Below are positions 1-64,000 of a stretch of DNA of 64,000 nt, piece after piece; positions within the stretch are counted from its first letter, which is position 1, and each line of letters opens with the position of its first letter. The position numbers and the translations under genes are program-made. Location of the stretch: positions 124,001 to 188,000 of the forward strand of contig NZ_FOAP01000003.1 of NCBI RefSeq assembly GCF_900109545.1. The letters run 5' to 3'. The notes under the pieces were generated by a model, which saw only the letters and a list, made by a program, of their open reading frames with translations, was not told where the DNA came from and did not search any database. This DNA is from Stigmatella aurantiaca. GTDB taxonomy: Bacteria; Myxococcota; Myxococcia; Myxococcales; Myxococcaceae.

Positions 1-548
1 TCCTGGGGGCTGGCTTTGACGGGGGCGCGCCGGGCGGCGGCGGCCACGCGCTCGGTGTATTGGGCCAGCGCCTCCTGGCGCCGGGCCCCGTGGCGCGCGG
101 ACGCCTCGAGCACGGAAAAGAGGGCCATCCACTCGCCCCGGCTCCAGCCCTCCGCGAAGAAGCCGCGCCAGGCATACTGGGCCTGGAGACACTCACGCTC
201 GGCGCTGCCATACGAGGTGCCCATGGAGCGGGCCCCAGCGTGTAAATGAATCCACCGCGCATCCTCCAGCGTGGCACAGGCCTCGCGGGCCCAGCGCTGG
301 AAGTCGGCCTGCAAGCCCATCAACGCCTCGAACGCGCCGGCATCCTTCTTCTTGAGCGGGCGCAGCACCTTGTCGAGCTCGCGGTTCATCGCGCGCTCGA
401 GACACGCCACCCGCTCGGCCTGCTGGGCCTTGAACTCCGCGTTGGAGGCCGCCTCCCCCTTGGGCAGCGGACACGCCTGCTGAGCCCACGCCGTGACGGC
501 CGGTGGCGGGGCGGCGAGCACGGCCAGAACCACGGCGAGCGGGAACAT
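1..548 (-). CDS. Secreted LprI-like (DUF1311) protein, partial
   Basis: The frame is open to the left edge of the window, so the C-terminus is missing and about 182 residues are visible. It starts with a Sec signal peptide: a hydrophobic stretch over residues 2-20, with likely cleavage after AWA at residue 22. The mature part has cysteines at 26, 49, 91 and 120. The segments ACLERAMNRELDKVL and FQRWAREAC resemble the lysozyme-inhibitor LprI-like family DUF1311, in which two disulfides pin a small helical domain. The family link rests on pattern reading only. If it holds, the protein acts in the periplasm or outside the cell; its substrate is unknown. Confidence 0.6.
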   Translation of the reverse strand, partial: MFPLAVVLAVLAAPPPAVTAWAQQACPLPKGEAASNAEFKAQQAERVACLERAMNRELDKVLRPLKKKDAGAFEALMGLQADFQRWAREACATLEDARWIHLHAGARSMGTSYGSAERECLQAQYAWRGFFAEGWSRGEWMALFSVLEASARHGARRQEALAQYTERVAAAARRAPVKASPQ

Positions 549-610
549 GCCCTGGGTCTACCAAAGCCCCCACCCCGGGCCGAGCCCCGCCGCCGCGCAA
601 CGCTCGCCAC

Positions 611-784
611 TCAACGCGGCGCGTGGGGCGGAAAGACGACGGGCTTGCCGGGCCCTGGCGCATCATCGGGCAAGTGGCCGATGTGTCCGGGGGTGGGCAC
701 GGGCCGGTCGCCGGCCTGGCGCTGGGGGCCGCCCTCGTCCTCGGGCAGGGCGGGCTCTTGCTTCGGTCTGTCGTGTTCGGCCAT
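611..784 (-). CDS. Small proline-rich hypothetical protein (57 aa)
   Basis: This is a short frame rich in Pro, Gly, Asp and Glu, with no hydrophobic segment, so it is probably cytosolic and disordered. A GAGGG sequence lies about eight bases before the ATG and supports the start. It sits between the LprI-like gene and the tryptophan dioxygenase gene on the same strand. I recognise no domain and assign no function. Its reality rests on the ribosome site and on the lack of any better gene here. Confidence 0.45.
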   Translation of the reverse strand: MAEHDRPKQEPALPEDEGGPQRQAGDRPVPTPGHIGHLPDDAPGPGKPVVFPPHAPR

Positions 785-878
785 GGCGGTGTCCCTCTTC
801 AGACAGCGGTCCAGGCCTCCAACCTAGGGCGCGGCGCCCGCCCGGGCAGGACGCGGGCGGGGCTCGCCCCGGGGGCAC

Positions 879-1754
879 CTAGGCAGGAGAGCGGCGCACG
901 GGGGGCGGCGCCAGCTCGGTGCGCACGTCCCACAGCTCCGGGAAGAAACGGATGTCCAAGGCCTTGCGCAGGAAGTTCACCCCGGAGGAGCCCCCCGTGC
1001 CCTGCTTGAACCCGATGATGCGCATCACTGTCATCATGTGACGGTAACGCCAGAGCTGAAACCGCTCCTCGGTGTCCACCAACTTCTCGCACATCTCGTA
1101 TGCGTCCCAGTAACGCTCGGTGTTCTCGTAGATGCGGCGGAACACCTCCATCACCTCGGGGCTCTTCTCATACGGCTCGCGCCAGTCGCGCTGCGAGCGG
1201 TCCTGCGGCACCGGGTGCCCCATGCGCGCCAGGTGACGCAAAAACTCGTCATACAGGCTGGGGGACTCCAGCAGCCGCTCCAGCTCGGCGTGCTGCGCCG
1301 GCACGTGCACGAAGGGCTTGAGCGTCTTCACGTCCTTCATCCCCAGGAGCATCTCCAGCGCGTGATACTGGAAGCTCTGGAAGCCCGAGGCGTGGCCCAG
1401 CGCGGCGCGGAACTCCAGGTACTCGTTGGGGGTGAGCGTCTCCAGCACGCTCCACTGCTCGAAGAGCATCCGTTGGATCTGCCCCACGCGCGCGAAAATC
1501 TTGAACGAGGGCTCCAGCTTGTCCGCCTGGACATACCGGATGCACGCCGTCAGCTCGTGGATGAGCAGCTTCATCCACAGCTCGCTCGTCTGATGCTGGA
1601 CGATGAACAACATCTCATCGTGATGGGGGGGTTGGGAACGGGGGACCTGCGCGGCCAATAGCCGGTCCAGCTGCAGGTACTGACCATAGGTGGTGTGGCC
1701 GGCCAGCTCCGTGACGATTCCTGGCTCCATCTCGCGCTTGTTCATGGGTGGCAT
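879..1754 (-). CDS. kynA: Tryptophan 2,3-dioxygenase
   Basis: This heme enzyme opens the indole ring of L-tryptophan to give N-formylkynurenine, the first step of the kynurenine pathway. At 291 residues it has the family's usual length. The segment HHDEMLFIVQHQTSELW (residues 44-60) holds the active-site histidine, H54, which matches His55 of the Xanthomonas enzyme. The histidine in WRYRHMMTV matches the proximal heme ligand, and GTGGSSG forms the substrate-binding loop. A second in-frame ATG three codons in (position 1745) is a possible start; neither has a strong ribosome site. No other kynurenine gene is adjacent, so it may act in tryptophan breakdown on its own transcript. Confidence 0.96.
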   Translation of the reverse strand: MPPMNKREMEPGIVTELAGHTTYGQYLQLDRLLAAQVPRSQPPHHDEMLFIVQHQTSELWMKLLIHELTACIRYVQADKLEPSFKIFARVGQIQRMLFEQWSVLETLTPNEYLEFRAALGHASGFQSFQYHALEMLLGMKDVKTLKPFVHVPAQHAELERLLESPSLYDEFLRHLARMGHPVPQDRSQRDWREPYEKSPEVMEVFRRIYENTERYWDAYEMCEKLVDTEERFQLWRYRHMMTVMRIIGFKQGTGGSSGVNFLRKALDIRFFPELWDVRTELAPPPVRRSPA

Positions 1755-1933
1755 TCATGCTTCGCCACGCCGCTGGGCGCAATGGGAGGGGTGACGCGGC
1801 CGCGCCAGGAGAGACAGGGCCGCGCTCCCCAGAGAGCTTCCTTCCGGAACACCTTCTCGGACGGCGAGAGGGTTTGTCCACGGAATGGAGCGCTCAAAGA
1901 CTGCTCATGTGTTCAGCACTGCGGAAGCCTGCT

Positions 1934-2461
1934 TTACGACGCGCCACCATTCTGGGCGGCCTCGGCGAGCGCCTTGGCGGCGGCGCGGCCACGCGGCAGC
2001 TTCACGTCCTCGACGCTGTTGGCCGGCGCGTAATCCACCCAAGCGTTCGGGCGGCGGTTGGTCTTCGTCAGCATGCGCAGCTTCTGGTAGTGCGCCGCGC
2101 AGTAGCCCTTGGTCCGGCTCGGTGAACCGCAGCCGCGGATCGCGCACTCGCGGGCGCCGTCCTCGGAAGGCTTGCGGCCCCGGCGCTTGCCGGTGGAGCC
2201 AGAGGAGCTCGACGCGCTCGACGCGGCGGGGGCCGCGGCGCGCGGCGGACGGCCCGGGGGACGCTTGCCCGTCTTGGGCGCCTGCGCGCCGAACAGCGGC
2301 GAGATGGCCTGCGCCACCGGCGCCAGCCGCTCCACCACGCTGCGCAGCGACTCCAGGTCCGACGTGCCGGCCTCCAGGCGCGAGACCACCGCGCGCAGGG
2401 GCTTGAGCTGGACTTCAATCTCGTTACGGATCATCTCACGGAAAGCTTTGTCGACAGACAT
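1934..2461 (-). CDS. AT-hook-like, zinc-binding putative DNA-binding protein
   Basis: This 175-residue protein has three parts. The N-terminal helical region (about 1-70) starts MSVDKAFREMIRNEIEV and may dimerise. A basic, Ala/Ser-rich linker carries two AT-hook-like cores, PPGRPPR and RRGRKP. The C-terminal part has a C-x4-C-x9-C-x2-H cluster (CAIRGC through CAAH) that could bind zinc. AGAGG about ten bases upstream picks this ATG over an upstream extension. AT-hooks bind the minor groove of AT-rich DNA, so a chromatin or regulatory role is likely. I do not recognise a named family. Confidence 0.75.
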   Translation of the reverse strand: MSVDKAFREMIRNEIEVQLKPLRAVVSRLEAGTSDLESLRSVVERLAPVAQAISPLFGAQAPKTGKRPPGRPPRAAAPAASSASSSSGSTGKRRGRKPSEDGARECAIRGCGSPSRTKGYCAAHYQKLRMLTKTNRRPNAWVDYAPANSVEDVKLPRGRAAAKALAEAAQNGGAS

Positions 2462-2686
2462 GCGCGGCCAACCTCTTGTACCGAAATGTGTGCTTGAGAC
2501 AGGTAAAAAAAGCGCTTCGAACCGTTCCAGGCGCTTCAATATCTGTCACGCGCGCAATTGTCGATTGTCTTTTGAGGCATTGTCACATGAGCCTCATCAT
2601 CCTGACGTGGCTCAAGGCCCCCAACGCGGCGCTTCCAGCACCGGACAAGCGCCGGAAGTTGATCCCAAAGCCCTCCCAGCGCCTCC

Positions 2687-3103
2687 TCAGGAGGACGCGA
2701 GCCCGCGGAGCAATTCCTCGCCCTCGCGAGCATTCAGGCATGTAGCAATGCGAGGAAAGAGCGCTGCCTCCTCCTCTTGCATATGCGCCACCAGCAGGTC
2801 GCCCAGGGCCGTGAGACGTGCCAGCCATTCGGGCCCTCCGGGGGTGAGCTCCTCCAGCTCCTCGGCCAGCTCCCCCAGCGTCAGATGATCCTCCAACTCC
2901 TCACGGGCCCGGTCTCGCCCCTCGAAGCGGAGGATCAGCGGCTGCAGGTGGCGCTCCTCCAGCCGCCCGTGCAGCTGGATCAACGCGGCCAGCTCCCGGG
3001 TGCGCGCCTCCAGGTCCCCCTCCCCCCCCTCTTCCGAGACGAGGGCCTCCAGGCGCTCCTCCAACTCGCGGTGCTGTTCGGACAGGATGTCGAAAGGACC
3101 CAT
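2687..3103 (-). CDS. Hemerythrin HHE domain protein
   Basis: This is a 138-residue four-helix protein. It has the spaced histidine and acid residues of the hemerythrin HHE family: HRELEERL near the start, HGRLEERHLQPLI in the middle, and HMQEEEAALFPRI near the end. Such domains hold a non-heme di-iron centre that binds oxygen, nitric oxide or reactive species. There is no signal peptide, so it is cytosolic. The start at MGPFDILSEQH puts the first conserved histidine at the usual distance from the N-terminus. The gene diverges from the acyltransferase operon. Confidence 0.85.
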   Translation of the reverse strand: MGPFDILSEQHRELEERLEALVSEEGGEGDLEARTRELAALIQLHGRLEERHLQPLILRFEGRDRAREELEDHLTLGELAEELEELTPGGPEWLARLTALGDLLVAHMQEEEAALFPRIATCLNAREGEELLRGLASS

Positions 3104-3243
3104 GGCCTCACAACCATCCGCATGCCCAGGAGCTTGGACAACCGCTTGAAACACCGGCCCTGCCCGCCTGGGAGCACTGCGTCAGGCAAAACCCCCGGAA
3201 AAAAGCAGCCTTAAGTCCACTCCCCGGCAAAGGGCATGCTTGG

Positions 3244-4038
3244 TTGTCCGCTTGTCCTCCGCCGCCAGCGGAGGGGCTGGCCATCCGGGCCCGACGTCCC
3301 CATTTTCATGGCCGCTTGGAACCTCTGTCCTCTACCACCCGTCGCGCGGTCCTCCGGCTGGCCGAGGCGGGCGCCTCCCTGTCGGCGATGTATCACCGGG
3401 CTCGATTGTTGGGCTCAGAGCACTTGCCCCGGAGCGGGCCGGTGCTGCTGGTGGGCAACCACGGGGTGTGGGGATACGAAACGCCTGCCTTCTTCCACCT
3501 GCTCCACCAGGCCACCGGCCGCTATCCGCTGGGGCTCGCCGACCGGGGCTTCTTCCGCATTCCCGTGGTCCGCACGGTGCTGCCGTGGATTGGCGGGGTG
3601 GAGGGCACCCCGGCCAATGCCCTGACGGCGCTCAACGACGGGCAGCTCGTGGTGTGCTACCCCGGGGGCGCCCGCGAGGTGTTCAAGCGCTCCCAGGGCC
3701 GCTACATGCTGCGCTGGGAGCAGGCCCTGGGCTTCGTGAAGCTGGCGGCGCGCACCGGCGTGCCCATCGTCCCGTTCGCAGGCTTCGGCGTGGATGACAC
3801 CTTCTTCTACCCGCCAGGAGAAGAACGACTGTGTCTCAGACTCTCCGCGCGGGACAAATACCGTGTGCCGTTGGTGATGGGATTGGGCCTGCTCCCGCTG
3901 CCCGTGCGTATGACATTCGCCATGGGTGAACCCCACGCGCCCCCGCCCCCGGATGCCTCCGAGCACCGGCTGAAGGCCTTCCGGGACCGGGTGGCCGCCA
4001 GCGTGCGCCGTCTGCTCTTGAGGGCCTGCCATGCTTGA
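3244..4038 (+). CDS. LPLAT/DGAT-like acyltransferase
   Basis: This is a member of the glycerophospholipid acyltransferase (PlsC) superfamily, which moves acyl groups from CoA or ACP to an acceptor lipid. The segment VGNHGVWGYE carries the catalytic histidine in a degenerate HX4D motif. YPGGAREVFK (about residue 138) is the acceptor-binding block typical of DGAT2-like and phytyl-ester-synthase-like enzymes. The start is uncertain: the frame can begin at a TTG at 3244 or at the ATG at 3388 (MYHRARLLG), which would give 216 residues. The stop overlaps the next gene by 8 bases, so the two are probably translated together. The acceptor lipid is not known. Confidence 0.85.
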   Translation: MSACPPPPAEGLAIRARRPHFHGRLEPLSSTTRRAVLRLAEAGASLSAMYHRARLLGSEHLPRSGPVLLVGNHGVWGYETPAFFHLLHQATGRYPLGLADRGFFRIPVVRTVLPWIGGVEGTPANALTALNDGQLVVCYPGGAREVFKRSQGRYMLRWEQALGFVKLAARTGVPIVPFAGFGVDDTFFYPPGEERLCLRLSARDKYRVPLVMGLGLLPLPVRMTFAMGEPHAPPPPDASEHRLKAFRDRVAASVRRLLLRACHA

Positions 4039-4914
4039 GGTGCCCTCTCACGCCCCGGCGCTCGTCCCCGCGTTGGAGGACATCCAGCGCGGCTATGGGC
4101 TGCCCATGGAGGAGCGGCGGGTGCGCGGCGAGCCCATCCGCCTGTTTACCTTTCCGCACGGCAGCCAGGACCCCTCGCGCACCGTGGTGTGTCTGCCGGG
4201 GCTGGGGGCCTCGGGCCGCTCCTTCGCGCCCCTGGCGCCCCTGGCCCTGGAGCACCGTCTGCTTTTGTGGACGCCCACGCTGCGCACGCCGCTCACCCAT
4301 ACACCCTTGCAGTGGAACCTGGAGGCGCTGGCGGACCCCAGCGCCGGGCTCCCCCCGCGCTTTGCCTTGCTGGGCTCCTCGTTCGGAAGCCTCATCTCCC
4401 TGGCCTTCGCCCTGAAACATCCGGAGCGGGTCCGCGCGCTCGTCCTGGTCTCTCCGGTGACGAGCGTTCACCGGGTGCGGCGCTGGGCGCTGAGCCTGTC
4501 CACGCTGGTGCGCATTCCCAAGCCTTTCGCCTTTGTCTTCGCCCCCACCGTGGCGCGGGTGCTCGGCGGGCGGTACCTGCCCCCCGAAGGCCGCGCGGAG
4601 ATCGTCCGCGAGGCGCGGCGCCTCTCCCCGATGGAGATGTTGCGGCGGCTCCGGGACATCCTGGACGCGGACTACCTGGGGGCCCTGGAGGGGCTGCGCG
4701 TGCCCACGCTCGTGCTCCACGGCGCGAGGGACCACCTGGTGCCCCTCTCGGATGCGTGCGACGTGGCGCGGCGGATTCCGGGCGCGCGGCTGGAGGTGCT
4801 CCGCGAGGCCAGCCACCTGCCGTACATGAGCCACTCGCACTCCTTCAACGCCCTCGTGGACGACTTTCTGCAAGACCACCCCTCCCAGGCTCCGGCCTCT
4901 GGACTCCTCACGCC

Positions 4915-4918
<4 letters not shown>
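4031..4918 (+). CDS. Alpha/beta hydrolase
   Basis: This 295-residue protein has an alpha/beta hydrolase fold. The nucleophile elbow is GSSFGS (about residues 119-124), the acid is Asp in GARDHLVP, and the catalytic His is in EASHLPYM. The oxyanion region is LPGLGASGRSF. No signal peptide is seen. It overlaps the upstream acyltransferase and shares an ATGA junction with the downstream proline dehydrogenase, so the three form one translationally coupled operon. Plant phytyl ester synthases fuse a hydrolase and an LPLAT domain in one chain; this pair looks like a split counterpart, which is inference. Confidence 0.88.
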
Positions 4919-5850
<932 letters not shown>

Positions 5851-5990
5851 CGCACGGCCCCCGCCGCGAAATCCGGAAGCCCGGGATATTCCCGCCAGCC
5901 CCGGCGAACCTCGCGGTTCCTCGGGTCTCCGGGCGGTTGTTTTCCCGGTGCGCCAGGGCCCCACCGGGACGATATAGGCTGGGACCGCCC

Positions 5991-6635
5991 ATGATTGCCG
6001 ACGTCTGGAGACAATTGCTGCGCACGGATCCCCACGCCTACCGTGCCCGGGTGTTGTTCTTCGCGCGCACGGACTGGCATGCCCTGCGCGAGCACCGGGT
6101 CAGCCTGTCGCTGGAGGAGTTCCTGCTGCACCTGGAGGCGCTCTTCCAGCCCGAGGGGCTCGGCGCCGGGGACCGGTTCGAGATGAGCCTGTGGTGGGGC
6201 GAGGAGCAGCCCCATTACACGCTGCACGTGCGGGGGCAGGACGGCATGCGCCGCCCGGAGTCCGTGGGCAACGTGGGCGCCGTGCACCGCCGCGCCGTCT
6301 CGCGCTGGGTGAGGGACACCACCCGGCGGCGGCACATGGCCCCCTGGCAGGTCCACGTGGGGGCCCCGCCGCCCTACCGTCCGCCCCAGGAGCTGCTCGA
6401 CGCGTGCCTGGCGGAGTTCCCGGACTCGCGCGTCACCTCGCTCTCCGTGCAGCGCTTCGAGGGCGTTCACGCCCCGGGGTTCAGCGTGGAGCCCGGGGCC
6501 CGCATCGAAGCCTCCCTGGAGGCGCTGGACGGGGGCACCATCCAGGTGTTCCTCGGCGAGTGGACCGAGGAGGACTCCTCGCGTCTGGAAGAGTGGGCGC
6601 AAGTGGCCCGCTCGGGCTATGCCCAGGGGGCATAA
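5991..6635 (+). CDS. Hypothetical protein (214 aa)
   Basis: This soluble protein starts MIADVWRQLLRTDPHAYRARV and shows no signal peptide, membrane segment or known motif. It has many aromatic and acidic residues. The ATG at 5991 is chosen over an upstream in-frame start because the upstream residues are low complexity. It ends 30 bases before the large Ser/Thr kinase gene on the same strand, so the two may share a transcript. I assign no function. Confidence 0.7.
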   Translation: MIADVWRQLLRTDPHAYRARVLFFARTDWHALREHRVSLSLEEFLLHLEALFQPEGLGAGDRFEMSLWWGEEQPHYTLHVRGQDGMRRPESVGNVGAVHRRAVSRWVRDTTRRRHMAPWQVHVGAPPPYRPPQELLDACLAEFPDSRVTSLSVQRFEGVHAPGFSVEPGARIEASLEALDGGTIQVFLGEWTEEDSSRLEEWAQVARSGYAQGA

Positions 6636-6665
6636 TCGCCCGGAAGCCAGGGAGAGCGGGTCCTG

Positions 6666-9600
6666 ATGCACGAAGAGCACGAGGCGGAACTGCGCATTGC
6701 CTTGACCGAGGGGCTCATCACCCGCGACGAGGCCGACGCCCTGCGCGAAGAGTCCCGTCACCGGCGGCTCAGCCCCCTGCTCGTGCTCCGGGAGCGGGGC
6801 GTGCTCTCGGAGCAATCGCTCGCGTCGCTGCGGGGCCTGGAACAGGAGCCCACGGTGACGCGCGCCCGGCCCCGGGAGCCGGAGACGCTGAGCACCCCGC
6901 TCACCCTGCAGGACCGCCACAAGGTGGACCCGCCCTTCCCCATGCCCCACTGGGAGCGCTACCAGGGGGTGCGCTTCCTGGGCCAGGGCGGCATGGGCCA
7001 GGTGTTCCTCGCGTATGATCCACGGCTGCGCCGCAACGTGGCCCTCAAGTTCGTCCGGGGCGATGACGTGGAGCTGGTCCAGCGCCTGCTGTCCGAGGCC
7101 CGGGCCCAGGCCCGCGTGGACCACGAGCGCATCTGCCAGGTGTTCGAGGTGGGCGAGGTGGAGGGGCGCCCCTTCATCGCCATGCAGTACGTGGCCGGGC
7201 AGCCGCTGGGCCAGCTCGCCCCCGAGCTCACCGTGGAGCAGAAGGTCATGGTGCTCCGGGACGCGGCCGAGGGGGTGCACGCCGCGCACCGGGCGGGCCT
7301 CATCCACCGGGACCTGAAGCCCTCCAACATCCTCGTGGAGCGCATGGAGGATGGGCGGCTCAAGCCCTTCGTGATGGACTTTGGCCTGGCGCGCGAGTGG
7401 AGCGAGACGGGCAACACCGCCACGGGCGCGGTGCTGGGCACCCCGCACTTCATGTCTCCCGAGCAGGCGCGCGGGGAGGTGGCCGGGCTGGACCGGCGCG
7501 CGGACGTGTACAGCCTGGGCGCCACGCTCTACTTCCTGCTCACCGGCCAGCATGCGATTCCAGGCACCAACGGCCTGGAGGTGCTCACCAACATCCCCCT
7601 GGTGGAGCCCAGCCCGCCGCGCGCGTTGGACCCGGACGTGCCCCGGGACTTGGAGGCCATCGTCCTCAAGTGCCTGGAGAAGGACCGCTCGGCCCGCTAC
7701 GACTCGGCCCGGGCGCTGGGGGAGGACCTGGAGCGCTTCCTGGCCGGCGAGCCCGTGCTCGCGCGCCCCACGGGGCTGGGGTACCGGCTGCGCAAGAAGG
7801 CGCTCAAGCACCGGGTGGCGGTGAGCGTGTCCGCCGTGGCGCTCCTGGCGGTGGCGCTGGCGCTGGGCTGGGCGTTCTACACCCAGCGCCAGTCCTCCCG
7901 GCGCGAGTACCTGGCGCGCCGCTTCACCGAGCAGGTGGAGCACATCGAGGCGCTGGCGCGCTACTCCGGCCTGTCCCCGCTGCACGACACGCGCGCGGAC
8001 CGCGAGGAGCTGCGTCGGCACATCGGCATGCTGGAGGCGGAGGTGGCCCGTGCCGGAGGGCTCGCCGCGGCGCCGGGCCGCTACGCCCTGGGCCGTGGGG
8101 CGCTGGCGCTCGGGGAGGAGGCCACCGCGCGCCAGCACCTGGAGGCCGCGTGGAAGAGCGGCTACCGGGAGCCGCGCGTCGCGTACGCGCTCGCCCTGGT
8201 GATGGGGCACCTGTACCAGGACGGGCTGCTGGAGGCCGAGCGGCTCAGAGACCCCGCCGTGCGCGAGGCCCGGCGGCGCGAGGTGGAGCAGCAGTACCGC
8301 GACCCGGCCCTCGGGTACCTGCGCCAGACCGAGGGCGCGGACGTGCCCTCCACGGAGTACGTGGCGGCGCTGCTCTCCTTCTATGAGGGGCGGTTCGACG
8401 ATGCCCTGGCGCGGCTGGACGCGATGGGCAACCGCCTGCCGTGGTTCTACGAGGCGCCCCTGCTGCGCGGCGACATCCTCCAGGCCCGGGCCGCCCAGCA
8501 CTGGAACCAGGGCAAGGGCGAGGAGGCCAAGAAGGATCTAGAGGAAGGCCGGGGCGCCTACGCGGCGGCGGCGGACGTCGCCCGCAGCGTGCCCGCGGTG
8601 CACCAGGCCATGGCCAAGCTCGAGTACACCGCCATGCTGATGGCGCTGTATGGCCAGGGCGATGTGCAGCCGCCCTTCCAGCAGGGCATGGCGGGCGTGG
8701 GCCGGGCGCTCCAGGCCCTGCCCGGAGACCCCAGCGCGTTGCTCCTGGAAGCGCGCCTTCACCGGCGGCTCGCGGAGGTGCAGTTCAACCGGGGCGAGAA
8801 CCCCGGCGCCGCGCTGAAGACGGCACTGGCCGCGGTGAGCGGCGTGCTCCAGCAGAAGCCCACGGAGTGGAACGCGCTGCTGGAGCGGGGGCTCATGCTG
8901 TCGCTCGCGGCGCGCTCCAGCAAACGCGAGGGGCAGGACCCTCACGAGCAGCTCCTCGGCGCCCAGCAGGCCCTGCAAGCCATTCCCCCGGCGGCCCAGG
9001 ACCTCGAATTCAACGAGGCGCTGGGCCTGCTGTCCTTCACCTGGGCCAACCACGCGGACGACACCGGCGCCCCCTCCCAGCAGCACTGGCAGCAGGCCAT
9101 CGAGTCGTTCCAGGCCTCCACGCGGCTCGCGCCACTGTCCGCGGGCGCCTGGACCAACCTCGGCATGGCCTGCTACCGGCAGATCGACCGGCTCCGGGCG
9201 GGCGCCTCGCCGGAGGTGGACGCGCTGCGCGAACAACGGCTGCGGCAGGCCTGGGAAGCGCTCCAGCGGGCCATCGAGCTCAACCCCCAGAACTGGGTGC
9301 CGTACTTCTACGCCGGCAACCTCCACAACGCGTGGGCGGAGATGCACCGCTGCGGTGAGCAGGGCTCGCGCTACCTGGACACCGCGCTGGACCTGTTCCG
9401 CAAGGGGCTCGCCATCAACGCCCAATCCCCCAACCTGCACAACGGCCTGGGATTCACCCTGATCAACCAGGCCTACCGGCGCTGGGAGCAGGGCGGCGAT
9501 GCCTTCGCCCTGCTCGACGAGGCGCAGGCTTCCTATGAAGAGGCCATCCGCTTGGCGCCGCGTCAGGTCTATGGGTACAGCAACCTGGGCGCCACCTTCC

Positions 9601-10244
9601 TGCGGCGCGCCTCGTTCCAGCGGGACAAGGGGCAGGACCCACGCACGAGCCTGTTGGCCGCCAGGGCCACCTTCGAGAAGGCCCTCGCGCTGGGGGAGGA
9701 CGCCGCGGACTCGCAGGCCAGCCTGGGCGAGAGCCTCACGTGGCTCGCGGAGGCCAGCATTCGGGAGGCCAAGGACCCGGGGGTACCCTTCCAGCGCGCC
9801 AGCAAGGCGCTCCAGGAGGCCCTGGCGCTCAACCCTCAACTTCCCCGCGCCTGGCTCTCACTGGGTGTGCTGCACGGGCTCCAGGCCCAGTGGAAGGCCC
9901 GCCAGGGCAAGGCGCCTCAGGCCTCCTTCGAGGAGTCCTCTCGCGCGTTCGAGAAGTCCCTGGCGCTGGCCGCAGACCCCTCCGAGGTGCGTCTGGCCTT
10001 CGGGACGATGCTGCGCGACTGGGCGGCCTGGGACATCCAGTCCGGCCGAGCCTCGAAGCGGCCCCTGGAGCGCGGCCTCGGCCTGGTGGAAGAAGTGCTC
10101 TCCACCTGTCCCAACTGGCCCCGCGCGCTGCTGCTGCGCGGTCAGCTGCGCCAGTTGCGGACCGGCGCGGAGCAGACCGCGAATAACGATCTCGCCCGGG
10201 CGCTGGAGAAGAACCCCAACCTCGCTCCGCGCTGGAAAGACTGA
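6666..10244 (+). CDS. Membrane Ser/Thr protein kinase with TPR tail
   Basis: This 1192-residue protein phosphorylates Ser or Thr on partner proteins. A short helical region (1-95) precedes the kinase domain (about 98-363). That domain has a P-loop GQGGMGQVF, the invariant Lys in VALKF, HRDLKPSN (about 213-220), DFGLA (about 237) and SPEQARG. A single membrane helix follows (about 381-405, AVSVSAVALLAVALALGW). The remaining 780 residues are helical repeats of TPR type, with segments such as EALQRAIELNPQNWVPYFYAGN that recur about every 34-50 residues. This is a common myxobacterial design: cytosolic kinase with a probably periplasmic repeat sensor. GGGAGAG lies just upstream of the ATG. Confidence 0.93.
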   Translation: MHEEHEAELRIALTEGLITRDEADALREESRHRRLSPLLVLRERGVLSEQSLASLRGLEQEPTVTRARPREPETLSTPLTLQDRHKVDPPFPMPHWERYQGVRFLGQGGMGQVFLAYDPRLRRNVALKFVRGDDVELVQRLLSEARAQARVDHERICQVFEVGEVEGRPFIAMQYVAGQPLGQLAPELTVEQKVMVLRDAAEGVHAAHRAGLIHRDLKPSNILVERMEDGRLKPFVMDFGLAREWSETGNTATGAVLGTPHFMSPEQARGEVAGLDRRADVYSLGATLYFLLTGQHAIPGTNGLEVLTNIPLVEPSPPRALDPDVPRDLEAIVLKCLEKDRSARYDSARALGEDLERFLAGEPVLARPTGLGYRLRKKALKHRVAVSVSAVALLAVALALGWAFYTQRQSSRREYLARRFTEQVEHIEALARYSGLSPLHDTRADREELRRHIGMLEAEVARAGGLAAAPGRYALGRGALALGEEATARQHLEAAWKSGYREPRVAYALALVMGHLYQDGLLEAERLRDPAVREARRREVEQQYRDPALGYLRQTEGADVPSTEYVAALLSFYEGRFDDALARLDAMGNRLPWFYEAPLLRGDILQARAAQHWNQGKGEEAKKDLEEGRGAYAAAADVARSVPAVHQAMAKLEYTAMLMALYGQGDVQPPFQQGMAGVGRALQALPGDPSALLLEARLHRRLAEVQFNRGENPGAALKTALAAVSGVLQQKPTEWNALLERGLMLSLAARSSKREGQDPHEQLLGAQQALQAIPPAAQDLEFNEALGLLSFTWANHADDTGAPSQQHWQQAIESFQASTRLAPLSAGAWTNLGMACYRQIDRLRAGASPEVDALREQRLRQAWEALQRAIELNPQNWVPYFYAGNLHNAWAEMHRCGEQGSRYLDTALDLFRKGLAINAQSPNLHNGLGFTLINQAYRRWEQGGDAFALLDEAQASYEEAIRLAPRQVYGYSNLGATFLRRASFQRDKGQDPRTSLLAARATFEKALALGEDAADSQASLGESLTWLAEASIREAKDPGVPFQRASKALQEALALNPQLPRAWLSLGVLHGLQAQWKARQGKAPQASFEESSRAFEKSLALAADPSEVRLAFGTMLRDWAAWDIQSGRASKRPLERGLGLVEEVLSTCPNWPRALLLRGQLRQLRTGAEQTANNDLARALEKNPNLAPRWKD

Positions 10245-10250
10245 CGCGGG

Positions 10251-10382
10251 TCAGTTCGGGTAGATGGGCACATCGCCGGTCTTGCCGCCCGGACCCGCGC
10301 TCGTCGTGGGGGTGCCACCCTTGCCGGTCGTGGTCGTCGAGGTGGGGGTGGGGGACGTCGGGGTCTCTTTCTCGTTGGCCAT
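10251..10382 (-). CDS. Thr/Pro/Gly-rich small protein (43 aa), probable sigma-54 target
   Basis: This tiny protein is mostly Thr, Pro, Ser and Gly and ends GGKTGDVPIYPN. It has no hydrophobic stretch. GGAG eight bases before the ATG selects this start over an in-frame ATG two codons earlier. Upstream lies a near-perfect sigma-54 promoter (10443-10458) and, farther up, two direct repeats (10540-10570). The next gene upstream encodes a sigma-54 activator. Function is unknown; the composition suggests an unfolded or surface-exposed peptide. Confidence 0.65.
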   Translation of the reverse strand: MANEKETPTSPTPTSTTTTGKGGTPTTSAGPGGKTGDVPIYPN

Positions 10383-10442
10383 GTGCATGTCTCCAAGTGT
10401 CTGCCGGGTGGATCCCTCATGGGCCATCCGCCCTGGCGCATC

Positions 10443-10458
10443 AGCAACGGCGATGCCA
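10443..10458 (-). promoter_or_regulatory. Sigma-54 (RpoN) promoter
   Basis: Read on the minus strand the site is TGGCATCGCCGTTGCT. It has the GG of the -24 element and the GC of the -12 element ten bases apart, as the sigma-54 consensus TGGCAC-N5-TTGCW requires. It lies about 60 bases upstream of the small-protein ATG at 10382, leaving room for a leader that contains the ribosome site. Confidence 0.65.
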
Positions 10459-10539
10459 GGCGGAAAACCCACAAGGTCAGCAGCCATTTGCAGCATGACC
10501 GTCCTATCCGGTGCTGAACAAGGGGGGGCCCCCCGCGTT

Positions 10540-10570
10540 CGACACGTCGGACCGGCCCCGCCGACACGTC
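10540..10570 (-). promoter_or_regulatory. Paired direct repeats, possible upstream activating sequence
   Basis: The minus strand has GACGTGTCG at 10570-10562 and again at 10548-10540. The two copies are 22 bases apart, two helical turns, so they face the same side of the DNA. They lie roughly 80-120 bases upstream of the sigma-54 promoter, the usual distance for enhancer sites of sigma-54 activators. Confidence 0.5.
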
Positions 10571-10601
10571 AATGGCAGCCTTTTTCCCCTGGTTTCATGT
10601 T

Positions 10602-12194
10602 TCACGTGTTTCCAGGCACCAACCCCAGCTCCTTGATGCGGCGGCCCAGGGCGCGCTTGGACACCTCGAGCCGCTGGGCCATGGCCTCCAGGTCCCCGCC
10701 ACACTCCTGGTAGCAGCGGGTGAGCTCCTCCACGCTGAGGTCCCCCGCGGTGCGCAGGTTCGGGCTCCGGTCAATCAAGTCGTAGATGGAGGAGCGGGGA
10801 ATCCCCAGCCGGTCGGCCGTGGCCTTCAGGTCCCACGCGCACGCGCGCAGGGCGGTCAGCAGCTCCGGCCCGGTGACTTCCGAGGCCTTGCGCCGCGGGG
10901 CCGCCTTCGGCTCGGGCGCGGAGACGGAGGCCACCGCGGGCCGGCCCGGCCGGGGGGCCTGCGCCGCCTCCAGCTCCTGCTCCAGGCGGGGGTCCAGCCT
11001 CAGGCGCGGCTGCCCCCGGCTGCCGATGATGAGCTGCCGCGAGAGGTTGCGCAGCTGCCGGATGTTGCCGGGCCACGCGTAGCGCACCAGCCGGGCGGCC
11101 AGCGGCGCCGGCAGCCACGGCTCCGCCGACGCATCCTCCGGCGTGAGCCGCCACGCCTCGCCCAGCTCCTCCAGCACCTCGCGGGCGAAGTGGTGGAACA
11201 AGAGCCCGATGTCCTCGCGGCGCTCGCGCAGCGGGGGCACCCGGAGGTCATACCCCGACAGCCGGTGCAGCAGCGGCGCCTTGAAGCGCCCATCCTGGAT
11301 GCGCTCCTCCAACTGCGCGTCCGTCGCGGCGATGAGCCGCACGTCGGTGGCCACCGGCGTGTGGCCGCCCACCGGGTAGATGTCCCCGGTCTCCAGCACC
11401 CGGAGCAGCATCACCTGCACCTCGGGGGGCGCCTCGCCCACCTCGTCCAGGAAGAGCGTGCCGCCGTGCGCCGCGCGGAAGAACCCCTCGCGGTCCCGGG
11501 TGGCGCCCGTGTAGGCCCCCTTGTGGGCCCCGAACAGCTCGGCCGCCGCCAGCTCCTTGGGAATGGCCCCCAGGTTCACGCTGACGAAGGCCTGGTCCCG
11601 CCGCTTGCTGCGCTGGTGGATGGCGCGCGCGATGAGCTCCTTGCCGGAGCCCGTCTCGCCCCGCACCAGCACGGGCACATGGAGGTCCGCCACCTGCTCG
11701 ATGTGGCGGCGCACGCGCTGGATGCCCACGCCCCCGCCCACCATGCCCAGCGGGTCGGCCGTCTCGGCCTGCACGTCCGCCAGGTGCAGCACCAGCACCA
11801 CGCGTCCGGCCAGCTCCAGGACAACGCCCTCGGCCACCTCCTCCCGGGTGAACGCCCACGGGCCCTGCAGCAGCTCCCCGCCCAGCATCACCTTGCTGCC
11901 CTCGCCGGGGTCCAGCCGTACTCCCTCCCCGGGGGCCGGCGAGAACACCAGCGGCTTGCGGCTGAGGAACGGGTCCGCCAGGGGCAGGCCCAGCGGCGCC
12001 CCGGGACGCTGGAAGTCCGGGAGGTTACGCGACACGGCCACCTCCCGGCCGAGCAGGACCGGGTGCAGCAGCAGCCGCTCGCCCACCCGGTGGGGCAGGG
12101 CGTGCGCGACGACGGTCAGCGCGGGAACGAGGCGGGAACGCGGCTCCTGAACCCGCTCCCGGCCCGCAGCCCCCAGGGTGGAGACGTCGGCCAT
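10602..12194 (-). CDS. FHA-type sigma-54-dependent transcriptional activator
   Basis: This 530-residue enhancer-binding protein has an N-terminal FHA-like domain (about 35-125), where [13 protein letters not shown] fits a phosphothreonine-binding loop. The central AAA+ domain has Walker A GETGSGKE, the sigma-54 contact loop GAYTGA (a natural variant of GAFTGA), Walker [12 protein letters not shown] and [11 protein letters not shown]. The C-terminal part has two Fis-type helix-turn-helix units in a row, [19 protein letters not shown] and [19 protein letters not shown]. The start at MADVSTL has GAGGG just upstream; longer starts at 12221 and 12236 exist. It likely responds to a Ser/Thr kinase through the FHA domain and may control the adjacent 43-residue gene. 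Confidence 0.92.
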
Positions 12195-12292
12195 GTTGCC
12201 CTCGTGCGAGAAGCCATCCATACCGTGACCGCCCATCCTGTCACCGCCAGTGTACCGGAGGGCGGCAGGTGGCGTCCCTTCCTCCCTCGCGT

Positions 12293-12307
12293 TGTCGGAA
12301 TCCGACA
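12293..12307. promoter_or_regulatory. Palindrome in divergent promoter region
   Basis: The site reads TGTCGGA-A-TCCGACA, a perfect 7+1+7 palindrome. It lies between the sigma-54 activator gene (minus) and the response regulator gene (plus). A TAGAAT box at 12348-12353 lies seven bases before the GTG start at 12360, so the response regulator mRNA may be leaderless, and the palindrome would sit near -60. It may be an operator for a dimeric regulator. Confidence 0.4.
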
Positions 12308-12359
12308 GAGCCCGTGTAATCCAAATCCCCCCACGGCGCGGGCTGTCTAGAATCAGGGC

Positions 12360-12728
12360 GTGAGCGTTCCCACTTCGCGAGGCAGCATCCTGATTGTCGA
12401 GGACGATGAGGACATCCGGGCTGCCATGGCCGAGCTTCTCGAGAACGAAGGGTTCGAGATCTCGGTGGCATCCAACGGCCAGGAGGGCCTGGAGGTCATC
12501 GAGCAGATGCCGACCCCGTGCCTCGTCCTCCTGGACCTCATGATGCCGGTGATGAGCGGGGAGGACTTCCTGCGCCACCTGCGCAAGCACCCCACCTTCC
12601 ACGCCCTGCCCGTCATCATCGTGACCGCCAGTGGACGGCAGCCCCTCCCCGGGGCGCAGGGCATCCTCAAGAAGCCGTTCGAAATCGGAGAACTGTTCGC
12701 CACGGTCGCCGCGCACTGTGGTGGATGA
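12360..12728 (+). CDS. Single-domain response regulator
   Basis: This 122-residue protein is a CheY-like receiver and nothing more. Acidic pocket residues lie in IVEDDED, the phospho-acceptor Asp is in LVLLDLMMP, the switch Thr is in IIVTAS and the conserved Lys is in ILKKPF. It has a GTG start. The stop is six bases before the histidine kinase start, so the two form an operon and probably a signalling pair. With no output domain it must act by protein contact or as a phosphate relay. Confidence 0.93.
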   Translation: MSVPTSRGSILIVEDDEDIRAAMAELLENEGFEISVASNGQEGLEVIEQMPTPCLVLLDLMMPVMSGEDFLRHLRKHPTFHALPVIIVTASGRQPLPGAQGILKKPFEIGELFATVAAHCGG

Positions 12729-12734
12729 CGAACC

Positions 12735-14564
12735 ATGGACGGACTGGCCCAACTGCTCTCCACCCGCAGAGAGGACCTGCTGCAGCGCATCGCGAGCAAG
12801 GCCCCGCCCGCGCGCCTGCTCGAGGCACTCCCGGCGCTGCTGGACCGGCTGCAGACCGCGCTGGAGTCCCCCGCGGAAGCCCCCGGGGAAGAAGCCCTCC
12901 CGGACCTGGCGGACGTGGACGCGGGGCCGCTGCGGGCCGGACTGAGCCTCGTCCGGGAGTGCAGCCTCGACCTGTGGGAGGAGACCGGAGGGACGGCGGA
13001 CTTTCCGACGCTGCGGAGGTTCCACCGCTTCCTGGACCAGGCGCTGGAGCAGACCCAGACGGAAGCGGAGGCCGCCACGGCGCGGCGGGTCCAGGTCGAA
13101 TCCCAGGTGCTGCTGGACACGATGCTGGCCACCGCGCCGGTGGGGCTGTGCTTCGTGAGCCCGGAGATGCGCTTCGTGCACCTCAACCACACCATCGCCG
13201 CCTTCAACGGCGTGTCCGTGGAGGAGACCGTTGGGCGCACCCTGCGCGAGGTGGTTCCGCAGATGGCCTCCGACCTCGAACCGCTCTACCGGCAGGTGCT
13301 GGAGACGGGGGAGCCCGTCCTCGACCTCGAAATGTCGGGCACGACGCCGGGCCTGGACGGCGAGCAGGGCTTCTGGCTGGTGAGCTGCTACCCGGTGAAG
13401 GACGCCCAGGGACACACCTTCCTGATGGGCTCGGTGGTGGTGGACCTCACCGAGCGCAAGCGGTCGGCGGACGCGGTGGCGCGCGACGCGGCGAAGCTGG
13501 AGGCCATTCTCCAGAGCATCCCGGACGCGGTGTACGTGGGGGACGCGCGGAACATCAAGCACGCCAATGCCCGGGCGCGCGAGCTGCTGGGCGAGGACCT
13601 GGAGGGGGTGGCGCCCCAGGAGCTGGGACGGCGCCTGACGTGCCGGGCGCCGGACACCGGCGAAGCCATCCTCCCCTCGGACGAGCCCTTCACGCGCGCC
13701 CTCGCGGGCGAGGCCTTCACGCGCGAGCTGGTGCTGTGCCACGCGCGCACGGGCAAGGACTTGTGGATGCGCATCGCGGCGGCGCCCGTGCGCATGGGCG
13801 AGCGCATCGTCAGCGCGGTGGTGGTGGCCACGGACCTGACGGAGCACCAGCAGCGCGAGAGCGAGCTGCGGCGGGCGGCGGAGTTCCGTGAGCGCTTCCT
13901 GGGCATCGTCAGCCATGACCTGCGCAACCCGCTCAACGCCATCTCCCTGTCGGCCGGGGCGCTGGTGCGCGAGGAGGGCCTGTCCGCGCGGGCGCAGAAG
14001 ACGGCCGGCCGCATCGTCCACAGCACCGAGCGGATGGGGCGGATGATCGGCGAGCTGCTGGACTTCACCCGGGGGCGGCTGGGCGGGGGCATCCCCATCA
14101 CCCGGAGGCCCGGGGACTTGCGCCCGCTGTGCCGCCACGTGCTGGACGAGCTGCGGGTGGCCCGGCCCGACCGCGAGGTGCGGCTCAAGGGCGACGGCCA
14201 GTTCCAGGGCGAGTGGGACGGGGACCGGCTGGCGCAGCTCGTGGGGAACCTGGCGAAGAACGCGCTCGACTACAGCCCTGAGGACACGCCGGTGACGGTC
14301 AGCCTGCACGACGAGGGCCACCGGGTGCGGCTGGAGGTACACAACCACGGCGAGCCCATCCCCGCGGAGATCCTCCCCGTCCTCTTCGAGCCCTTCCGCC
14401 GGGGCGTGAAGGCGGAGGACTCGAAGCCCTCCGGGCTGGGGCTGGGGCTCTTCATCGCCCGGCAGATCGCCCTGGCGCACGGGGGCACGCTGGAGGTGCG
14501 CTCGACGCGGGAGGAGGGCACGCGCTTCATCGTGTCCCTGCCCCGGGCGCTCCCGGCCACGTGA
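12735..14564 (+). CDS. PAS-domain sensor histidine kinase
   Basis: This 609-residue protein has no membrane segment and is probably cytosolic. An N-terminal helical region (1-110) resembles an RsbR-type sensor stalk. Two PAS domains follow (about 120-240 and 250-375). The HisKA box is IVSHDLRNPLNAI, with the phospho-acceptor His at about residue 394. The ATP-binding domain (about 480-605) has NLAKNALDYS as N box and SGLGLGLFIARQI as G2 box. It lies in an operon with the single-domain receiver. Its 3' end overlaps the convergent mobA gene by 38 bases. Confidence 0.93.
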   Translation: MDGLAQLLSTRREDLLQRIASKAPPARLLEALPALLDRLQTALESPAEAPGEEALPDLADVDAGPLRAGLSLVRECSLDLWEETGGTADFPTLRRFHRFLDQALEQTQTEAEAATARRVQVESQVLLDTMLATAPVGLCFVSPEMRFVHLNHTIAAFNGVSVEETVGRTLREVVPQMASDLEPLYRQVLETGEPVLDLEMSGTTPGLDGEQGFWLVSCYPVKDAQGHTFLMGSVVVDLTERKRSADAVARDAAKLEAILQSIPDAVYVGDARNIKHANARARELLGEDLEGVAPQELGRRLTCRAPDTGEAILPSDEPFTRALAGEAFTRELVLCHARTGKDLWMRIAAAPVRMGERIVSAVVVATDLTEHQQRESELRRAAEFRERFLGIVSHDLRNPLNAISLSAGALVREEGLSARAQKTAGRIVHSTERMGRMIGELLDFTRGRLGGGIPITRRPGDLRPLCRHVLDELRVARPDREVRLKGDGQFQGEWDGDRLAQLVGNLAKNALDYSPEDTPVTVSLHDEGHRVRLEVHNHGEPIPAEILPVLFEPFRRGVKAEDSKPSGLGLGLFIARQIALAHGGTLEVRSTREEGTRFIVSLPRALPAT

Positions 14565-15150
14565 GGCCGAAGCGCGCCAGGTCCTCGGGGGTGTTCACGC
14601 TCACCCGCGAGCGCAGCGGCGGATCCACGGCGCGCAGGGCCTCCTCGGGCAGGAGCCGGGCGCGGCACCCGGCGAGCAGGCCGCGCAGCGAAGGGTTGTC
14701 CCGCGCGAGGCGCTCGCCCCAAGGGGCGGCGAGCGCGGCCCGGTAGACCGCCAGCAGCGGCTCCACCCGCCCCTCCACCGTGAAGGCCACCGCGTCCACC
14801 TCGGGGCCGCGCGCCTCCATCAGCACGTGAACGGCGGCCGGGGCCACGAAGGGCATGTCGCAGGCCACCGCCATCACCCACTCCGTGCGGGCCGCGCCGA
14901 GCGCCGCGTGAACCCCTCCGGGCGCGCCCTTGCCCGGCACGGCATCCGCCACCGTGCGCAGCCCGAAGCGGGCATAGGGCTCCGGGTGGTTGGCCACCAG
15001 CAGCGTCTCCGCGAACAGCGGGGACAGCGCGAGCAGCCGCTCCAGCACCGGGCGGCCCTCGAACACGAGGAGCCCCTTGGGCACGCCCGACAGCCGCCGG
15101 GCCTGGCCGCCTGCGATCACCGCCCAGGTGACATCCGGGTATGGGCCCAT
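14527..15150 (-). CDS. mobA: Molybdenum cofactor guanylyltransferase MobA
   Basis: This enzyme joins GMP from GTP to molybdopterin to make the guanine dinucleotide cofactor used by DMSO-reductase-family enzymes. The 207-residue chain starts with the nucleotide loop VIAGGQARRLSGVPKGLL, then has VACDMPFV, the metal-binding Asp block, and ends with VSVNTPEDLARFG, all typical of MobA. It diverges from moeA across about 110 bases, and AGGAG precedes the ATG. With moeA, mobB and fdhD next door it forms a cofactor maturation block, presumably serving a formate dehydrogenase or nitrate reductase elsewhere. Confidence 0.93.
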   Translation of the reverse strand: MGPYPDVTWAVIAGGQARRLSGVPKGLLVFEGRPVLERLLALSPLFAETLLVANHPEPYARFGLRTVADAVPGKGAPGGVHAALGAARTEWVMAVACDMPFVAPAAVHVLMEARGPEVDAVAFTVEGRVEPLLAVYRAALAAPWGERLARDNPSLRGLLAGCRARLLPEEALRAVDPPLRSRVSVNTPEDLARFGLTWPGAPGAGTR

Positions 15151-15259
15151 GGCTCCACGCTCCTTCCGGTGGGGTCCTGTCTGTCCAGCAGGCCACCCCA
15201 CCTTTGGGATAGGATTGCCTGCCTGAGGCCCCGTGGGAAGCGCGGGCCTCCGGCCCTTC

Positions 15260-16498
15260 ATGCCCTTGATCTCCCTCGCCACGGCGAGACAGGCCGTGCT
15301 CGACGCCCTCCGCCCCGCGCCCGCCGAGGCGGTGCCCCTGCTGCACGCCCACGGCCGCTTCCTGGCCGCCGCGGTGAGCGCCTCGCGCTCGCTGCCCGGG
15401 TGCGACAACTCCGCGATGGATGGCTGGGCGGTTCGGGCCCAGGAGACCCAGGGCGCCACCCGGGGCCACCCCGTGCGCCTGCGCATCGTGGACACGGTGT
15501 ACGCCGGGGCCCTGCCCTCGCGCGCGCTCCAGCCGGGAGAGGCCGCGCGCATCTTCACCGGAGCGCCCCTGCCTGCCGGGGCCGATGCCGTCGTCCGCCA
15601 GGAGGCCGCCCGGGCCGAGGAGAACGGACAGGTCTCCCTCTTCATCACCGTGCCGCCGGGCCATGACATCCGCCGCGCCGGGGAGGAAGTCCAGGAGGGC
15701 ACGCCGCTGTTTCCCGCGGGCCAGCGCGTGGAGCCCGCGGTGCTGGGGGTGCTCGCCTCGCTGGGAGAGGCCACGGCGCGCGTCCGGCCCGCGCCGCTCG
15801 TGGCCGTGCTCGCCACGGGGGATGAGCTCATTGCCCCCGGCCAACCCGCGCAGCCGCACCAGGTGTACGAGAGCAACCTGCTCCTCATGGCGGCCCTGGC
15901 GCGCGAGGCCGGGGCGGAGGTGCGCTCCACCGGGCGGGCCCGGGACGACGACGCGGAATTGCGCGCGGCGGTGACGCGGCTGGCCTCCGAGGCCAGCGTG
16001 CTCATCACCACGGGAGGGGCCTCCGTGGGAGACAAGGACCGGGTGAAGGGCACCCTGGCGGCCCTGGGGGCGCGCTTCCTCGTGGACGGGGTGGCGCTCA
16101 AGCCGGGCAAGCCGGTGGCGGTGGCGCAGCTCGGGGACACGGTGGTCATCGTCCTGCCGGGCAATCCCGGGGCGGCCACCGTGGCGTGGGATCAGCTCGG
16201 GCGGCCCGTGCTGCTCAAGCTCCAGGGCGTGCACGAGGAGCGGCGGCGCCTGAGCGCCCGGCTCACGGAAGGCCGCCACAAGCAGGCGGGGCTCACCTAC
16301 CTGATCAGCGCCCAGGTGGAGCAGCGGCCGGACGGCGCATGGGCGCGGCTGCGGCCCCAGGGGGCGGGGCAGATTCTCCAGAACGTGGGGGCCGAGGGCT
16401 ACGCGGTGCTCCCGCCGGGACGGGCGGACTTCGCCGAGGGAGACGCGGTGGAGGTGGAGCTGTTCGACCGGCCCCGGTACGTGGCGGCCGAGCCATGA
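15260..16498 (+). CDS. moeA: Molybdopterin molybdenumtransferase MoeA
   Basis: MoeA inserts molybdate into adenylated molybdopterin. The 412-residue protein has the family blocks LPGCDNSAMDGWAV, IFTGAPLPAGADAV, ATGDEL and TTGGASVGDKD, followed by VALKPGKPVAVA and LPGNPGAATVAWD. The start at MPLISLATA fits the family N-terminus; a GTG at 15233 preceded by GAGG is an alternative. The stop overlaps the mobB ATG as ATGA, so the genes are translationally coupled. Confidence 0.95.
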   Translation: MPLISLATARQAVLDALRPAPAEAVPLLHAHGRFLAAAVSASRSLPGCDNSAMDGWAVRAQETQGATRGHPVRLRIVDTVYAGALPSRALQPGEAARIFTGAPLPAGADAVVRQEAARAEENGQVSLFITVPPGHDIRRAGEEVQEGTPLFPAGQRVEPAVLGVLASLGEATARVRPAPLVAVLATGDELIAPGQPAQPHQVYESNLLLMAALAREAGAEVRSTGRARDDDAELRAAVTRLASEASVLITTGGASVGDKDRVKGTLAALGARFLVDGVALKPGKPVAVAQLGDTVVIVLPGNPGAATVAWDQLGRPVLLKLQGVHEERRRLSARLTEGRHKQAGLTYLISAQVEQRPDGAWARLRPQGAGQILQNVGAEGYAVLPPGRADFAEGDAVEVELFDRPRYVAAEP

Positions 16499-17025
16499 GG
16501 GCCCCCCCGGCGGTGAGCATCATGGGCGGCTCGGGCATGGGGAAGACCACGTTGGTGGAGCGGTTGCTGCCAGAACTCCGGGCGCAGGGCTTGCGCGTGG
16601 GGGTGGTGAAACACTCCTCGGATCCGCACCCCCTGCACCGGGAGAACAGCGACACGGCCCGCTTCGAGCGGGCGGAAGCGGCCTTCGTGGCCTTCGCCAC
16701 CCCGGCGGGGGTGCAGCTCACGGTGCGCGAGCCACCGTCGAGCGCCTTGCTGCCCCTGTTGGAGCGCTTCGGGGACACGGTGGATCTGGTACTGGTGGAG
16801 GGCTGGAAGAACGGGCCCCTGCCCAAGCTGGAAGTGTGGCGCGAGGGGCAGGGCCCCCTGCTGGCGGCCGGGCGGCCGGAGGTGGTGGCCATCGTCACGG
16901 ATGCCCCGGTGCTCCCGGAAGGGGCGCCTCAGGGGGCGAGACGGTTTGGCCTGGAGGATGTGCAGGGGCTGGCGGTGTTCATCGCGCGATGGGCGCGAGA
17001 GAGGACTCAAGTTGAGCGACAATAA
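16495..17025 (+). CDS. mobB: MobB, molybdopterin-guanine dinucleotide adapter
   Basis: This 176-residue P-loop GTPase supports MobA in forming the guanine dinucleotide cofactor. Walker A is GGSGMGKTTL at the N-terminus. VGVVKHSSDPH and LVEGWKNGPLPKLEV are the usual MobB blocks, while FVAFATPAGVQL is the sheet region. It starts inside the moeA stop and overlaps fdhD by 14 bases, so moeA, mobB and fdhD form one operon. Confidence 0.93.
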   Translation: MRAPPAVSIMGGSGMGKTTLVERLLPELRAQGLRVGVVKHSSDPHPLHRENSDTARFERAEAAFVAFATPAGVQLTVREPPSSALLPLLERFGDTVDLVLVEGWKNGPLPKLEVWREGQGPLLAAGRPEVVAIVTDAPVLPEGAPQGARRFGLEDVQGLAVFIARWARERTQVERQ

Positions 17026-17887
17026 AGGCGTCACCCAGCGGAAGGTGATGCGGTTCGCGTCGGGGAAGGCAACGCCCTCGGAGCTGGACGCGGTGGCGGT
17101 GGAGGAGCCGCTGGAGATCCGCGTGAGCGGGGACACGGTGGCCATCACGATGCGGACACCGGGACAGGACCGCGAGCTGGCGGCGGGCTTCCTCTTCTCC
17201 GAGGGCATCATCCGCTCCTCGGACGACCTGGGAGGGCTCGCGCACTGCGGCCATCCTGGAAAAGAGGGATGGGGCAACATCATCGAGGTGACGCCCGCGC
17301 CGGGGCTGGTGCTGGACATCGAAAAGGTGAGCGCCTCACGGCGCGGAACGCTGACGACGTCGGCGTGTGGCGTCTGCGGAAGGCGCAGCGTGGACGACCT
17401 GATGGCGATCTGCATGCCGGTGCCACCGGGAGCGGCGCTCTCGCCCAAGGTGGTGGCCCGGGCCACGGACCGGCTGAAAGAGGTTCAACTCAACTTCGCG
17501 CGCACGGGCGGCATGCACGCGGCGGCGGCGCTCGACGCGAAGGGAGAGCTGCTGGCGGCAGCCGAGGACGTGGGGCGGCACAACGCGGTGGACAAGGTGG
17601 TGGGAGACCTGGTGCTGGAGGGCGTGGTGCGCTCCGCGCGAGCGCCCACGCCCCTGGTGCATCCCAGCCTCAAGCATCAACCGTGGGTGCTGGTGGTGAG
17701 CGGACGGGCGAGCTTCGAAATCGTGCAGAAGGCGGCGATGGCGAAGATTCCAGTCGTGGCCAGCGTGTCCGCGGCGAGCTCACTGGCGGTGGACCTGGCG
17801 GAGCGCTCCGGGATTACACTCGCCACGTTCGTGAGAAACGGACGCTTCAACATCTACACGCATCCTGCCCGCCTGGGGGTGGAGTAA
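17012..17887 (+). CDS. fdhD: Formate dehydrogenase sulfurtransferase FdhD
   Basis: FdhD moves sulfur from a cysteine desulfurase to the molybdenum cofactor, which formate dehydrogenases need. The 291-residue protein shows EEPLEIRVSG, GFLFSEGII, the catalytic TTSACGVCGRR with the Cys-x-x-Cys pair, GGMHAAAALD, EDVGRHNAVDKV and VSGRASFEIVQKA. The start is a TTG preceded by AGAGGA at good spacing; longer frames run back into mobB. The cluster implies a bis-MGD formate dehydrogenase elsewhere in the genome. Confidence 0.94.
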   Translation: MSDNKGVTQRKVMRFASGKATPSELDAVAVEEPLEIRVSGDTVAITMRTPGQDRELAAGFLFSEGIIRSSDDLGGLAHCGHPGKEGWGNIIEVTPAPGLVLDIEKVSASRRGTLTTSACGVCGRRSVDDLMAICMPVPPGAALSPKVVARATDRLKEVQLNFARTGGMHAAAALDAKGELLAAAEDVGRHNAVDKVVGDLVLEGVVRSARAPTPLVHPSLKHQPWVLVVSGRASFEIVQKAAMAKIPVVASVSAASSLAVDLAERSGITLATFVRNGRFNIYTHPARLGVE

Positions 17888-17895
17888 ACCGAGCG

Positions 17896-18462
17896 ATGGG
17901 ATTCACCGAATACCTCGACCAGGTGAAGGCCGAAGCGGAAGGAGACGCCTTCTTCCGCCTCCTCAAATCTCAGCTGGCCGCGGGGCACCGAGTGCAGAAG
18001 GTGTCGTTCGTTCCCGCCGAGGGGGGACACCCTCCACGATATCGGTTCCTCCTGGCCCGGATGGGGACCTTGAGCACGCTCGATGTGCCCGCGGGGCAGG
18101 AAGCCATCGAGCACCTCTTGGCGGAGACGCATCAACAGCTCGCCTCACGAGACGATGAAGTGCAGCGCTGCCAGGTGCGGCTGAAGCAAGAAACCGAGGC
18201 ACTGACCCGGCTCCTGGGGCGGGACGCCACGAGGGAAGCAGTGGCCAGCGTCACCCGTGAGCTGGGGGGCCCACAGTCTCTCCGGCTCACCCTGCCCGCC
18301 TCAAGAACGGGTCTCTCACCTGCAGCGAGGCTGGCAGCGGAACGGCTACGGCGCGAATTCGACCAGAACGTGCGCAACCTCTACATCGAGCGAGGCTACC
18401 CACTCGCGGAGGCGGGCCACATCGTGGACGAAGCGCTGGCGCGGCTCATCGAAGCTGGCTGA
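17896..18462 (+). CDS. Hypothetical coiled-coil protein (188 aa)
   Basis: This protein follows fdhD by eight bases and may be the last gene of that operon. The N-terminal part (1-80) is globular. A charged helical stretch rich in Glu, Gln and Arg (about 80-120) looks like a coiled coil, and the C-terminus has NVRNLYIERGYPLAEAGHI. There is no signal peptide or metal motif. A link to molybdenum enzymes is suggested only by position. Its 3' end overlaps the convergent TOPRIM gene by 17 bases. Confidence 0.7.
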   Translation: MGFTEYLDQVKAEAEGDAFFRLLKSQLAAGHRVQKVSFVPAEGGHPPRYRFLLARMGTLSTLDVPAGQEAIEHLLAETHQQLASRDDEVQRCQVRLKQETEALTRLLGRDATREAVASVTRELGGPQSLRLTLPASRTGLSPAARLAAERLRREFDQNVRNLYIERGYPLAEAGHIVDEALARLIEAG

Positions 18463-19045
18463 GGAACGCAGCGAAGCTCGGGCTCTTGCTCGCCAGAGCT
18501 TCCACGTTGACCGACTCGGCAAGGGGAAGGGCCGCTTGCCGCATGGTCGCGCGATCCGGACGCTCGACCCCGTAGAGCAACTGCTTGAGCTGGACCCGGC
18601 CCGAGGGGTCACTCCCCAAGGTCTCGCCCTTCCCTTTGAAGTCATGCCCACGGGCCAGGAGCAGCCAGGTCTCAAGCGCCTGGACGGGCACGGCAAACAG
18701 GTACTTCAAGGCAGGCAGCTCAGGACGCGGCCAGGACAACGGCTCATGAATCCGGGCCGCAGCGCGCAGTTCGCAGAACCGGCAGCCCTTCAAGACCTCC
18801 CCATGAGAGGCCAGATGAGTAGGCCCTGCGCCATCGTTGTCGATGGCGAAGAGTGCCCCGTCGAGCCCCTCACGATGCGCGGCCCTGGCGATGATCGGAG
18901 CCAGCCGAAGTGCACTGGTCCATCCACCACGCGCGAAGCGGTATTGCGTCTCACTGGGCACCACTTCCGACTGAAACACCCGGGAGAGCAGGGCGCGAAA
19001 CACGTCCTCGTCGGTGTCATCCTCGACGCAGAAGGCGAACCTCAT
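18446..19045 (-). CDS. TOPRIM-like (DUF4276-type) partner of AAA ATPase
   Basis: This 199-residue protein starts MRFAFCVEDDTDEDVF, where E8 fits the TOPRIM glutamate, and has LFAIDNDGAG (D69 and D71), which fits the DxD metal-binding pair. VPVQALETWLLL later matches DUF4276-type proteins. TOPRIM folds of this kind cut or bind nucleic acid. Its ATG overlaps the ATPase stop as ATGA, so the two are made together. ATPase plus TOPRIM pairs occur in OLD-like and PARIS-like phage defence; which class this belongs to cannot be told here. Confidence 0.75.
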   Translation of the reverse strand: MRFAFCVEDDTDEDVFRALLSRVFQSEVVPSETQYRFARGGWTSALRLAPIIARAAHREGLDGALFAIDNDGAGPTHLASHGEVLKGCRFCELRAAARIHEPLSWPRPELPALKYLFAVPVQALETWLLLARGHDFKGKGETLGSDPSGRVQLKQLLYGVERPDRATMRQAALPLAESVNVEALASKSPSFAAFLSQLR

Positions 19046-20085
19046 CGGCTTGGCACGCCGCCCAGCACACCCGAGTACCAAAGTTCGCCCAGCGGCGCGC
19101 CCTTGAGTTCCTTCTCCCAATCCGGCCGGTCCGAGAGCCGGGTGATGTGCGTTCCCTGCTCGTCACGCTCGAAGATCAGGACACTCTCCGGTGAGTCCCT
19201 GAACTCGTCGAGCAGCGTGGGAGAGTGCGTCGTCAGCACGACCTGAACACCGGATTGCGTCAGGCGTAACAAGTGGTCCAGGAGTTCACGAAGCCGCCGG
19301 GGATGAATCCCTCGCTCGGGCTCCTCGATCGCGAGGATACTGGGAGTCCCCGCTTTCAATTGCGCGGCAACCGCCAGTCCGATGAAGAGCAGAAGGCCAT
19401 CTGACATGTCCTCAGCCCCGTAAACCCGCCCATCGGATTCCTCGACGCCCAGTACTTTTGTTCCAGGTTCCGGACCAAGACGGGTAATGACCCGCTTCAC
19501 CTCACGAGCGGCGCTGCGGACAACTTTATCAATCTCATCTCTCAGAGAAGGCTTCTCTCCGGACCACTTATCGAGAACCGCAGCCGTGTCGAGACCGTCT
19601 GGGCCCATGCTGGCGTCTCGATGCACCAGGGCGGGTTTCCGGAGGGAAGGAACCGACAAATCATGCACTGTGGTTGCCTTCAGGAAGAAGCCCAGCTGCT
19701 TCAGTAATTGCTCCTCCTGCTCTTGCCTCGGAAGCTCCCAATCATCGTCATCATAGTCTTCGACCTCTGTGGCGCTTTCGAGGCTGTAGCGGACGTCTCG
19801 TGCCTCGAAAAGACTGTGACTCAGAGTGGCACCCGCGAACCGCACTTTTGCATTGATGCCGAGAGGGGAATCCTCCTCCCGGCTGAGCACTGACTTCCAT
19901 CCTCCCAGCGCCTGCACTGCCGCCTCGGTGCCTTGTCGGCTCACCTCTGCCAGCAGCTTGAGCACCGCCAGAGCGTTGGACTTGCCGCTGTTGTTGGCGC
20001 CCACCATCACCGTGATGCCAGGCGCGAGCGGGATCGTCACATCGCGGAGGGTCTTGAAGTTCTTGACCTCGATCTCCGTAATCAA
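19042..20085 (-). CDS. OLD/AAA_21-type ATP-binding protein, putative defence ATPase
   Basis: This 347-residue ATPase is of the RecF/SMC-like AAA_21 group. Walker A is GANNSGKS (29-36). The signature region is AEDMSDGLLLFIGL, Walker B is ILAIEEP (250-256) and the switch His is in VLTTHSPT (H287). The middle holds an acidic insertion (EVEDYDDDDWELP). The start is a TTG with AGGAGGGG eight bases upstream, within repeat-like sequence downstream of gyrB. Base composition drops to about 55-57% GC in two 60-base blocks I counted (19681-19800), against about 73% in mobB, which suggests it arrived by transfer. It forms a two-gene unit with the TOPRIM protein. Confidence 0.85.
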   Translation of the reverse strand: MITEIEVKNFKTLRDVTIPLAPGITVMVGANNSGKSNALAVLKLLAEVSRQGTEAAVQALGGWKSVLSREEDSPLGINAKVRFAGATLSHSLFEARDVRYSLESATEVEDYDDDDWELPRQEQEEQLLKQLGFFLKATTVHDLSVPSLRKPALVHRDASMGPDGLDTAAVLDKWSGEKPSLRDEIDKVVRSAAREVKRVITRLGPEPGTKVLGVEESDGRVYGAEDMSDGLLLFIGLAVAAQLKAGTPSILAIEEPERGIHPRRLRELLDHLLRLTQSGVQVVLTTHSPTLLDEFRDSPESVLIFERDEQGTHITRLSDRPDWEKELKGAPLGELWYSGVLGGVPSR

Positions 20086-20102
20086 GCCTCACCCCTCCTC
20101 TG

Positions 20103-20127
20103 GCCCCTCTCCTCAGTGGAGAGGGGC
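20103..20127. repeat. REP-like hairpin between gyrB and the ATPase gene
   Basis: The arms GCCCCTCTCC and GGAGAGGGGC form a perfect ten-base stem with the loop TCAGT. It lies 14 bases past the gyrB stop. There is no T tract on the minus strand, so it is not a classic intrinsic terminator. Such CCCCTCTCC palindromes recur as intergenic repeats in many GC-rich genomes. The ribosome site of the ATPase gene sits right beside it. Confidence 0.6.
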
Positions 20128-20141
20128 TCTGGCCTACGGAC

Positions 20142-22667
<2,526 letters not shown>

Positions 22668-22740
22668 TTAACGACCGTGTGCAAGGCAGCGGAAAGATTC
22701 AGAAAACCCGCTTCACCCGCAGCACACTTTTCCCCGCCCC

Positions 22741-23199
22741 TCACGCATCGTAAGGGGGCGTTGGAACACGCTTTTCCAACGCGGAGACCAGCTCCTCGAA
22801 GATAGCCCGGCGGGCAAACAAATGCCGCGTCACGAGCACCCGTCCCTGCTCCCGGAAGAAGAGCCCCAGCACGTCCCCCTTGCGGCCAAGCCTGCGCACG
22901 GTGCCGATCTGCGACCAGCCCAGCTCCAGGGCCTGCGCGTTGCTGAACGGCCGGGCGACCTTCACGCCCAGCGGTCCCAGGGTAACGCCCCATTCTGGAC
23001 GGGGCCGCAGACGGTGGAAGGCGAACAGGAAGACGAGCATCAGCCCGGCGGTGATACCCGCACGGGCCTCGGCGAAGGGCTCGGCGCCCTGGCGCGAGGC
23101 CGCCAGGGCCCAGGCGGTGAGCACCGCGAGCACACAAGCACCCAGACCGAGCGCCAGCCGGGTGGGACGGGGATTGAAGGCGTAGAAGCGCGAATCCAT
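22741..23199 (-). CDS. Two-helix membrane protein with PH-like tail
   Basis: This 152-residue protein has two membrane helices (about 14-35 and 47-65) in a hairpin. The soluble C-terminal half contains GVTLGPLGVKVARPF and GWSQIGTVRRLGRKGDVLGLFF, strand-rich segments like a bacterial PH domain. Function is unknown. It lies upstream of gyrB on the same strand with a gap of about 145 bases, and diverges from the acetyltransferase gene. Confidence 0.7.
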   Translation of the reverse strand: MDSRFYAFNPRPTRLALGLGACVLAVLTAWALAASRQGAEPFAEARAGITAGLMLVFLFAFHRLRPRPEWGVTLGPLGVKVARPFSNAQALELGWSQIGTVRRLGRKGDVLGLFFREQGRVLVTRHLFARRAIFEELVSALEKRVPTPPYDA

Positions 23200-23268
23200 G
23201 CGTGGCCCTGCAACCTAGCCCCCTCCGTCCCACCGGACGGGGACTTTCCACCAATAGGCTGTTCTCCG

Positions 23269-24075
23269 GTGAGCGGCGCGCATCTACCCTTCCCCTTCGT
23301 GACGGATGTGGAACTCGCCGCGCGGCTGCGCACCAATCTTTTGGGCTTCAAGCGCCTGCAGGCCTCGGGTTCCCCGGCGTGGAACCTGAATCTGCCCGGG
23401 GTCTGGGCCTCCGTCCGCCCCACCGTGCCCCAGGTGCTCTACCTCCAGCAGGTCTTCTTCTGGGACACGGGGGCGCTGGCCTCCGCGCTCCACCCCCTTG
23501 AGGCCTTCTTCCGCGGCCACGGCATCCCTGCCTGGCGCGTGCAGGTGCCCTCCGGGGAGCCCGCGGCCGAGCACGTCCTGCGCCAGGAGGGCTACCGCCG
23601 CGAGGACGCGTTCGAGGCCATGGGGCTGGCCTTCGCGCAGGTGCCCTCCGCCCCGCCCCGCTTCCCGGTGGAGCCGGTCCGCACGCTGGAGGAGCTCATC
23701 CCGTTCAGCGCCGGCATCTTCGGCTCCGATGCGGGGCTCCAGCCGTGGCACCTCCACCCCCCCGCCACGCTGCATGCGCTCGTCGTGCGCCGCGAGGGCC
23801 GGGTGCTCGCCTGTGGCCTGTCCATGGACGAGGCCGACACGGCGGGCATCTACCTCGTGGCCACGGCCCCGGAGGCCCGCCGCCAGGGGCTCGCCTCCGA
23901 GGTGATGCGCGGCCTGCTCACCCACGCCCGCGGCCGGGGGCTCGCCGCGGCCGTGCTCCAGTCCACCGCGCTGGGCCACGGCGTCTACCAGCGCCTGGGG
24001 TTCCGGACCGTGGGCCGCTGGACCAACTGGGTCCGCCGCCTGAGCCCCCCTCTCCCTGCCGCCGGCCAGGAATGA
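23269..24075 (+). CDS. GNAT-family N-acetyltransferase
   Basis: The C-terminal half of this 268-residue protein is a GNAT fold. It has the acetyl-CoA loop VATAPEARRQGLASEVM and the closing motif ALGHGVYQRLGFRTVGRW. The N-terminal half (to about residue 120) is less conserved and may be a second degenerate GNAT lobe. Two GTG starts are possible, 23269 and 23299, and neither has a ribosome site. The substrate is unknown. It precedes the cobalamin-binding gene by 46 bases and may or may not share its transcript. Confidence 0.82.
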   Translation: MSGAHLPFPFVTDVELAARLRTNLLGFKRLQASGSPAWNLNLPGVWASVRPTVPQVLYLQQVFFWDTGALASALHPLEAFFRGHGIPAWRVQVPSGEPAAEHVLRQEGYRREDAFEAMGLAFAQVPSAPPRFPVEPVRTLEELIPFSAGIFGSDAGLQPWHLHPPATLHALVVRREGRVLACGLSMDEADTAGIYLVATAPEARRQGLASEVMRGLLTHARGRGLAAAVLQSTALGHGVYQRLGFRTVGRWTNWVRRLSPPLPAAGQE

Positions 24076-24121
24076 AAGAATGCCAGGAGTCCTTCTCTGT
24101 AGGATGGGAGAGAGTCCCGGC

Positions 24122-24787
24122 ATGCGCCCTTCTGTGGAAACCGAGCCTCTCGCCCCGCTGCAGAAGCGCTACCTGGCTGCCCAGCTGGCGGGAGATCGCC
24201 GCGAGGCGCTGCGCCTGCTCGTCGATGAGGGACTCTTGCGCGGCATTCCCCTGCAGGACTTGCACCTCAAGGTCATCCAGCCCGCCCAGTACGAGATCGG
24301 CCGGCTCTGGCAGGAGAACCACATCTCCGTGGCCCAGGAGCACCTGGCCACCGCCATCTCGCAGCTGGCCTTGTCGCACCTTTACCGCCACCTGCCGAGG
24401 GATCCCTTCAATGGAAAGGTGATCATGCTATCGTGCGTGGAAGGCGAGTTGCATGAGGTGGGGGCGCGCATGGCCGCGGACTTCTTGGAAATGGCCGGCT
24501 TTGACGTGCGCTTCCTCGGGGCCAATGTGCCCAGCCACCACCTGGTGCGCATGGTGCGCGATCAGACGCCGGATCTGCTGGCCCTCTCCGTGACGATGAC
24601 CTACCACCTGCCGGCCCTTCGCGACGCGGTGGCCGTGGTGCGCGAGGCCGTCCCCAAGTTGCCCATCGCCGTGGGGGGCCTGGCCTTCAGCTGGGTGCCC
24701 GGCCTCGAGAAAGAGCTCGACGTCGCCTTCTTCGGAAAGGACGCGCGCGAGCTGGTCGCCTCGGCCTGCAAGACGCTGGGAGTTTGA
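24122..24787 (+). CDS. CarH-like cobalamin-binding protein without DNA-binding domain
   Basis: This 221-residue protein has a four-helix cap (about 1-92) and a Rossmann B12-binding domain (about 97-221). The cap carries a perfect Wx9EH motif (W63, E73, H74), the adenosylcobalamin pocket seen in CarH and LitR photoreceptors. The B12 domain has ELHEVG with H111 as the likely lower axial ligand. Residue 64, where Thermus CarH has the His132 that ligates cobalt after light exposure, is Gln. There is no MerR-type DNA-binding domain. GGGAGAGAG seven bases before the ATG selects this start; 24080 and 24104 are alternatives. It heads an operon with two hybrid histidine kinases, so it probably senses cobalamin or light and signals by protein contact. 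Confidence 0.88.
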   Translation: MRPSVETEPLAPLQKRYLAAQLAGDRREALRLLVDEGLLRGIPLQDLHLKVIQPAQYEIGRLWQENHISVAQEHLATAISQLALSHLYRHLPRDPFNGKVIMLSCVEGELHEVGARMAADFLEMAGFDVRFLGANVPSHHLVRMVRDQTPDLLALSVTMTYHLPALRDAVAVVREAVPKLPIAVGGLAFSWVPGLEKELDVAFFGKDARELVASACKTLGV

Positions 24788-24792
24788 GCCCC

Positions 24793-25506
24793 ATGGAAGC
24801 ACTTCACCGTCAGATTGACGCCCGGGCCGCGCGGCTCGCCAGCGCCTCCGTGGACTGGATGTACCAGGATCCCTTCTGGCGGGCGCGCTACGGCGAGGAG
24901 CGGGCCCGGCGCTTTGGCAACGAGGATGCGCTCTTCCACGTGCGCTACCTCATGCAGGCGCTCCAGGAGACCCGCCCCTCGGTGATGGAGGGCTACGCGG
25001 CCTGGCTGCGCCCGCTGCTCGCCGGCCGCGGCATGTGTACCCGCCACCTGGATCAACACTTCGCGGGGCTCCAGGCGGCGCTGGCCACCGAGGGCTTCGG
25101 CCCGGACTCGCCCGCCCATGCCTACGTCCAGGCCGCGCGCACGGCGCTGCTCTACCCTTCGGGCCCCGCCCGGGTGCTCCAGGAGGCCACCCCCGCGGTG
25201 GCCCAGCGCACGCTGCAAGCCCTGGCCCTGGAGGTCCCGCCCCCCCTCCATTCCCAGGTGGAGGAAGAGGGCCTGCTCCAGCTGTCCTACCTGGCGGACG
25301 CCCTGGGCATGAACCGGCCCGAACTCTTTGCACAACATGCCAGCTGGTACCGGGAGTTCTGGCCCCAGCGAGGGCTGGACAGTCTTCCTTTTCAGAGATT
25401 TCTTGAGGCACTGGACGCCGCCCTCCGGGAGCGCCTCGTGTCCTCTGCCCCCACGGATGTCGAAACAGTCCGGGCGGTGCTCGCTTCGGCGCGCGCGGCC
25501 CTTTAG
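24793..25506 (+). CDS. Unknown protein in cobalamin/kinase operon
   Basis: This 237-residue, mostly helical protein has no signal peptide or membrane helix. A conserved-looking N-terminal block reads WMYQDPFWRARYGEERARRF, followed by VRYLMQALQ. It begins five bases after the cobalamin-binding gene and ends twelve bases before the first histidine kinase. It may bridge the B12 protein and the kinases, but only its position supports this. I recognise no family. Confidence 0.8.
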   Translation: MEALHRQIDARAARLASASVDWMYQDPFWRARYGEERARRFGNEDALFHVRYLMQALQETRPSVMEGYAAWLRPLLAGRGMCTRHLDQHFAGLQAALATEGFGPDSPAHAYVQAARTALLYPSGPARVLQEATPAVAQRTLQALALEVPPPLHSQVEEEGLLQLSYLADALGMNRPELFAQHASWYREFWPQRGLDSLPFQRFLEALDAALRERLVSSAPTDVETVRAVLASARAAL

Positions 25507-25518
25507 GAGAAGTCTTTC

Positions 25519-27567
25519 ATGACGGCTGCCCCATTCGCCTCACGCTTGCTCGATGCGTTGAGCCGGGAAGTGGCGCTCGTGTGTGACCCCGGCGGAACCA
25601 TCACCTGGGCGGATGCCCGGGCGGAGAACATCCTCGGGGCCCAACAGGGCAAGCGGCTGCGGGCGCTGGCGGCGCAAGGCACCGAGGAGAAGGTGGACCG
25701 GTTGCTGCTCCAGGCCCGCGAGGAGCGCGTGGATGGGTGGGAGCTCATCCTGTGCGCTGGCGAGAACAAGCCCACCACCTTCGCCTTCCGCGCCCAGCCC
25801 TACGAGGGCCAGGTGGTGATGGTGGGCAGCCTGGTGCCGGAGGACTACGGCGCGGCGCTCTCCCAGGTCAGCTCCACGCTCAGCGAGCTGTCCACGCTCC
25901 ACCGGGAGACGGAGCGCCAGCAACGCGAGCTCCAGCGCCGCGCGGACGAGCTGCAGCGGCTCAACCGCGAGCTGGAGGAGTCCAACCGCGGCGTGCGCAG
26001 CCTGCACGCGGCCCTGGACGAGAAGGCCGAGAGCCTCCAGCGGGCCGCCGAGGTGAAGGGCCGCGTGGTGGCCAACGTCAGCCACGAGTTCCGCACCCCG
26101 CTGCACTCCATCCTCGGCCTGTCCAAGGTGCTGCTCAACCCGCTCAACGGGCCGCTCACCGCCGAGCAGGAGAAGCAGGTCCAGTTCGTCCGCACCTCCG
26201 CCGAGGCGCTCTACGACCTGGTGAATGACTTGTTGGATCTCTCCAAGATGGAGGCGGGCAAGGCGGTGCTGCGCCCCAACCGCTTCGTGGCGGGCAACTT
26301 CGTCAGCGCGCTGCGCGGCATGATGCGGCCGCTGCTGCCCCCGGAGTCCCCGGTGGAGATCATCTTCCCGGAGAGCCCCTCGACGGTGGAGCTGGAGACG
26401 GACGAGGCCAAGCTCAGCCAGGTGCTGCGCAACCTCGTCTCCAACGCGGTGAAGTTCACCGAGCAGGGCACCATCGCCATCCAGGTGAGCCAGGGGCCGC
26501 GCGACACGGTGTGCTTCAGCGTGAAGGACACCGGCATCGGCATTCCCCCCGAGTACCAGGAGCGCATCTTCGAGGAGTTCATCCAGGTGGAGACGCCCCT
26601 GCACAAGAAGGTGAAGGGCACCGGCCTGGGACTTCCGCTGGCGCGCCGCCTCACCGAGATGCTGGGCGGCACGCTCACCGTGCAGAGCGTGCTGGGCAAG
26701 GGCTCCACCTTCACCGTCACCCTTCCCCGCGTCCACCCCGAGGTGAAGGAGATGGCGGGGCTCTCCGAGCGCAGCCAGCACCTGGATCCCGCGCGGGCGC
26801 CCGTGCTGGTGCTGGAGGACGACCGGCAGACGCTCTTTCTCTACGAGAAGTACCTGGAGCGCTCCGGCTTCCAGGTCATCGCGGTGCGCACCGTGGAGGA
26901 GGCGCGCCGCACCGTGCAGCGCGTGCGCCCCGCCGCCATGGTGCTGGACGTGATGCTGGAGGGCGAGACGAGCTGGAGCTTCCTCGCCGAGATGAAGAGC
27001 CGGGAGGACACCCGGGACATCCCCATCCTGGTGGTCACCATCACCGACCGCGAGCAGAAGGCGCGCGCCCTGGGGGCCGACGAGTTCTGGCTCAAGCCCG
27101 TGGAGCCCGAGCGGCTCAGGCGCAAGCTGGACGAGCTGGCCCACCGCGGCCCCGTCGAGCGCATCCTCATCATCGACGACGACGAGGTGCACCGCTACCT
27201 GCTCAAGCAGCTGCTCAAGGACACCCACTACGTGCTGATGGAGTCCAGCGATGGCCGGGATGGGGTGCAGCTCGCCCGGGAGAAGGCCCCCCACCTCATC
27301 TTCCTGGACTTCCTGCTGCAGGACATGACGGCGTTCGACGTGCTGGACGAGCTGAAGGCGGACCCGCGCACGCGCGAGATTCCCGTCATCCTCCACACCT
27401 CCCAGGAGCTGAAGGAGAACGAGCGCTCGCGCCTGGCGCGGGAGACCGCGGCCATCCTCGCCAAGCACACCCTGAACCGCGAGGTGGCCATCGCACGCAT
27501 CCGGGATGCCCTGGCCAAGGCGGGACTGGGCACCCGCATCGAGGAGCGGGAGGTGCGCCGTGGCTGA
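25519..27567 (+). CDS. Hybrid histidine kinase with PAS and two receivers
   Basis: This 682-residue cytosolic kinase has a PAS-like domain (about 8-100), a coiled coil (about 110-180), and a HisKA box VVANVSHEFRTPLHSI (His about 191). Its ATPase domain has NLVSNAVKF, DTGIGIPPE and GTGLGLPLARRL (to about 410). Two receivers follow: VLVLEDDRQT with VLDVMLEG (about 430-545), and ILIIDDDEV with FLDFLLQD (about 550-672). AGGAG precedes the ATG. The absence of membrane helices fits a cytosolic input, such as the upstream cobalamin-binding protein. Its stop overlaps the next gene by eight bases. Confidence 0.94.
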   Translation: MTAAPFASRLLDALSREVALVCDPGGTITWADARAENILGAQQGKRLRALAAQGTEEKVDRLLLQAREERVDGWELILCAGENKPTTFAFRAQPYEGQVVMVGSLVPEDYGAALSQVSSTLSELSTLHRETERQQRELQRRADELQRLNRELEESNRGVRSLHAALDEKAESLQRAAEVKGRVVANVSHEFRTPLHSILGLSKVLLNPLNGPLTAEQEKQVQFVRTSAEALYDLVNDLLDLSKMEAGKAVLRPNRFVAGNFVSALRGMMRPLLPPESPVEIIFPESPSTVELETDEAKLSQVLRNLVSNAVKFTEQGTIAIQVSQGPRDTVCFSVKDTGIGIPPEYQERIFEEFIQVETPLHKKVKGTGLGLPLARRLTEMLGGTLTVQSVLGKGSTFTVTLPRVHPEVKEMAGLSERSQHLDPARAPVLVLEDDRQTLFLYEKYLERSGFQVIAVRTVEEARRTVQRVRPAAMVLDVMLEGETSWSFLAEMKSREDTRDIPILVVTITDREQKARALGADEFWLKPVEPERLRRKLDELAHRGPVERILIIDDDEVHRYLLKQLLKDTHYVLMESSDGRDGVQLAREKAPHLIFLDFLLQDMTAFDVLDELKADPRTREIPVILHTSQELKENERSRLARETAAILAKHTLNREVAIARIRDALAKAGLGTRIEEREVRRG

Positions 27568-29089
27568 CTTCCTCAACGCCACCATTCTCAACGTCAACGA
27601 CGACGACGCCAGCCGCTACGTCGCCAGCCGCATCCTCGAGATGGGCGGCTACCGCGTCATCGAGGCCGGCACCGGCCACGAGGCCCTGAAGCTCGCCGCG
27701 CAGCACCGCCCGGACCTCATCATCCTGGACGTGAAGCTGCCGGACATCATCGGCTACGAGGTAGCCTCGCGCCTGCGCGCCAGCCCCGACACGGCCTCCA
27801 TCTCCGTGCTGCACACCTCCGCCACCTTCGTCACCCCGGACAAGCGCGTCCAGGGACTGGACGCGGGCGCGGACGGCTACCTCACCCAGCCCTTCGAGCC
27901 CGCGGAACTCATCGCCACCGTGCGCAGCCTCCTGCGCCTGCGCCACGCGGAGCGCGAGCTGCGCGTGCGCGCCGACCAGCTCACCGCCGCGGACCGCCGC
28001 AAGGACGAGTTCCTGGCCATGCTCGCCCACGAGCTGCGCAACCCGCTCGCCGCCATCATGACGGCCATCGGCATCCTGGAGCGCAAGCCCACCGACGACG
28101 TGAAGGAAGCGCGCATGCGCTCCATCATCCAGCGGCAGACGCACCACCTGGCGCGGCTCGTGGATGATTTGCTCGATGTCAGCCGGATTACCCGGGGCAA
28201 GGTGGAGCTGCGCCGGGAGCGGCTGGACGCGCTGTCCGTGCTCCAGCAAGTCATCGCCCTCATCCGTCCGGTGGCCGAGGGGCGGGGCCTGCAGCTGGAG
28301 AGCACGCTGCACGAGGGGCCCCTGTGGGTGGAGGGGGACCCCACGCGCCTGGAGCAGATCTTCATGAACCTGCTCGACAACGCGGCCAAGTACACGGACG
28401 CCGGGGGCCGCATCTTCGTGCAGGCCTCTCAGGAGGGCGTGGACGGCAACGCCCGGGCCGTGGTGCGCATCCGGGACACGGGCATTGGCATTCCCAGCCA
28501 CAAGCTGCCCGACATCTTCGAGCTGTTCAACCAGGCGGACGAATCCCTGGAGCGCTCGCGCGGCGGCCTCGGCATCGGGCTGACCCTGGTGCGCAACCTG
28601 GTGGAGCTGCACGGGGGCACCATTGGCGCCACCAGCGGCGGCACCGGCCAGGGCAGCGAGTTCGTGGTGAAGCTGCCCCTGTGCGCCGCCGTCCCCGTCA
28701 AGGCCGGCCAGCCGAAGCCCCTGGACGGCGCCCGCCACCGGCGCATCCTGCTGGTGGAGGACAACTCGGACGCGCGCCAGGCGCTCAAGGACCTGCTGGA
28801 GCTGTGGGGCCACCAGGTGCAGGTGGCGCAGGATGGGAGGGAGGGCGTGGCCCTGGCGCTGGAGGCCCGCCCGGACCTGGCGCTGGTGGACATCGGGCTG
28901 CCGGGACTGGATGGATACCGGGTGGCGGAGGAGCTGAGGGCCCGGGCCGGGCAGAACATCCGCCTGGTGGCCATCACCGGCTACGGAGGCCCCGAGGATC
29001 GCTCGCGCGCGCACCAGGCGGGTTTCGACCACCACATGGTCAAGCCCGTGAAACCGGACGAGCTCAACCGGCTGTTGATGAACCTGTGA
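27560..29089 (+). CDS. Receiver-kinase-receiver hybrid histidine kinase
   Basis: This 509-residue protein has the order receiver (about 8-125, with ILDVKLPD as acceptor site), HisKA (FLAMLAHELRNPLAAI), HATPase (NLLDNAAKY, DTGIGIPSH, GLGIGLTLVRNL), and a second receiver (about 385-505, LLVEDNSDA and LVDIGLPG). An N-terminal receiver lets another kinase control it, here most likely the overlapping upstream gene. It starts with GTG, preceded by GGGAGG. Together the genes form a relay with four receivers and no DNA-binding output in the operon. Confidence 0.94.
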   Translation: MADFLNATILNVNDDDASRYVASRILEMGGYRVIEAGTGHEALKLAAQHRPDLIILDVKLPDIIGYEVASRLRASPDTASISVLHTSATFVTPDKRVQGLDAGADGYLTQPFEPAELIATVRSLLRLRHAERELRVRADQLTAADRRKDEFLAMLAHELRNPLAAIMTAIGILERKPTDDVKEARMRSIIQRQTHHLARLVDDLLDVSRITRGKVELRRERLDALSVLQQVIALIRPVAEGRGLQLESTLHEGPLWVEGDPTRLEQIFMNLLDNAAKYTDAGGRIFVQASQEGVDGNARAVVRIRDTGIGIPSHKLPDIFELFNQADESLERSRGGLGIGLTLVRNLVELHGGTIGATSGGTGQGSEFVVKLPLCAAVPVKAGQPKPLDGARHRRILLVEDNSDARQALKDLLELWGHQVQVAQDGREGVALALEARPDLALVDIGLPGLDGYRVAEELRARAGQNIRLVAITGYGGPEDRSRAHQAGFDHHMVKPVKPDELNRLLMNL

Positions 29090-29102
29090 GCCGCTCCCGG
29101 CG

Positions 29103-29465
29103 TTAGCGGCGCAGCAGCGCCTTGGCCACCAGTCCCAGCAGCTTGATGTGAGCCGGATCCAGCTGGCGCATGCTGCGCAGCAGCCGGCGGATTTCCGGCC
29201 GCTCGGCCGGGGGCGTGGGCGCTTCCGAGATGCGGTTGACGGGGCTGAGCTGCGCCAGGCCCAGCAGCTCATCGGAGGAGACGTTCAGCTCGTGGCACAG
29301 CTTCAGCAGGGTCTGGACGCTGGGAAGCATGCCCCCGCGCTCGAGACGCCCGTACACCTCCGTCGCCACGTCGATGCGCTCCGCCACGTCTGCCTGTGTC
29401 AGCTCCAGGCGCATCCGGGCGGCACGCGCCGCAGCGCCGATTGTCGATGCGAGTTCTTTGTCCAT
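29103..29465 (-). CDS. XRE-family helix-turn-helix regulator
   Basis: This 120-residue protein has an N-terminal Cro/C1 helix-turn-helix: LELTQADVAERIDVATEVYGR, with ERGGMLPSVQTLLKLCHEL. The C-terminal half (about 75-120) is helical and may dimerise. AAGGAAG precedes the ATG. It converges on the cobalamin/kinase operon with a 13-base gap. Its target is unknown; the 507-base non-coding stretch upstream is a natural place for autoregulation. Confidence 0.85.
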   Translation of the reverse strand: MDKELASTIGAAARAARMRLELTQADVAERIDVATEVYGRLERGGMLPSVQTLLKLCHELNVSSDELLGLAQLSPVNRISEAPTPPAERPEIRRLLRSMRQLDPAHIKLLGLVAKALLRR

Positions 29466-29972
29466 GCTTCCTTGCCCGACCCGAAGGGTGCGGTTGACGG
29501 CTTAGGACGTATGGAGGCAGACGCACAGAACTTGCCGGGTAGATCGGTGTGTCTTCACCTGGCAGGTCGCTGACTGAGACAGGATGGCGCGTCGCGGCGT
29601 CATCAGGATTCGCCGGACGCGTCAAGTTGGATGCTGGCGCCCTACGGGCCAGGCCACCCCGCGGGCCCGGTGGCGCTCACGTGGGGATTCTCCGAGCGGG
29701 TTCACGCCCGAGCGGCCCCGCCGCGGGTTCCAACCCAGGATGCTCTGTGGGGGCGCCGAATCCACGGGGTCTCTTCCGGGTGAACCATTTCAGGGGCTGC
29801 GTAGGTGAGAAATGAGGACCTGACCCGGGAGGTTCTCACCCCACCCCTCGGAACAGGTCTTTTCCGGCCTGAACCTGATACGTCTGGGAAGCCCCGGATC
29901 GACGCACTTTTTCCGCGCCGGGAAGCGGGAGGAACCCTCCTGCGCGGGCCCTGAGTGCCCTAGGCTGCGGGC
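29466..29972. other. Non-coding region, 507 bp
   Basis: This stretch separates the divergent XRE regulator and chemoreceptor genes. Short frames exist, but their composition and starts are poor. An imperfect stem (GCGGGAGG, loop AAC, CCTCCTGC) lies at 29925-29943, just before the chemoreceptor start. I see no known riboswitch or tRNA. Confidence 0.5.
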
Positions 29973-31649
29973 ATGAAGTGGAGACCGGGACGCCGCAGCC
30001 TGCTGACGAAGCTCTACATCGCCATGGGCATGGTGGCCCTGCCGCTGCTGTTGCTCCACCCGCTCTACGTGCTGCCCGCCGTCCGGGCCCAGCTGCACGC
30101 GGACCGGGTGCGCACCCTGCGCAGCGTGGTGGAGACCGCCTACGGCGTGCTGGAGCTGTACCAGGCGAAGGTCACCGCCGGGGAGCTGTCCCGGGCGCAG
30201 GCCCAGGCGGCCGCGGCCCAGCAGCTCCAGGAGCTGCGCTACGGCAAGACCGAATACTTCTGGGTCAACGATATGTCGCCACGGCTGGTGATGCATCCCC
30301 ACCTGCCCGCCATGCTGGGCCAGGACCTGACAGCGTACCGGGATGCGCGCGGCAAGGCCGTCTTCGTGGACATCGTCCAGCTGGCGAAGACCCAGGGCGA
30401 GGGCGCCATCGCCTACGCCGCCACGCGCCCGGGCAGCAAGGAGCCCATCCCCAAGGAGTCCTACGTGAAGCTCTTCGCCCCCTGGGGGTGGGTGCTGGGC
30501 ACGGGCGTGTACGTGGAGGACATCGAGAAGGAAATGGCCGTCATGGAGCAGCGCCTGATGGTGACGGTGGGCGCGGTGCTGCTGCTGGTGGCGGGGGTGG
30601 GCTGGGTCTTCTCCCGGCGGGTGGTGCGGCCCGTGCGCATGCTGTCGGAGGCCGCCAAGCGCGTGGCCGCGGGAGACCTCAACGTCACCGTCCCCATGGA
30701 CAAGGAGGACGAGGTGGGCCAGCTCGGCCATGCCTTCAACACCATGGTGACGGGGCTCCGGGACACCGTGCAGGGCATCGCCGCGGTGGCCGACTCCACC
30801 GTGGCCCATGCCGACCGCATCCGGCGCTCCTCCGAGGTGCTCGCCATGATTACCCGCCAGCGCTCCGAGCAGATGAAGCTGGTGGCGGAGTCGGTGCAGG
30901 AGATGAGCCGGGGGATGTCTCAAGGCGCCCAGCAGGCGCTGCTCACCGCCCAGGCGGCCGAGAGCAACGGCCGCGTGGCGGCCGAGGGCAACGAGGCGGT
31001 GGAGCGCTCCTCGCGAAAAATCGGCGAGCTCGTCCAGATGGTGCACCGCGCCGCGCAGATGGTGGCGCGGCTCCAGGCCTCCAGCGAGGTGGTGGGGCAG
31101 ATGTTGCAGCTCATCGAGGACATCACCACCGAGACGAACATCCTGGCCATCAACACCGCCATCGAGGCGGCGCGCGCGGGCGAGAGCGGCAAGGGCTTCA
31201 GCGTGGTGGCCGCCGAGGTGCGCAAGCTCGCCGAGCGCTCGCGCGACGTGGTGTCCCAGATCGGCCACCTGCTGAAACAGAACCAGGAGGAGACCACCGC
31301 CGCGGCGGCGCAGATGCGGCAGGGCACCCTGAAGGTGGAGGAGGGCGTGCGGCTGTCCACCGCCACGGGCGATGCCCTGGAGCGCATCGTCTCCGGCGCC
31401 CGGGAAATCCAGAGCCGGGTGAGCACCCTCGCCTCCGAGGGGACCCGGCAGTCCAGCTCGGGCCAGTCCCTCGCCCATCGCATCCACTCCCTGTCCGCCA
31501 GCGCGGAGGACGCGGTCACGGGGGTGGAGCAGATCACCCAGTCGGTGCTGGAGCTGCATGCGCAGGCCCAGCACCTGTGGACGCTCGCGGCCCGATTCTC
31601 ACCCGCGGAGGCGCGCACGCCCCTTGCCCCCCCGTCGCAGGACGCGTGA
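29973..31649 (+). CDS. Methyl-accepting chemotaxis protein with Cache sensor
   Basis: This 558-residue chemoreceptor has a first membrane helix (about 15-37) and a periplasmic single-Cache domain (about 40-185, with [19 protein letters not shown]). A second helix (about 190-212) leads into a HAMP domain ([18 protein letters not shown]) and a long coiled-coil signalling domain. The hairpin tip [17 protein letters not shown] binds CheA/CheW. Single-Cache domains of this type often sense small organic acids. No che genes are adjacent, so it must join an array encoded elsewhere. Confidence 0.95.
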
Positions 31650-31742
31650 CCCGTCAAGGCGGTTGAGGCGGGTGCGCCCGGCGTGACTAAATCGGTCCGC
31701 CGCGCCGTGCCCACGAACGCTCCTCTGTCCCGGGAAGACGCC

Positions 31743-32330
31743 ATGAAGCCTCGGAAGCCCCCGCCGCACGTCTCCCTCACCGAGGTGGCCTCGCTGCACC
31801 GCCAGGCCTCGCGGATGAAGCGCGCGGCGGAATCCTCCCAGGCGCTGGAGCTGCTGGACGAGGCCCTGGAGTCCTGTCCCGCGTACGTGCCCGCGCTGCT
31901 GCTGGCGGGCCGGCGCCTCCAGACGAGCACCTCGGAGGGGCCCGCCGAGAAGCGCGCGGGGCTGCGCAAGGCGCGCCGGTACCTGCAGCAGGCGGTGCTC
32001 GCCTCGGACCGCTCGGCGGCCTCCCTCGTGGAGCTGGGCTACTTCCTGCACGTCGCCGAGGGCGCCTCGGACGCGGCGGAGCGCTACCTCCTCGCGGGCG
32101 TGGAGAAGGCGCTGACCGTGCTGGAGGATGGGTGGAGCGGGCTCATCGACGTGCTGTACGCCCAGGGCCGGCTGGAAGAGGCCGCCGCGCTGGGCCAGCG
32201 CGCGCAGCAGCTCTTCCCGGACTCCGTGCGCATCGCCACCTCCCTCACCCCGGTGATGGCCGCCCTGCCCGCCCCGAAGCCAAAGCGCGCGGCCGCCTCG
32301 GGGCGTCGCCGCGGACCCACCCGGGGTTGA
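31743..32330 (+). CDS. TPR-like helical protein (195 aa)
   Basis: This soluble protein has tetratricopeptide-like helix pairs, such as AESSQALELLDEALESCPAY, plus later pairs near 75-100 and 130-150, and a basic C-terminal tail (KPKRAAASGRRRG). GGAAG is six bases before the ATG. It follows the chemoreceptor gene by 93 bases. Function is unknown; TPR repeats serve as protein docking surfaces. Confidence 0.75.
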   Translation: MKPRKPPPHVSLTEVASLHRQASRMKRAAESSQALELLDEALESCPAYVPALLLAGRRLQTSTSEGPAEKRAGLRKARRYLQQAVLASDRSAASLVELGYFLHVAEGASDAAERYLLAGVEKALTVLEDGWSGLIDVLYAQGRLEEAAALGQRAQQLFPDSVRIATSLTPVMAALPAPKPKRAAASGRRRGPTRG

Positions 32331-32437
32331 CGCACCGCGACTGAGACACTGTCTCCATATTGTTTCACGTTGCCTGTACACTTTCGCGAGCGTCCCTCCT
32401 CCGGGAGGGCGCCCATCCCCCTTCAAGGAGAATCACG

Positions 32438-33445
32438 ATGCGTTTGCGCTCCTGCCAGGCCGTGCTGGGTGCGTTGTGCGTGGGCTCGCTGTCCCTGGGC
32501 TGCGGCCCGGAGCTCGCCTCCGGTGAGGCGCAAACCGCCCCCGCTCTGGCCACGCACGAGGCGGAGGCCGTCTCCACCGCGGGCTTCACCCCGCACTTCA
32601 GCCAGTGGCTGACGGCCAACGGCTACGGCGGCTACAACTTCGTCCGGACGGACATCTCGGGCGCCAGCTACGGCGGCAAGAGCAGCGCCAGCGACACCGT
32701 GGTGAACCAGCCCGTCATCTTCATCCACGGCAACTCGGACAAGGCCATCGGCACGGGGACCGCGGGCCAGACGGGCTGGAACGCCTCCATCGAGTACTTC
32801 CTGTCCCGGGGCTACAAGCCGAGCGAGCTCTACGCGATGACGTGGGGCCCGGCGAACGCGATGCTCTCGTCGCAGCAGTACCACTCGAAGACGTACGTGA
32901 TGAAGGTCCGCAAGTTCATCGAGGCGGTGAAGGCGTACACCGGGGCCTCCAAAGTCGACATCGTCACCCACTCCATGGGCGTGACGCTGGCGCGCAAGGC
33001 GCTGCTCGGCGGCACCGCGAACGACGCGCTGGAGGGCGGCGCTTACACCGTCGGCCCGGCGCTCACGTCCTCGGTGGACACCTTCGTGGGCATCGCCGGC
33101 GGCAACCTGGGACTGACGAACTGCTACACCTCGGGGGCCACCACGCCCACGTGCGGCGCCACCAACGGCCTCTTTCCGGGAAGCTGGGCGGGCGCGGGCC
33201 CCTCGGCCTACCTGAAGAACCTCCAGTCCAGCCAGGGCTACGAGGGCGCCTACCGCTACGCGCTCTACTCCACGGCGGATGAGGTGGTGGGCTACGGCGG
33301 CCTCGTCTACGGCGCGTACACCTCCCGCATCCCGGGGCAGACGGGCGAGAAGGTGTACACGGGCTACCCGTACGGGCACTTCAACTCGAAGGACCTGACG
33401 GCAGAGGTGCAGTACGAGATGGTGAAGAACCACCGCATCCCGTAG
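32438..33445 (+). CDS. Class 2 lipase, lipoprotein
   Basis: This 335-residue esterase of the Lipase_2 type hydrolyses acyl esters. The N-terminus is a lipoprotein signal with the lipobox SLGC at about residue 23. The oxyanion block is VIFIHGNSDKAIGTG, the nucleophile is in VTHSMGVT, and later Asp and His (TADEVVG, GHFNSKD) complete the triad. AAGGAG seven bases before the ATG fixes the start. It converges on a second lipoprotein esterase with a three-base gap. Confidence 0.9.
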   Translation: MRLRSCQAVLGALCVGSLSLGCGPELASGEAQTAPALATHEAEAVSTAGFTPHFSQWLTANGYGGYNFVRTDISGASYGGKSSASDTVVNQPVIFIHGNSDKAIGTGTAGQTGWNASIEYFLSRGYKPSELYAMTWGPANAMLSSQQYHSKTYVMKVRKFIEAVKAYTGASKVDIVTHSMGVTLARKALLGGTANDALEGGAYTVGPALTSSVDTFVGIAGGNLGLTNCYTSGATTPTCGATNGLFPGSWAGAGPSAYLKNLQSSQGYEGAYRYALYSTADEVVGYGGLVYGAYTSRIPGQTGEKVYTGYPYGHFNSKDLTAEVQYEMVKNHRIP

Positions 33446-33448
33446 CGC

Positions 33449-34477
33449 TCAGGGCGCGGGCGCCAGCGCCCCCAGGAACGTGGACACCGCCGCGTTGTAC
33501 TCCTGGGGGCAGTCGAGCTGCACCGAGTGGCCGCAGCGCGCGAGCCCCACCAGCGACGAGCCCCGCAGCCCCGCGTGGCCGTACGCCATGATGTCCCGGG
33601 TCCAGCCCCCGTGGAGGAAGGGGTTGGGAATGAGCCGGTCGTCCTCGCCGAAGACGATGAGCGCGGGCGCCTGGACGCGGCCCAGGTTGTCGCGCACGAA
33701 GTCGTTGTGCGCGAGCCCGTCCACGGTGCGCACGTTGGCGTAGGCGTAGGCATCGAACGCGGGGGTGTTCACCACGCGCACGCGCTCCTCGATGAGCCAC
33801 TCCAGCTCCGGGCGCCAGCGGGCGAAGTTGGACTGCCGCACGCTGCCCCAGAGGTTGTACTCGGGCGAGGACTTGATGAAGGCAGAGGTGAGCGAGCGCC
33901 GGAACCAGCGCTTCTCCTTGTCGGAGAACTTCTCGAAGCCGGCCGGCGAGGTGAGCACGAGCGCGGCGGGCTCCTCGGGGTAGCGGATGGCGTAGGAGAG
34001 CGCCGTCTGCCCGCCCATGGAGTGCCCCACCAGGATGGGCCGCTCCACGCCCAGCGTCTGCACCAGCTCGCGCACCGCGTCCGCCATGGCCTCCATGGTG
34101 TACGGGAACGTGGCGGGCTTGTCGGACTTGCCGTAGCCGGGCAGGTCCACCGCCACCACGCGGTAGCCCTGCTGCGCGAAGGCATCGAGCTGGTAGCGCC
34201 AGAACTTCAGGTACGAGCCCAGCCCGTGGATGAACACGAGCGTGCGGGCCCCCTGGGGGTTGAGCTCCACGTAGGCCACCTGCGGCACGGAGGCCAGCTG
34301 GTAGGCCTCCGCCGTCTTGGGCAGCGGCACGCGCTGGAGCGGCCAGGGCTGGCCCTCGAGCGAGGTGTAGGGAAAGTCCTGGAAGTCCAGGGGCGGCTGG
34401 GAGCGGTAGGAGCGGACACACCCCGAGGCGAGCACGGCGGCGAGCAGCAGGGCCGGGACGGCGCGAGAAGTCGTCAT
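33449..34477 (-). CDS. Alpha/beta hydrolase lipoprotein
   Basis: This 342-residue lipoprotein (lipobox LASGC, Cys about 20) has an alpha/beta hydrolase fold with oxyanion loop FIHGLGSYLKF, nucleophile VGHSMGGQ, acid in FGEDDRLIP and His in ARCGHSVQLD. It starts two bases after the stop of the outer-membrane barrel gene, so the two are one operon with the upstream lipoprotein gene. It probably acts on the periplasmic face of the outer membrane or at the surface; the ester substrate is unknown. Confidence 0.9.
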   Translation of the reverse strand: MTTSRAVPALLLAAVLASGCVRSYRSQPPLDFQDFPYTSLEGQPWPLQRVPLPKTAEAYQLASVPQVAYVELNPQGARTLVFIHGLGSYLKFWRYQLDAFAQQGYRVVAVDLPGYGKSDKPATFPYTMEAMADAVRELVQTLGVERPILVGHSMGGQTALSYAIRYPEEPAALVLTSPAGFEKFSDKEKRWFRRSLTSAFIKSSPEYNLWGSVRQSNFARWRPELEWLIEERVRVVNTPAFDAYAYANVRTVDGLAHNDFVRDNLGRVQAPALIVFGEDDRLIPNPFLHGGWTRDIMAYGHAGLRGSSLVGLARCGHSVQLDCPQEYNAAVSTFLGALAPAP

Positions 34478-34479
34478 GA

Positions 34480-36138
34480 TCAGAACGCGTACCAGGTGAA
34501 GGTGGTGAAGCCGGCCCAGGGGTTGGACGTCACCCGCGCGGCCCCGTCATAGAAGCTGCCCTTGAACATGTAGCCCGCGTGCAGGCCCACGGTCATGAGG
34601 TAGCGGATGTGGTACTTCAGCTCCGCGTTCACCTCGGCGCCGATGAAGCGGCCGCGCTCCACGCCCTCGTCCCAGCGCGGCGGGGTGACGGTGCTGGAGG
34701 CCATGGCCGCGCCCAGCTTCAGGTTGAGCTTGTTCGGGATGAGGTCCATGGCCCCGGTGGCGATGGCGGCCTGCAAGCCGTAGCCCTGGTTGGAGATGTC
34801 CGTCACCGCGCCGGTGTAGTTGTTGGCCGTGCTGGTGAAGGGGAAGAGGATCAGCGTCTTGTGGTTGAACCACACCGCGCCCGGCAGGCCGTACTGGTTG
34901 AGGGTGAAGGCGCCCGTGTACTTGCCGTCGGTCAGGTCCTTGTCGCCGGTGGTGTAGAGGCCCTCCAGCGTCACCACGTCGCTGCCGGTGCGGCCCCAGT
35001 TGTAGGCGGCCTCCACGTTGGCGGACAGGCCGCTGATGTCCACGGTGCGGTTGAGCGGCGTCTCGGGGTTGCTGCTCTCGTAGCTGCCGCCGTTGTACAT
35101 GACGAAGCCGGAGGCGGCGAAGGGGCCCGTGCGGAAGTCGATGTTGTGGTTGAAGTGCGCGCCCAGCCAGAACACCGAGCCCGTGGGCCGGTCGATGCTG
35201 AAGCGCGCCGAGCCGGTGAAGCCGCCCAGGCCCGAGGAGGACGGGCCGCTCTTCACGAGCCCCTCGAAGGCGAACGCATCGCCCTTGGTGTCATCCTTGA
35301 GGCCCCAGGCGGACACGCCCACGTTGGTGCCCGGTTGCACCGGGTACACGTAGTCCGCGGTGAGCAGCCAGATGTACTTCAGGCGCGGATCATCCTCGAG
35401 CGCCTTGTCCGCCTGCGCGGTGCCCAGCGGCAGCAGGCTCAGCTTGGCGTGGCCCTTGTAGCTGCTGAAGAGGGACAGGCCCGTCGCATCGCTGCCCAGG
35501 AAGGTCAGCTTGTAGCCGGTGCGGATGATTTCGCTGAGCGCGGAGCGCGTCGGGTCCTGGTACGAGTCGTACACGGGCTGCGCGCCGATGAGCAGGGTGA
35601 GCTTCGACGGATCCCGGAACGGGTAGAGCGCGACGTTGATGTTCTTGGTCTGGAGGTTGATCTGGTCGGCGTTGAAGCCGCCACCCTCGTTGGGCTGCAC
35701 GGTGTTGGCCGCGCGGCCCCAGAGGAAGTCCACCTCGAACTGGGCGCGGAAGCTGGCCAGCCCGTCCACGAACCACGGGCTGTACTCGATGATGGGAATC
35801 CAGCGCTGCTCGATGAAGTACGCCTGCGAGTCCTGCACCCGCACCGCGCTGCCGGTCAGGTTCCCGATGGGCCCCAGGGACACGCCCTTGAGGCCGCTGG
35901 GGTCCCCCACCTGGTTGGTGAAGGTGCCCCGGGTGAAGAAGTAGTTGATGAGCGAGAACTCGCGCGGCTCGGCTTCCTTCTCGCGGTCCTTCTCGTCCTG
36001 CCAGGGGCCGTAATACGCGCCCGGGACGGTGGTGGGGCTTGCCTCCGCGGGAAGCCCGGTACCCAGCGCCCCCAGGACGAGGGCGGCCGCGCCCCCCCGA
36101 AGGGTCCTGCCTGATTCAGCCTTCAACCACCACGTCAT
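34480..36138 (-). CDS. Outer-membrane beta-barrel protein
   Basis: This 552-residue exported protein has a signal peptide (about 1-33, ending PAEA) and alternating strand segments with many aromatic girdle residues. It ends TFTWYAF, a C-terminal Phe that suits BAM-dependent barrel insertion. It does not match a porin family I can name; a large barrel for hydrophobic or sugar cargo is possible. It lies between a small lipoprotein and a lipoprotein hydrolase on one transcript, suggesting a bind-transport-cleave unit for esters, which is inference. Confidence 0.8.
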   Translation of the reverse strand: MTWWLKAESGRTLRGGAAALVLGALGTGLPAEASPTTVPGAYYGPWQDEKDREKEAEPREFSLINYFFTRGTFTNQVGDPSGLKGVSLGPIGNLTGSAVRVQDSQAYFIEQRWIPIIEYSPWFVDGLASFRAQFEVDFLWGRAANTVQPNEGGGFNADQINLQTKNINVALYPFRDPSKLTLLIGAQPVYDSYQDPTRSALSEIIRTGYKLTFLGSDATGLSLFSSYKGHAKLSLLPLGTAQADKALEDDPRLKYIWLLTADYVYPVQPGTNVGVSAWGLKDDTKGDAFAFEGLVKSGPSSSGLGGFTGSARFSIDRPTGSVFWLGAHFNHNIDFRTGPFAASGFVMYNGGSYESSNPETPLNRTVDISGLSANVEAAYNWGRTGSDVVTLEGLYTTGDKDLTDGKYTGAFTLNQYGLPGAVWFNHKTLILFPFTSTANNYTGAVTDISNQGYGLQAAIATGAMDLIPNKLNLKLGAAMASSTVTPPRWDEGVERGRFIGAEVNAELKYHIRYLMTVGLHAGYMFKGSFYDGAARVTSNPWAGFTTFTWYAF

Positions 36139-36182
36139 AAACCCCTCGGGAGCGAGAAGGAGCCGTCACACGCCGGGGCGCG

Positions 36183-36785
36183 CTACTGCCCAGCGGAGAC
36201 CATATAGACCTGCTTCGCGTTACCGGTGAAGGGCGCATTTTTGATCGTCACCGTGGACGCCCCGACCGCGCCCGCGGCGCAGGTCGCGCCCAACGCCTGG
36301 TTCTCGAAGAAGAGCTCCAGGGTGAGCGTCTTGCCATCTCCACTCAGCATTCCGCGGCCCACCTGCTTGAAGCCCACGAAGGTGATGGTGATGTCGAAGC
36401 ACTCGGCATTGCCCTTCACGTTCTCGATGAGCACGGCGGTGGAGGTGAAGGACTGGGACTTGGCCGTCACATGGTCACAGCCATCGGCGCGCACGGTGGC
36501 CAGCCCGCTGTTCACGGTGAAGTTCCCGCCGGAGCTCGTCATCTGGACCTTCTCGTAGCACTGCGAGACAGCGCCCAGGTCGTCATCCTCGCTGAGGCCA
36601 TTGGGGTGGCTGGGGATGTTCGCCCCCTCCATCAGCATGGTCTTGCCGTCGAGGTACGTGCGGATGCCATCGGCCGTGTTGAACTTCAGGGAGCCGGTGG
36701 GAGGCGCTCCCCCGTCGGAATCATCCCCGCAGCCCACGAACCCGAGCGCGCACAACACCACCGCCGACAGCAGCTTCTTCTTCAT
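36183..36785 (-). CDS. Small lipoprotein
   Basis: This 200-residue protein has a clear lipoprotein signal: MKKKLL, a hydrophobic core, then the lipobox FVGC with Cys at about 19, followed by an acidic GDDSDGG linker. Four more Cys suggest disulfides in the mature strand-rich part. GAGGAG eight bases upstream fixes the start. It is first in a likely operon with the outer-membrane barrel and hydrolase. I recognise no family. Confidence 0.8.
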   Translation of the reverse strand: MKKKLLSAVVLCALGFVGCGDDSDGGAPPTGSLKFNTADGIRTYLDGKTMLMEGANIPSHPNGLSEDDDLGAVSQCYEKVQMTSSGGNFTVNSGLATVRADGCDHVTAKSQSFTSTAVLIENVKGNAECFDITITFVGFKQVGRGMLSGDGKTLTLELFFENQALGATCAAGAVGASTVTIKNAPFTGNAKQVYMVSAGQ

Positions 36786-36923
36786 GTGTGGAGACTCCTC
36801 TTGAATCCGGCGGGACGCCGGGGACGACAGGGACAACAAGGGGGGGCGAGGTTCCGGATGGGGTCACGCGCGGCTCGCGAGGCACGCTGGAGGAAACCTC
36901 TCTCAAACACGGGTAGCATCGCG

Positions 36924-36939
36924 TTGACATCTTTGTCAA
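36924..36939. promoter_or_regulatory. Palindrome TTGACA-TCTT-TGTCAA in a divergent promoter
   Basis: This perfect 6+4+6 palindrome lies between the lipoprotein operon (minus) and the beta-lactamase-like gene (plus). Each arm is also a consensus -35 box, one facing each way. It may be an operator that controls both directions, although no clear -10 box follows at 17 bases on either strand. Confidence 0.4.
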
Positions 36940-36952
36940 AACCTCGCGTGAC

Positions 36953-37849
36953 ATGGCCCCGTGCGTCATGACCTCCCTGCTCCTCGTGCTCCTCGCGTCC
37001 TCACCGGCGGCCCCTTCGCTGCCGGAGATCCTCCAGCAACGGATCGCCCAAGTGAAGGGGGCATCGGTGGCCGTCGCGTACCTGAATCTCGGTGATTCCC
37101 GGGACACGGTGTTTCTGGGGGCCGAGGCCTCCTTCCACGCGGCCAGCACGATGAAGGTGCCAGTGATGATCGAGTTCTTCCGGCAGGTGGACGCCGGGAA
37201 GCTGTCCCTGGATCAGCCCGTGCCCCTGGCCAACCGGTTCGCCTCCATCGTGGATGGCTCGCCGTACACGCTCGATGCGACGGAGGACGAGGATGCCGCG
37301 CTCTACGAGCGGCTGGGCCAGGCGGTGCCCGCGAGCGAACTGCTGAAGCGGATGGTCACCCGCTCCAGCAACCTCGCCACCAACACGCTCATCGCCCGGG
37401 TGGACGCCAAGCGCGTCACCCGCACGCTGCGGGCCCTGGGCGCCCGCTCGATGACGGTGCTGCGGGGCGTGGAGGATGCGAAGGCGTACGCGAAGGGGCT
37501 CAACAACACCGCGACGGCGAGAGACCTGGCCACGCTGCTCGCCGCCCTCGAACAGGGCAAGGCCGCCTCCCCCCGCTCCACCCAGGCCATGCGGGACATC
37601 CTCCTCGCGCAGGAGCTGAACACGCTCATCCCCGCGGGCCTCCCGCCCGGCACCCCGGTGGCCCACAAGACGGGGCAGATCACCGGCGTGCTCCACGACG
37701 CGGCCATCGTGTATCCGCCCGGCCGCGCCCCCTATGTGCTCGTGGTGCTCACCCGGGACATCCCCGAGGCCCCCGTGGCCGAGGCGCTCATCGCGGACCT
37801 CGCGCGCCAGGTGCATGCCCACGCGGTGCGGCCCCTCGCCAAGCCCTGA
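36953..37849 (+). CDS. Class A beta-lactamase-like serine hydrolase
   Basis: This 298-residue exported protein has a short signal peptide (about 1-20). The active-site block is STMK (S65, K68), the second motif is SSN where class A enzymes have SDN, and HKTG is the third. RGVEDAKAYAKGLNN fits the omega-loop zone with its Glu. It belongs to the serine-hydrolase/beta-lactamase class A superfamily (Beta-lactamase2). Whether it cleaves beta-lactams or peptidoglycan fragments is unclear. ATG 36968 is a second possible start. Confidence 0.87.
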   Translation: MAPCVMTSLLLVLLASSPAAPSLPEILQQRIAQVKGASVAVAYLNLGDSRDTVFLGAEASFHAASTMKVPVMIEFFRQVDAGKLSLDQPVPLANRFASIVDGSPYTLDATEDEDAALYERLGQAVPASELLKRMVTRSSNLATNTLIARVDAKRVTRTLRALGARSMTVLRGVEDAKAYAKGLNNTATARDLATLLAALEQGKAASPRSTQAMRDILLAQELNTLIPAGLPPGTPVAHKTGQITGVLHDAAIVYPPGRAPYVLVVLTRDIPEAPVAEALIADLARQVHAHAVRPLAKP

Positions 37850-37941
37850 GCGCGCTTGAGGCTGGCCAGTGCCCGCGCGTTGGACATAGCCTCCGCCCCC
37901 TTTCCCGGTGGCCCCGCCACCGCACCCCCAGGAGATTCTCC

Positions 37942-38688
37942 ATGCAGCTCAAGGACCTGAAGATCGTGGTGACGGGCGGAGCCCAGGGCATGGGCGCGCA
38001 CTTCGCGCAGCGGCTGCTCGAGGCCGGGGCCCAGGTCGCCGCCGGCGACATCAGCGAGGACAAGCTCGCCGCGCTGCCCGCGGGGATTCACCGCCGAAGG
38101 CTGGATGTCTCCAACGAGGAGGACTGCACGGCCTTCGTGAACTGGGCGCACGGGGCCATGGGCGGCCTCAACGGCCTCATCAACAACGCGGGCATCCTCC
38201 GGGACTCGCTCCTGGTGAAGAAGGACAAGACCACCGGCGAGGTGAAGAAGCTGAGCACCGCAGACTGGAACGCCGTCATCGGCGTGAACCTGACGGGCGC
38301 CACCCTCATGGTGCGCGAGGTCGTCACCAAGATGGTGCAGACGGATCAAAAGCCGGGCGTCATCGTGAACATGTCCTCCATCGCGCGGCACGGAAACCGT
38401 GGCCAGTCCAACTACGTCGCGGCCAAGGCCTCGCTGGCGGCCAACACCGTCACCTGGTCGCGCGAGTTCGCCCCGTTCGGCGTCCGCGTGGGCGCCGTGG
38501 CCCCCGGCATGATCGAGACACCGATGACCCAGGGCATGAACCAGAAGGCCCGGGACGCGCTGGTGGCCGCCATCCCCGTGGGCCGCGTCGGCCTGCCCGA
38601 GGACATCTGGCTCGCCGTGAAGTTCATCCTCGAGTGCGACTACTTCAACGGCCGCACCATCGACGTGGACGGCGGCCTCGCCTTCTGA
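37942..38688 (+). CDS. SDR-family oxidoreductase
   Basis: This 248-residue short-chain dehydrogenase has the cofactor loop TGGAQGMG, the NNAG motif, catalytic SSIARHGNRGQSNYVAAK (Ser, Tyr, Lys), and VAPGMIETPMTQG. The acidic residue in GDIS after the second strand suggests NAD rather than NADP. Sequence and length resemble 3-oxoacyl-ACP or 3-hydroxyacyl-CoA dehydrogenases. The substrate cannot be set from the sequence. AGGAG lies about eight bases upstream of the ATG. Confidence 0.92.
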   Translation: MQLKDLKIVVTGGAQGMGAHFAQRLLEAGAQVAAGDISEDKLAALPAGIHRRRLDVSNEEDCTAFVNWAHGAMGGLNGLINNAGILRDSLLVKKDKTTGEVKKLSTADWNAVIGVNLTGATLMVREVVTKMVQTDQKPGVIVNMSSIARHGNRGQSNYVAAKASLAANTVTWSREFAPFGVRVGAVAPGMIETPMTQGMNQKARDALVAAIPVGRVGLPEDIWLAVKFILECDYFNGRTIDVDGGLAF

Positions 38689-39038
38689 GCGCCGGGCCCG
38701 TGAAGCAGGCAAGCAGGGAGCCCCTCGGCCGCGGCCCAGGGCCCCTGCGCGGGTGAAACTTAAATCCGGGATGCGCTGTCTATTGGGACATGAACGGCTT
38801 TCTCGTCTTGTGTCCAACCGCAGACAAGAAATCGGCCTTCACTGCCTCTTGGCAGGTTGCCGCGATAAATCAGAGAATCTAGATTATTCAGGAAGAAGAA
38901 CTTGGGCGCGTCGGTTCTCTGGAGACGAGAACAAAAAATCGCCCCGTGGTTCCGGGAAGCGGCCTCCTCAAGCGCCGCTCGCGGCCGTCCTTCCCAGGGA
39001 AGGAGGAGGGCTTGCGCAGGGGGGAGGTGGGTGGCGCC
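38689..39038. other. Non-coding region with AT-rich core, 350 bp
   Basis: This region lies between convergent genes (dehydrogenase and the subtilase partner). It has an AT-richer core (about 38750-38950) with a short hairpin, TCTTGT/ACAAGA at 38806-38829. No coding frame looks real. It could hold the terminators of both genes or a small RNA. Confidence 0.45.
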
Positions 39039-39455
39039 TCAGGAGTGCAGTTCGAGCGACATGGCTGTGCCGGCTTCGAACTCGGGAGCGCGCCGCAACT
39101 GGTCCAACACGCGGGGCGCACAGCGCAAGGTCAACATGGGAAGCGAGCCACCGGGCTCACTGACGGCCCGGACCGCGCCCAGCAGGTGGTGCGCCTTGAG
39201 CCAATCCATGAGGCTGTCGCGAAATTGAGCGCTGGCGGCCTGGCCGTCACGGTACAGCTCGGCCCGGCTCCGGGGCGCCGAGGCGACCGGGCGTGCGGGC
39301 ATCCGGTCCTCCGCCGGCATGACCATCACGTCAATCCACTCCGATGACGCGGGGTCACCGCCGCTGTGGCCCGGCAGGGGCCGAACCCGGGGAGACGCGC
39401 GCGGTAAAGCGTACAGGCTCTTTCCGGATCCGCTCTGTTTCCTGCTCATGGCCAT
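39039..39455 (-). CDS. Small partner of subtilase, I9-inhibitor-like
   Basis: This 138-residue protein lies 55 bases downstream of the subtilase gene on the same strand. After a basic, Pro-rich leader (1-38) it has a ferredoxin-like pattern: SEWIDVMVMPAE, a helix (FRDSLMDWLKAHH), LPMLTLRCAPRVLDQLRR, and PEFEAGTAMSLELHS. This resembles the inhibitor I9 propeptide, where the end of the chain blocks the active site of subtilases. It has no signal peptide. The family link is inference by pattern. Confidence 0.55.
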   Translation of the reverse strand: MAMSRKQSGSGKSLYALPRASPRVRPLPGHSGGDPASSEWIDVMVMPAEDRMPARPVASAPRSRAELYRDGQAASAQFRDSLMDWLKAHHLLGAVRAVSEPGGSLPMLTLRCAPRVLDQLRRAPEFEAGTAMSLELHS

Positions 39456-39510
39456 CAACCCTTCCCCGGGCCCGGCGTTCTAGTGGCGCCGACCCCGGAC
39501 ACAACGACCG

Positions 39511-40911
39511 TCACCGATATACAGCCAAGCCCTTGCCTGTGCGGTGAACCGACGAGCGAGGAAGCTTGATCGTGTTGCCCAGTATCAAATCCCTGACTTC
39601 GGCCGCCGTCAAGTCAGGAGCACGGCAACGATACAGTGCTGCGATACCCGCTACATAAGGGGCAGCCATGCTGGTGCCACTCATTCTCTCATAAAAAGCC
39701 TGGTTGTTGCAGCGCCGCTCGGTGCTTGAGTAGATGTTAACACCGTACCCCATGGCGTCCGGTACAACCCGCTTCCCTACAGCGCCACTGGCCGAGAAAC
39801 TGGCCACTCGGCGGTCAAAGTCGACTGCACCGATGGCCAGTGCCTCTGGAAAGCCTGCTGGGTAACCAACCGTGTTGGGTCCACTGTTGCCTGCCGCAAC
39901 AACGGGCAGCACGTTGCTGTCGAGCAGCCGGCGAATCATGCTCTGCAGGGCGCGCAGGTTCAGCCGGTAGTCGGCCTCGCTGATGCCCGGCGGACACTGC
40001 ACCGGGAAGCCCAGCGACATGTTCACCACGGCCGGCCGCGAGGCGTTCTCCGGGCGGGAGAACTGGTGCAGCAGCCAGTCCATGCCCGCCGCCACCCGCC
40101 CCAGGCTGGTGCGGATGGTCTCCGACTCGATGACCGAGGCGACATAGAGGTCCACCTCGGGGGCGACGCCATGGTGCACCCCCGCGGCGATGCCCGACAC
40201 GTGCGTGCCGTGGCCCGACGGATCAAACCCGCGGATGTCGCGCGCCGGCGTGTGCGGCGAGTTGGGGAACAGCGAGACGTAGCGGAACTGGATGACCTTG
40301 CTGGCGTGCTCGGGGTGGTCTGCGTCCACGCCGGTGTCGAGGATGCCCAGCATGACGCCCGCGCCGCGGATGCCCTCCGCGTGCGCCAGGGACACGCCGC
40401 ACTCGGCCGGCCACTCGCGCTCGGACAGCGAGGCCATGCCGCGGTTGCGGGGGCCCGTCTGCCCGGCCACCGGGCCGGGGAACGAGAGGGGCACCACGTC
40501 CGGGACGAACTCGAAGTCGTCCTCCAGCTCCCCACGCGCGGCGCGCTCGGCCTGATCCGAGTAGAAGTGCGCCATCGTCGCGCCGATGAGCGGCATGTAC
40601 CGGTACGAGCCGTTCTCCAGCCCGGTCAGCTCCTGCACCGGCCCGGGGATGGGCGTGGCCTGGGCGGCGACGATGTTGCCCCGGGTGCGCCCGGTCTTCC
40701 GGTTCGCTGCCTGCTTCACGGCAGGCCGGGCGCCCGGCAGCGTCGCCGACCGCAGCCCGAGCTGCTGCAGGGCCTCGGCCGCCCGCTCGGCGCCTCCGAA
40801 GCGCAGCGCTGTGGACCGCAGCAACTGACGCTCGCCGCGCGCGGTCCCCCTGACCCCATCGCGCGCCTGGGTTTCGATGCTCTCCTTGGAAACCAACAGA
40901 TAGGACCTCAT
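39511..40911 (-). CDS. Subtilisin-like serine protease (S8), no signal peptide
   Basis: This 466-residue subtilase has catalytic Asp192 (LGILDTGVD), His234 (SGHGTHVSG), oxyanion Asn342 (AAGNSG) and Ser414 (GTSMAAP). The 180-residue N-terminal region lacks a signal peptide, and so does the small partner encoded next. The protein is therefore cytosolic or exported by a non-Sec route. Base composition is uneven: 39601-39780 is about 58-60% GC, while a block at 40081 is about 73%. The ATG at 40911 is preferred over an upstream GTG because AGGAG lies just ahead. Confidence 0.93.
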   Translation of the reverse strand: MRSYLLVSKESIETQARDGVRGTARGERQLLRSTALRFGGAERAAEALQQLGLRSATLPGARPAVKQAANRKTGRTRGNIVAAQATPIPGPVQELTGLENGSYRYMPLIGATMAHFYSDQAERAARGELEDDFEFVPDVVPLSFPGPVAGQTGPRNRGMASLSEREWPAECGVSLAHAEGIRGAGVMLGILDTGVDADHPEHASKVIQFRYVSLFPNSPHTPARDIRGFDPSGHGTHVSGIAAGVHHGVAPEVDLYVASVIESETIRTSLGRVAAGMDWLLHQFSRPENASRPAVVNMSLGFPVQCPPGISEADYRLNLRALQSMIRRLLDSNVLPVVAAGNSGPNTVGYPAGFPEALAIGAVDFDRRVASFSASGAVGKRVVPDAMGYGVNIYSSTERRCNNQAFYERMSGTSMAAPYVAGIAALYRCRAPDLTAAEVRDLILGNTIKLPRSSVHRTGKGLAVYR

Positions 40912-41474
40912 GGACTGTGCACTCCTCACTGGAACTTCGGACGGCTAGGGGACCTCGGGCTCGCTGCTGGGAAAGGGGGAATGAGCACCTCCGGCTGATT
41001 CAGGTGTTGAGCCAACCCATCGGGATGGACACAGCGCCAGGGCGCACCGGCTGCGCCGGGGGGAGATGCTACACGGGGGCTCCCACACGCTCCGGAGAGC
41101 CCCTCGCGTCACCTCGCCCCACCTGGGGAATGTGCTCCAGTGGGCCTCCACTGGACGCTTCAACCGCCTGCATGTCCGCCCCCCCTTCTTCGGGTTCTCA
41201 GGCCTCTGTGGCTTGAGACGAAAAACCCTGACAAAAAATCACGGGTTTTCCCTTATTAGACGCCAATCCACGCTGGGCGGGTCCTTCGGTGCCTCCCTGA
41301 ACGTCCGGAAGTGAGAATCATTCCCTACCGGCCGCGTTCCCGCCATCCGCGGGGTGACAGTGCGTGTCGTCCAAGGGCGTACGGTGTGGTCGCCGGATGA
41401 TTCGGCTTCACGAATTGTTCGTCAGGCTCGCGTCATACGGGTATGGGAGGGTTCCCGCCCGTTGGAGAGGCTCC
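40912..41474. other. Non-coding region with two hairpins, 563 bp
   Basis: This stretch separates the divergent subtilase and Lgt-like genes. It has a perfect hairpin at 41136-41155 (TCCAGTGG, loop GCCT, CCACTGGA) and an AT-rich stem at 41222-41249 (AAAACCC with GGGTTTT). The weak short frames here do not look like genes. The second stem ends in TTTT and could terminate a small RNA read on the plus strand. Confidence 0.5.
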
Positions 41475-42278
41475 GTGATTCCCTACGTCAATCCGCACTC
41501 GCTGAAGATCGGCCCCATCGAGCCGTTCGGCATTTTCGTCGCGCTGGGCATCTTCCTGGCCGCCCGCCTCATCGTGAAGGCCTCGGAGCGGCAGGGGTTG
41601 GACCCCAACCCCGTGCACGACTACTCCATGTGGGGGGTGGCCGGCGGCGTCGTCATGGGGCACCTGGTGCACCTGCTGCTGTACCACCCGGAGGAGCTCT
41701 CCAAGAGCCCCTTCCAGCTCTTCAAGGTGTGGGACGGCCTGTCCTCCTTCGGCGGTCTGCTGGGCGGCATCCTCGCGGCCATCATCTTCTTCCGGGTGCG
41801 CAACGTGCCCTTCTCCCGGTACGCGGATGCCTTCGCGCTCGGGGTCGTCCCGGGGTGGGGCGTGGCCCGGCTCGGCTGCTTCGTCGCCCATGACCACCCG
41901 GGCACGCGCACGGACTTCTTCCTCGCCGTGGACTTCCCCACGTCCATCTACGGCGGCCCCCGGCATGACCTGGGGCTCTATGACGCCCTGCTGCTGTTCA
42001 GCCTCACGGGCCTGCTCTACGCCCTGCGCAACGCGGGCAAGCTCCAGGGCCGGCTCCTGCACCTGACGGCCATCGTCTATGCCTGCGGCCGCTTCTGCTT
42101 CGACTTCATGCGCGCCACCGACCTGAGCTACGTCGATGCGCGCTACTTCGGCCTCACCCCGGCCCAGTACAGCTGCTTCCTGCTCATCATCTACGGGGTC
42201 TGGGGGCTGGTGACCAAGCGCGCGCCCCAGAATGGCACCCCCGCGGCCTCCTCCGGCGCGGTGGGCACGGCGCGCTGA
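41475..42278 (+). CDS. Lgt-family membrane protein lacking the key His
   Basis: This 267-residue protein has about seven membrane helices and the overall layout of prolipoprotein diacylglyceryl transferase. In E. coli Lgt the block SFHGGL carries essential His103; here it is SSFGGL with no His. The second motif GRLGNFINGE is ARLGCFVAHD here, keeping the Arg but changing Asn146 and Glu151. The late Arg in FDFMR is kept. The start is a GTG preceded by GGAGAGG; upstream extensions to 41364 lack support. It is either a divergent Lgt with altered chemistry or a paralogue with another role. Confidence 0.82.
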   Translation: MIPYVNPHSLKIGPIEPFGIFVALGIFLAARLIVKASERQGLDPNPVHDYSMWGVAGGVVMGHLVHLLLYHPEELSKSPFQLFKVWDGLSSFGGLLGGILAAIIFFRVRNVPFSRYADAFALGVVPGWGVARLGCFVAHDHPGTRTDFFLAVDFPTSIYGGPRHDLGLYDALLLFSLTGLLYALRNAGKLQGRLLHLTAIVYACGRFCFDFMRATDLSYVDARYFGLTPAQYSCFLLIIYGVWGLVTKRAPQNGTPAASSGAVGTAR

Positions 42279-42303
42279 CCCCGCGCGCCCCGCCCTGCCC
42301 GGG

Positions 42304-42585
42304 CTACCAGTACGTGACGGACTTCAGATCGAAGACGTCCGGGTAGCCCCCGCCGCGCAGCAGCTGCGCGGCCATGGCGCTGCGGCCCCCGCTGGCGCAG
42401 TACACCACCACCTTCGTTCCCGGCGCGCCCACCTCCGCGAGCCGCCGGGGCAGCTCCTGCACGGGGATGTTGAGCGCCTGCTCGGGGTGGCCCTGCCGGA
42501 ATTCCTCCGGCGTCCGGACATCCAGCAGCACCGCGCCCCCGGCGACGAGCTGCCGGGCCTTCTCTGAGAGTTCTTTCGGAGTCAT
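42304..42585 (-). CDS. Rhodanese domain protein
   Basis: This 93-residue single rhodanese domain carries the active-site loop CASGGRS, where the Cys forms a persulfide, and the fold block LLDVRTPEEFRQGHPEQALNIP. Such proteins move sulfane sulfur between donors and acceptors in the cytosol. There is no signal peptide. It diverges from the Gre-like gene across 60 bases. Confidence 0.93.
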   Translation of the reverse strand: MTPKELSEKARQLVAGGAVLLDVRTPEEFRQGHPEQALNIPVQELPRRLAEVGAPGTKVVVYCASGGRSAMAAQLLRGGGYPDVFDLKSVTYW

Positions 42586-42645
42586 GGCGGCCGACTGTAA
42601 TCCAGAAACTGGAGCCTTCCTCCCACGCCGCTACAGTCATGTGGC

Positions 42646-43161
42646 ATGGGAATCGACAAGAAGGCGCTGATGGCGCAGCTCGCCGAGCGCCTCCAGCACA
42701 GTGACCGGCTGGCCCACCGGGCCCAGGCCGAGGCCCGCGAGGCCGCGCGCAGCCTCGCCACCGAGTCGGAGAAGAAAGAGGATGGCCGGGCCGCCATCGA
42801 GTACGGCAGCCTCGCCACCGGGCAGTCCGCCCGCGCCCGCCGCCTCCAGGAGGAGCTGGGCGTGCTGACGGCCTTCCGCGAGGCGGAGCCGCCCCGCTTC
42901 CGGCGGGGAGACCCCGTGGCCCTGGGCGCCCTCGTGGATGTGCGCACCGAGGACGAGGAGGGCTACGACGAGCGGACCTTCTTCGTGCTGCCCGTAGGGG
43001 CGGGCACGGAGCTGACGGGCCCCGGCGGCGATGGCTTCCTGTCCGTCATCACCCCCGCCTCCCCCGTGGGCCGCGCCCTGCTGGGCCGCCGCGCCGGGGA
43101 CAGCGTGGATGTCACCTTCGCGGGCGAGGTGCGCGAGTGGACGGTGCTCGAGGTGGCCTGA
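42646..43161 (+). CDS. GreA/GreB-like transcription factor
   Basis: The N-terminal half of this 171-residue protein is a coiled coil (about 1-70, with EAREAARSL and RAAIEYGSLATGQ). The C-terminal half has the GreA/GreB FKBP-like block ITPASPVGRALLGRRAGDSVDV. Gre factors enter the RNA polymerase secondary channel and trigger transcript cleavage. The coiled-coil tip lacks a clear pair of acids as in GreA, so it may be a channel-binding regulator instead. It converges on a histidine kinase gene with a three-base gap. Confidence 0.8.
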   Translation: MGIDKKALMAQLAERLQHSDRLAHRAQAEAREAARSLATESEKKEDGRAAIEYGSLATGQSARARRLQEELGVLTAFREAEPPRFRRGDPVALGALVDVRTEDEEGYDERTFFVLPVGAGTELTGPGGDGFLSVITPASPVGRALLGRRAGDSVDVTFAGEVREWTVLEVA

Positions 43162-43164
43162 GGC

Positions 43165-44889
43165 TCAGGGCGCGCCCAGGGGCAGCTCCAGCGTGAACGT
43201 GGAGCCCATGCCGGGGCGGCTCGACACCCGCACGGTCCCCCCCAGGGCCTCGACGATCTGCCGGGTGATGTAGAGCCCCAGCCCCAGGCCGCCGTAGTGG
43301 CGGTCGCTCACCGCCCGCTCGAAGCGCTCGAAGATGCGGCCCAGGTCCTCCTCGGCGATGCCGATGCCGTGGTCCTGCACCGTGAGCCGGGCCCGCTCCC
43401 CCACCCCCTCCACCCGCACCACCACCGGCCGGCCCGCGCCGTACTTCAGCGCGTTGGTCAGCAGGTTCGTCACCACCTGCTCCACCCGCAGCCGGTCCCA
43501 CCGCCCCACCACCGCCGCGGGCGCGTGCAGCTCCAGCGTGCAGCCGAACTGCACCGCCGAGGGGGTGAAGCGCGAGACGAGCTCCGAGGCCAGCGCCGCG
43601 AGGTCCACGTCCTCCAGCTCCAGCTTCATCCGCCCCGCGGTAATCCGCGAGACATCCAGCAGGTTGTCCACCAGGTCCGCCAGCTTGCGCACCTGACGCA
43701 GCGCGACATCCAGCCCCTCCGAGAGGCGCTCGGGCGACAGGGGCTCGCCCGTGCGCAGGGCGCCCTCGGTCTGGCGCTGGAGCATCTGCAGCCGCAGCCG
43801 CAGGGGGGTGAGCGGCGTCTTCAGCTCGTGGCTGGCGATGCCCAGGAACTCGTCGCGCAGGCGCACCGCGTCCTGGCCCTGGTGGTAGAGCCGGGCGTTC
43901 TCCACCGCCGCCACCACGCGGCGCGCCAGCTCCTCCACCATCTCCAGGTCCTCCGAGCCGTAGCGCCGCCCCACGTCACACGAGGCGAAGGTGAGCAGCC
44001 CTACCGCGTGGCCCCGCGAGCGCATGGGCACCAGCATCACCGAGCGCGCCCCCAGTTGCTCGAGCTGGGCGAGCGCCCCCGCCCCCCGCGCCATCAGCAC
44101 CTGGTGCTCCGGCAGGAAGTCCGGGTAGACGCGGGACTCGCCCCGCGCCAGCGCCTGGAACAGGGGGCTCTGGGCGTCGGTGATGGGCGGATAGCGCGGC
44201 GCCTCGCGCAGGAGCGCCTCGCACCCGGGCTCCCGGTGCGCCTGGGCCACCCGCCGGAAGTTCCCATCCTCCTCCAGCACGTCCACCAGGCACCAGGTCG
44301 CCATGGCGCTGACCGCCAGGTGCGCCACCCCCGCGAGGATGGCCTCCGGCTCGGCCCGCACCTCGGCCAGCTCCCGGCTCGCGTCGGACAGGAAGCGCAG
44401 CGCCTCCTCGGCGCGCCTGCGCGGCGTCAGGTCCTGCACCAGCACCAGCAGCCGCTCGGGCTGCTCCAGCCCCAGCGCCGCCACCCGCACCGGCACCCGC
44501 GAGCCATCCGGGCGCACGTACTCCGTCTCCAGCGGGCCCGCCGTGCCCAGCCGGCGCAGCATGTCCAGCGCGTGCGCCCCGGCCGCGGGCGACTCCGGCG
44601 CCGCCAGCGCGTCCCAGCGCAGCCGGCCCGCCTCCAGCTCCTCGCGGCCCACACCGCCCAGGCGCAGAAAGCTGTCGTTGGCGTCCACCACCCGGCCCGT
44701 GGCATCCATGATGGCCAGCGCCGGCGCCGGCACCCCCATCAGCCGCCGCACCAGCCCGGCGTCCGGATCCGTGGCATCCCCGGCCGGCCAGGGCCCCACC
44801 CGCGCCGTCACCGGCTCGGGGGCCGCGGCGGAGCCGTCCTCGTCCATTTCCTCACTCGAGGCCAGTCCAGCAGCACGACCCAAGGACAT
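43165..44889 (-). CDS. PAS-GAF sensor histidine kinase
   Basis: This 574-residue cytosolic kinase has a PAS domain (about 45-160), a GAF domain (about 165-325), HisKA (LGIASHELKTPLTPL), and HATPase (NLLTNALKYG, DHGIGIAEE, GGLGLGLYITRQI). The ATG at 44889 is seven bases after GGGGGAG; the codon two before it is also a possible GTG start. It is divergent from a hybrid kinase across 297 bases. It has no receiver, so its partner is encoded elsewhere. Confidence 0.93.
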   Translation of the reverse strand: MSLGRAAGLASSEEMDEDGSAAAPEPVTARVGPWPAGDATDPDAGLVRRLMGVPAPALAIMDATGRVVDANDSFLRLGGVGREELEAGRLRWDALAAPESPAAGAHALDMLRRLGTAGPLETEYVRPDGSRVPVRVAALGLEQPERLLVLVQDLTPRRRAEEALRFLSDASRELAEVRAEPEAILAGVAHLAVSAMATWCLVDVLEEDGNFRRVAQAHREPGCEALLREAPRYPPITDAQSPLFQALARGESRVYPDFLPEHQVLMARGAGALAQLEQLGARSVMLVPMRSRGHAVGLLTFASCDVGRRYGSEDLEMVEELARRVVAAVENARLYHQGQDAVRLRDEFLGIASHELKTPLTPLRLRLQMLQRQTEGALRTGEPLSPERLSEGLDVALRQVRKLADLVDNLLDVSRITAGRMKLELEDVDLAALASELVSRFTPSAVQFGCTLELHAPAAVVGRWDRLRVEQVVTNLLTNALKYGAGRPVVVRVEGVGERARLTVQDHGIGIAEEDLGRIFERFERAVSDRHYGGLGLGLYITRQIVEALGGTVRVSSRPGMGSTFTLELPLGAP

Positions 44890-45097
44890 CCGCACACTCC
44901 CCCGTTGCGCCCATCTTGCTCGACAGCGCCTGCCTTCCGGAAGCCTCCTCGCCCGGTTTTATGACGCGCCCCCCCCTGGCCTGGTCCCCGTCTGGGCAAG
45001 CGGGGCCGCCGTCCCCAGCCGGCTCTCCGGAATGGACGGGTAGCGGCTGACCCAACTTGCCGTCATCCGGGCTTTCCGCGAACTTTGATGCTCCGGT

Positions 45098-45114
45098 ATG
45101 CCCCTCGGGGGCAT
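45098..45114. promoter_or_regulatory. Palindrome between two divergent kinase genes
   Basis: ATGCCCC-TCG-GGGGCAT is a perfect 7+3+7 inverted repeat in the shared upstream region of the kinase genes at 43165-44889 and 45187-48099. It is 73 bases before the plus-strand ATG. It may be an operator or a 5' leader stem; the sequence alone does not decide. Confidence 0.35.
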
Positions 45115-45186
45115 GCGACACGGCGAGCACGGGGAGCTCGGCTCGTGAAATAATGCAGTCCCCCTCTCCTCAAGGCCCACAGAACG

Positions 45187-48099
45187 ATGTCTTCGGTCAT
45201 GTCCGAGCCCAGCCGCAGCGATCGCTTCCACCGGCAAATCATCGACAGCCTCGATGAAGTGGTGTTCCACATGGACACCCAGGGGGTGGTGACCTTCCTC
45301 AATCCCGCGTGGACGAAGCTGACGGGCTACCGCCCCGAGGAGAGCGTGGGGCGTGCGTTCCTCGACACGCTGCACCCGAAGGACCGGGAGCAGCACCAGC
45401 AGCGGTTCCTGGACATGCTGGCGCAGCCGCCGGAGCCCCAGCGGTTCGAGGCGCGCGCCCTGGCGCGCGATGGGGCCGAGCGCTGGGTGGAGGTGGTGAC
45501 GCGCTCCTTGCGTGGGGAAGACGGCTCCGTGCAGGGCTTTTGTGGGACGCTCACCGATGTGAGCGAGCGGCGGCGCACCCACGACGCGCTCTCGCAGCGC
45601 GAGCGCTACCTGGCCGCGCTGGTGGAGATGCAGCAGCGGCTGCTCGTGGCCCAGCACGGCGAGGAGTCCTATAAGGAGTCCTACCGCGGGGTGCTGGAGC
45701 CCATCGGCCAGGCCACCGGGGCCAGCCGCGTCTACGTCTTCCTCCTGCACCGGGACGAGGGCGGCCAGGTGCTCATGAGCCAGCGCGCCGAGTGGTGCGC
45801 GCAGGGCATCACCCCGGAGCTGGACAACCCCCAGCTGCAGAACCTCCCCATGGAGCCCGCCTTCTCGCGCTGGCTGGAGCGGCTGTCCCAGGGCGACAAG
45901 ATCATGGGGCTGGTGAAGGACTTCCCCGAGACGGAGCGCACCCTCCTCGTCCCGCAGGCCATCCAGTCCCTGCTCGTCCTTCCGCTGCGCGTCAACGAGG
46001 CGCTGGTGGGCTTCATCGGGTTCGACCACTGCCGGGAGCAGCGGCTGTGGACGCAGCTGGAGGTGGACCTGCTGTCGGCGGTGGCCGGCGCCATCTCCCT
46101 GGAGCTGGAGCACCGCCAGTCCGAGAGCGCGCTGCGCGAGCGCGAGACGCGCTACCGGCAGCTCGCGGAGAACGCCTCGGACATCCAGTACCGGTACCGG
46201 CTGGAGAACCCGCGCAGCTTCCTCTTCGTCAGCCGCGTGGTGAGCGATCAGCTCGGCTACAGCCCCGAGGAGCACTACGCGGACCCCGAGCTGTGGCACC
46301 GGCACATCCACCCGGGCGACTTGCCCGCGCTCACGCAGCTCTTGGAGAACCCCCAGTCGGTGAGCAACAAGCCGGTGGTGCTGCGCTTCACGTGCCGGGA
46401 CGGGCGCACCAAGTGGCTGGAGCACACCGTGGCCCCGGTGCTCAACAGCAGCGGGCGCGCGGTGTCCGTGGAGGGCATCGCCCGGGACATCACCGACCGG
46501 CGCGAGGTGGAGGAGGCCCTCAAGATGTCCGAGGCCAGCTTCCGCATCCTCCTGGAGGGCGTGACGGACGCGGCGGCCATCCAGCGCGACGGCCGCATCG
46601 TCTACGCCAACATGGCGCTCGTCACCACGCTGGGCTTCGACCGGCCCGACCAGCTCATCGGCCGCGCGCTGATGCGCTTCGTGGAGGATGACCTCGAAGA
46701 GGTGCCCGGCCCGCCCCCGGACCCGAGCGGAATCAAGGGCATGATTACCGGCGAGCGGCGGCTCGTGCGGCGCGATGGCAAGACGCGCGTGGCGGAGCTC
46801 GTCTCGCTGCCGCTCCTGTTCGACGGCGCCCCGGCGGTGGTCTCCATCGCGCGCGACGTGACGGAGCAGCGCCAGCTCCAGGCGCGGCTGACGCTGGCCG
46901 ACCGGCTCGCCTCGGTGGGCACGCTGGCGGCGGGCATCGCCCACGAAATCAACAACCCGCTCGCCTTCGTCATCTCCAACCTGAGCTTCCTGTCCGAGGA
47001 GATGCGCCGCAGCCAGCTGTCGCTGGAGAGCACCGCGTCCACCGCCACGGCCACGGCCGGCAGCGGCCCCAAGCTGCGCCAGCGCGCGGAGCTGGACCTG
47101 GCCGAGTGGCAGGAGGTGCTCAGCGAGGCGTACGAGGGCGCCGAGCGCGTGCGGCAGATCGTCCGCCAGCTGAAGACGTTCTCGCGGCCGGACGAGGAGC
47201 GGCTGAGCCCGGTGGACATCCACCAGGTGCTCGACTCGGTGGTGATGATGGCGGCCAACGAAATCCGCCACCGCGCCCAACTGCACCGGGACTACGCCTC
47301 GGTGCCCATGGTCATGGCCAACGAGGGAAGGCTGTGCCAGGTGTTCCTCAACCTGGTGGTGAACGCCGCCCAGGCCATCCCCGAGGGCGACGCGCAGCGC
47401 CACTCCATCCGCCTCGTCACCCGGCGCCTGGATGTGGGCCGGGTGCTCATCGAGGTGCAGGACTCGGGCTCGGGCATTCCGCGCGAGGCGCTGGGCCGCA
47501 TCTTTGATCCGTTCTTCACCACCAAGCCGGTGGGCGTGGGCACGGGGCTGGGCCTGTCCATCTGCCACGGCATCATCACCAACCTGGGCGGAGAGATCTC
47601 CGCCGACAGCGAGATGGGCAAGGGCTCCACCTTCCGCGTCATCCTGCCCTCGCTGGAGCCGCGCACCCGCGCGCGCACTCACGCCGCCCTCCCCGCGGCG
47701 CAGCCGGCCACGCAGCGCAAGGGCCGCGTGCTGGTGGTGGACGACGAGCCCGGCGTGGGCAAGGTGCTGCGGCGCATCCTCAAGGAGCACGAGGTGGAGG
47801 TGGCCTCCGGCGGGCGCCAGGCCCTGGAGCGGCTGCAGCGCGAGCCGGACTTCTTCGACGCCGTGCTGTGCGACGTGATGATGCCGGACCTGGGCGGCAA
47901 GGACCTGTACGAGGCGGTGCGCAAGACGCAGGCCGGGCTGGAGCGGCGCTTCATCTTCGTGTCCGGCGGCGCCTTCACCACCAACGCGCGCGAGTTCCTG
48001 GAGGCCATCCCCAACCCCAAGCTGGAGAAGCCCTTCAACGAGCCGGCGCTGCGGCAAATCGTGCAGGACCTGGTGAGCCGGGGACCCTCCTCCCGTTGA
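45187..48099 (+). CDS. PAS/GAF hybrid histidine kinase with receiver
   Basis: This 970-residue kinase has a PAS domain (about 15-130), a GAF domain (about 150-310), two more PAS domains (about 320-440 and 445-560), then HisKA (GTLAAGIAHEINNPLAFV), a HATPase of the NtrB-like type (LVVNAAQAI, DSGSGIPRE, GTGLGLSICHGI), and a C-terminal receiver (about 850-965, VLVVDDEPG and LCDVMMPD). It has no membrane helix. The separate GAF and PAS units suggest several inputs. Output must pass to another protein because there is no DNA-binding domain. Confidence 0.94.
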   Translation: MSSVMSEPSRSDRFHRQIIDSLDEVVFHMDTQGVVTFLNPAWTKLTGYRPEESVGRAFLDTLHPKDREQHQQRFLDMLAQPPEPQRFEARALARDGAERWVEVVTRSLRGEDGSVQGFCGTLTDVSERRRTHDALSQRERYLAALVEMQQRLLVAQHGEESYKESYRGVLEPIGQATGASRVYVFLLHRDEGGQVLMSQRAEWCAQGITPELDNPQLQNLPMEPAFSRWLERLSQGDKIMGLVKDFPETERTLLVPQAIQSLLVLPLRVNEALVGFIGFDHCREQRLWTQLEVDLLSAVAGAISLELEHRQSESALRERETRYRQLAENASDIQYRYRLENPRSFLFVSRVVSDQLGYSPEEHYADPELWHRHIHPGDLPALTQLLENPQSVSNKPVVLRFTCRDGRTKWLEHTVAPVLNSSGRAVSVEGIARDITDRREVEEALKMSEASFRILLEGVTDAAAIQRDGRIVYANMALVTTLGFDRPDQLIGRALMRFVEDDLEEVPGPPPDPSGIKGMITGERRLVRRDGKTRVAELVSLPLLFDGAPAVVSIARDVTEQRQLQARLTLADRLASVGTLAAGIAHEINNPLAFVISNLSFLSEEMRRSQLSLESTASTATATAGSGPKLRQRAELDLAEWQEVLSEAYEGAERVRQIVRQLKTFSRPDEERLSPVDIHQVLDSVVMMAANEIRHRAQLHRDYASVPMVMANEGRLCQVFLNLVVNAAQAIPEGDAQRHSIRLVTRRLDVGRVLIEVQDSGSGIPREALGRIFDPFFTTKPVGVGTGLGLSICHGIITNLGGEISADSEMGKGSTFRVILPSLEPRTRARTHAALPAAQPATQRKGRVLVVDDEPGVGKVLRRILKEHEVEVASGGRQALERLQREPDFFDAVLCDVMMPDLGGKDLYEAVRKTQAGLERRFIFVSGGAFTTNAREFLEAIPNPKLEKPFNEPALRQIVQDLVSRGPSSR

Positions 48100-48209
48100 C
48101 CGATGCGGCCGCGGGCCGGAAACGCCCGGGGTCCTCCCAGTGCCCGATGTGACGGAGGCAGGAAACTCCCTAGCCTGCTTCCCAAGCTTCCGCCTGCGAG
48201 GTTCCCCGA

Positions 48210-49622
48210 ATGAGCCGCACCGTCCTGCTGCTGTCCGCCGCCGCGCTGCTCGCCCTCGGGGCCCTGGCGCTGGGCCTGCCCAAGCCGCCCCCCGTCCTGG
48301 ACACCACCCACACGGTGGCCACCCCGGATGAGGAGGCCGCCACCGAGGTGCTCCCGTGGGTGGCCTCCTCGGGCTGGGGCCCCCTGACGCTGGAGGGCAA
48401 GCTGTCCGGGGCCTGGGTGCAGTCAGGCCCCAGCGAGGCCTTCGCCGTGCTGGAGGTGAAGGCCCGGGAGCCCAAGGAGCAGCGCCGGGTGCCCGCGAAC
48501 GTGGCGCTCGTCATCGACCGCTCCGGCTCCATGCGCGGGCAGAAGATGGATGACGCCAAGCAGGCCGCGCGCGAGTTCATCTCCCAGGTGCGCCCGGAGG
48601 ACCGGGTGACGCTGGTGCACTACGGCACGGACGTCACCGTGTTCCCCGCCACGCTGGCCACGGAGTACGAGCGCGAGCGGATGTACGCCTTCGTGGAGGG
48701 CATCGAGGATGGGGGCTCCACCAACATCAGCGGCGCCCTGGAGGCGGCGGCCGAGCAACTGAAGGGCGCCACGGAGTTCTTCAAGGTGAGCCGCATCATC
48801 CTCCTGAGCGACGGGCAGCCCACCGCAGGCCTGCAGCGCGAGGAGGAGCTGTTCGCGCTGGCGCGCACCCTCCGGGGCCAGGGCATCGCCGTGAGCGGCC
48901 TGGGCGTGGGCGCGGACTTCAACGAGAACCTGATGCAGGGCATCGCGGACCAGGGCGGCGGGTTCAGCGGCTTCTTGCGCTCCGAGCAGCTCGCCGAGGT
49001 GTTCACCCGCGAGCTGGAGCAGGCCACGCGCACGGTGGCACGCGCCGTGGAGGTGCGGCTCACCCTGCCGCCGGCCGTCCACTCCGTGGAGGTGATGGGC
49101 GTGACCGCCGTGCGCGAGGGCAACGAGGTGCGGGTGCCGCTGTACGACATGGCGGGCGGCCAGTCGGCGCGGCTGGTGGTGAAGCTGTCCCTGGAGACGG
49201 AAGCCTCGGACGACCCCCTGGAGCTGCTGGTGGCCACGGTGCACTACATCAATGTGGAGACGGACCGCCCGGCGGAGGCGCAGGTGGCGCTGACGGCGAA
49301 GTCCACGGAGAAGCCCAAGGTGGTGCGGGCCCACCTGGACAAGGATGTGCGCGTGCATGCGCACCGGGCCCTGGGCACCCAGCAGATGCGCGCGGCGGCC
49401 GAGGAGATGAAGCGGGGCAACCGCCAGAGCGCCCTGAGCCTGATGGGCAGTGCCCGGCGCTTCTTTGGCGCGAGCGCCTCGGCGCTGTCCGGGGACATCG
49501 AGGACCTGGACCGCACCCGGGACGCCTACGAGCACGCCCAGAGCGCCTCCGAGCAGAGGGATCACGCCCGCTCCCTCCAGATCAAGTCCATCAAGAACTT
49601 TGGGCAGGAAAATGCGTATTGA
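48210..49622 (+). CDS. VWA-domain protein, exported
   Basis: This 470-residue protein has an N-terminal signal or anchor helix (about 3-22) and a von Willebrand A domain (about 95-280) with the metal site DRSGSM, then Thr in GSTNISG and Asp in LLSDGQP. The C-terminal third (about 290-470) is strand-rich then helical. VWA domains mediate metal-dependent protein contact. It ends a few bases before a membrane protein gene on the same strand. Confidence 0.88.
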   Translation: MSRTVLLLSAAALLALGALALGLPKPPPVLDTTHTVATPDEEAATEVLPWVASSGWGPLTLEGKLSGAWVQSGPSEAFAVLEVKAREPKEQRRVPANVALVIDRSGSMRGQKMDDAKQAAREFISQVRPEDRVTLVHYGTDVTVFPATLATEYERERMYAFVEGIEDGGSTNISGALEAAAEQLKGATEFFKVSRIILLSDGQPTAGLQREEELFALARTLRGQGIAVSGLGVGADFNENLMQGIADQGGGFSGFLRSEQLAEVFTRELEQATRTVARAVEVRLTLPPAVHSVEVMGVTAVREGNEVRVPLYDMAGGQSARLVVKLSLETEASDDPLELLVATVHYINVETDRPAEAQVALTAKSTEKPKVVRAHLDKDVRVHAHRALGTQQMRAAAEEMKRGNRQSALSLMGSARRFFGASASALSGDIEDLDRTRDAYEHAQSASEQRDHARSLQIKSIKNFGQENAY

Positions 49623-49635
49623 GGGGATGACGACC

Positions 49636-50742
49636 ATGGCGCCCGCCCTCCAGCTGCTTCACCGTGAAGACTTCGAAACGCGCACCTTACGCGCATTGGT
49701 GGGAGGCGCCGCCGTGGGCGTGCTGGCCGCGCTGGCCGCGCGTGCCAACCTGCCCCTGAACCCCGGCTTCGCGGTGGTGGCCGCGGCGCTGGCCGGCGCC
49801 CGGCCCAAGCCAGGCACCCAGGCCCTGATGTGGGTAGGCCTGCCCCTGCTGGCGGCCTTGCCCTACCTCTTCCAGGCCGACGCGCCGGTGCCCCAGGCCC
49901 TCTCGGGCGCCCTCGCCGCGGCGATGGTGTGCTGGCTGGGCCAGGGCGGCGAGCGGGTGGGACCGCCCTCCCAGGTGGCCGCGGGCGCGGTGGCCTCGGG
50001 GCTCCTGGTGCCGGTGGGCCTGTACGTGCAGCAGGTGCTGGAGGCGCGCTTCTTCCCCACCGGGGGGCTGCTGGGCGCGCTGGTGGGCCACACGGCGGTG
50101 GCCCTCTTCTGGAGCGTGGGCACGTTGGCCTCGCACGTGACGGTGCACGGGGATGCGGTGGAGTCGCGCGGGGGCACGCTGGAGGAACAGGTGAGCGGCG
50201 AGGCCAAGACGCTGCTCGTGCGCACCCGGGAGCTGTACCGGCAGTGCCGCACGGTGGCCCTGAAGATGCGCCCGGGCGCAGGCCGCAACGAGCTGGTGGG
50301 CGTGCTGCAGAAGATGACCGGCGAGGCCTTCACCCTGGCCGAGACCCATGCCGAGCTGGAGGCCCAGCTGTCCGCCGTGGCGCCCCAGGACGTGCAGAAG
50401 CAGGTGGAGGACCTGCGGACGCGGGCCCAGGCCACCGGGGACGCGGTGGCGCGGCGGCAACTGGAGCTGGCGGCCTCCTCGCTGGGCGAGGAGCTCAACC
50501 GGCTGAACCTGCTGGCCAGCAAGCGGGAGCGCCTGCTGGCCCAGCTCCACGCGCAGGTGGCGCTGCTGGAGCGGGCCCGGGTGTCGCTGGTGGGCGTGGC
50601 CGGCAGCGAGGCCGGGGCCAAGGGGGCCCAGGCGGCCCACCTGGCCCAGCGGCTCGCGGCCCTGGGCCAGGAGAACCCGGCCCCTGCCGGCGAGGAGTCC
50701 CCGGCCTCGCCCACCGCGTCCGTCACGCGCTTGCGCGCGTGA
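49636..50742 (+). CDS. Membrane protein with coiled-coil tail
   Basis: This 368-residue protein has several hydrophobic helices in the first 160 residues (about 25-45, 60-80, 85-105, 115-160) and a long charged helical tail (about 180-345) rich in Glu, Leu and Gln, like a coiled coil. GAGGGG nine bases upstream favours the ATG at 49636; 49627 and 49612 are other starts. It follows the VWA gene and may work with it. Its stop abuts the stop of the convergent lipoprotein gene with no gap. Confidence 0.75.
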   Translation: MAPALQLLHREDFETRTLRALVGGAAVGVLAALAARANLPLNPGFAVVAAALAGARPKPGTQALMWVGLPLLAALPYLFQADAPVPQALSGALAAAMVCWLGQGGERVGPPSQVAAGAVASGLLVPVGLYVQQVLEARFFPTGGLLGALVGHTAVALFWSVGTLASHVTVHGDAVESRGGTLEEQVSGEAKTLLVRTRELYRQCRTVALKMRPGAGRNELVGVLQKMTGEAFTLAETHAELEAQLSAVAPQDVQKQVEDLRTRAQATGDAVARRQLELAASSLGEELNRLNLLASKRERLLAQLHAQVALLERARVSLVGVAGSEAGAKGAQAAHLAQRLAALGQENPAPAGEESPASPTASVTRLRA

Positions 50743-52050
50743 TTACCGGTTGCACTGCGCCCCACCGGCGTTGCCGGTGAAGACGTTCTGGAGCTCCTCC
50801 GCGACGTAGTCCGGCGCGGAGCCATTGAGCCCTATCGTGACGGCGATGCCGCACCCGGCCGAGCCGCTGAGCGTGCTGTGGCGCACGGACACTCCCAGGT
50901 CGCCATTCACGTTCAGGTTGCCGCCGCCCAGCAGGCCGAAGAGGGGCTGTCCCGCCTGAGCCACGGTGACGTACTCCAGCGACGTGTCCTGGGCGCCGTA
51001 GAAGAACAGCCCCGACCAGAAGCCCGCCGTGGCGCCAGTGGGACCGAAGCGGATGGGCGCCTGCGCGGTGCCCACGGCCTGGAGCCTGCCGGGAACGATG
51101 GTGCCGTTCTCGTCCTGGTAGCCAATGCTGATGTAGCCCTCCTCGGGCAGCCGCAGCTCCGTGCCCGGGCTCAACGTGAGCACCGGCGCCGCGGCGGAGC
51201 CCACCCGGAGGGCGTTGGGCAGGCCCAGGTCCATGACCTCGGTGAGCACGTAGGGCGCCCCTGCGTTGTGCCACGTCTGGCTGGTGGTGACCGTGCCTTC
51301 GAGCACGTGAATCTCATTGCGGGTGTTGCCGCTGATGGCGCTTCCCGCGGGCAGCGTGCCCACCTCGTTGGCGGTCGACTTCAGGGCAACGCCCTCGTTG
51401 TCCCGCAGGGTCAGCCCGAGGGAGCCCTCGGCGAAGCCGCCCCCCGTCAAAATCGCCCCGTGATTCGCGCTCCGCCGGACCGTGACCTCTTGGATGGAGG
51501 CAGGACGGAAGTTCTCCGGCGCCTCCTCGCCCCCCACGATGTGCAGCCCCGCGGCGTTCTGCTTCCAGAACTCAATGGTCTCCTCGTCGTCGCTGCTGAA
51601 GATGCCGCCCGCGTACTCGATGGTGGCGTGAGAGAAGCGCGAGTTCCCGGCCCCCGTCCCCAGCGTCACGCCCAGCCAGTGCCCGGGCTGGGGCGCATCC
51701 GCGTTGGCCGTGAGCAGCACCGGGGCCTCCTGCGTTCCCGCCACCCGCAGGGCGCCCAGCTCCCGGGGAGAGGTGCCGACGCTCAATCCCGACTCGCTCT
51801 CGAAGCGGACCTGCACGCCGGCCTCCAGGGTCAGCACGGGACTCTGGCTTCCGCCCACGAACAGCATCCCCTTCACCACGTGCGGGTTGCCCGAAGCCAG
51901 CCAGGTCTCATCGGACGTGATGAACCCCTCATGCACCGTGGGCCCGCCCGGCTGCGGGGAGGGGTTGGGGGTCTCGTCCTCGCCACCACATGCCCCCAGT
52001 GCCAGCACCGCGGGAAGCAATACGGACATCCACGCCTTGTTGCGCTTCAT
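50743..52050 (-). CDS. Beta-helix-like surface lipoprotein
   Basis: This 435-residue lipoprotein (lipobox LGAC, Cys about 21) has repeating strand motifs such as VLTLEAGVQVRFESESGLSV and VLTLSPGTELRLPEEGYISI, with Gly and Asn at turns. This resembles right-handed parallel beta-helix proteins found on myxobacterial surfaces. There is no catalytic motif I can name. A Pro-rich linker after the lipid Cys fits a surface tether. Confidence 0.8.
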   Translation of the reverse strand: MKRNKAWMSVLLPAVLALGACGGEDETPNPSPQPGGPTVHEGFITSDETWLASGNPHVVKGMLFVGGSQSPVLTLEAGVQVRFESESGLSVGTSPRELGALRVAGTQEAPVLLTANADAPQPGHWLGVTLGTGAGNSRFSHATIEYAGGIFSSDDEETIEFWKQNAAGLHIVGGEEAPENFRPASIQEVTVRRSANHGAILTGGGFAEGSLGLTLRDNEGVALKSTANEVGTLPAGSAISGNTRNEIHVLEGTVTTSQTWHNAGAPYVLTEVMDLGLPNALRVGSAAAPVLTLSPGTELRLPEEGYISIGYQDENGTIVPGRLQAVGTAQAPIRFGPTGATAGFWSGLFFYGAQDTSLEYVTVAQAGQPLFGLLGGGNLNVNGDLGVSVRHSTLSGSAGCGIAVTIGLNGSAPDYVAEELQNVFTGNAGGAQCNR

Positions 52051-52116
52051 CAGCCCAGTCCTTGTTGGAAATGCCCGGAGTATTCAGGGCGGCCTCAGGA
52101 CGGCAAGCAGGCAACC

Positions 52117-54837
52117 CTATTCACCCTGTCCTCGTGACAGGGAATGGCTCGACAGCCATTGCTGAGACTGCGCGCTTTGCGGGTGTTCCAATCGTTGCCA
52201 ATAAGTATGTGCTTGCGTGGCCAGCTCGCGGGCGCGCGGACGCCGTGTCTCGAATTCCCATAGGGTTTGAGCCAGCTCGAACTGCACCTCCGCGAGCGTG
52301 CCGCCCTGCGCATGGGACAGGGCCCGCTCCAGCAGGGGCAGGGCCTTCGCGGACGCGCCCTGCACCCGGTGCAGGTGGGCCAGGCCCCTCAGCGGATCCG
52401 CCACGCTGGGAGACTCCGGGCCCATCACCTTTTCAATCAACGCCAGGGATTGCGCCAGCCGCTGCTGGGCCTCCGGGTAGCGGCCCATGTCCGTCAACAC
52501 GAACCCCAGCACGCTCAAGGGCTCGCTCAGGAAGGGATGCTCGGGCCCCAGGACCTTCTCGATCAACGACTGGGCGCGCTCCAGGAGCCCCGCCGCCTCC
52601 GGCAACCTTCCCAGCCGCCAGAGCGAGGCGCCCTGGCTGATCAACGCGTGGATGAGGTACGGGTGCTCGGGGCCGAGCACTTCCTCCCAGAGCGCCTGCG
52701 CCTCGGCGAGCTGCGCCCGCGCCTCCTCGTACCGCCCCTGGAGAAACAGCGCGATGCCCTGGTTGCTGCGGAACCCCGCCACGTACGGGTGCTTCGGGCC
52801 CCGCACCTGCTCCCAGAGCCCCCGCGCCCGCTCGAAGGTGTCCCGCGCCTCGCCGTACTTCTCCTGCGCGTTGAGCAGCATGCCCAGCGCGTTGAGGGCC
52901 TCGGCCCGCGCCAGCACATCCCCCGTGCGCGCCGCCGCCGCGGCCGTGACGAGCTCCAGCCCCTTCGCCTCCTCATGGCGGCCCTGCCGGTTGCTCACCA
53001 GCAACACCAGGTGTCCCCAGGCGCGCGCCGCCAGCGCGTCATCCTGCCCTTTGGCGGCCAGGGGAATGGCCTCCCGGGTCAGGGCCTCGGCCCGCTTGAA
53101 CTCGCCGGAGCCCTCCAGGTTCTGTGCGAAGTGGTACAGGGCGCGCGCGTGCAAGGGCGCATAGGCGGCCTTCTCCACCTGGGGCAGCAGTTGCTCACCG
53201 AGCGCCAGCCCCTGCGCGTACTTGCCGGCCTCGTACAGCGTCTCCAGCCGGTCCACCTCCGCGTGGAGCGCCTCGGCCTGGGCCCGCACCTGGGGATCCT
53301 CGGGAGGGGGCACCGCCGCCGTCAGCGCCTGGGCGTCCGCGCAGTACGCCAGCGGCGGCAGGGCCTGGATGGCCTCCACCGCGCGCGGCACCAGCTCGGC
53401 GTCCGGCGCCCCCGCCAGCAGCCCGGTGACGGCGCGGAGCTGGCTGCGCCGCCGCTCCAGGCAATACTCCTGCAACACCGCCAGGCCGAGGGGCCGGGGC
53501 GCCTCCACGCGCGGCGACTCGCACGCCTCCACGCGCATCCGCGCCCAGGTCCCCGCGTAACCCTCCAGCGCCGCCACGGCCCGGTCCGCGGTGGCCTTCG
53601 CATAGGGCAGTCCCGTGCCCTCCAGCGATTGGCGGATCCGCTGCCGCACGTCCGCATCCCAGATGCCCTCCAACTGGCGCGGCAGCTGGGAGCAATCGGG
53701 CGCGGGCTCGCGGTGGCCCAGCCAACCCCACGCGGCCAGCGCCACCAGCCCCATGCCCGCCGAGGCCGCCAGGGCCGAGCGGATCCACACGCTCCGCCGC
53801 AGGGCCGGGTCGTCCGCCAGCGCCTTGAGCAGCACGGCCATGGAGGCCGGGCGCTGTTCGGGCTGGGGCGACAGCCCCTGGAGCACCGCGCGCAGGAGCC
53901 AGCCGGGCAGCTGCGGGGGCGGCGGCGCCACGCGGCCTTCGAGCCGGGCCAGGGTCCGCTCGCGGTCCGTGCTCCCGGCGAAGGCGGGCTGGCCACACAG
54001 CGCCTCGTAGAGCGCGACACAGAAGGAGAACAAGTCACTGCGCGCGTCCGCCGGGGCGCCCTTGAGCAGTTCGGGGGCGAGGTACCGGGGCGTGCCCACC
54101 ACGTAGCCCGGCTGGGTGAGCGAGGTGTCCCAGGCCCCGGGCGGCAGCGGCAGGGGGAGGCCCAGCGAGGGCCCCTCGGGCAGCGCCTCCGTGCGCGCCA
54201 CGCCGAAGTCCGTCACCCGGACGCGTCCATCCTGCCCCACCAGCACGTTGTCAGGCTTGAAGTCCCGGTGCACCAGCCCCGCCCCGTGCGCGGCGGCCAG
54301 CCCCCGGCCGGCGGCCAGGAACACCTCCAGCACCTCACGCCAGCTCCGGGGCTTCTCCACGTGCCACTGGCGCAGCGTCTGCCCCTCCACGTACTCCATG
54401 GCGATGAAGAACGAGCCGTCCTCCAATGCGCCCGAGTCGTAGACGGCCACCACGTGCGGATGGTTGAGCCGGGCCATGGCCTGGGCCTCGCGCACCATGC
54501 GCAGCTCCGAGTGGTCCTGGGCCGGCCCCGCCCGCGCGTTCAGCAGCTTGAGCGCCACGCGCCGGTCCAGCCGGACGTCATAGGCGGCCAGCACGATGCT
54601 CATCCCGCCCTCGCCCAGCCGGTCCAGCACCGTGTAGCGCCCGGCCACCGTGCGCCCCGGAGGGGGCACATCCCGCGGGGGCCGCCAGAGACTCGGGCTC
54701 GTCGCCGTCTTCTCGAAGGCCTCGGGGGTTTCCCAGGGAACAGGAGGCAGCGGCGGGGCGATGACCTGGGTGTCCTGGTCATCCGGCGTGGGGACCGGGG
54801 GACTGCTCTTCCTGTCCTCCTGCGTCCCGTCACCCAT
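52117..54837 (-). CDS. Ser/Thr protein kinase with TPR tail
   Basis: This 906-residue protein has a kinase domain (about 68-345) with P-loop GEGGMS, Lys97, HRDFKPDN (190-197) and DFG (210-212). A membrane helix follows (about 353-374). The C-terminal 500 residues hold TPR repeats of the kinesin-light-chain type, with recurrent GPEHPYLIHALISQGASL-like units. Its ATG overlaps the Imm52 gene stop by eight bases, so it is translated after the immunity protein. A role in toxin immunity or in signalling is not established; it may simply be coupled by genome compaction. Confidence 0.93.
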   Translation of the reverse strand: MGDGTQEDRKSSPPVPTPDDQDTQVIAPPLPPVPWETPEAFEKTATSPSLWRPPRDVPPPGRTVAGRYTVLDRLGEGGMSIVLAAYDVRLDRRVALKLLNARAGPAQDHSELRMVREAQAMARLNHPHVVAVYDSGALEDGSFFIAMEYVEGQTLRQWHVEKPRSWREVLEVFLAAGRGLAAAHGAGLVHRDFKPDNVLVGQDGRVRVTDFGVARTEALPEGPSLGLPLPLPPGAWDTSLTQPGYVVGTPRYLAPELLKGAPADARSDLFSFCVALYEALCGQPAFAGSTDRERTLARLEGRVAPPPPQLPGWLLRAVLQGLSPQPEQRPASMAVLLKALADDPALRRSVWIRSALAASAGMGLVALAAWGWLGHREPAPDCSQLPRQLEGIWDADVRQRIRQSLEGTGLPYAKATADRAVAALEGYAGTWARMRVEACESPRVEAPRPLGLAVLQEYCLERRRSQLRAVTGLLAGAPDAELVPRAVEAIQALPPLAYCADAQALTAAVPPPEDPQVRAQAEALHAEVDRLETLYEAGKYAQGLALGEQLLPQVEKAAYAPLHARALYHFAQNLEGSGEFKRAEALTREAIPLAAKGQDDALAARAWGHLVLLVSNRQGRHEEAKGLELVTAAAAARTGDVLARAEALNALGMLLNAQEKYGEARDTFERARGLWEQVRGPKHPYVAGFRSNQGIALFLQGRYEEARAQLAEAQALWEEVLGPEHPYLIHALISQGASLWRLGRLPEAAGLLERAQSLIEKVLGPEHPFLSEPLSVLGFVLTDMGRYPEAQQRLAQSLALIEKVMGPESPSVADPLRGLAHLHRVQGASAKALPLLERALSHAQGGTLAEVQFELAQTLWEFETRRPRARELATQAHTYWQRLEHPQSAQSQQWLSSHSLSRGQGE

Positions 54838-55558
54838 GCGACTTGGAACCCATGGGTTGAAGGGGCCTCAAAAGCCCCTTCCCTTCCAGCAGGGTATGGA
54901 CCCGGCCCGCCAGAGCCACATGCTCCGGATTGGAGACAGTGAACTTTTCTGGGGTCAGGACCACGAGCGACCCTTTGTCCTCCACTGCCTCAACCCTCAC
55001 GGGCTCGGGCAGCGGGGGGACCTTGCCCCGTGAGCCCGAGAAGTACATCACCCATCCGGTGAACGTGCCAGGCCGGGGGCGGTCGCCCCCCTGAGAGCTG
55101 TACGCATCGGATGTCGCAATCGCCCACTCAGGTTCCCACGCCAGCGCCAAGGCGCGCACGACTTCGGTCAAAAGAGAAGCACTCAGCAACCGCTCTGCAT
55201 GGGGACCCTGCTTGGGCGGCTTGAGCAAACAAACAGAGGTTGTCAGCGGCGAAGATGAACCGCAGGCCACATTGACGGTCGTTGTTTCATCTGGATGATC
55301 ACCCGCCCACAACCAGAAGTGGAAACCATCACCGATCCGATTCCTCTTCCGGCCGAACATCTTCAGGAACGCGGTGGCATCCGTGACGGCGCGCAACTTG
55401 CGCGCCTCCTCGAAGGAGTCCGCCGTTTCATGCCATCGGGTCCAGTCTGGGTTGCAATGGCCCAGCATGCTGAAGAAGCGCTCTGAGCGCCGGGCGCACT
55501 CCTCGGCGGACTCGTGGCGGGCCAACCAGTACGCCCCCGCATGGTAGGTCTCTCTCAT
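54830..55558 (-). CDS. Imm52-family immunity protein
   Basis: This 242-residue protein matches the Imm52 layout: start MRETYHAGAYW, then ESAEECARRSERFF, FHFWLWAGDH, AWEPEWAIATSD, GWVMYFSGSRGKVPPLP, and FTVSNPEHVALAGRV near the end. Imm52 proteins neutralise the toxin encoded just upstream on the same strand. Two 60-base blocks here (55201-55320) are about 55-57% GC, well below neighbours, which marks it as accessory. It lacks a signal peptide and so acts in the cytosol. Confidence 0.88.
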   Translation of the reverse strand: MRETYHAGAYWLARHESAEECARRSERFFSMLGHCNPDWTRWHETADSFEEARKLRAVTDATAFLKMFGRKRNRIGDGFHFWLWAGDHPDETTTVNVACGSSSPLTTSVCLLKPPKQGPHAERLLSASLLTEVVRALALAWEPEWAIATSDAYSSQGGDRPRPGTFTGWVMYFSGSRGKVPPLPEPVRVEAVEDKGSLVVLTPEKFTVSNPEHVALAGRVHTLLEGKGLLRPLQPMGSKSHG

Positions 55559-55573
55559 CGGTTGCCTATTTCT

Positions 55574-56938
55574 TCAAACCTGGGGGACATGGATGATCTC
55601 GATACCGATATCGTTGAAGCGAAAGAGTTTGCGGAGGGCCGCCGCGAATTTCTCTTCGGCAACGAGCCACCGGATGGGCCCCCCCTCAGCCGCAACCCAC
55701 TGGCGGCGGGCCTGCTCGACCACTTTATCGGCCCCCTTGAAGAAACCGACAGGGTCCAGATCCTCATCGATGAACTTCGCATACCCAGGGCCTTTGGCCT
55801 CCAGCAAGACTCCGTCCCGATACCCATCAAAGTCCGCTTGTTCTCCTCCTCCCTTGACCCGGTAGGCCGACCCCTCCGGAGCCCCTGTCACCTGCGCCTG
55901 ATACTTCCGGGCGCTCGCGGACATGCTCTCGTTCACCTGCACCCACGTGCCAGGCCCCCCTGAGGAAGCGCCCCCCGAGCCCGTGACAGCCATGGCCACG
56001 GCCGTGGGCGCCAACGTGAGCGCAAGCTGGCCCTCCACCACCGCCACTGCCCCCACCTGCTCCACCGCCGACAGCCTCAGCCCTACTTGGGCCGCTGCCA
56101 ATGCCGCCGCTTCCGGGAACCGCGGAAGCAAGGGCATCCGGGCCGCCAGCCACGTGGCAGTCCCACCGGTCCCACGGCTCACCGCCACCGTCACCGCCAG
56201 GATGAAGACTCGCGCGCCTTGGGTCCCCAGGGTTTGGCCGAACCTCTGCCCTGCCCTCTCCAAGTCCTCCACGGTGGTTGCCACGTCCGTGGCCCTCTTC
56301 AGTTCCACGCTGGCCTTCAACACCTCCAGGAAGGCGTCCACGCCCAGGTAGGCCATCATTACCGCGGCCACTACCGCCGCAGCCTTGGTGAACATGGGCT
56401 CGGGTGCCGCCGCCAACGCCACCCACGTCACCAACCCCGTGACGGCCGCTGCATAGAAAAGCTGAGGCGTGAGTGTCTCCTTCACCGCCTCGGCGATGCT
56501 CCTCTTGAGAGGCCGAAGTGACAGCCCCAGCGCCACCATCAGCCTGTCCCTGTCTCCCCACCTTCCCACATCCTCCAAGGGTGACAGACAGTCCTGGCTG
56601 GGCCCAGCGGCCGCGCAGACGCCCCCATGGCTCCTGCGAAGCAGGACATGCCATGCCATGTCCCCCTCATGGGCGGAATGGGAGGTACGCACCAGCCAGC
56701 GCGCCTGCATGGAGCGGATGGCCAGCGGCATTTCCAACACCAAAGCCCCCAGTGCCTCCTCGAACTCGTCCTCATGGATCTTCACGGACTTGTTCCAACT
56801 GGGCGCCGCGTACTCCCGCGCGGGCCCCTCTCCCGTCTCAAGCCGCACCCAGCGCGAGCTTCCGCACGCGCTGGCCACCACCAGCAGTAGGCCCCACGAG
56901 ATCCACCGGGCACTCATGAGCACCTTCCTGGAGGCCAT
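55574..56938 (-). CDS. SitA-like lipoprotein toxin with Tox-REase-5 domain
   Basis: This 454-residue toxin starts with a lipoprotein signal (Cys25, ASAC) and the block WVRLETGEGPAREYAAP, typical of SitA lipoproteins that myxobacteria pass to kin by outer-membrane exchange. A hydrophobic middle (about 165-215) precedes the C-terminal Tox-REase-5 nuclease domain (about 345-454), which has FDGYRDGVLLEAKGPGY, a D...EAK restriction-endonuclease site (EAK about 380-382). The Imm52 gene follows 15 bases downstream. Two starts have ribosome sites, 56938 and 56917. The target is likely DNA or RNA in a recipient cell without the immunity protein. Confidence 0.87.
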   Translation of the reverse strand: MASRKVLMSARWISWGLLLVVASACGSSRWVRLETGEGPAREYAAPSWNKSVKIHEDEFEEALGALVLEMPLAIRSMQARWLVRTSHSAHEGDMAWHVLLRRSHGGVCAAAGPSQDCLSPLEDVGRWGDRDRLMVALGLSLRPLKRSIAEAVKETLTPQLFYAAAVTGLVTWVALAAAPEPMFTKAAAVVAAVMMAYLGVDAFLEVLKASVELKRATDVATTVEDLERAGQRFGQTLGTQGARVFILAVTVAVSRGTGGTATWLAARMPLLPRFPEAAALAAAQVGLRLSAVEQVGAVAVVEGQLALTLAPTAVAMAVTGSGGASSGGPGTWVQVNESMSASARKYQAQVTGAPEGSAYRVKGGGEQADFDGYRDGVLLEAKGPGYAKFIDEDLDPVGFFKGADKVVEQARRQWVAAEGGPIRWLVAEEKFAAALRKLFRFNDIGIEIIHVPQV

Positions 56939-57036
56939 GCAGCATCTCCCTTGTACATGTGGGCCTTGCGCACGGCCCCTTCCTGACGGCAAGTCTTGGG
57001 GATTTGGCCCAGGCGGCTCGCGCCCGGGCCTTCCGC

Positions 57037-59805
57037 TCAGGGGGCCCAGGCGGGTGCGACGTTCCAGCTCGAGTCCTCGTTGAAGCTCACGGGCGAATCC
57101 CAGCTGGTGCCAATGCCCGAGGCGGTCCACACCTCGGAGGTGGCATGGCGGAGGTAGCGCCCGGGGAAGTTGAAGGACTCGAAGGAGACGCCGGTGCCCG
57201 ACAGCCCCGGCTGGGCACAGAAGGTGGCGTCCTGCTGGAAGACCGTCGAGCCATCGGAGGCGTCCCTGCGGACGCGGCTGTTGAAGTGCCGCAGGTACTG
57301 GCCCGGGTAGTTGCGTGACTCGAACGAGTAGCAGCTCGACTCGGCGAGCCCGGGCACCAGCTTGAACGTCGCGTCCTGCTTGAGCGTGGCGTTGCTGCCT
57401 CCGTCCACCACCTCCGTCCTGGCCAGGCTTTCGATGTGGCGCAGGTACCGGTTGGTGTAGCCGGGCGTCGTCACCTGGAGGGACTGGAACGAGCCCTGGG
57501 GGACATTCGCGTTGCTCTGCCACCAGGGTGGCGCGATGCCCCAGGTCGCATCCTGACGGAAGCCGGCGGTGTTCTCGAGTGCGTCCACCCACACCTCGCT
57601 GCTGCGGTGGCGCAGGTAGAAGCCCGGCTTGTTCTTGGACTCCAGCGACACGGCCGGCGAGCCATCCAGCGCCGGGCGGGCGCAGAAGGTGGCGTCCTGA
57701 TCAAAGAGCGCCGAGCCATCGCGCGCGTCCCGGCGGACGCGGCTGTTGAAGTGCCGCAGATAGCTGCCCGGGAAGTTGCGCGACTCGAACGAGTAGCAGG
57801 CCGCATCCGCGAGGCCCGCGGTGACTTTGAACGTCGCGTCCTGCTTGGCCGTGCCGCTGCTGGTGCGGGTCACCACCTCGGTGCTGCCCAGGCCCTCGAA
57901 GTGGCGCAGGTACCGGTCGGTGTACCCCGGCACCATCACCTGCAACGAGCGGTGCTGCCCCACGGGCAGGAGGCCCTGGGAATTGAGCTGGCGCGAGGCG
58001 GCGAGCAGGTTGAGGTGCGCCGTCCGGACCGCGTTGGCGTCCACCTTGACGATGGCCCGGTCATACGTGAGCACGCCGTTGATTTCCCCCTCCACGTCGG
58101 TGATTTCCGTGTAGACGGCCGCGCTCAGGCCCGGCCGGTTCATCAGCGGCTGGATCGACTTGATGAGCCCCACGTAGCGGCTGGTGAGCGTCGCGCTGTC
58201 GGGCACTTCCTCGTAGCTGAAGAAGCCGCCGTTGGGGTTCCACAGGTGGCCCGCGACCTTCAGACCCAGGCCGCCGAACTCGCCCACCACCGCGGCGCGC
58301 TTGGCGGAAGGCGGCGGAGACCCCGGGCCCACGTAGACGTGCCAGTCCACCAAGTCCCCATTGCCCCCATCCACGGCGCCGCAGCAGTTGACGCCGCTCA
58401 TGTTGTCCACGAGGCGGCTGGGGTCCCAGCCCTTCGCGAGGTCCGCCAGCCGCGCCTGGTCGTACTGGCCCCAGCCCTCGTTCTGAATCACCCAGACGAT
58501 GACCGAGGGCGAGCTGCGGTGCTCGTCGATCATCTCGCGCATCTCGAGTTCGAACTGCGCCTTCGCGGCAGTCGTGGGGCTCTTGCCCGAGTCCATGCAC
58601 GGCATGTCCTGCCACACGAGGATGCCCAGCTTGTCGGCCCAGTAGAACCAGCGCTGCGGCTCCACCTTGATGTGCTTGCGGATGAGGTTGTAGCCGAGGT
58701 CCTTGTGCTTCTGGATGTCGAACTTCAGCGCCGCGTCCGTGGGCGCGGTGTAGATGCCATCCGGCCAGTAGCCCTGGTCCAGCGTGCCCATCTGGAACAC
58801 GAACTGGCCGTTGAGCACCGGCCGCAGCACGCCGCCCACGAGCTTCAGGCCCACCGAGCGCATGCCGAAGTAGCTCGTGACCTGATCCACGGTGGTGGCG
58901 CCGCCCTTGAGCGACACGCGCAAGTCGTAGAGGAAGGGGCTCTCGGGGGACCAGAGCTTGGGGTTGGGCACGGGGATGCGAATCTCCCCATCCACGCTGC
59001 CCGTGGCGCTGCCCACCTGCGTGGTGCCATCAAAGGCCACAGCCTCCACCGTCTGGCCGCTGAGGCCCGCCCCGCGCACCGTGAGCTTCAGCACCGAGCC
59101 CTGCACATCCGGCGTCATGTCCAGCCGGGTGATGCGCGCCGAGGCCGTGGGCTCCAGCCACACCGTCTGCCAGATGCCCGAGGCGCCCGTGTACTCGATG
59201 CCCTGGGGGTTGTTGGTCTGCTTGCCCACGGGCTGAGAGCCCGCGTCGGTCGGGTCATACACGCCGACGATGAGCTCGTTGGTGCCCCCGTTAAGGTAAC
59301 CGGTGATGTCGAAGCTGAAGCTGTCGAAGCCGCCCTGGTGGGTGCCGGCGCGCTGGCCGTTGACGTAGACGGTGGCCTCCCAGTCCACGGCGCCGAAGTT
59401 CAACTGCACGCGGCGGCCGCTCCAGGCGGCGGGCACCGTGAAGGTGCGCCGGTACCACATGCGGTCCTGGTGCCGCTTGATTCCCGACAGCCCGGACTCG
59501 ATGGGGAACGGCACCAGCACGCTCTCGGCGAGGTTCTGGCCGAACGGCGGGGCCTGGCCCGCGGAGGCGTTGCCGAACTGCCACTCCCCGTTGAGGTTGA
59601 GCCAATCCGCGCGGACCATCTGCGGGCGCGGATACTCCGGCAGGGCATTGGCCGGGGACACCTGGGACGTCCACTGCGTGGACAGCGGAGGGGTCTTCAG
59701 GGACCAGGCCGCCTGAGCGCCTTGAAGGGAGAGCAAACCACAACACAGGGGCAGCAGCCGCCGGGCCTCACGGCCCAGGCGGGTACGCCAAGAAAAGGGG
59801 GTCAT
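57037..59805 (-). CDS. Secreted GH2 glycosidase with two AbfB modules
   Basis: This 922-residue protein has a signal peptide (cleavage after AQA at about residue 32). The GH2 catalytic part has the sugar-binding sandwich (about 60-200), an immunoglobulin-like domain (about 210-330) and a TIM barrel (about 335-600) with acid/base Glu443 (QNEGWGQ) and nucleophile Glu509 (GEFGGLG). Two AbfB (CBM42-like) modules follow (about 620-765 and 775-922), with repeated GYTDRYLRHFE and SFESRNFPGSYLRHFNSRV units. AbfB binds arabinofuranose side chains, so the target is likely arabinan, arabinoxylan or a similar glycan. The ATG has no ribosome site and lies inside one arm of an inverted repeat. Confidence 0.9.
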   Translation of the reverse strand: MTPFSWRTRLGREARRLLPLCCGLLSLQGAQAAWSLKTPPLSTQWTSQVSPANALPEYPRPQMVRADWLNLNGEWQFGNASAGQAPPFGQNLAESVLVPFPIESGLSGIKRHQDRMWYRRTFTVPAAWSGRRVQLNFGAVDWEATVYVNGQRAGTHQGGFDSFSFDITGYLNGGTNELIVGVYDPTDAGSQPVGKQTNNPQGIEYTGASGIWQTVWLEPTASARITRLDMTPDVQGSVLKLTVRGAGLSGQTVEAVAFDGTTQVGSATGSVDGEIRIPVPNPKLWSPESPFLYDLRVSLKGGATTVDQVTSYFGMRSVGLKLVGGVLRPVLNGQFVFQMGTLDQGYWPDGIYTAPTDAALKFDIQKHKDLGYNLIRKHIKVEPQRWFYWADKLGILVWQDMPCMDSGKSPTTAAKAQFELEMREMIDEHRSSPSVIVWVIQNEGWGQYDQARLADLAKGWDPSRLVDNMSGVNCCGAVDGGNGDLVDWHVYVGPGSPPPSAKRAAVVGEFGGLGLKVAGHLWNPNGGFFSYEEVPDSATLTSRYVGLIKSIQPLMNRPGLSAAVYTEITDVEGEINGVLTYDRAIVKVDANAVRTAHLNLLAASRQLNSQGLLPVGQHRSLQVMVPGYTDRYLRHFEGLGSTEVVTRTSSGTAKQDATFKVTAGLADAACYSFESRNFPGSYLRHFNSRVRRDARDGSALFDQDATFCARPALDGSPAVSLESKNKPGFYLRHRSSEVWVDALENTAGFRQDATWGIAPPWWQSNANVPQGSFQSLQVTTPGYTNRYLRHIESLARTEVVDGGSNATLKQDATFKLVPGLAESSCYSFESRNYPGQYLRHFNSRVRRDASDGSTVFQQDATFCAQPGLSGTGVSFESFNFPGRYLRHATSEVWTASGIGTSWDSPVSFNEDSSWNVAPAWAP

Positions 59806-59845
59806 GGAAAAACAAGTTAAACAATTTTGTCTTGTTTTTCCATGA
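59802..59845. promoter_or_regulatory. 15-bp inverted repeat holding the GH2 start codon
   Basis: The arms TCATGGAAAAACAAG and CTTGTTTTTCCATGA are perfect, with a 14-base spacer. The GH2 ATG lies inside one arm, so on mRNA it would be paired in a stem. A second ATG in the other arm opens the eight-codon peptide MEKQDKIV. It is the most AT-rich patch nearby. It may be an operator, a translational switch or a terminator for the upstream gene. Confidence 0.6.
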
Positions 59846-59849
59846 AGTT

Positions 59850-61046
59850 TCACCGCCTCAGGACACGGCTGGTGCCCAGCCCGTCGATCACCACGATGAC
59901 GTCGTTGAGGGCGCGCTCGAAGAGGCCCGGCGTGTAGTTGCGCGAGGTGGCCGTCCACACGGGGCTGGCGCCGGACCAGGTCTCGAAGTTGGCCGTCGTG
60001 CTGATGTAGCCGACATGGCAGTTGCGCTGGTCTACCGGCGCGCTCGCGGCGTCCGGCGGCCCCGCCTTGTCCTCGTCGGTGCAGAACGCGACGCCCACGG
60101 GCCCGTTGCCGACGCGGATGGCGGAGGGCACGTAGGCGTTGTAGCGCCGCCCCGAGCCGGGATCGATGCGCGATTGGTAGATGGTGCGGCGCAGGGACTC
60201 GTCCCACGTCTTGCCGCCGTCCCACGACTGCACGGCGTTGATGATGTTGGCGTGGGCGCCCCCGGTGGGGAACGGCTCCACGCCCTCGATGACGGCCATG
60301 AGCCGGTCTCCCCCAAGCTGCACGACCGTGGGCATGCCATCACGGTTGAGCGCCCCGGCGCGCTTGTCCCAGGACACGGCCACGGTGCCATACGCCGTCC
60401 ACGCGCCCGTGGTGCCCCGGCGGCCCTGCATGGCGATCCACTGGTGGCCCGGGTACCCGCGCTGCGCCGCGAGCAGCTCCGAGTCGTAATACACCTGGAG
60501 ATCCCCATTCGCGCGCTGGAAGAGGAACGGCGCGCCCACGAAGTAGGACGTGGGCCCCACGACGGTGCTGTCGTAGACCCAGCTGTCCCCATCGTTGTCG
60601 CTCCGGGTGACCGTGACGCGCCACTGCCCCCCGGCGAACTCCCGGAAGGCACAGAAGAGGGTGCGGGTGCCGGGGATGGCCCGCATCGTCACGTCGCCGA
60701 ACTGCACGTTCGGGTTGTTGGCGACGGAGCCGTGGACGAACCAGCTCGCGCCATTGTCGCGGCTCGCCCAGACCGTGATGCCACTGCCCGTGCTCGCCCC
60801 GCCGATCAGCCACCCATCCGAGCGGCGGGTGATGCTGCGGATCGGCGCCCCACCGCTGGCCATCAGCACGCTCCAGCCACCGCTGGGAAGGGCCTCTTCC
60901 ACCTGCGCCACGGGCCCCGGGCTGTCCCCGGAGGGCTCGCCAGGGGCGCATGCGAGCACCGGCGCCAGCAGGAGGGCCCACCCCCACCGCCCGGCGCGTG
61001 GATGGGAACGGCAGGAGCTACGGCTCGTCCGAGACAGAGAGTTCAT
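59850..61046 (-). CDS. BNR/GH93-like secreted lipoprotein glycosidase
   Basis: This 398-residue lipoprotein (lipobox VLAC, Cys33) is a six-blade propeller. It has BNR-type repeats, SRDNGASWFVHG, SDNDGDSWVYD and SWDGGKTWDES, where the Asp-box loops lie on the outer face. Sialidase and exo-arabinanase (GH93) families use this fold. The AbfB-bearing GH2 gene downstream makes an arabinan-active GH93 enzyme more likely than a sialidase, but that is inference from position. A perfect hairpin sits four bases before its ATG. Confidence 0.8.
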   Translation of the reverse strand: MNSLSRTSRSSCRSHPRAGRWGWALLLAPVLACAPGEPSGDSPGPVAQVEEALPSGGWSVLMASGGAPIRSITRRSDGWLIGGASTGSGITVWASRDNGASWFVHGSVANNPNVQFGDVTMRAIPGTRTLFCAFREFAGGQWRVTVTRSDNDGDSWVYDSTVVGPTSYFVGAPFLFQRANGDLQVYYDSELLAAQRGYPGHQWIAMQGRRGTTGAWTAYGTVAVSWDKRAGALNRDGMPTVVQLGGDRLMAVIEGVEPFPTGGAHANIINAVQSWDGGKTWDESLRRTIYQSRIDPGSGRRYNAYVPSAIRVGNGPVGVAFCTDEDKAGPPDAASAPVDQRNCHVGYISTTANFETWSGASPVWTATSRNYTPGLFERALNDVIVVIDGLGTSRVLRR

Positions 61047-61049
61047 GGC

Positions 61050-61071
61050 GTGAGCCTGCGGGAAGGCTCAC
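61050..61071. promoter_or_regulatory. Hairpin next to GH93-like start
   Basis: The arms GTGAGCCT and AGGCTCAC form a perfect eight-base stem with the loop GCGGGA. It lies between the adenosine deaminase stop and the GH93-like ATG. The stem covers the best ribosome-binding candidate (CAGG), so it could gate translation, or it could end the upstream transcript. Confidence 0.5.
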
Positions 61072-61087
61072 TCCAGAATCAACAGTC

Positions 61088-62542
61088 TTACTTGCGGACG
61101 GTGCGCGCCTCCAGCGCGGCGATGTCGGCCTCGAACTTCGCGAACCGGGCATCGAGCTGCTGCGTCAGGCGCTGCTTGTCCGCGTCCGGAAGGAAGGCGT
61201 AGCGCAGGCTGTCGTAGGACAGCTTCTTCACCTCCGCGTAGGTGGGCTGGTAGCGGCTGGCGAACAGCACGTACTCGTTCGACAGCGTGTGCCGGGTGAC
61301 GCCGGAGTCGTCGGTGCTGATGACGAACGGCACGCCGTACTTGCGGTACAGCCCCACCGGGTGCGCCTCGCCCTGGATGCCCAGGATGAACTGGTTGCTG
61401 GTGAGGTTCACCTCGATGGGGATGTCGAGCGCGCGCAGGGTCTCCAGGGTCTGCTGCGCGTTGGTCTCGTGCATGATGTCCACGCCGTGGCCGATGCGGT
61501 TGGCCCCGGCCACCCCGAGCGCCTCGGCAATGTGGAACTTCATCCCCTCGGGCGGCACCATGCCCAGCGCCAGCTCACCGGCGTGCAGCGACAGCTTGAT
61601 GTCCGGATACTGGGCCTTCAGGAACTTGAACATCTGCATGTGCAGGCGGTAGTCGCGCATCGCGACGGTCCCGTTCTCGGCGCCCACGAGGTTCACCGCC
61701 ACCACGCGCTTGTCCTGGGAGGCGATCTTGAAGGCGGCGGCGGTCTGCGAGAACACCATCGACGGGGAGAGCGCGCGCAGCACGTAGGCCTGGTAGCGCA
61801 TCGTGAAGTTCTCGTCGTCGAGGCCCTGGCTGCTGTCCTGCACGTAGGCGAGGTACTGCTGGACGCCCTGGTTGAAGCCGGCATCGGCCTCCAGCTTCGC
61901 CAGCTGCGCCGTCATCTGGGCCTGGAGCTTCGCGCTGTCGAGCCCCGCCGCCGCGATGCCGCGGTCGAACGCGTCGTCCTGCGTGCCCGTGGTCAGCTGG
62001 AAGATGGTCTCGATGTAGCCCACGTTCTCGGCGATCGCGCGCTGCTTCAGCGTCTGCAAGCCCTCGCGAGTATTGGTGGACGCCACGTCGTCGAAGTACA
62101 TGAAGGTGTTGAAGAACTGGAGGTCCGGGGGCGGCTTCAACGCGCCATGGTTGTCGAAGTCCTTGCTGGACCAGAGCTGCAGCAGGTTGCGGTAGGCGGT
62201 GTCATCGGCCGCCAGGTCCTTGCCGCTGACACAGTCCGGCGGGGTGGGCCGCTGGTGCTGAATCTTGGAGGTGGCCTTGTTCACGCAGAAGCCCTGCGTG
62301 TCCACCCACTCCAGGTATTGCTCGGCATAGATGGCGCCCGAGTAGTGGTGGTGCAGGTCTCCCCCCTTGGGCATCTTGTTCAGGAACAGGCTCAGCTCGG
62401 CCGTCTTCGGCGCGGCGCCGGACACCAGGGACGCGAAATGGCGCCCGGTGACCGCTTCGTTGCTGGCGCCAGGAGCGCCGGGCAGGGTGGCGCAGCCGGA
62501 CGCCAGGGTGAGCATCATCAAGCCAGGCAGGGTCTTTCGCAT
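61088..62542 (-). CDS. Lipoprotein adenosine deaminase
   Basis: This 484-residue metal-dependent deaminase has zinc ligands in GDLHHHYSGA, SLHAGE and the final STDDSG, plus IGHGVDI for catalysis, as in adenosine deaminase and the secreted ADGF-type enzymes. It starts with a lipoprotein signal (LASGC, Cys about 17), so it acts outside the inner membrane, where it would turn adenosine or deoxyadenosine into inosine. GAGGA six bases upstream fixes the start. It would let the cell reclaim nucleosides from lysed prey. Confidence 0.9.
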   Translation of the reverse strand: MRKTLPGLMMLTLASGCATLPGAPGASNEAVTGRHFASLVSGAAPKTAELSLFLNKMPKGGDLHHHYSGAIYAEQYLEWVDTQGFCVNKATSKIQHQRPTPPDCVSGKDLAADDTAYRNLLQLWSSKDFDNHGALKPPPDLQFFNTFMYFDDVASTNTREGLQTLKQRAIAENVGYIETIFQLTTGTQDDAFDRGIAAAGLDSAKLQAQMTAQLAKLEADAGFNQGVQQYLAYVQDSSQGLDDENFTMRYQAYVLRALSPSMVFSQTAAAFKIASQDKRVVAVNLVGAENGTVAMRDYRLHMQMFKFLKAQYPDIKLSLHAGELALGMVPPEGMKFHIAEALGVAGANRIGHGVDIMHETNAQQTLETLRALDIPIEVNLTSNQFILGIQGEAHPVGLYRKYGVPFVISTDDSGVTRHTLSNEYVLFASRYQPTYAEVKKLSYDSLRYAFLPDADKQRLTQQLDARFAKFEADIAALEARTVRK

Positions 62543-62842
62543 GAAGGTCCTCGGAGGAATCTCGAACTCCCATCGGTGAGAGCCGCCGCCTCTCCCTAGC
62601 AAGCGGGGTGCCTGCCCAGGTCCGGAGACCCGCCCAGGCGCGCACCCGTACCACCCGGACGCCGGGGGCGCCTTTCGGCGCGTCAGCCCCCGTGCGCCCC
62701 TCGCCCTGACACGTCAGAAGCCCTCGGATGCTCTCTGGACGGGCGGGGAACCCCCCGGTGGGCCTGGATGAACCCCCAGGGGAACGGGGGAGAAGCATAG
62801 ACTCGCCCACATGTGCCCCTTTTCCCCTGTGAGCGGCTTCCC

Positions 62843-63991
62843 GTGAGCGCGAGCGGTTCGCGTGATGCGCTCACCGGCCTGCGGTTCCTGGCCGCCCTGC
62901 ACGTGGTGGTGTTCCACTTCGGAGGCGTCTGGTTCGAGAACCTCCCTGGCGCGCTTCAGGCCATTTCGGCGTGCGGGTACGCCTCGGTGGGGCTCTTCTA
63001 TGTCCTGTCCGGCTTCGTGCTGGCCTACAACTACCTGACGCCGGAAGGCGGGGTGAAGGCCGAGCCCCGCAGCTTCTGGGCGGCCCGGCTGGCGCGCGTG
63101 TACCCCGTCTACGCCCTGGCCCTGGTGCTGCTCGCCCCCACCGTCATCCAGGGCTCGCTGGAGGCGAACACCCTCCCGGTCGCCGCCGCGAAGCTCCTGC
63201 TGGGCGGGCTGAGCGCGCTGCTGCTCGTCCACGCGTGGCTGCCGCCCGTGGCGCTCTACTGGAACCCTCCGGGCTGGTCCGTCTCCGTGGAGGCCTTCTT
63301 CTACGCGGTGTTCCCCTTCGCCGCGCCCTGGCTGGGGCGGCTGCGGCGCGGACAGCTGTGGGGCGCGATGGGCGGCTTCTGGGTGCTGGGGCTGCTGCCG
63401 TCGCTGGTGTACCTGGGGCTCCAGGTAGACGGAGGGCTGAATGTCCTCAAGTTCAACCCGCTCCTGCGCCTGCCCGAGTTCCTCATGGGGCTGGTGCTGG
63501 GCCGGCTCTTCCTCGGCGAGTCCCCCTCGCCCCGCCACTCGGGGGCGCTGCTGGCCCCGGCGGCGGCCGTGCTCCTGCTCGGCGCCTTCGCCGCCAGCGC
63601 GTCCATCCCCTTCGAGCTGCTGCACAACGCGCTGCTCGCCCCGGCGTTCGCGGCGCTCGTGTATGGGCTGGCACGGGGCGGCGGGGCGCTCGGGTGGGTG
63701 CTGTCACGGCCCCTGCTGCTGCGGCTGGGCGAGGCCAGCTACGCGCTCTACATCCTCCAGTACCCCGTGTGGAAGGCGTCCCAGGCGCTGGCGGAGGCGG
63801 TGGCCCCGTGGGTGGACTTCCGCGCCCCGAAGCCCCTCTTCGCCGTGTACCTGGGGCTGCTGGTGGGGCTCTCGTGGCTCACCTACCGGTGGTTCGAGAT
63901 GCCGATGCGCTCCTGGGGCCGCAAGCGGCTCCAGGGGTGGGTGGCGCGCGGGGCCCCTCAAACGCCAAGCGCCTCCCCCGGAACTCCGTAG
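62843..63991 (+). CDS. Acyltransferase 3 family membrane protein
   Basis: This 382-residue integral membrane O-acyltransferase (Acyl_transf_3) starts ALTGLRFLAALHVVVFHF, where the Arg and first His of the family motif lie, followed by SVGLFYVLSGFVLAYNY, then about eight further helices and the typical C-terminal YALYILQYPV. It moves acyl groups across the membrane to sugars or lipids outside. GTG 62843 is the best start; a GTG at 62813 is possible. The acceptor is unknown. Confidence 0.88.
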   Translation: MSASGSRDALTGLRFLAALHVVVFHFGGVWFENLPGALQAISACGYASVGLFYVLSGFVLAYNYLTPEGGVKAEPRSFWAARLARVYPVYALALVLLAPTVIQGSLEANTLPVAAAKLLLGGLSALLLVHAWLPPVALYWNPPGWSVSVEAFFYAVFPFAAPWLGRLRRGQLWGAMGGFWVLGLLPSLVYLGLQVDGGLNVLKFNPLLRLPEFLMGLVLGRLFLGESPSPRHSGALLAPAAAVLLLGAFAASASIPFELLHNALLAPAFAALVYGLARGGGALGWVLSRPLLLRLGEASYALYILQYPVWKASQALAEAVAPWVDFRAPKPLFAVYLGLLVGLSWLTYRWFEMPMRSWGRKRLQGWVARGAPQTPSASPGTP

Positions 63992-64000
63992 GGGAGGCGC
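63969..64000 (+). terminator. Stem-loop at the end of the acyltransferase gene
   Basis: GCGCCTCCCC and GGGGAGGCGC form a perfect ten-base stem with a 12-base loop. The stem overlaps the stop codon of the acyltransferase gene. It is cut by the window edge, so a following T tract cannot be checked. It is a good candidate for an intrinsic terminator. Confidence 0.6.

Follow-up and report, generated by a model that had tools for sequence, protein, structure and literature searches.

A three-gene ATPase/TOPRIM-like cassette of candidate defence type, related to HEC-01 pairs, beside gyrB in Hyalangium and beside mobA in Corallococcus

In the PARIS system, a hexamer of the AriA ATPase sequesters the TOPRIM nuclease AriB, and the binding of phage proteins to AriA releases AriB, which then dimerises and cuts tRNA (PMC12409363, PMC11455837). 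A split ABC-ATPase/TOPRIM pair can in this way sense phage counter-defence proteins, which raises the questions of how far this logic reaches and where in such ATPases the trigger is read. OLD (class 1) and the GajA protein of Gabija likewise bring together an ABC ATPase and a TOPRIM-type nuclease, but as single fused proteins, and Gabija also has a UvrD-like helicase. HEC-01, a PADLOC candidate system, is a pair of an ABC-ATPase and a DUF4276 protein, as confirmed in the genome analysed here (G000), where a DUF4276 protein scores 5.7e-69 with the PADLOC profile HEC-01B and its partner ATPase 5e-99 with HEC-01A; true ATPase + DUF4276 pairs in relatives also score as HEC-01A/HEC-01B. The G000 pair is part of a BREX locus, where PglX stands on one side of it and BrxL on the other (contig C24:41000-54000, L131, 581-11323). 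None of the papers in the literature set that was searched names DUF4276 or PDC-M31.

Gene layout, transcription and base composition

Within the window (i.e., the whole stretch of 64 kb that was analysed), a first-pass annotation had pointed to an ATPase gene and a TOPRIM gene at 18446-20085, overlapping by ATGA and adjoining gyrB. Both open reading frames, their overlap and their position next to gyrB were confirmed, but the span left out a convergent third gene without known relatives in the profile libraries searched (hereafter the orphan). The cassette comprises three genes rather than two, arranged as follows:

17885-20141: block missing in G001, the closest congener, bordered by the stop codons of gyrB and fdhD
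17896-18462, plus strand: orphan third gene, 188 aa, convergent to the TOPRIM-like gene
18446-18462: tail-to-tail overlap (17 bp) of the orphan and TOPRIM-like genes
18446-19045, minus strand: TOPRIM-like gene (putative distant relative of DUF4276/HEC-01B), ATG start, 199 aa
18773-18817, minus strand: H77, H81, C88 and C91 (H-x3-H ... C-R-x-C), near-invariant in 15 homologues
18833-18841, minus strand: DxD motif (D69-N-D71), invariant in 15 homologues
19022-19024, minus strand: E8, with DxD the expected TOPRIM metal site, invariant in 15 homologues
19042-19045, minus strand: ATGA overlap of the ATPase stop and TOPRIM-like start
19042-20085, minus strand: ABC-type ATPase gene (AAA_21), TTG start, 347 aa
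19666-19965, minus strand: hypervariable segment (residues ~41-140 of the ATPase), overlapping the low-GC block
20103-20127, minus strand: hairpin between the gyrB stop and the ATPase start, without a T-run
20142-22646, minus strand: gyrB, adjoining the ATPase gene

Every one of the four Hyalangium copies has the same 17-bp overlap of the orphan and TOPRIM-like genes, and the copy of G082 has one of 14 bp. Since the gap between gyrB and the ATPase gene contains only the hairpin and no terminator-like site with a T-run, read-through from gyrB into the ATPase-TOPRIM pair is likely. The orphan gene begins 8 bp downstream of fdhD (which was placed by its position in the ORF list and by DNA homology), so that read-through from fdhD is likely in this strain. 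Scanning for promoters and terminators, and against Rfam, gave no matches. Judged from this arrangement, the pair is probably transcribed through gyrB read-through, and the orphan, in this strain, through fdhD read-through.

The two low-GC blocks (about 55-57%) reported earlier were recovered: the lowest 200-bp windows, at ~19351-19900, have a GC content of 54.5-57% (among the 8 lowest of 2,552 positions) versus a mean of 69.8% for the entire window. Moreover, the GC3 of the ATPase gene (0.70) is the lowest among 41 long ORFs (median 0.92).

Relation of the encoded proteins to described systems

The ATPase was correctly read as being of the AAA_21 type (Pfam, E 9.7e-32), with Walker A (GANNSGKSN), Walker B (IEEPERGIHP) and H-loop (LTTHSP) motifs all present. 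HEC-01A profiles gave its top matches in PADLOC (2.2e-44) and scored above AriA (2.5e-31), which matched over the same extents as Pfam AAA_21. Against solved structures, the ATPase matched TsOLD (6p74, 4e-7) and, weakly, AriA (E 0.0014).

The small protein had a weak match to DUF4276 that covers it from end to end (E 4.9e-4; 20.8 bits, under the 30.2-bit cut-off), and it matched neither HEC-01B nor AriB in PADLOC. Similarly, the AriB profile and AriB PDB chain were matched neither by the small protein nor by its family profile. HEC-01B was matched by 8 of its 15 homologues (the best at only 9.5e-6), and a profile comparison with a mixed HEC-01B set (probability 63%, E 7e-5) paired the E, the acidic motif region and VP..E.W, whereas the comparison with canonical DUF4276 was weak (probability 10%, E 0.003). 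Next to the invariant E8 and DxD, the subfamily also keeps an ExW motif, and the H77/H81/C88/C91 quartet possibly forms a zinc site.

Structure prediction was among the checks that the first-pass annotation had proposed. In the model of the small protein (pLDDT 80.8, pTM 0.81), strand 2-7 is followed by E8 and strand 63-68 by D69xD71, which is the placement in TOPRIM domains. A Foldseek search of PDB and of viral libraries nevertheless gave nothing at E <= 0.001; the best (non-significant) PDB matches were Rossmann-like enzymes. Searching solved structures by sequence with the TOPRIM-like and orphan family profiles retrieved nothing. Because no fold match was significant, the putative TOPRIM identity of the protein rests on the motifs, the weak relation to DUF4276 and HEC-01B, and the ATPase partner. 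All members of the subfamily recovered in a genome scan belonged to Myxococcota or to unclassified Deltaproteobacteria bins, and no relatives of the TOPRIM-like protein were found in the phages, plasmids and viral contigs scanned.

With HEC-01, the cassette shares two adjacent genes encoding a HEC-01A-type ATPase and a small TOPRIM-like partner with acidic and E-x-W-like motifs, and both occur alternately at one Corallococcus site. However, while the ATPase scores as HEC-01A, its partner is neither recognised as HEC-01B nor as DUF4276 above the cut-off, carries the extra His/Cys quartet, and is accompanied by the convergent third gene, which the HEC-01 pair of G049 lacks. As in PARIS, the ABC-ATPase and TOPRIM-type genes are separate, and a sensor-effector logic may be proposed by analogy; the cassette differs in its third gene, in its small protein without AriB match, and in its shorter ATPase (347 vs. 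464 residues in 8ux9_B), whose sequence matches AriA in PDB only weakly. An OLD identity was rejected despite the TsOLD match, as the ATPase and TOPRIM-like protein are not fused in one chain, and so was Gabija, since the pair has gyrB, fdhD and the orphan around it and no UvrD/PcrA-like helicase. The PADLOC candidate system PDC-M07, found at the same site beside gyrB in G004, also joins an ABC-ATPase to a small nuclease-like gene, but its ATPase belongs to another subfamily (~30% identity) and its partner is PIN-like instead of TOPRIM-like.

The earlier comparison with OLD- and PARIS-like architectures therefore survives as a link to ATPase/TOPRIM systems, but neither as OLD nor through AriB, and for the idea that the small TOPRIM protein defines another class, the nearest named kind is HEC-01, from which this protein diverges. 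Overall, the cassette has three genes and is a relative, albeit a divergent one, of the ATPase/TOPRIM candidate defence pairs of HEC-01 type.

Insertion sites and the third gene

The cassette was found in four of the seven Hyalangium genomes (G000, i.e., the window genome, G002, G003 and G006), each time beside gyrB, and was absent from three of the six congeners. The closest congener is G001, whose gyrB is 98.6% identical. Here gyrB and fdhD are only 67 bp apart, whereas the window carries exactly the three cassette genes (2,257 bp) in between; DNA homology reaches 20141 (gyrB stop) and resumes from 17885 (fdhD stop). Homology with G002 spans the block and stops at 17889, just upstream of the orphan. 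The copy of G003 (a metagenome assembly) is damaged: its TOPRIM protein is short by ~53 residues, a gap that covers DxD and the greater part of the His/Cys quartet, and the reading frame of its ATPase gene is disrupted close to the start. The absence from congeners and the deviant composition contradict the refuting condition of the first-pass annotation (normal composition, and the pair in every relative at this site), and the patchy presence supports the defence-type reading first given to the locus.

At the gyrB site of G004, the PDC-M07 pair (ABC-ATPase + PIN-like; 1.5e-181 and 5.8e-57; L059 6632-8403) takes the place of the cassette, and G005 carries a broken relative of that pair. In Corallococcus, the site is the stretch between an NrfD-like gene and mobA. 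Nothing lies there in G055, G127 and G129, while G128 and G130 have the cassette, and G042 and G049 a HEC-01 pair, which the orphan accompanies in G042 but not in G049; the profile test was run on the G042 pair, of which the G049 pair is a close homologue. The cassette and other candidate defence pairs thus replace each other at both places, so that the gyrB-fdhD and the Corallococcus site are hotspots, although the cassette site does not qualify as a classical defence island. Besides gyrB in Hyalangium and mobA in Corallococcus, the cassette is flanked by other genes at three further places, in G020, G053 and G082.

A few further observations concern the surroundings. Both hotspots adjoin a cluster of molybdenum cofactor genes (mobA, moeA, mobB, fdhD; window 14527-17887; Corallococcus L123, L140-L143), but at opposite ends of it in Hyalangium and Corallococcus. 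In G043 (L065 4068-6845), the pair directly follows a dnaA-like gene, a replication gene like gyrB, which may be chance. G108 (L129 5094-8430) carries two different ABC-ATPase/TOPRIM-like pairs in tandem.

The orphan protein had no significant match in Pfam or PADLOC, and its model (pLDDT 87.2) no significant PDB fold match. Its dN/dS of 0.1-0.3 nevertheless indicates purifying selection, and therefore a real protein. Of the 195 Myxococcota genomes, 14 contain a match to its profile at E <= 1e-4 (full-length in 12), and 11 of the 12 full-length orphans lie tail to tail with the TOPRIM subfamily, at about five unrelated sites (Fisher 1.8e-13 by genome and 5.7e-6 by genus, related genomes not being independent). 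Conversely, 11 of 16 genomes with the TOPRIM subfamily have the orphan, so that it is not universal (lacking in G043, G052, G019, G064 and G108). All three genes cluster the Corallococcus strains alike (G035 with G132, and G128 with G130). The orphan is most likely a dedicated accessory that restrains or adapts the effector.

Variable segment of the ATPase and proposed mechanism

Identity among the Hyalangium ATPases is 97-100% at residues 1-40, drops to 8-14% at ~80-130 and is 80-96% from ~191 onwards, and the Corallococcus ATPases show the same profile along the protein. In the closest pair (G035/G132), dN reaches 0.316 at residues 41-155 versus 0.022 and 0.028 outside (i.e., ~11-fold up; Fisher 4e-23), while dS is similar throughout (0.23-0.35), yielding a dN/dS of 0.90 in the segment versus 0.10 outside. 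Since dS in the segment is not raised, recombination alone was rejected as the source of its divergence in this pair; pairs that are further apart show a rise of dS as well as dN in the segment, and exchange may contribute there. The first 40 codons (19966-20085) have a between-species nucleotide identity of 90-96% (vs. ~75-85% further along), in Hyalangium as well as in Corallococcus, and possibly serve as an anchor for swapping the variable segment.

This pattern is compatible with selection that changes over this region, which a trigger-binding surface would lead one to expect, and the segment is proposed to be the trigger-sensing region of the ATPase. Together with the intact ATPase and a small putative effector with metal-site residues, it provides the parts that match the PARIS logic, and we consider it fairly likely that the cassette is a divergent HEC-01-type ATPase/TOPRIM defence system working like PARIS, with an extra convergent component. 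The ATPase would assemble as a sensor keeping the TOPRIM-like protein inactive until a phage product touches the hypervariable segment, whereupon the ATPase would release or activate the TOPRIM-like protein; the latter would then cut cellular or phage RNA or DNA and stop phage growth, as AriA/AriB do, with the orphan protein restraining or adapting the effector. Counting against this reading are the small protein's sub-threshold match to DUF4276, its missing AriB match and its lack of a significant fold match, a site that does not qualify as a classical defence island, the failure to find copies in the phages, plasmids and viral contigs scanned, and the five TOPRIM-bearing genomes without the orphan. 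More tentatively, this may amount to a three-component PARIS-like system of Myxococcota, in which the ABC-ATPase would be a diversifying sensor, the nuclease a TOPRIM subfamily that bears zinc and falls outside DUF4276, AriB and OLD, and the third component a new tail-to-tail family that controls the effector or is needed for it.

The segment could instead be an unconstrained linker without recognition function, and its overall dN/dS in the closest pair, not clearly above 1, is compatible with this. We nevertheless find it rather doubtful, given the narrow range in which the length of the segment stays, a 20-codon block with a dN/dS of 4.2 (a window chosen post hoc), and a control HEC-01A pair that reached only 0.26 versus 0.12 in the C-terminal part. 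A similarly low likelihood is given to the ATPase-TOPRIM pair being the whole defence system (a divergent HEC-01), with the orphan a passenger at the end of the mobile block. The ATPase and TOPRIM genes do occur without it in G043, G052, G019 and G108, and it stands beside a HEC-01 pair in G042 while the same pair in G049 goes without; its purifying selection and its recurrent tail-to-tail position at unrelated sites, with just one full-length copy elsewhere, speak for more than a passenger.

Kept mainly for its own persistence, the locus might also be an addiction module, with a TOPRIM toxin and the ATPase and/or orphan as antitoxin. PARIS itself has been described as a toxin-antitoxin system (PMC11455837), and a small operon with a stop/start overlap and patchy presence would suit such a module, but the hypervariable segment better fits variable external triggers, and the clean absences in congeners and the damaged G003 copy show no strong addiction, making this reading improbable. 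Least plausible is a chromosomal DNA-repair or replication accessory tied to gyrase (i.e., a RecF/SMC-like ATPase with a TOPRIM partner). Although the cassette adjoins gyrB in four Hyalangium species and the G043 pair follows a dnaA-like gene, it is missing in close relatives, has homologues beside unrelated genes, deviates in GC3 and shares its site with candidate defence pairs; its patchy presence and its other sites led to rejection of a gyrase-linked housekeeping role.

This family provides natural sets of ATPases that are nearly the same outside one ~100-residue segment, so that segment swaps could directly test whether it sets trigger specificity. The cassette further adds an unnamed protein family (the orphan) and a His/Cys-bearing TOPRIM-like subfamily that escaped the profile libraries searched, as well as two myxobacterial chromosomal sites where different candidate defence pairs replace one another.
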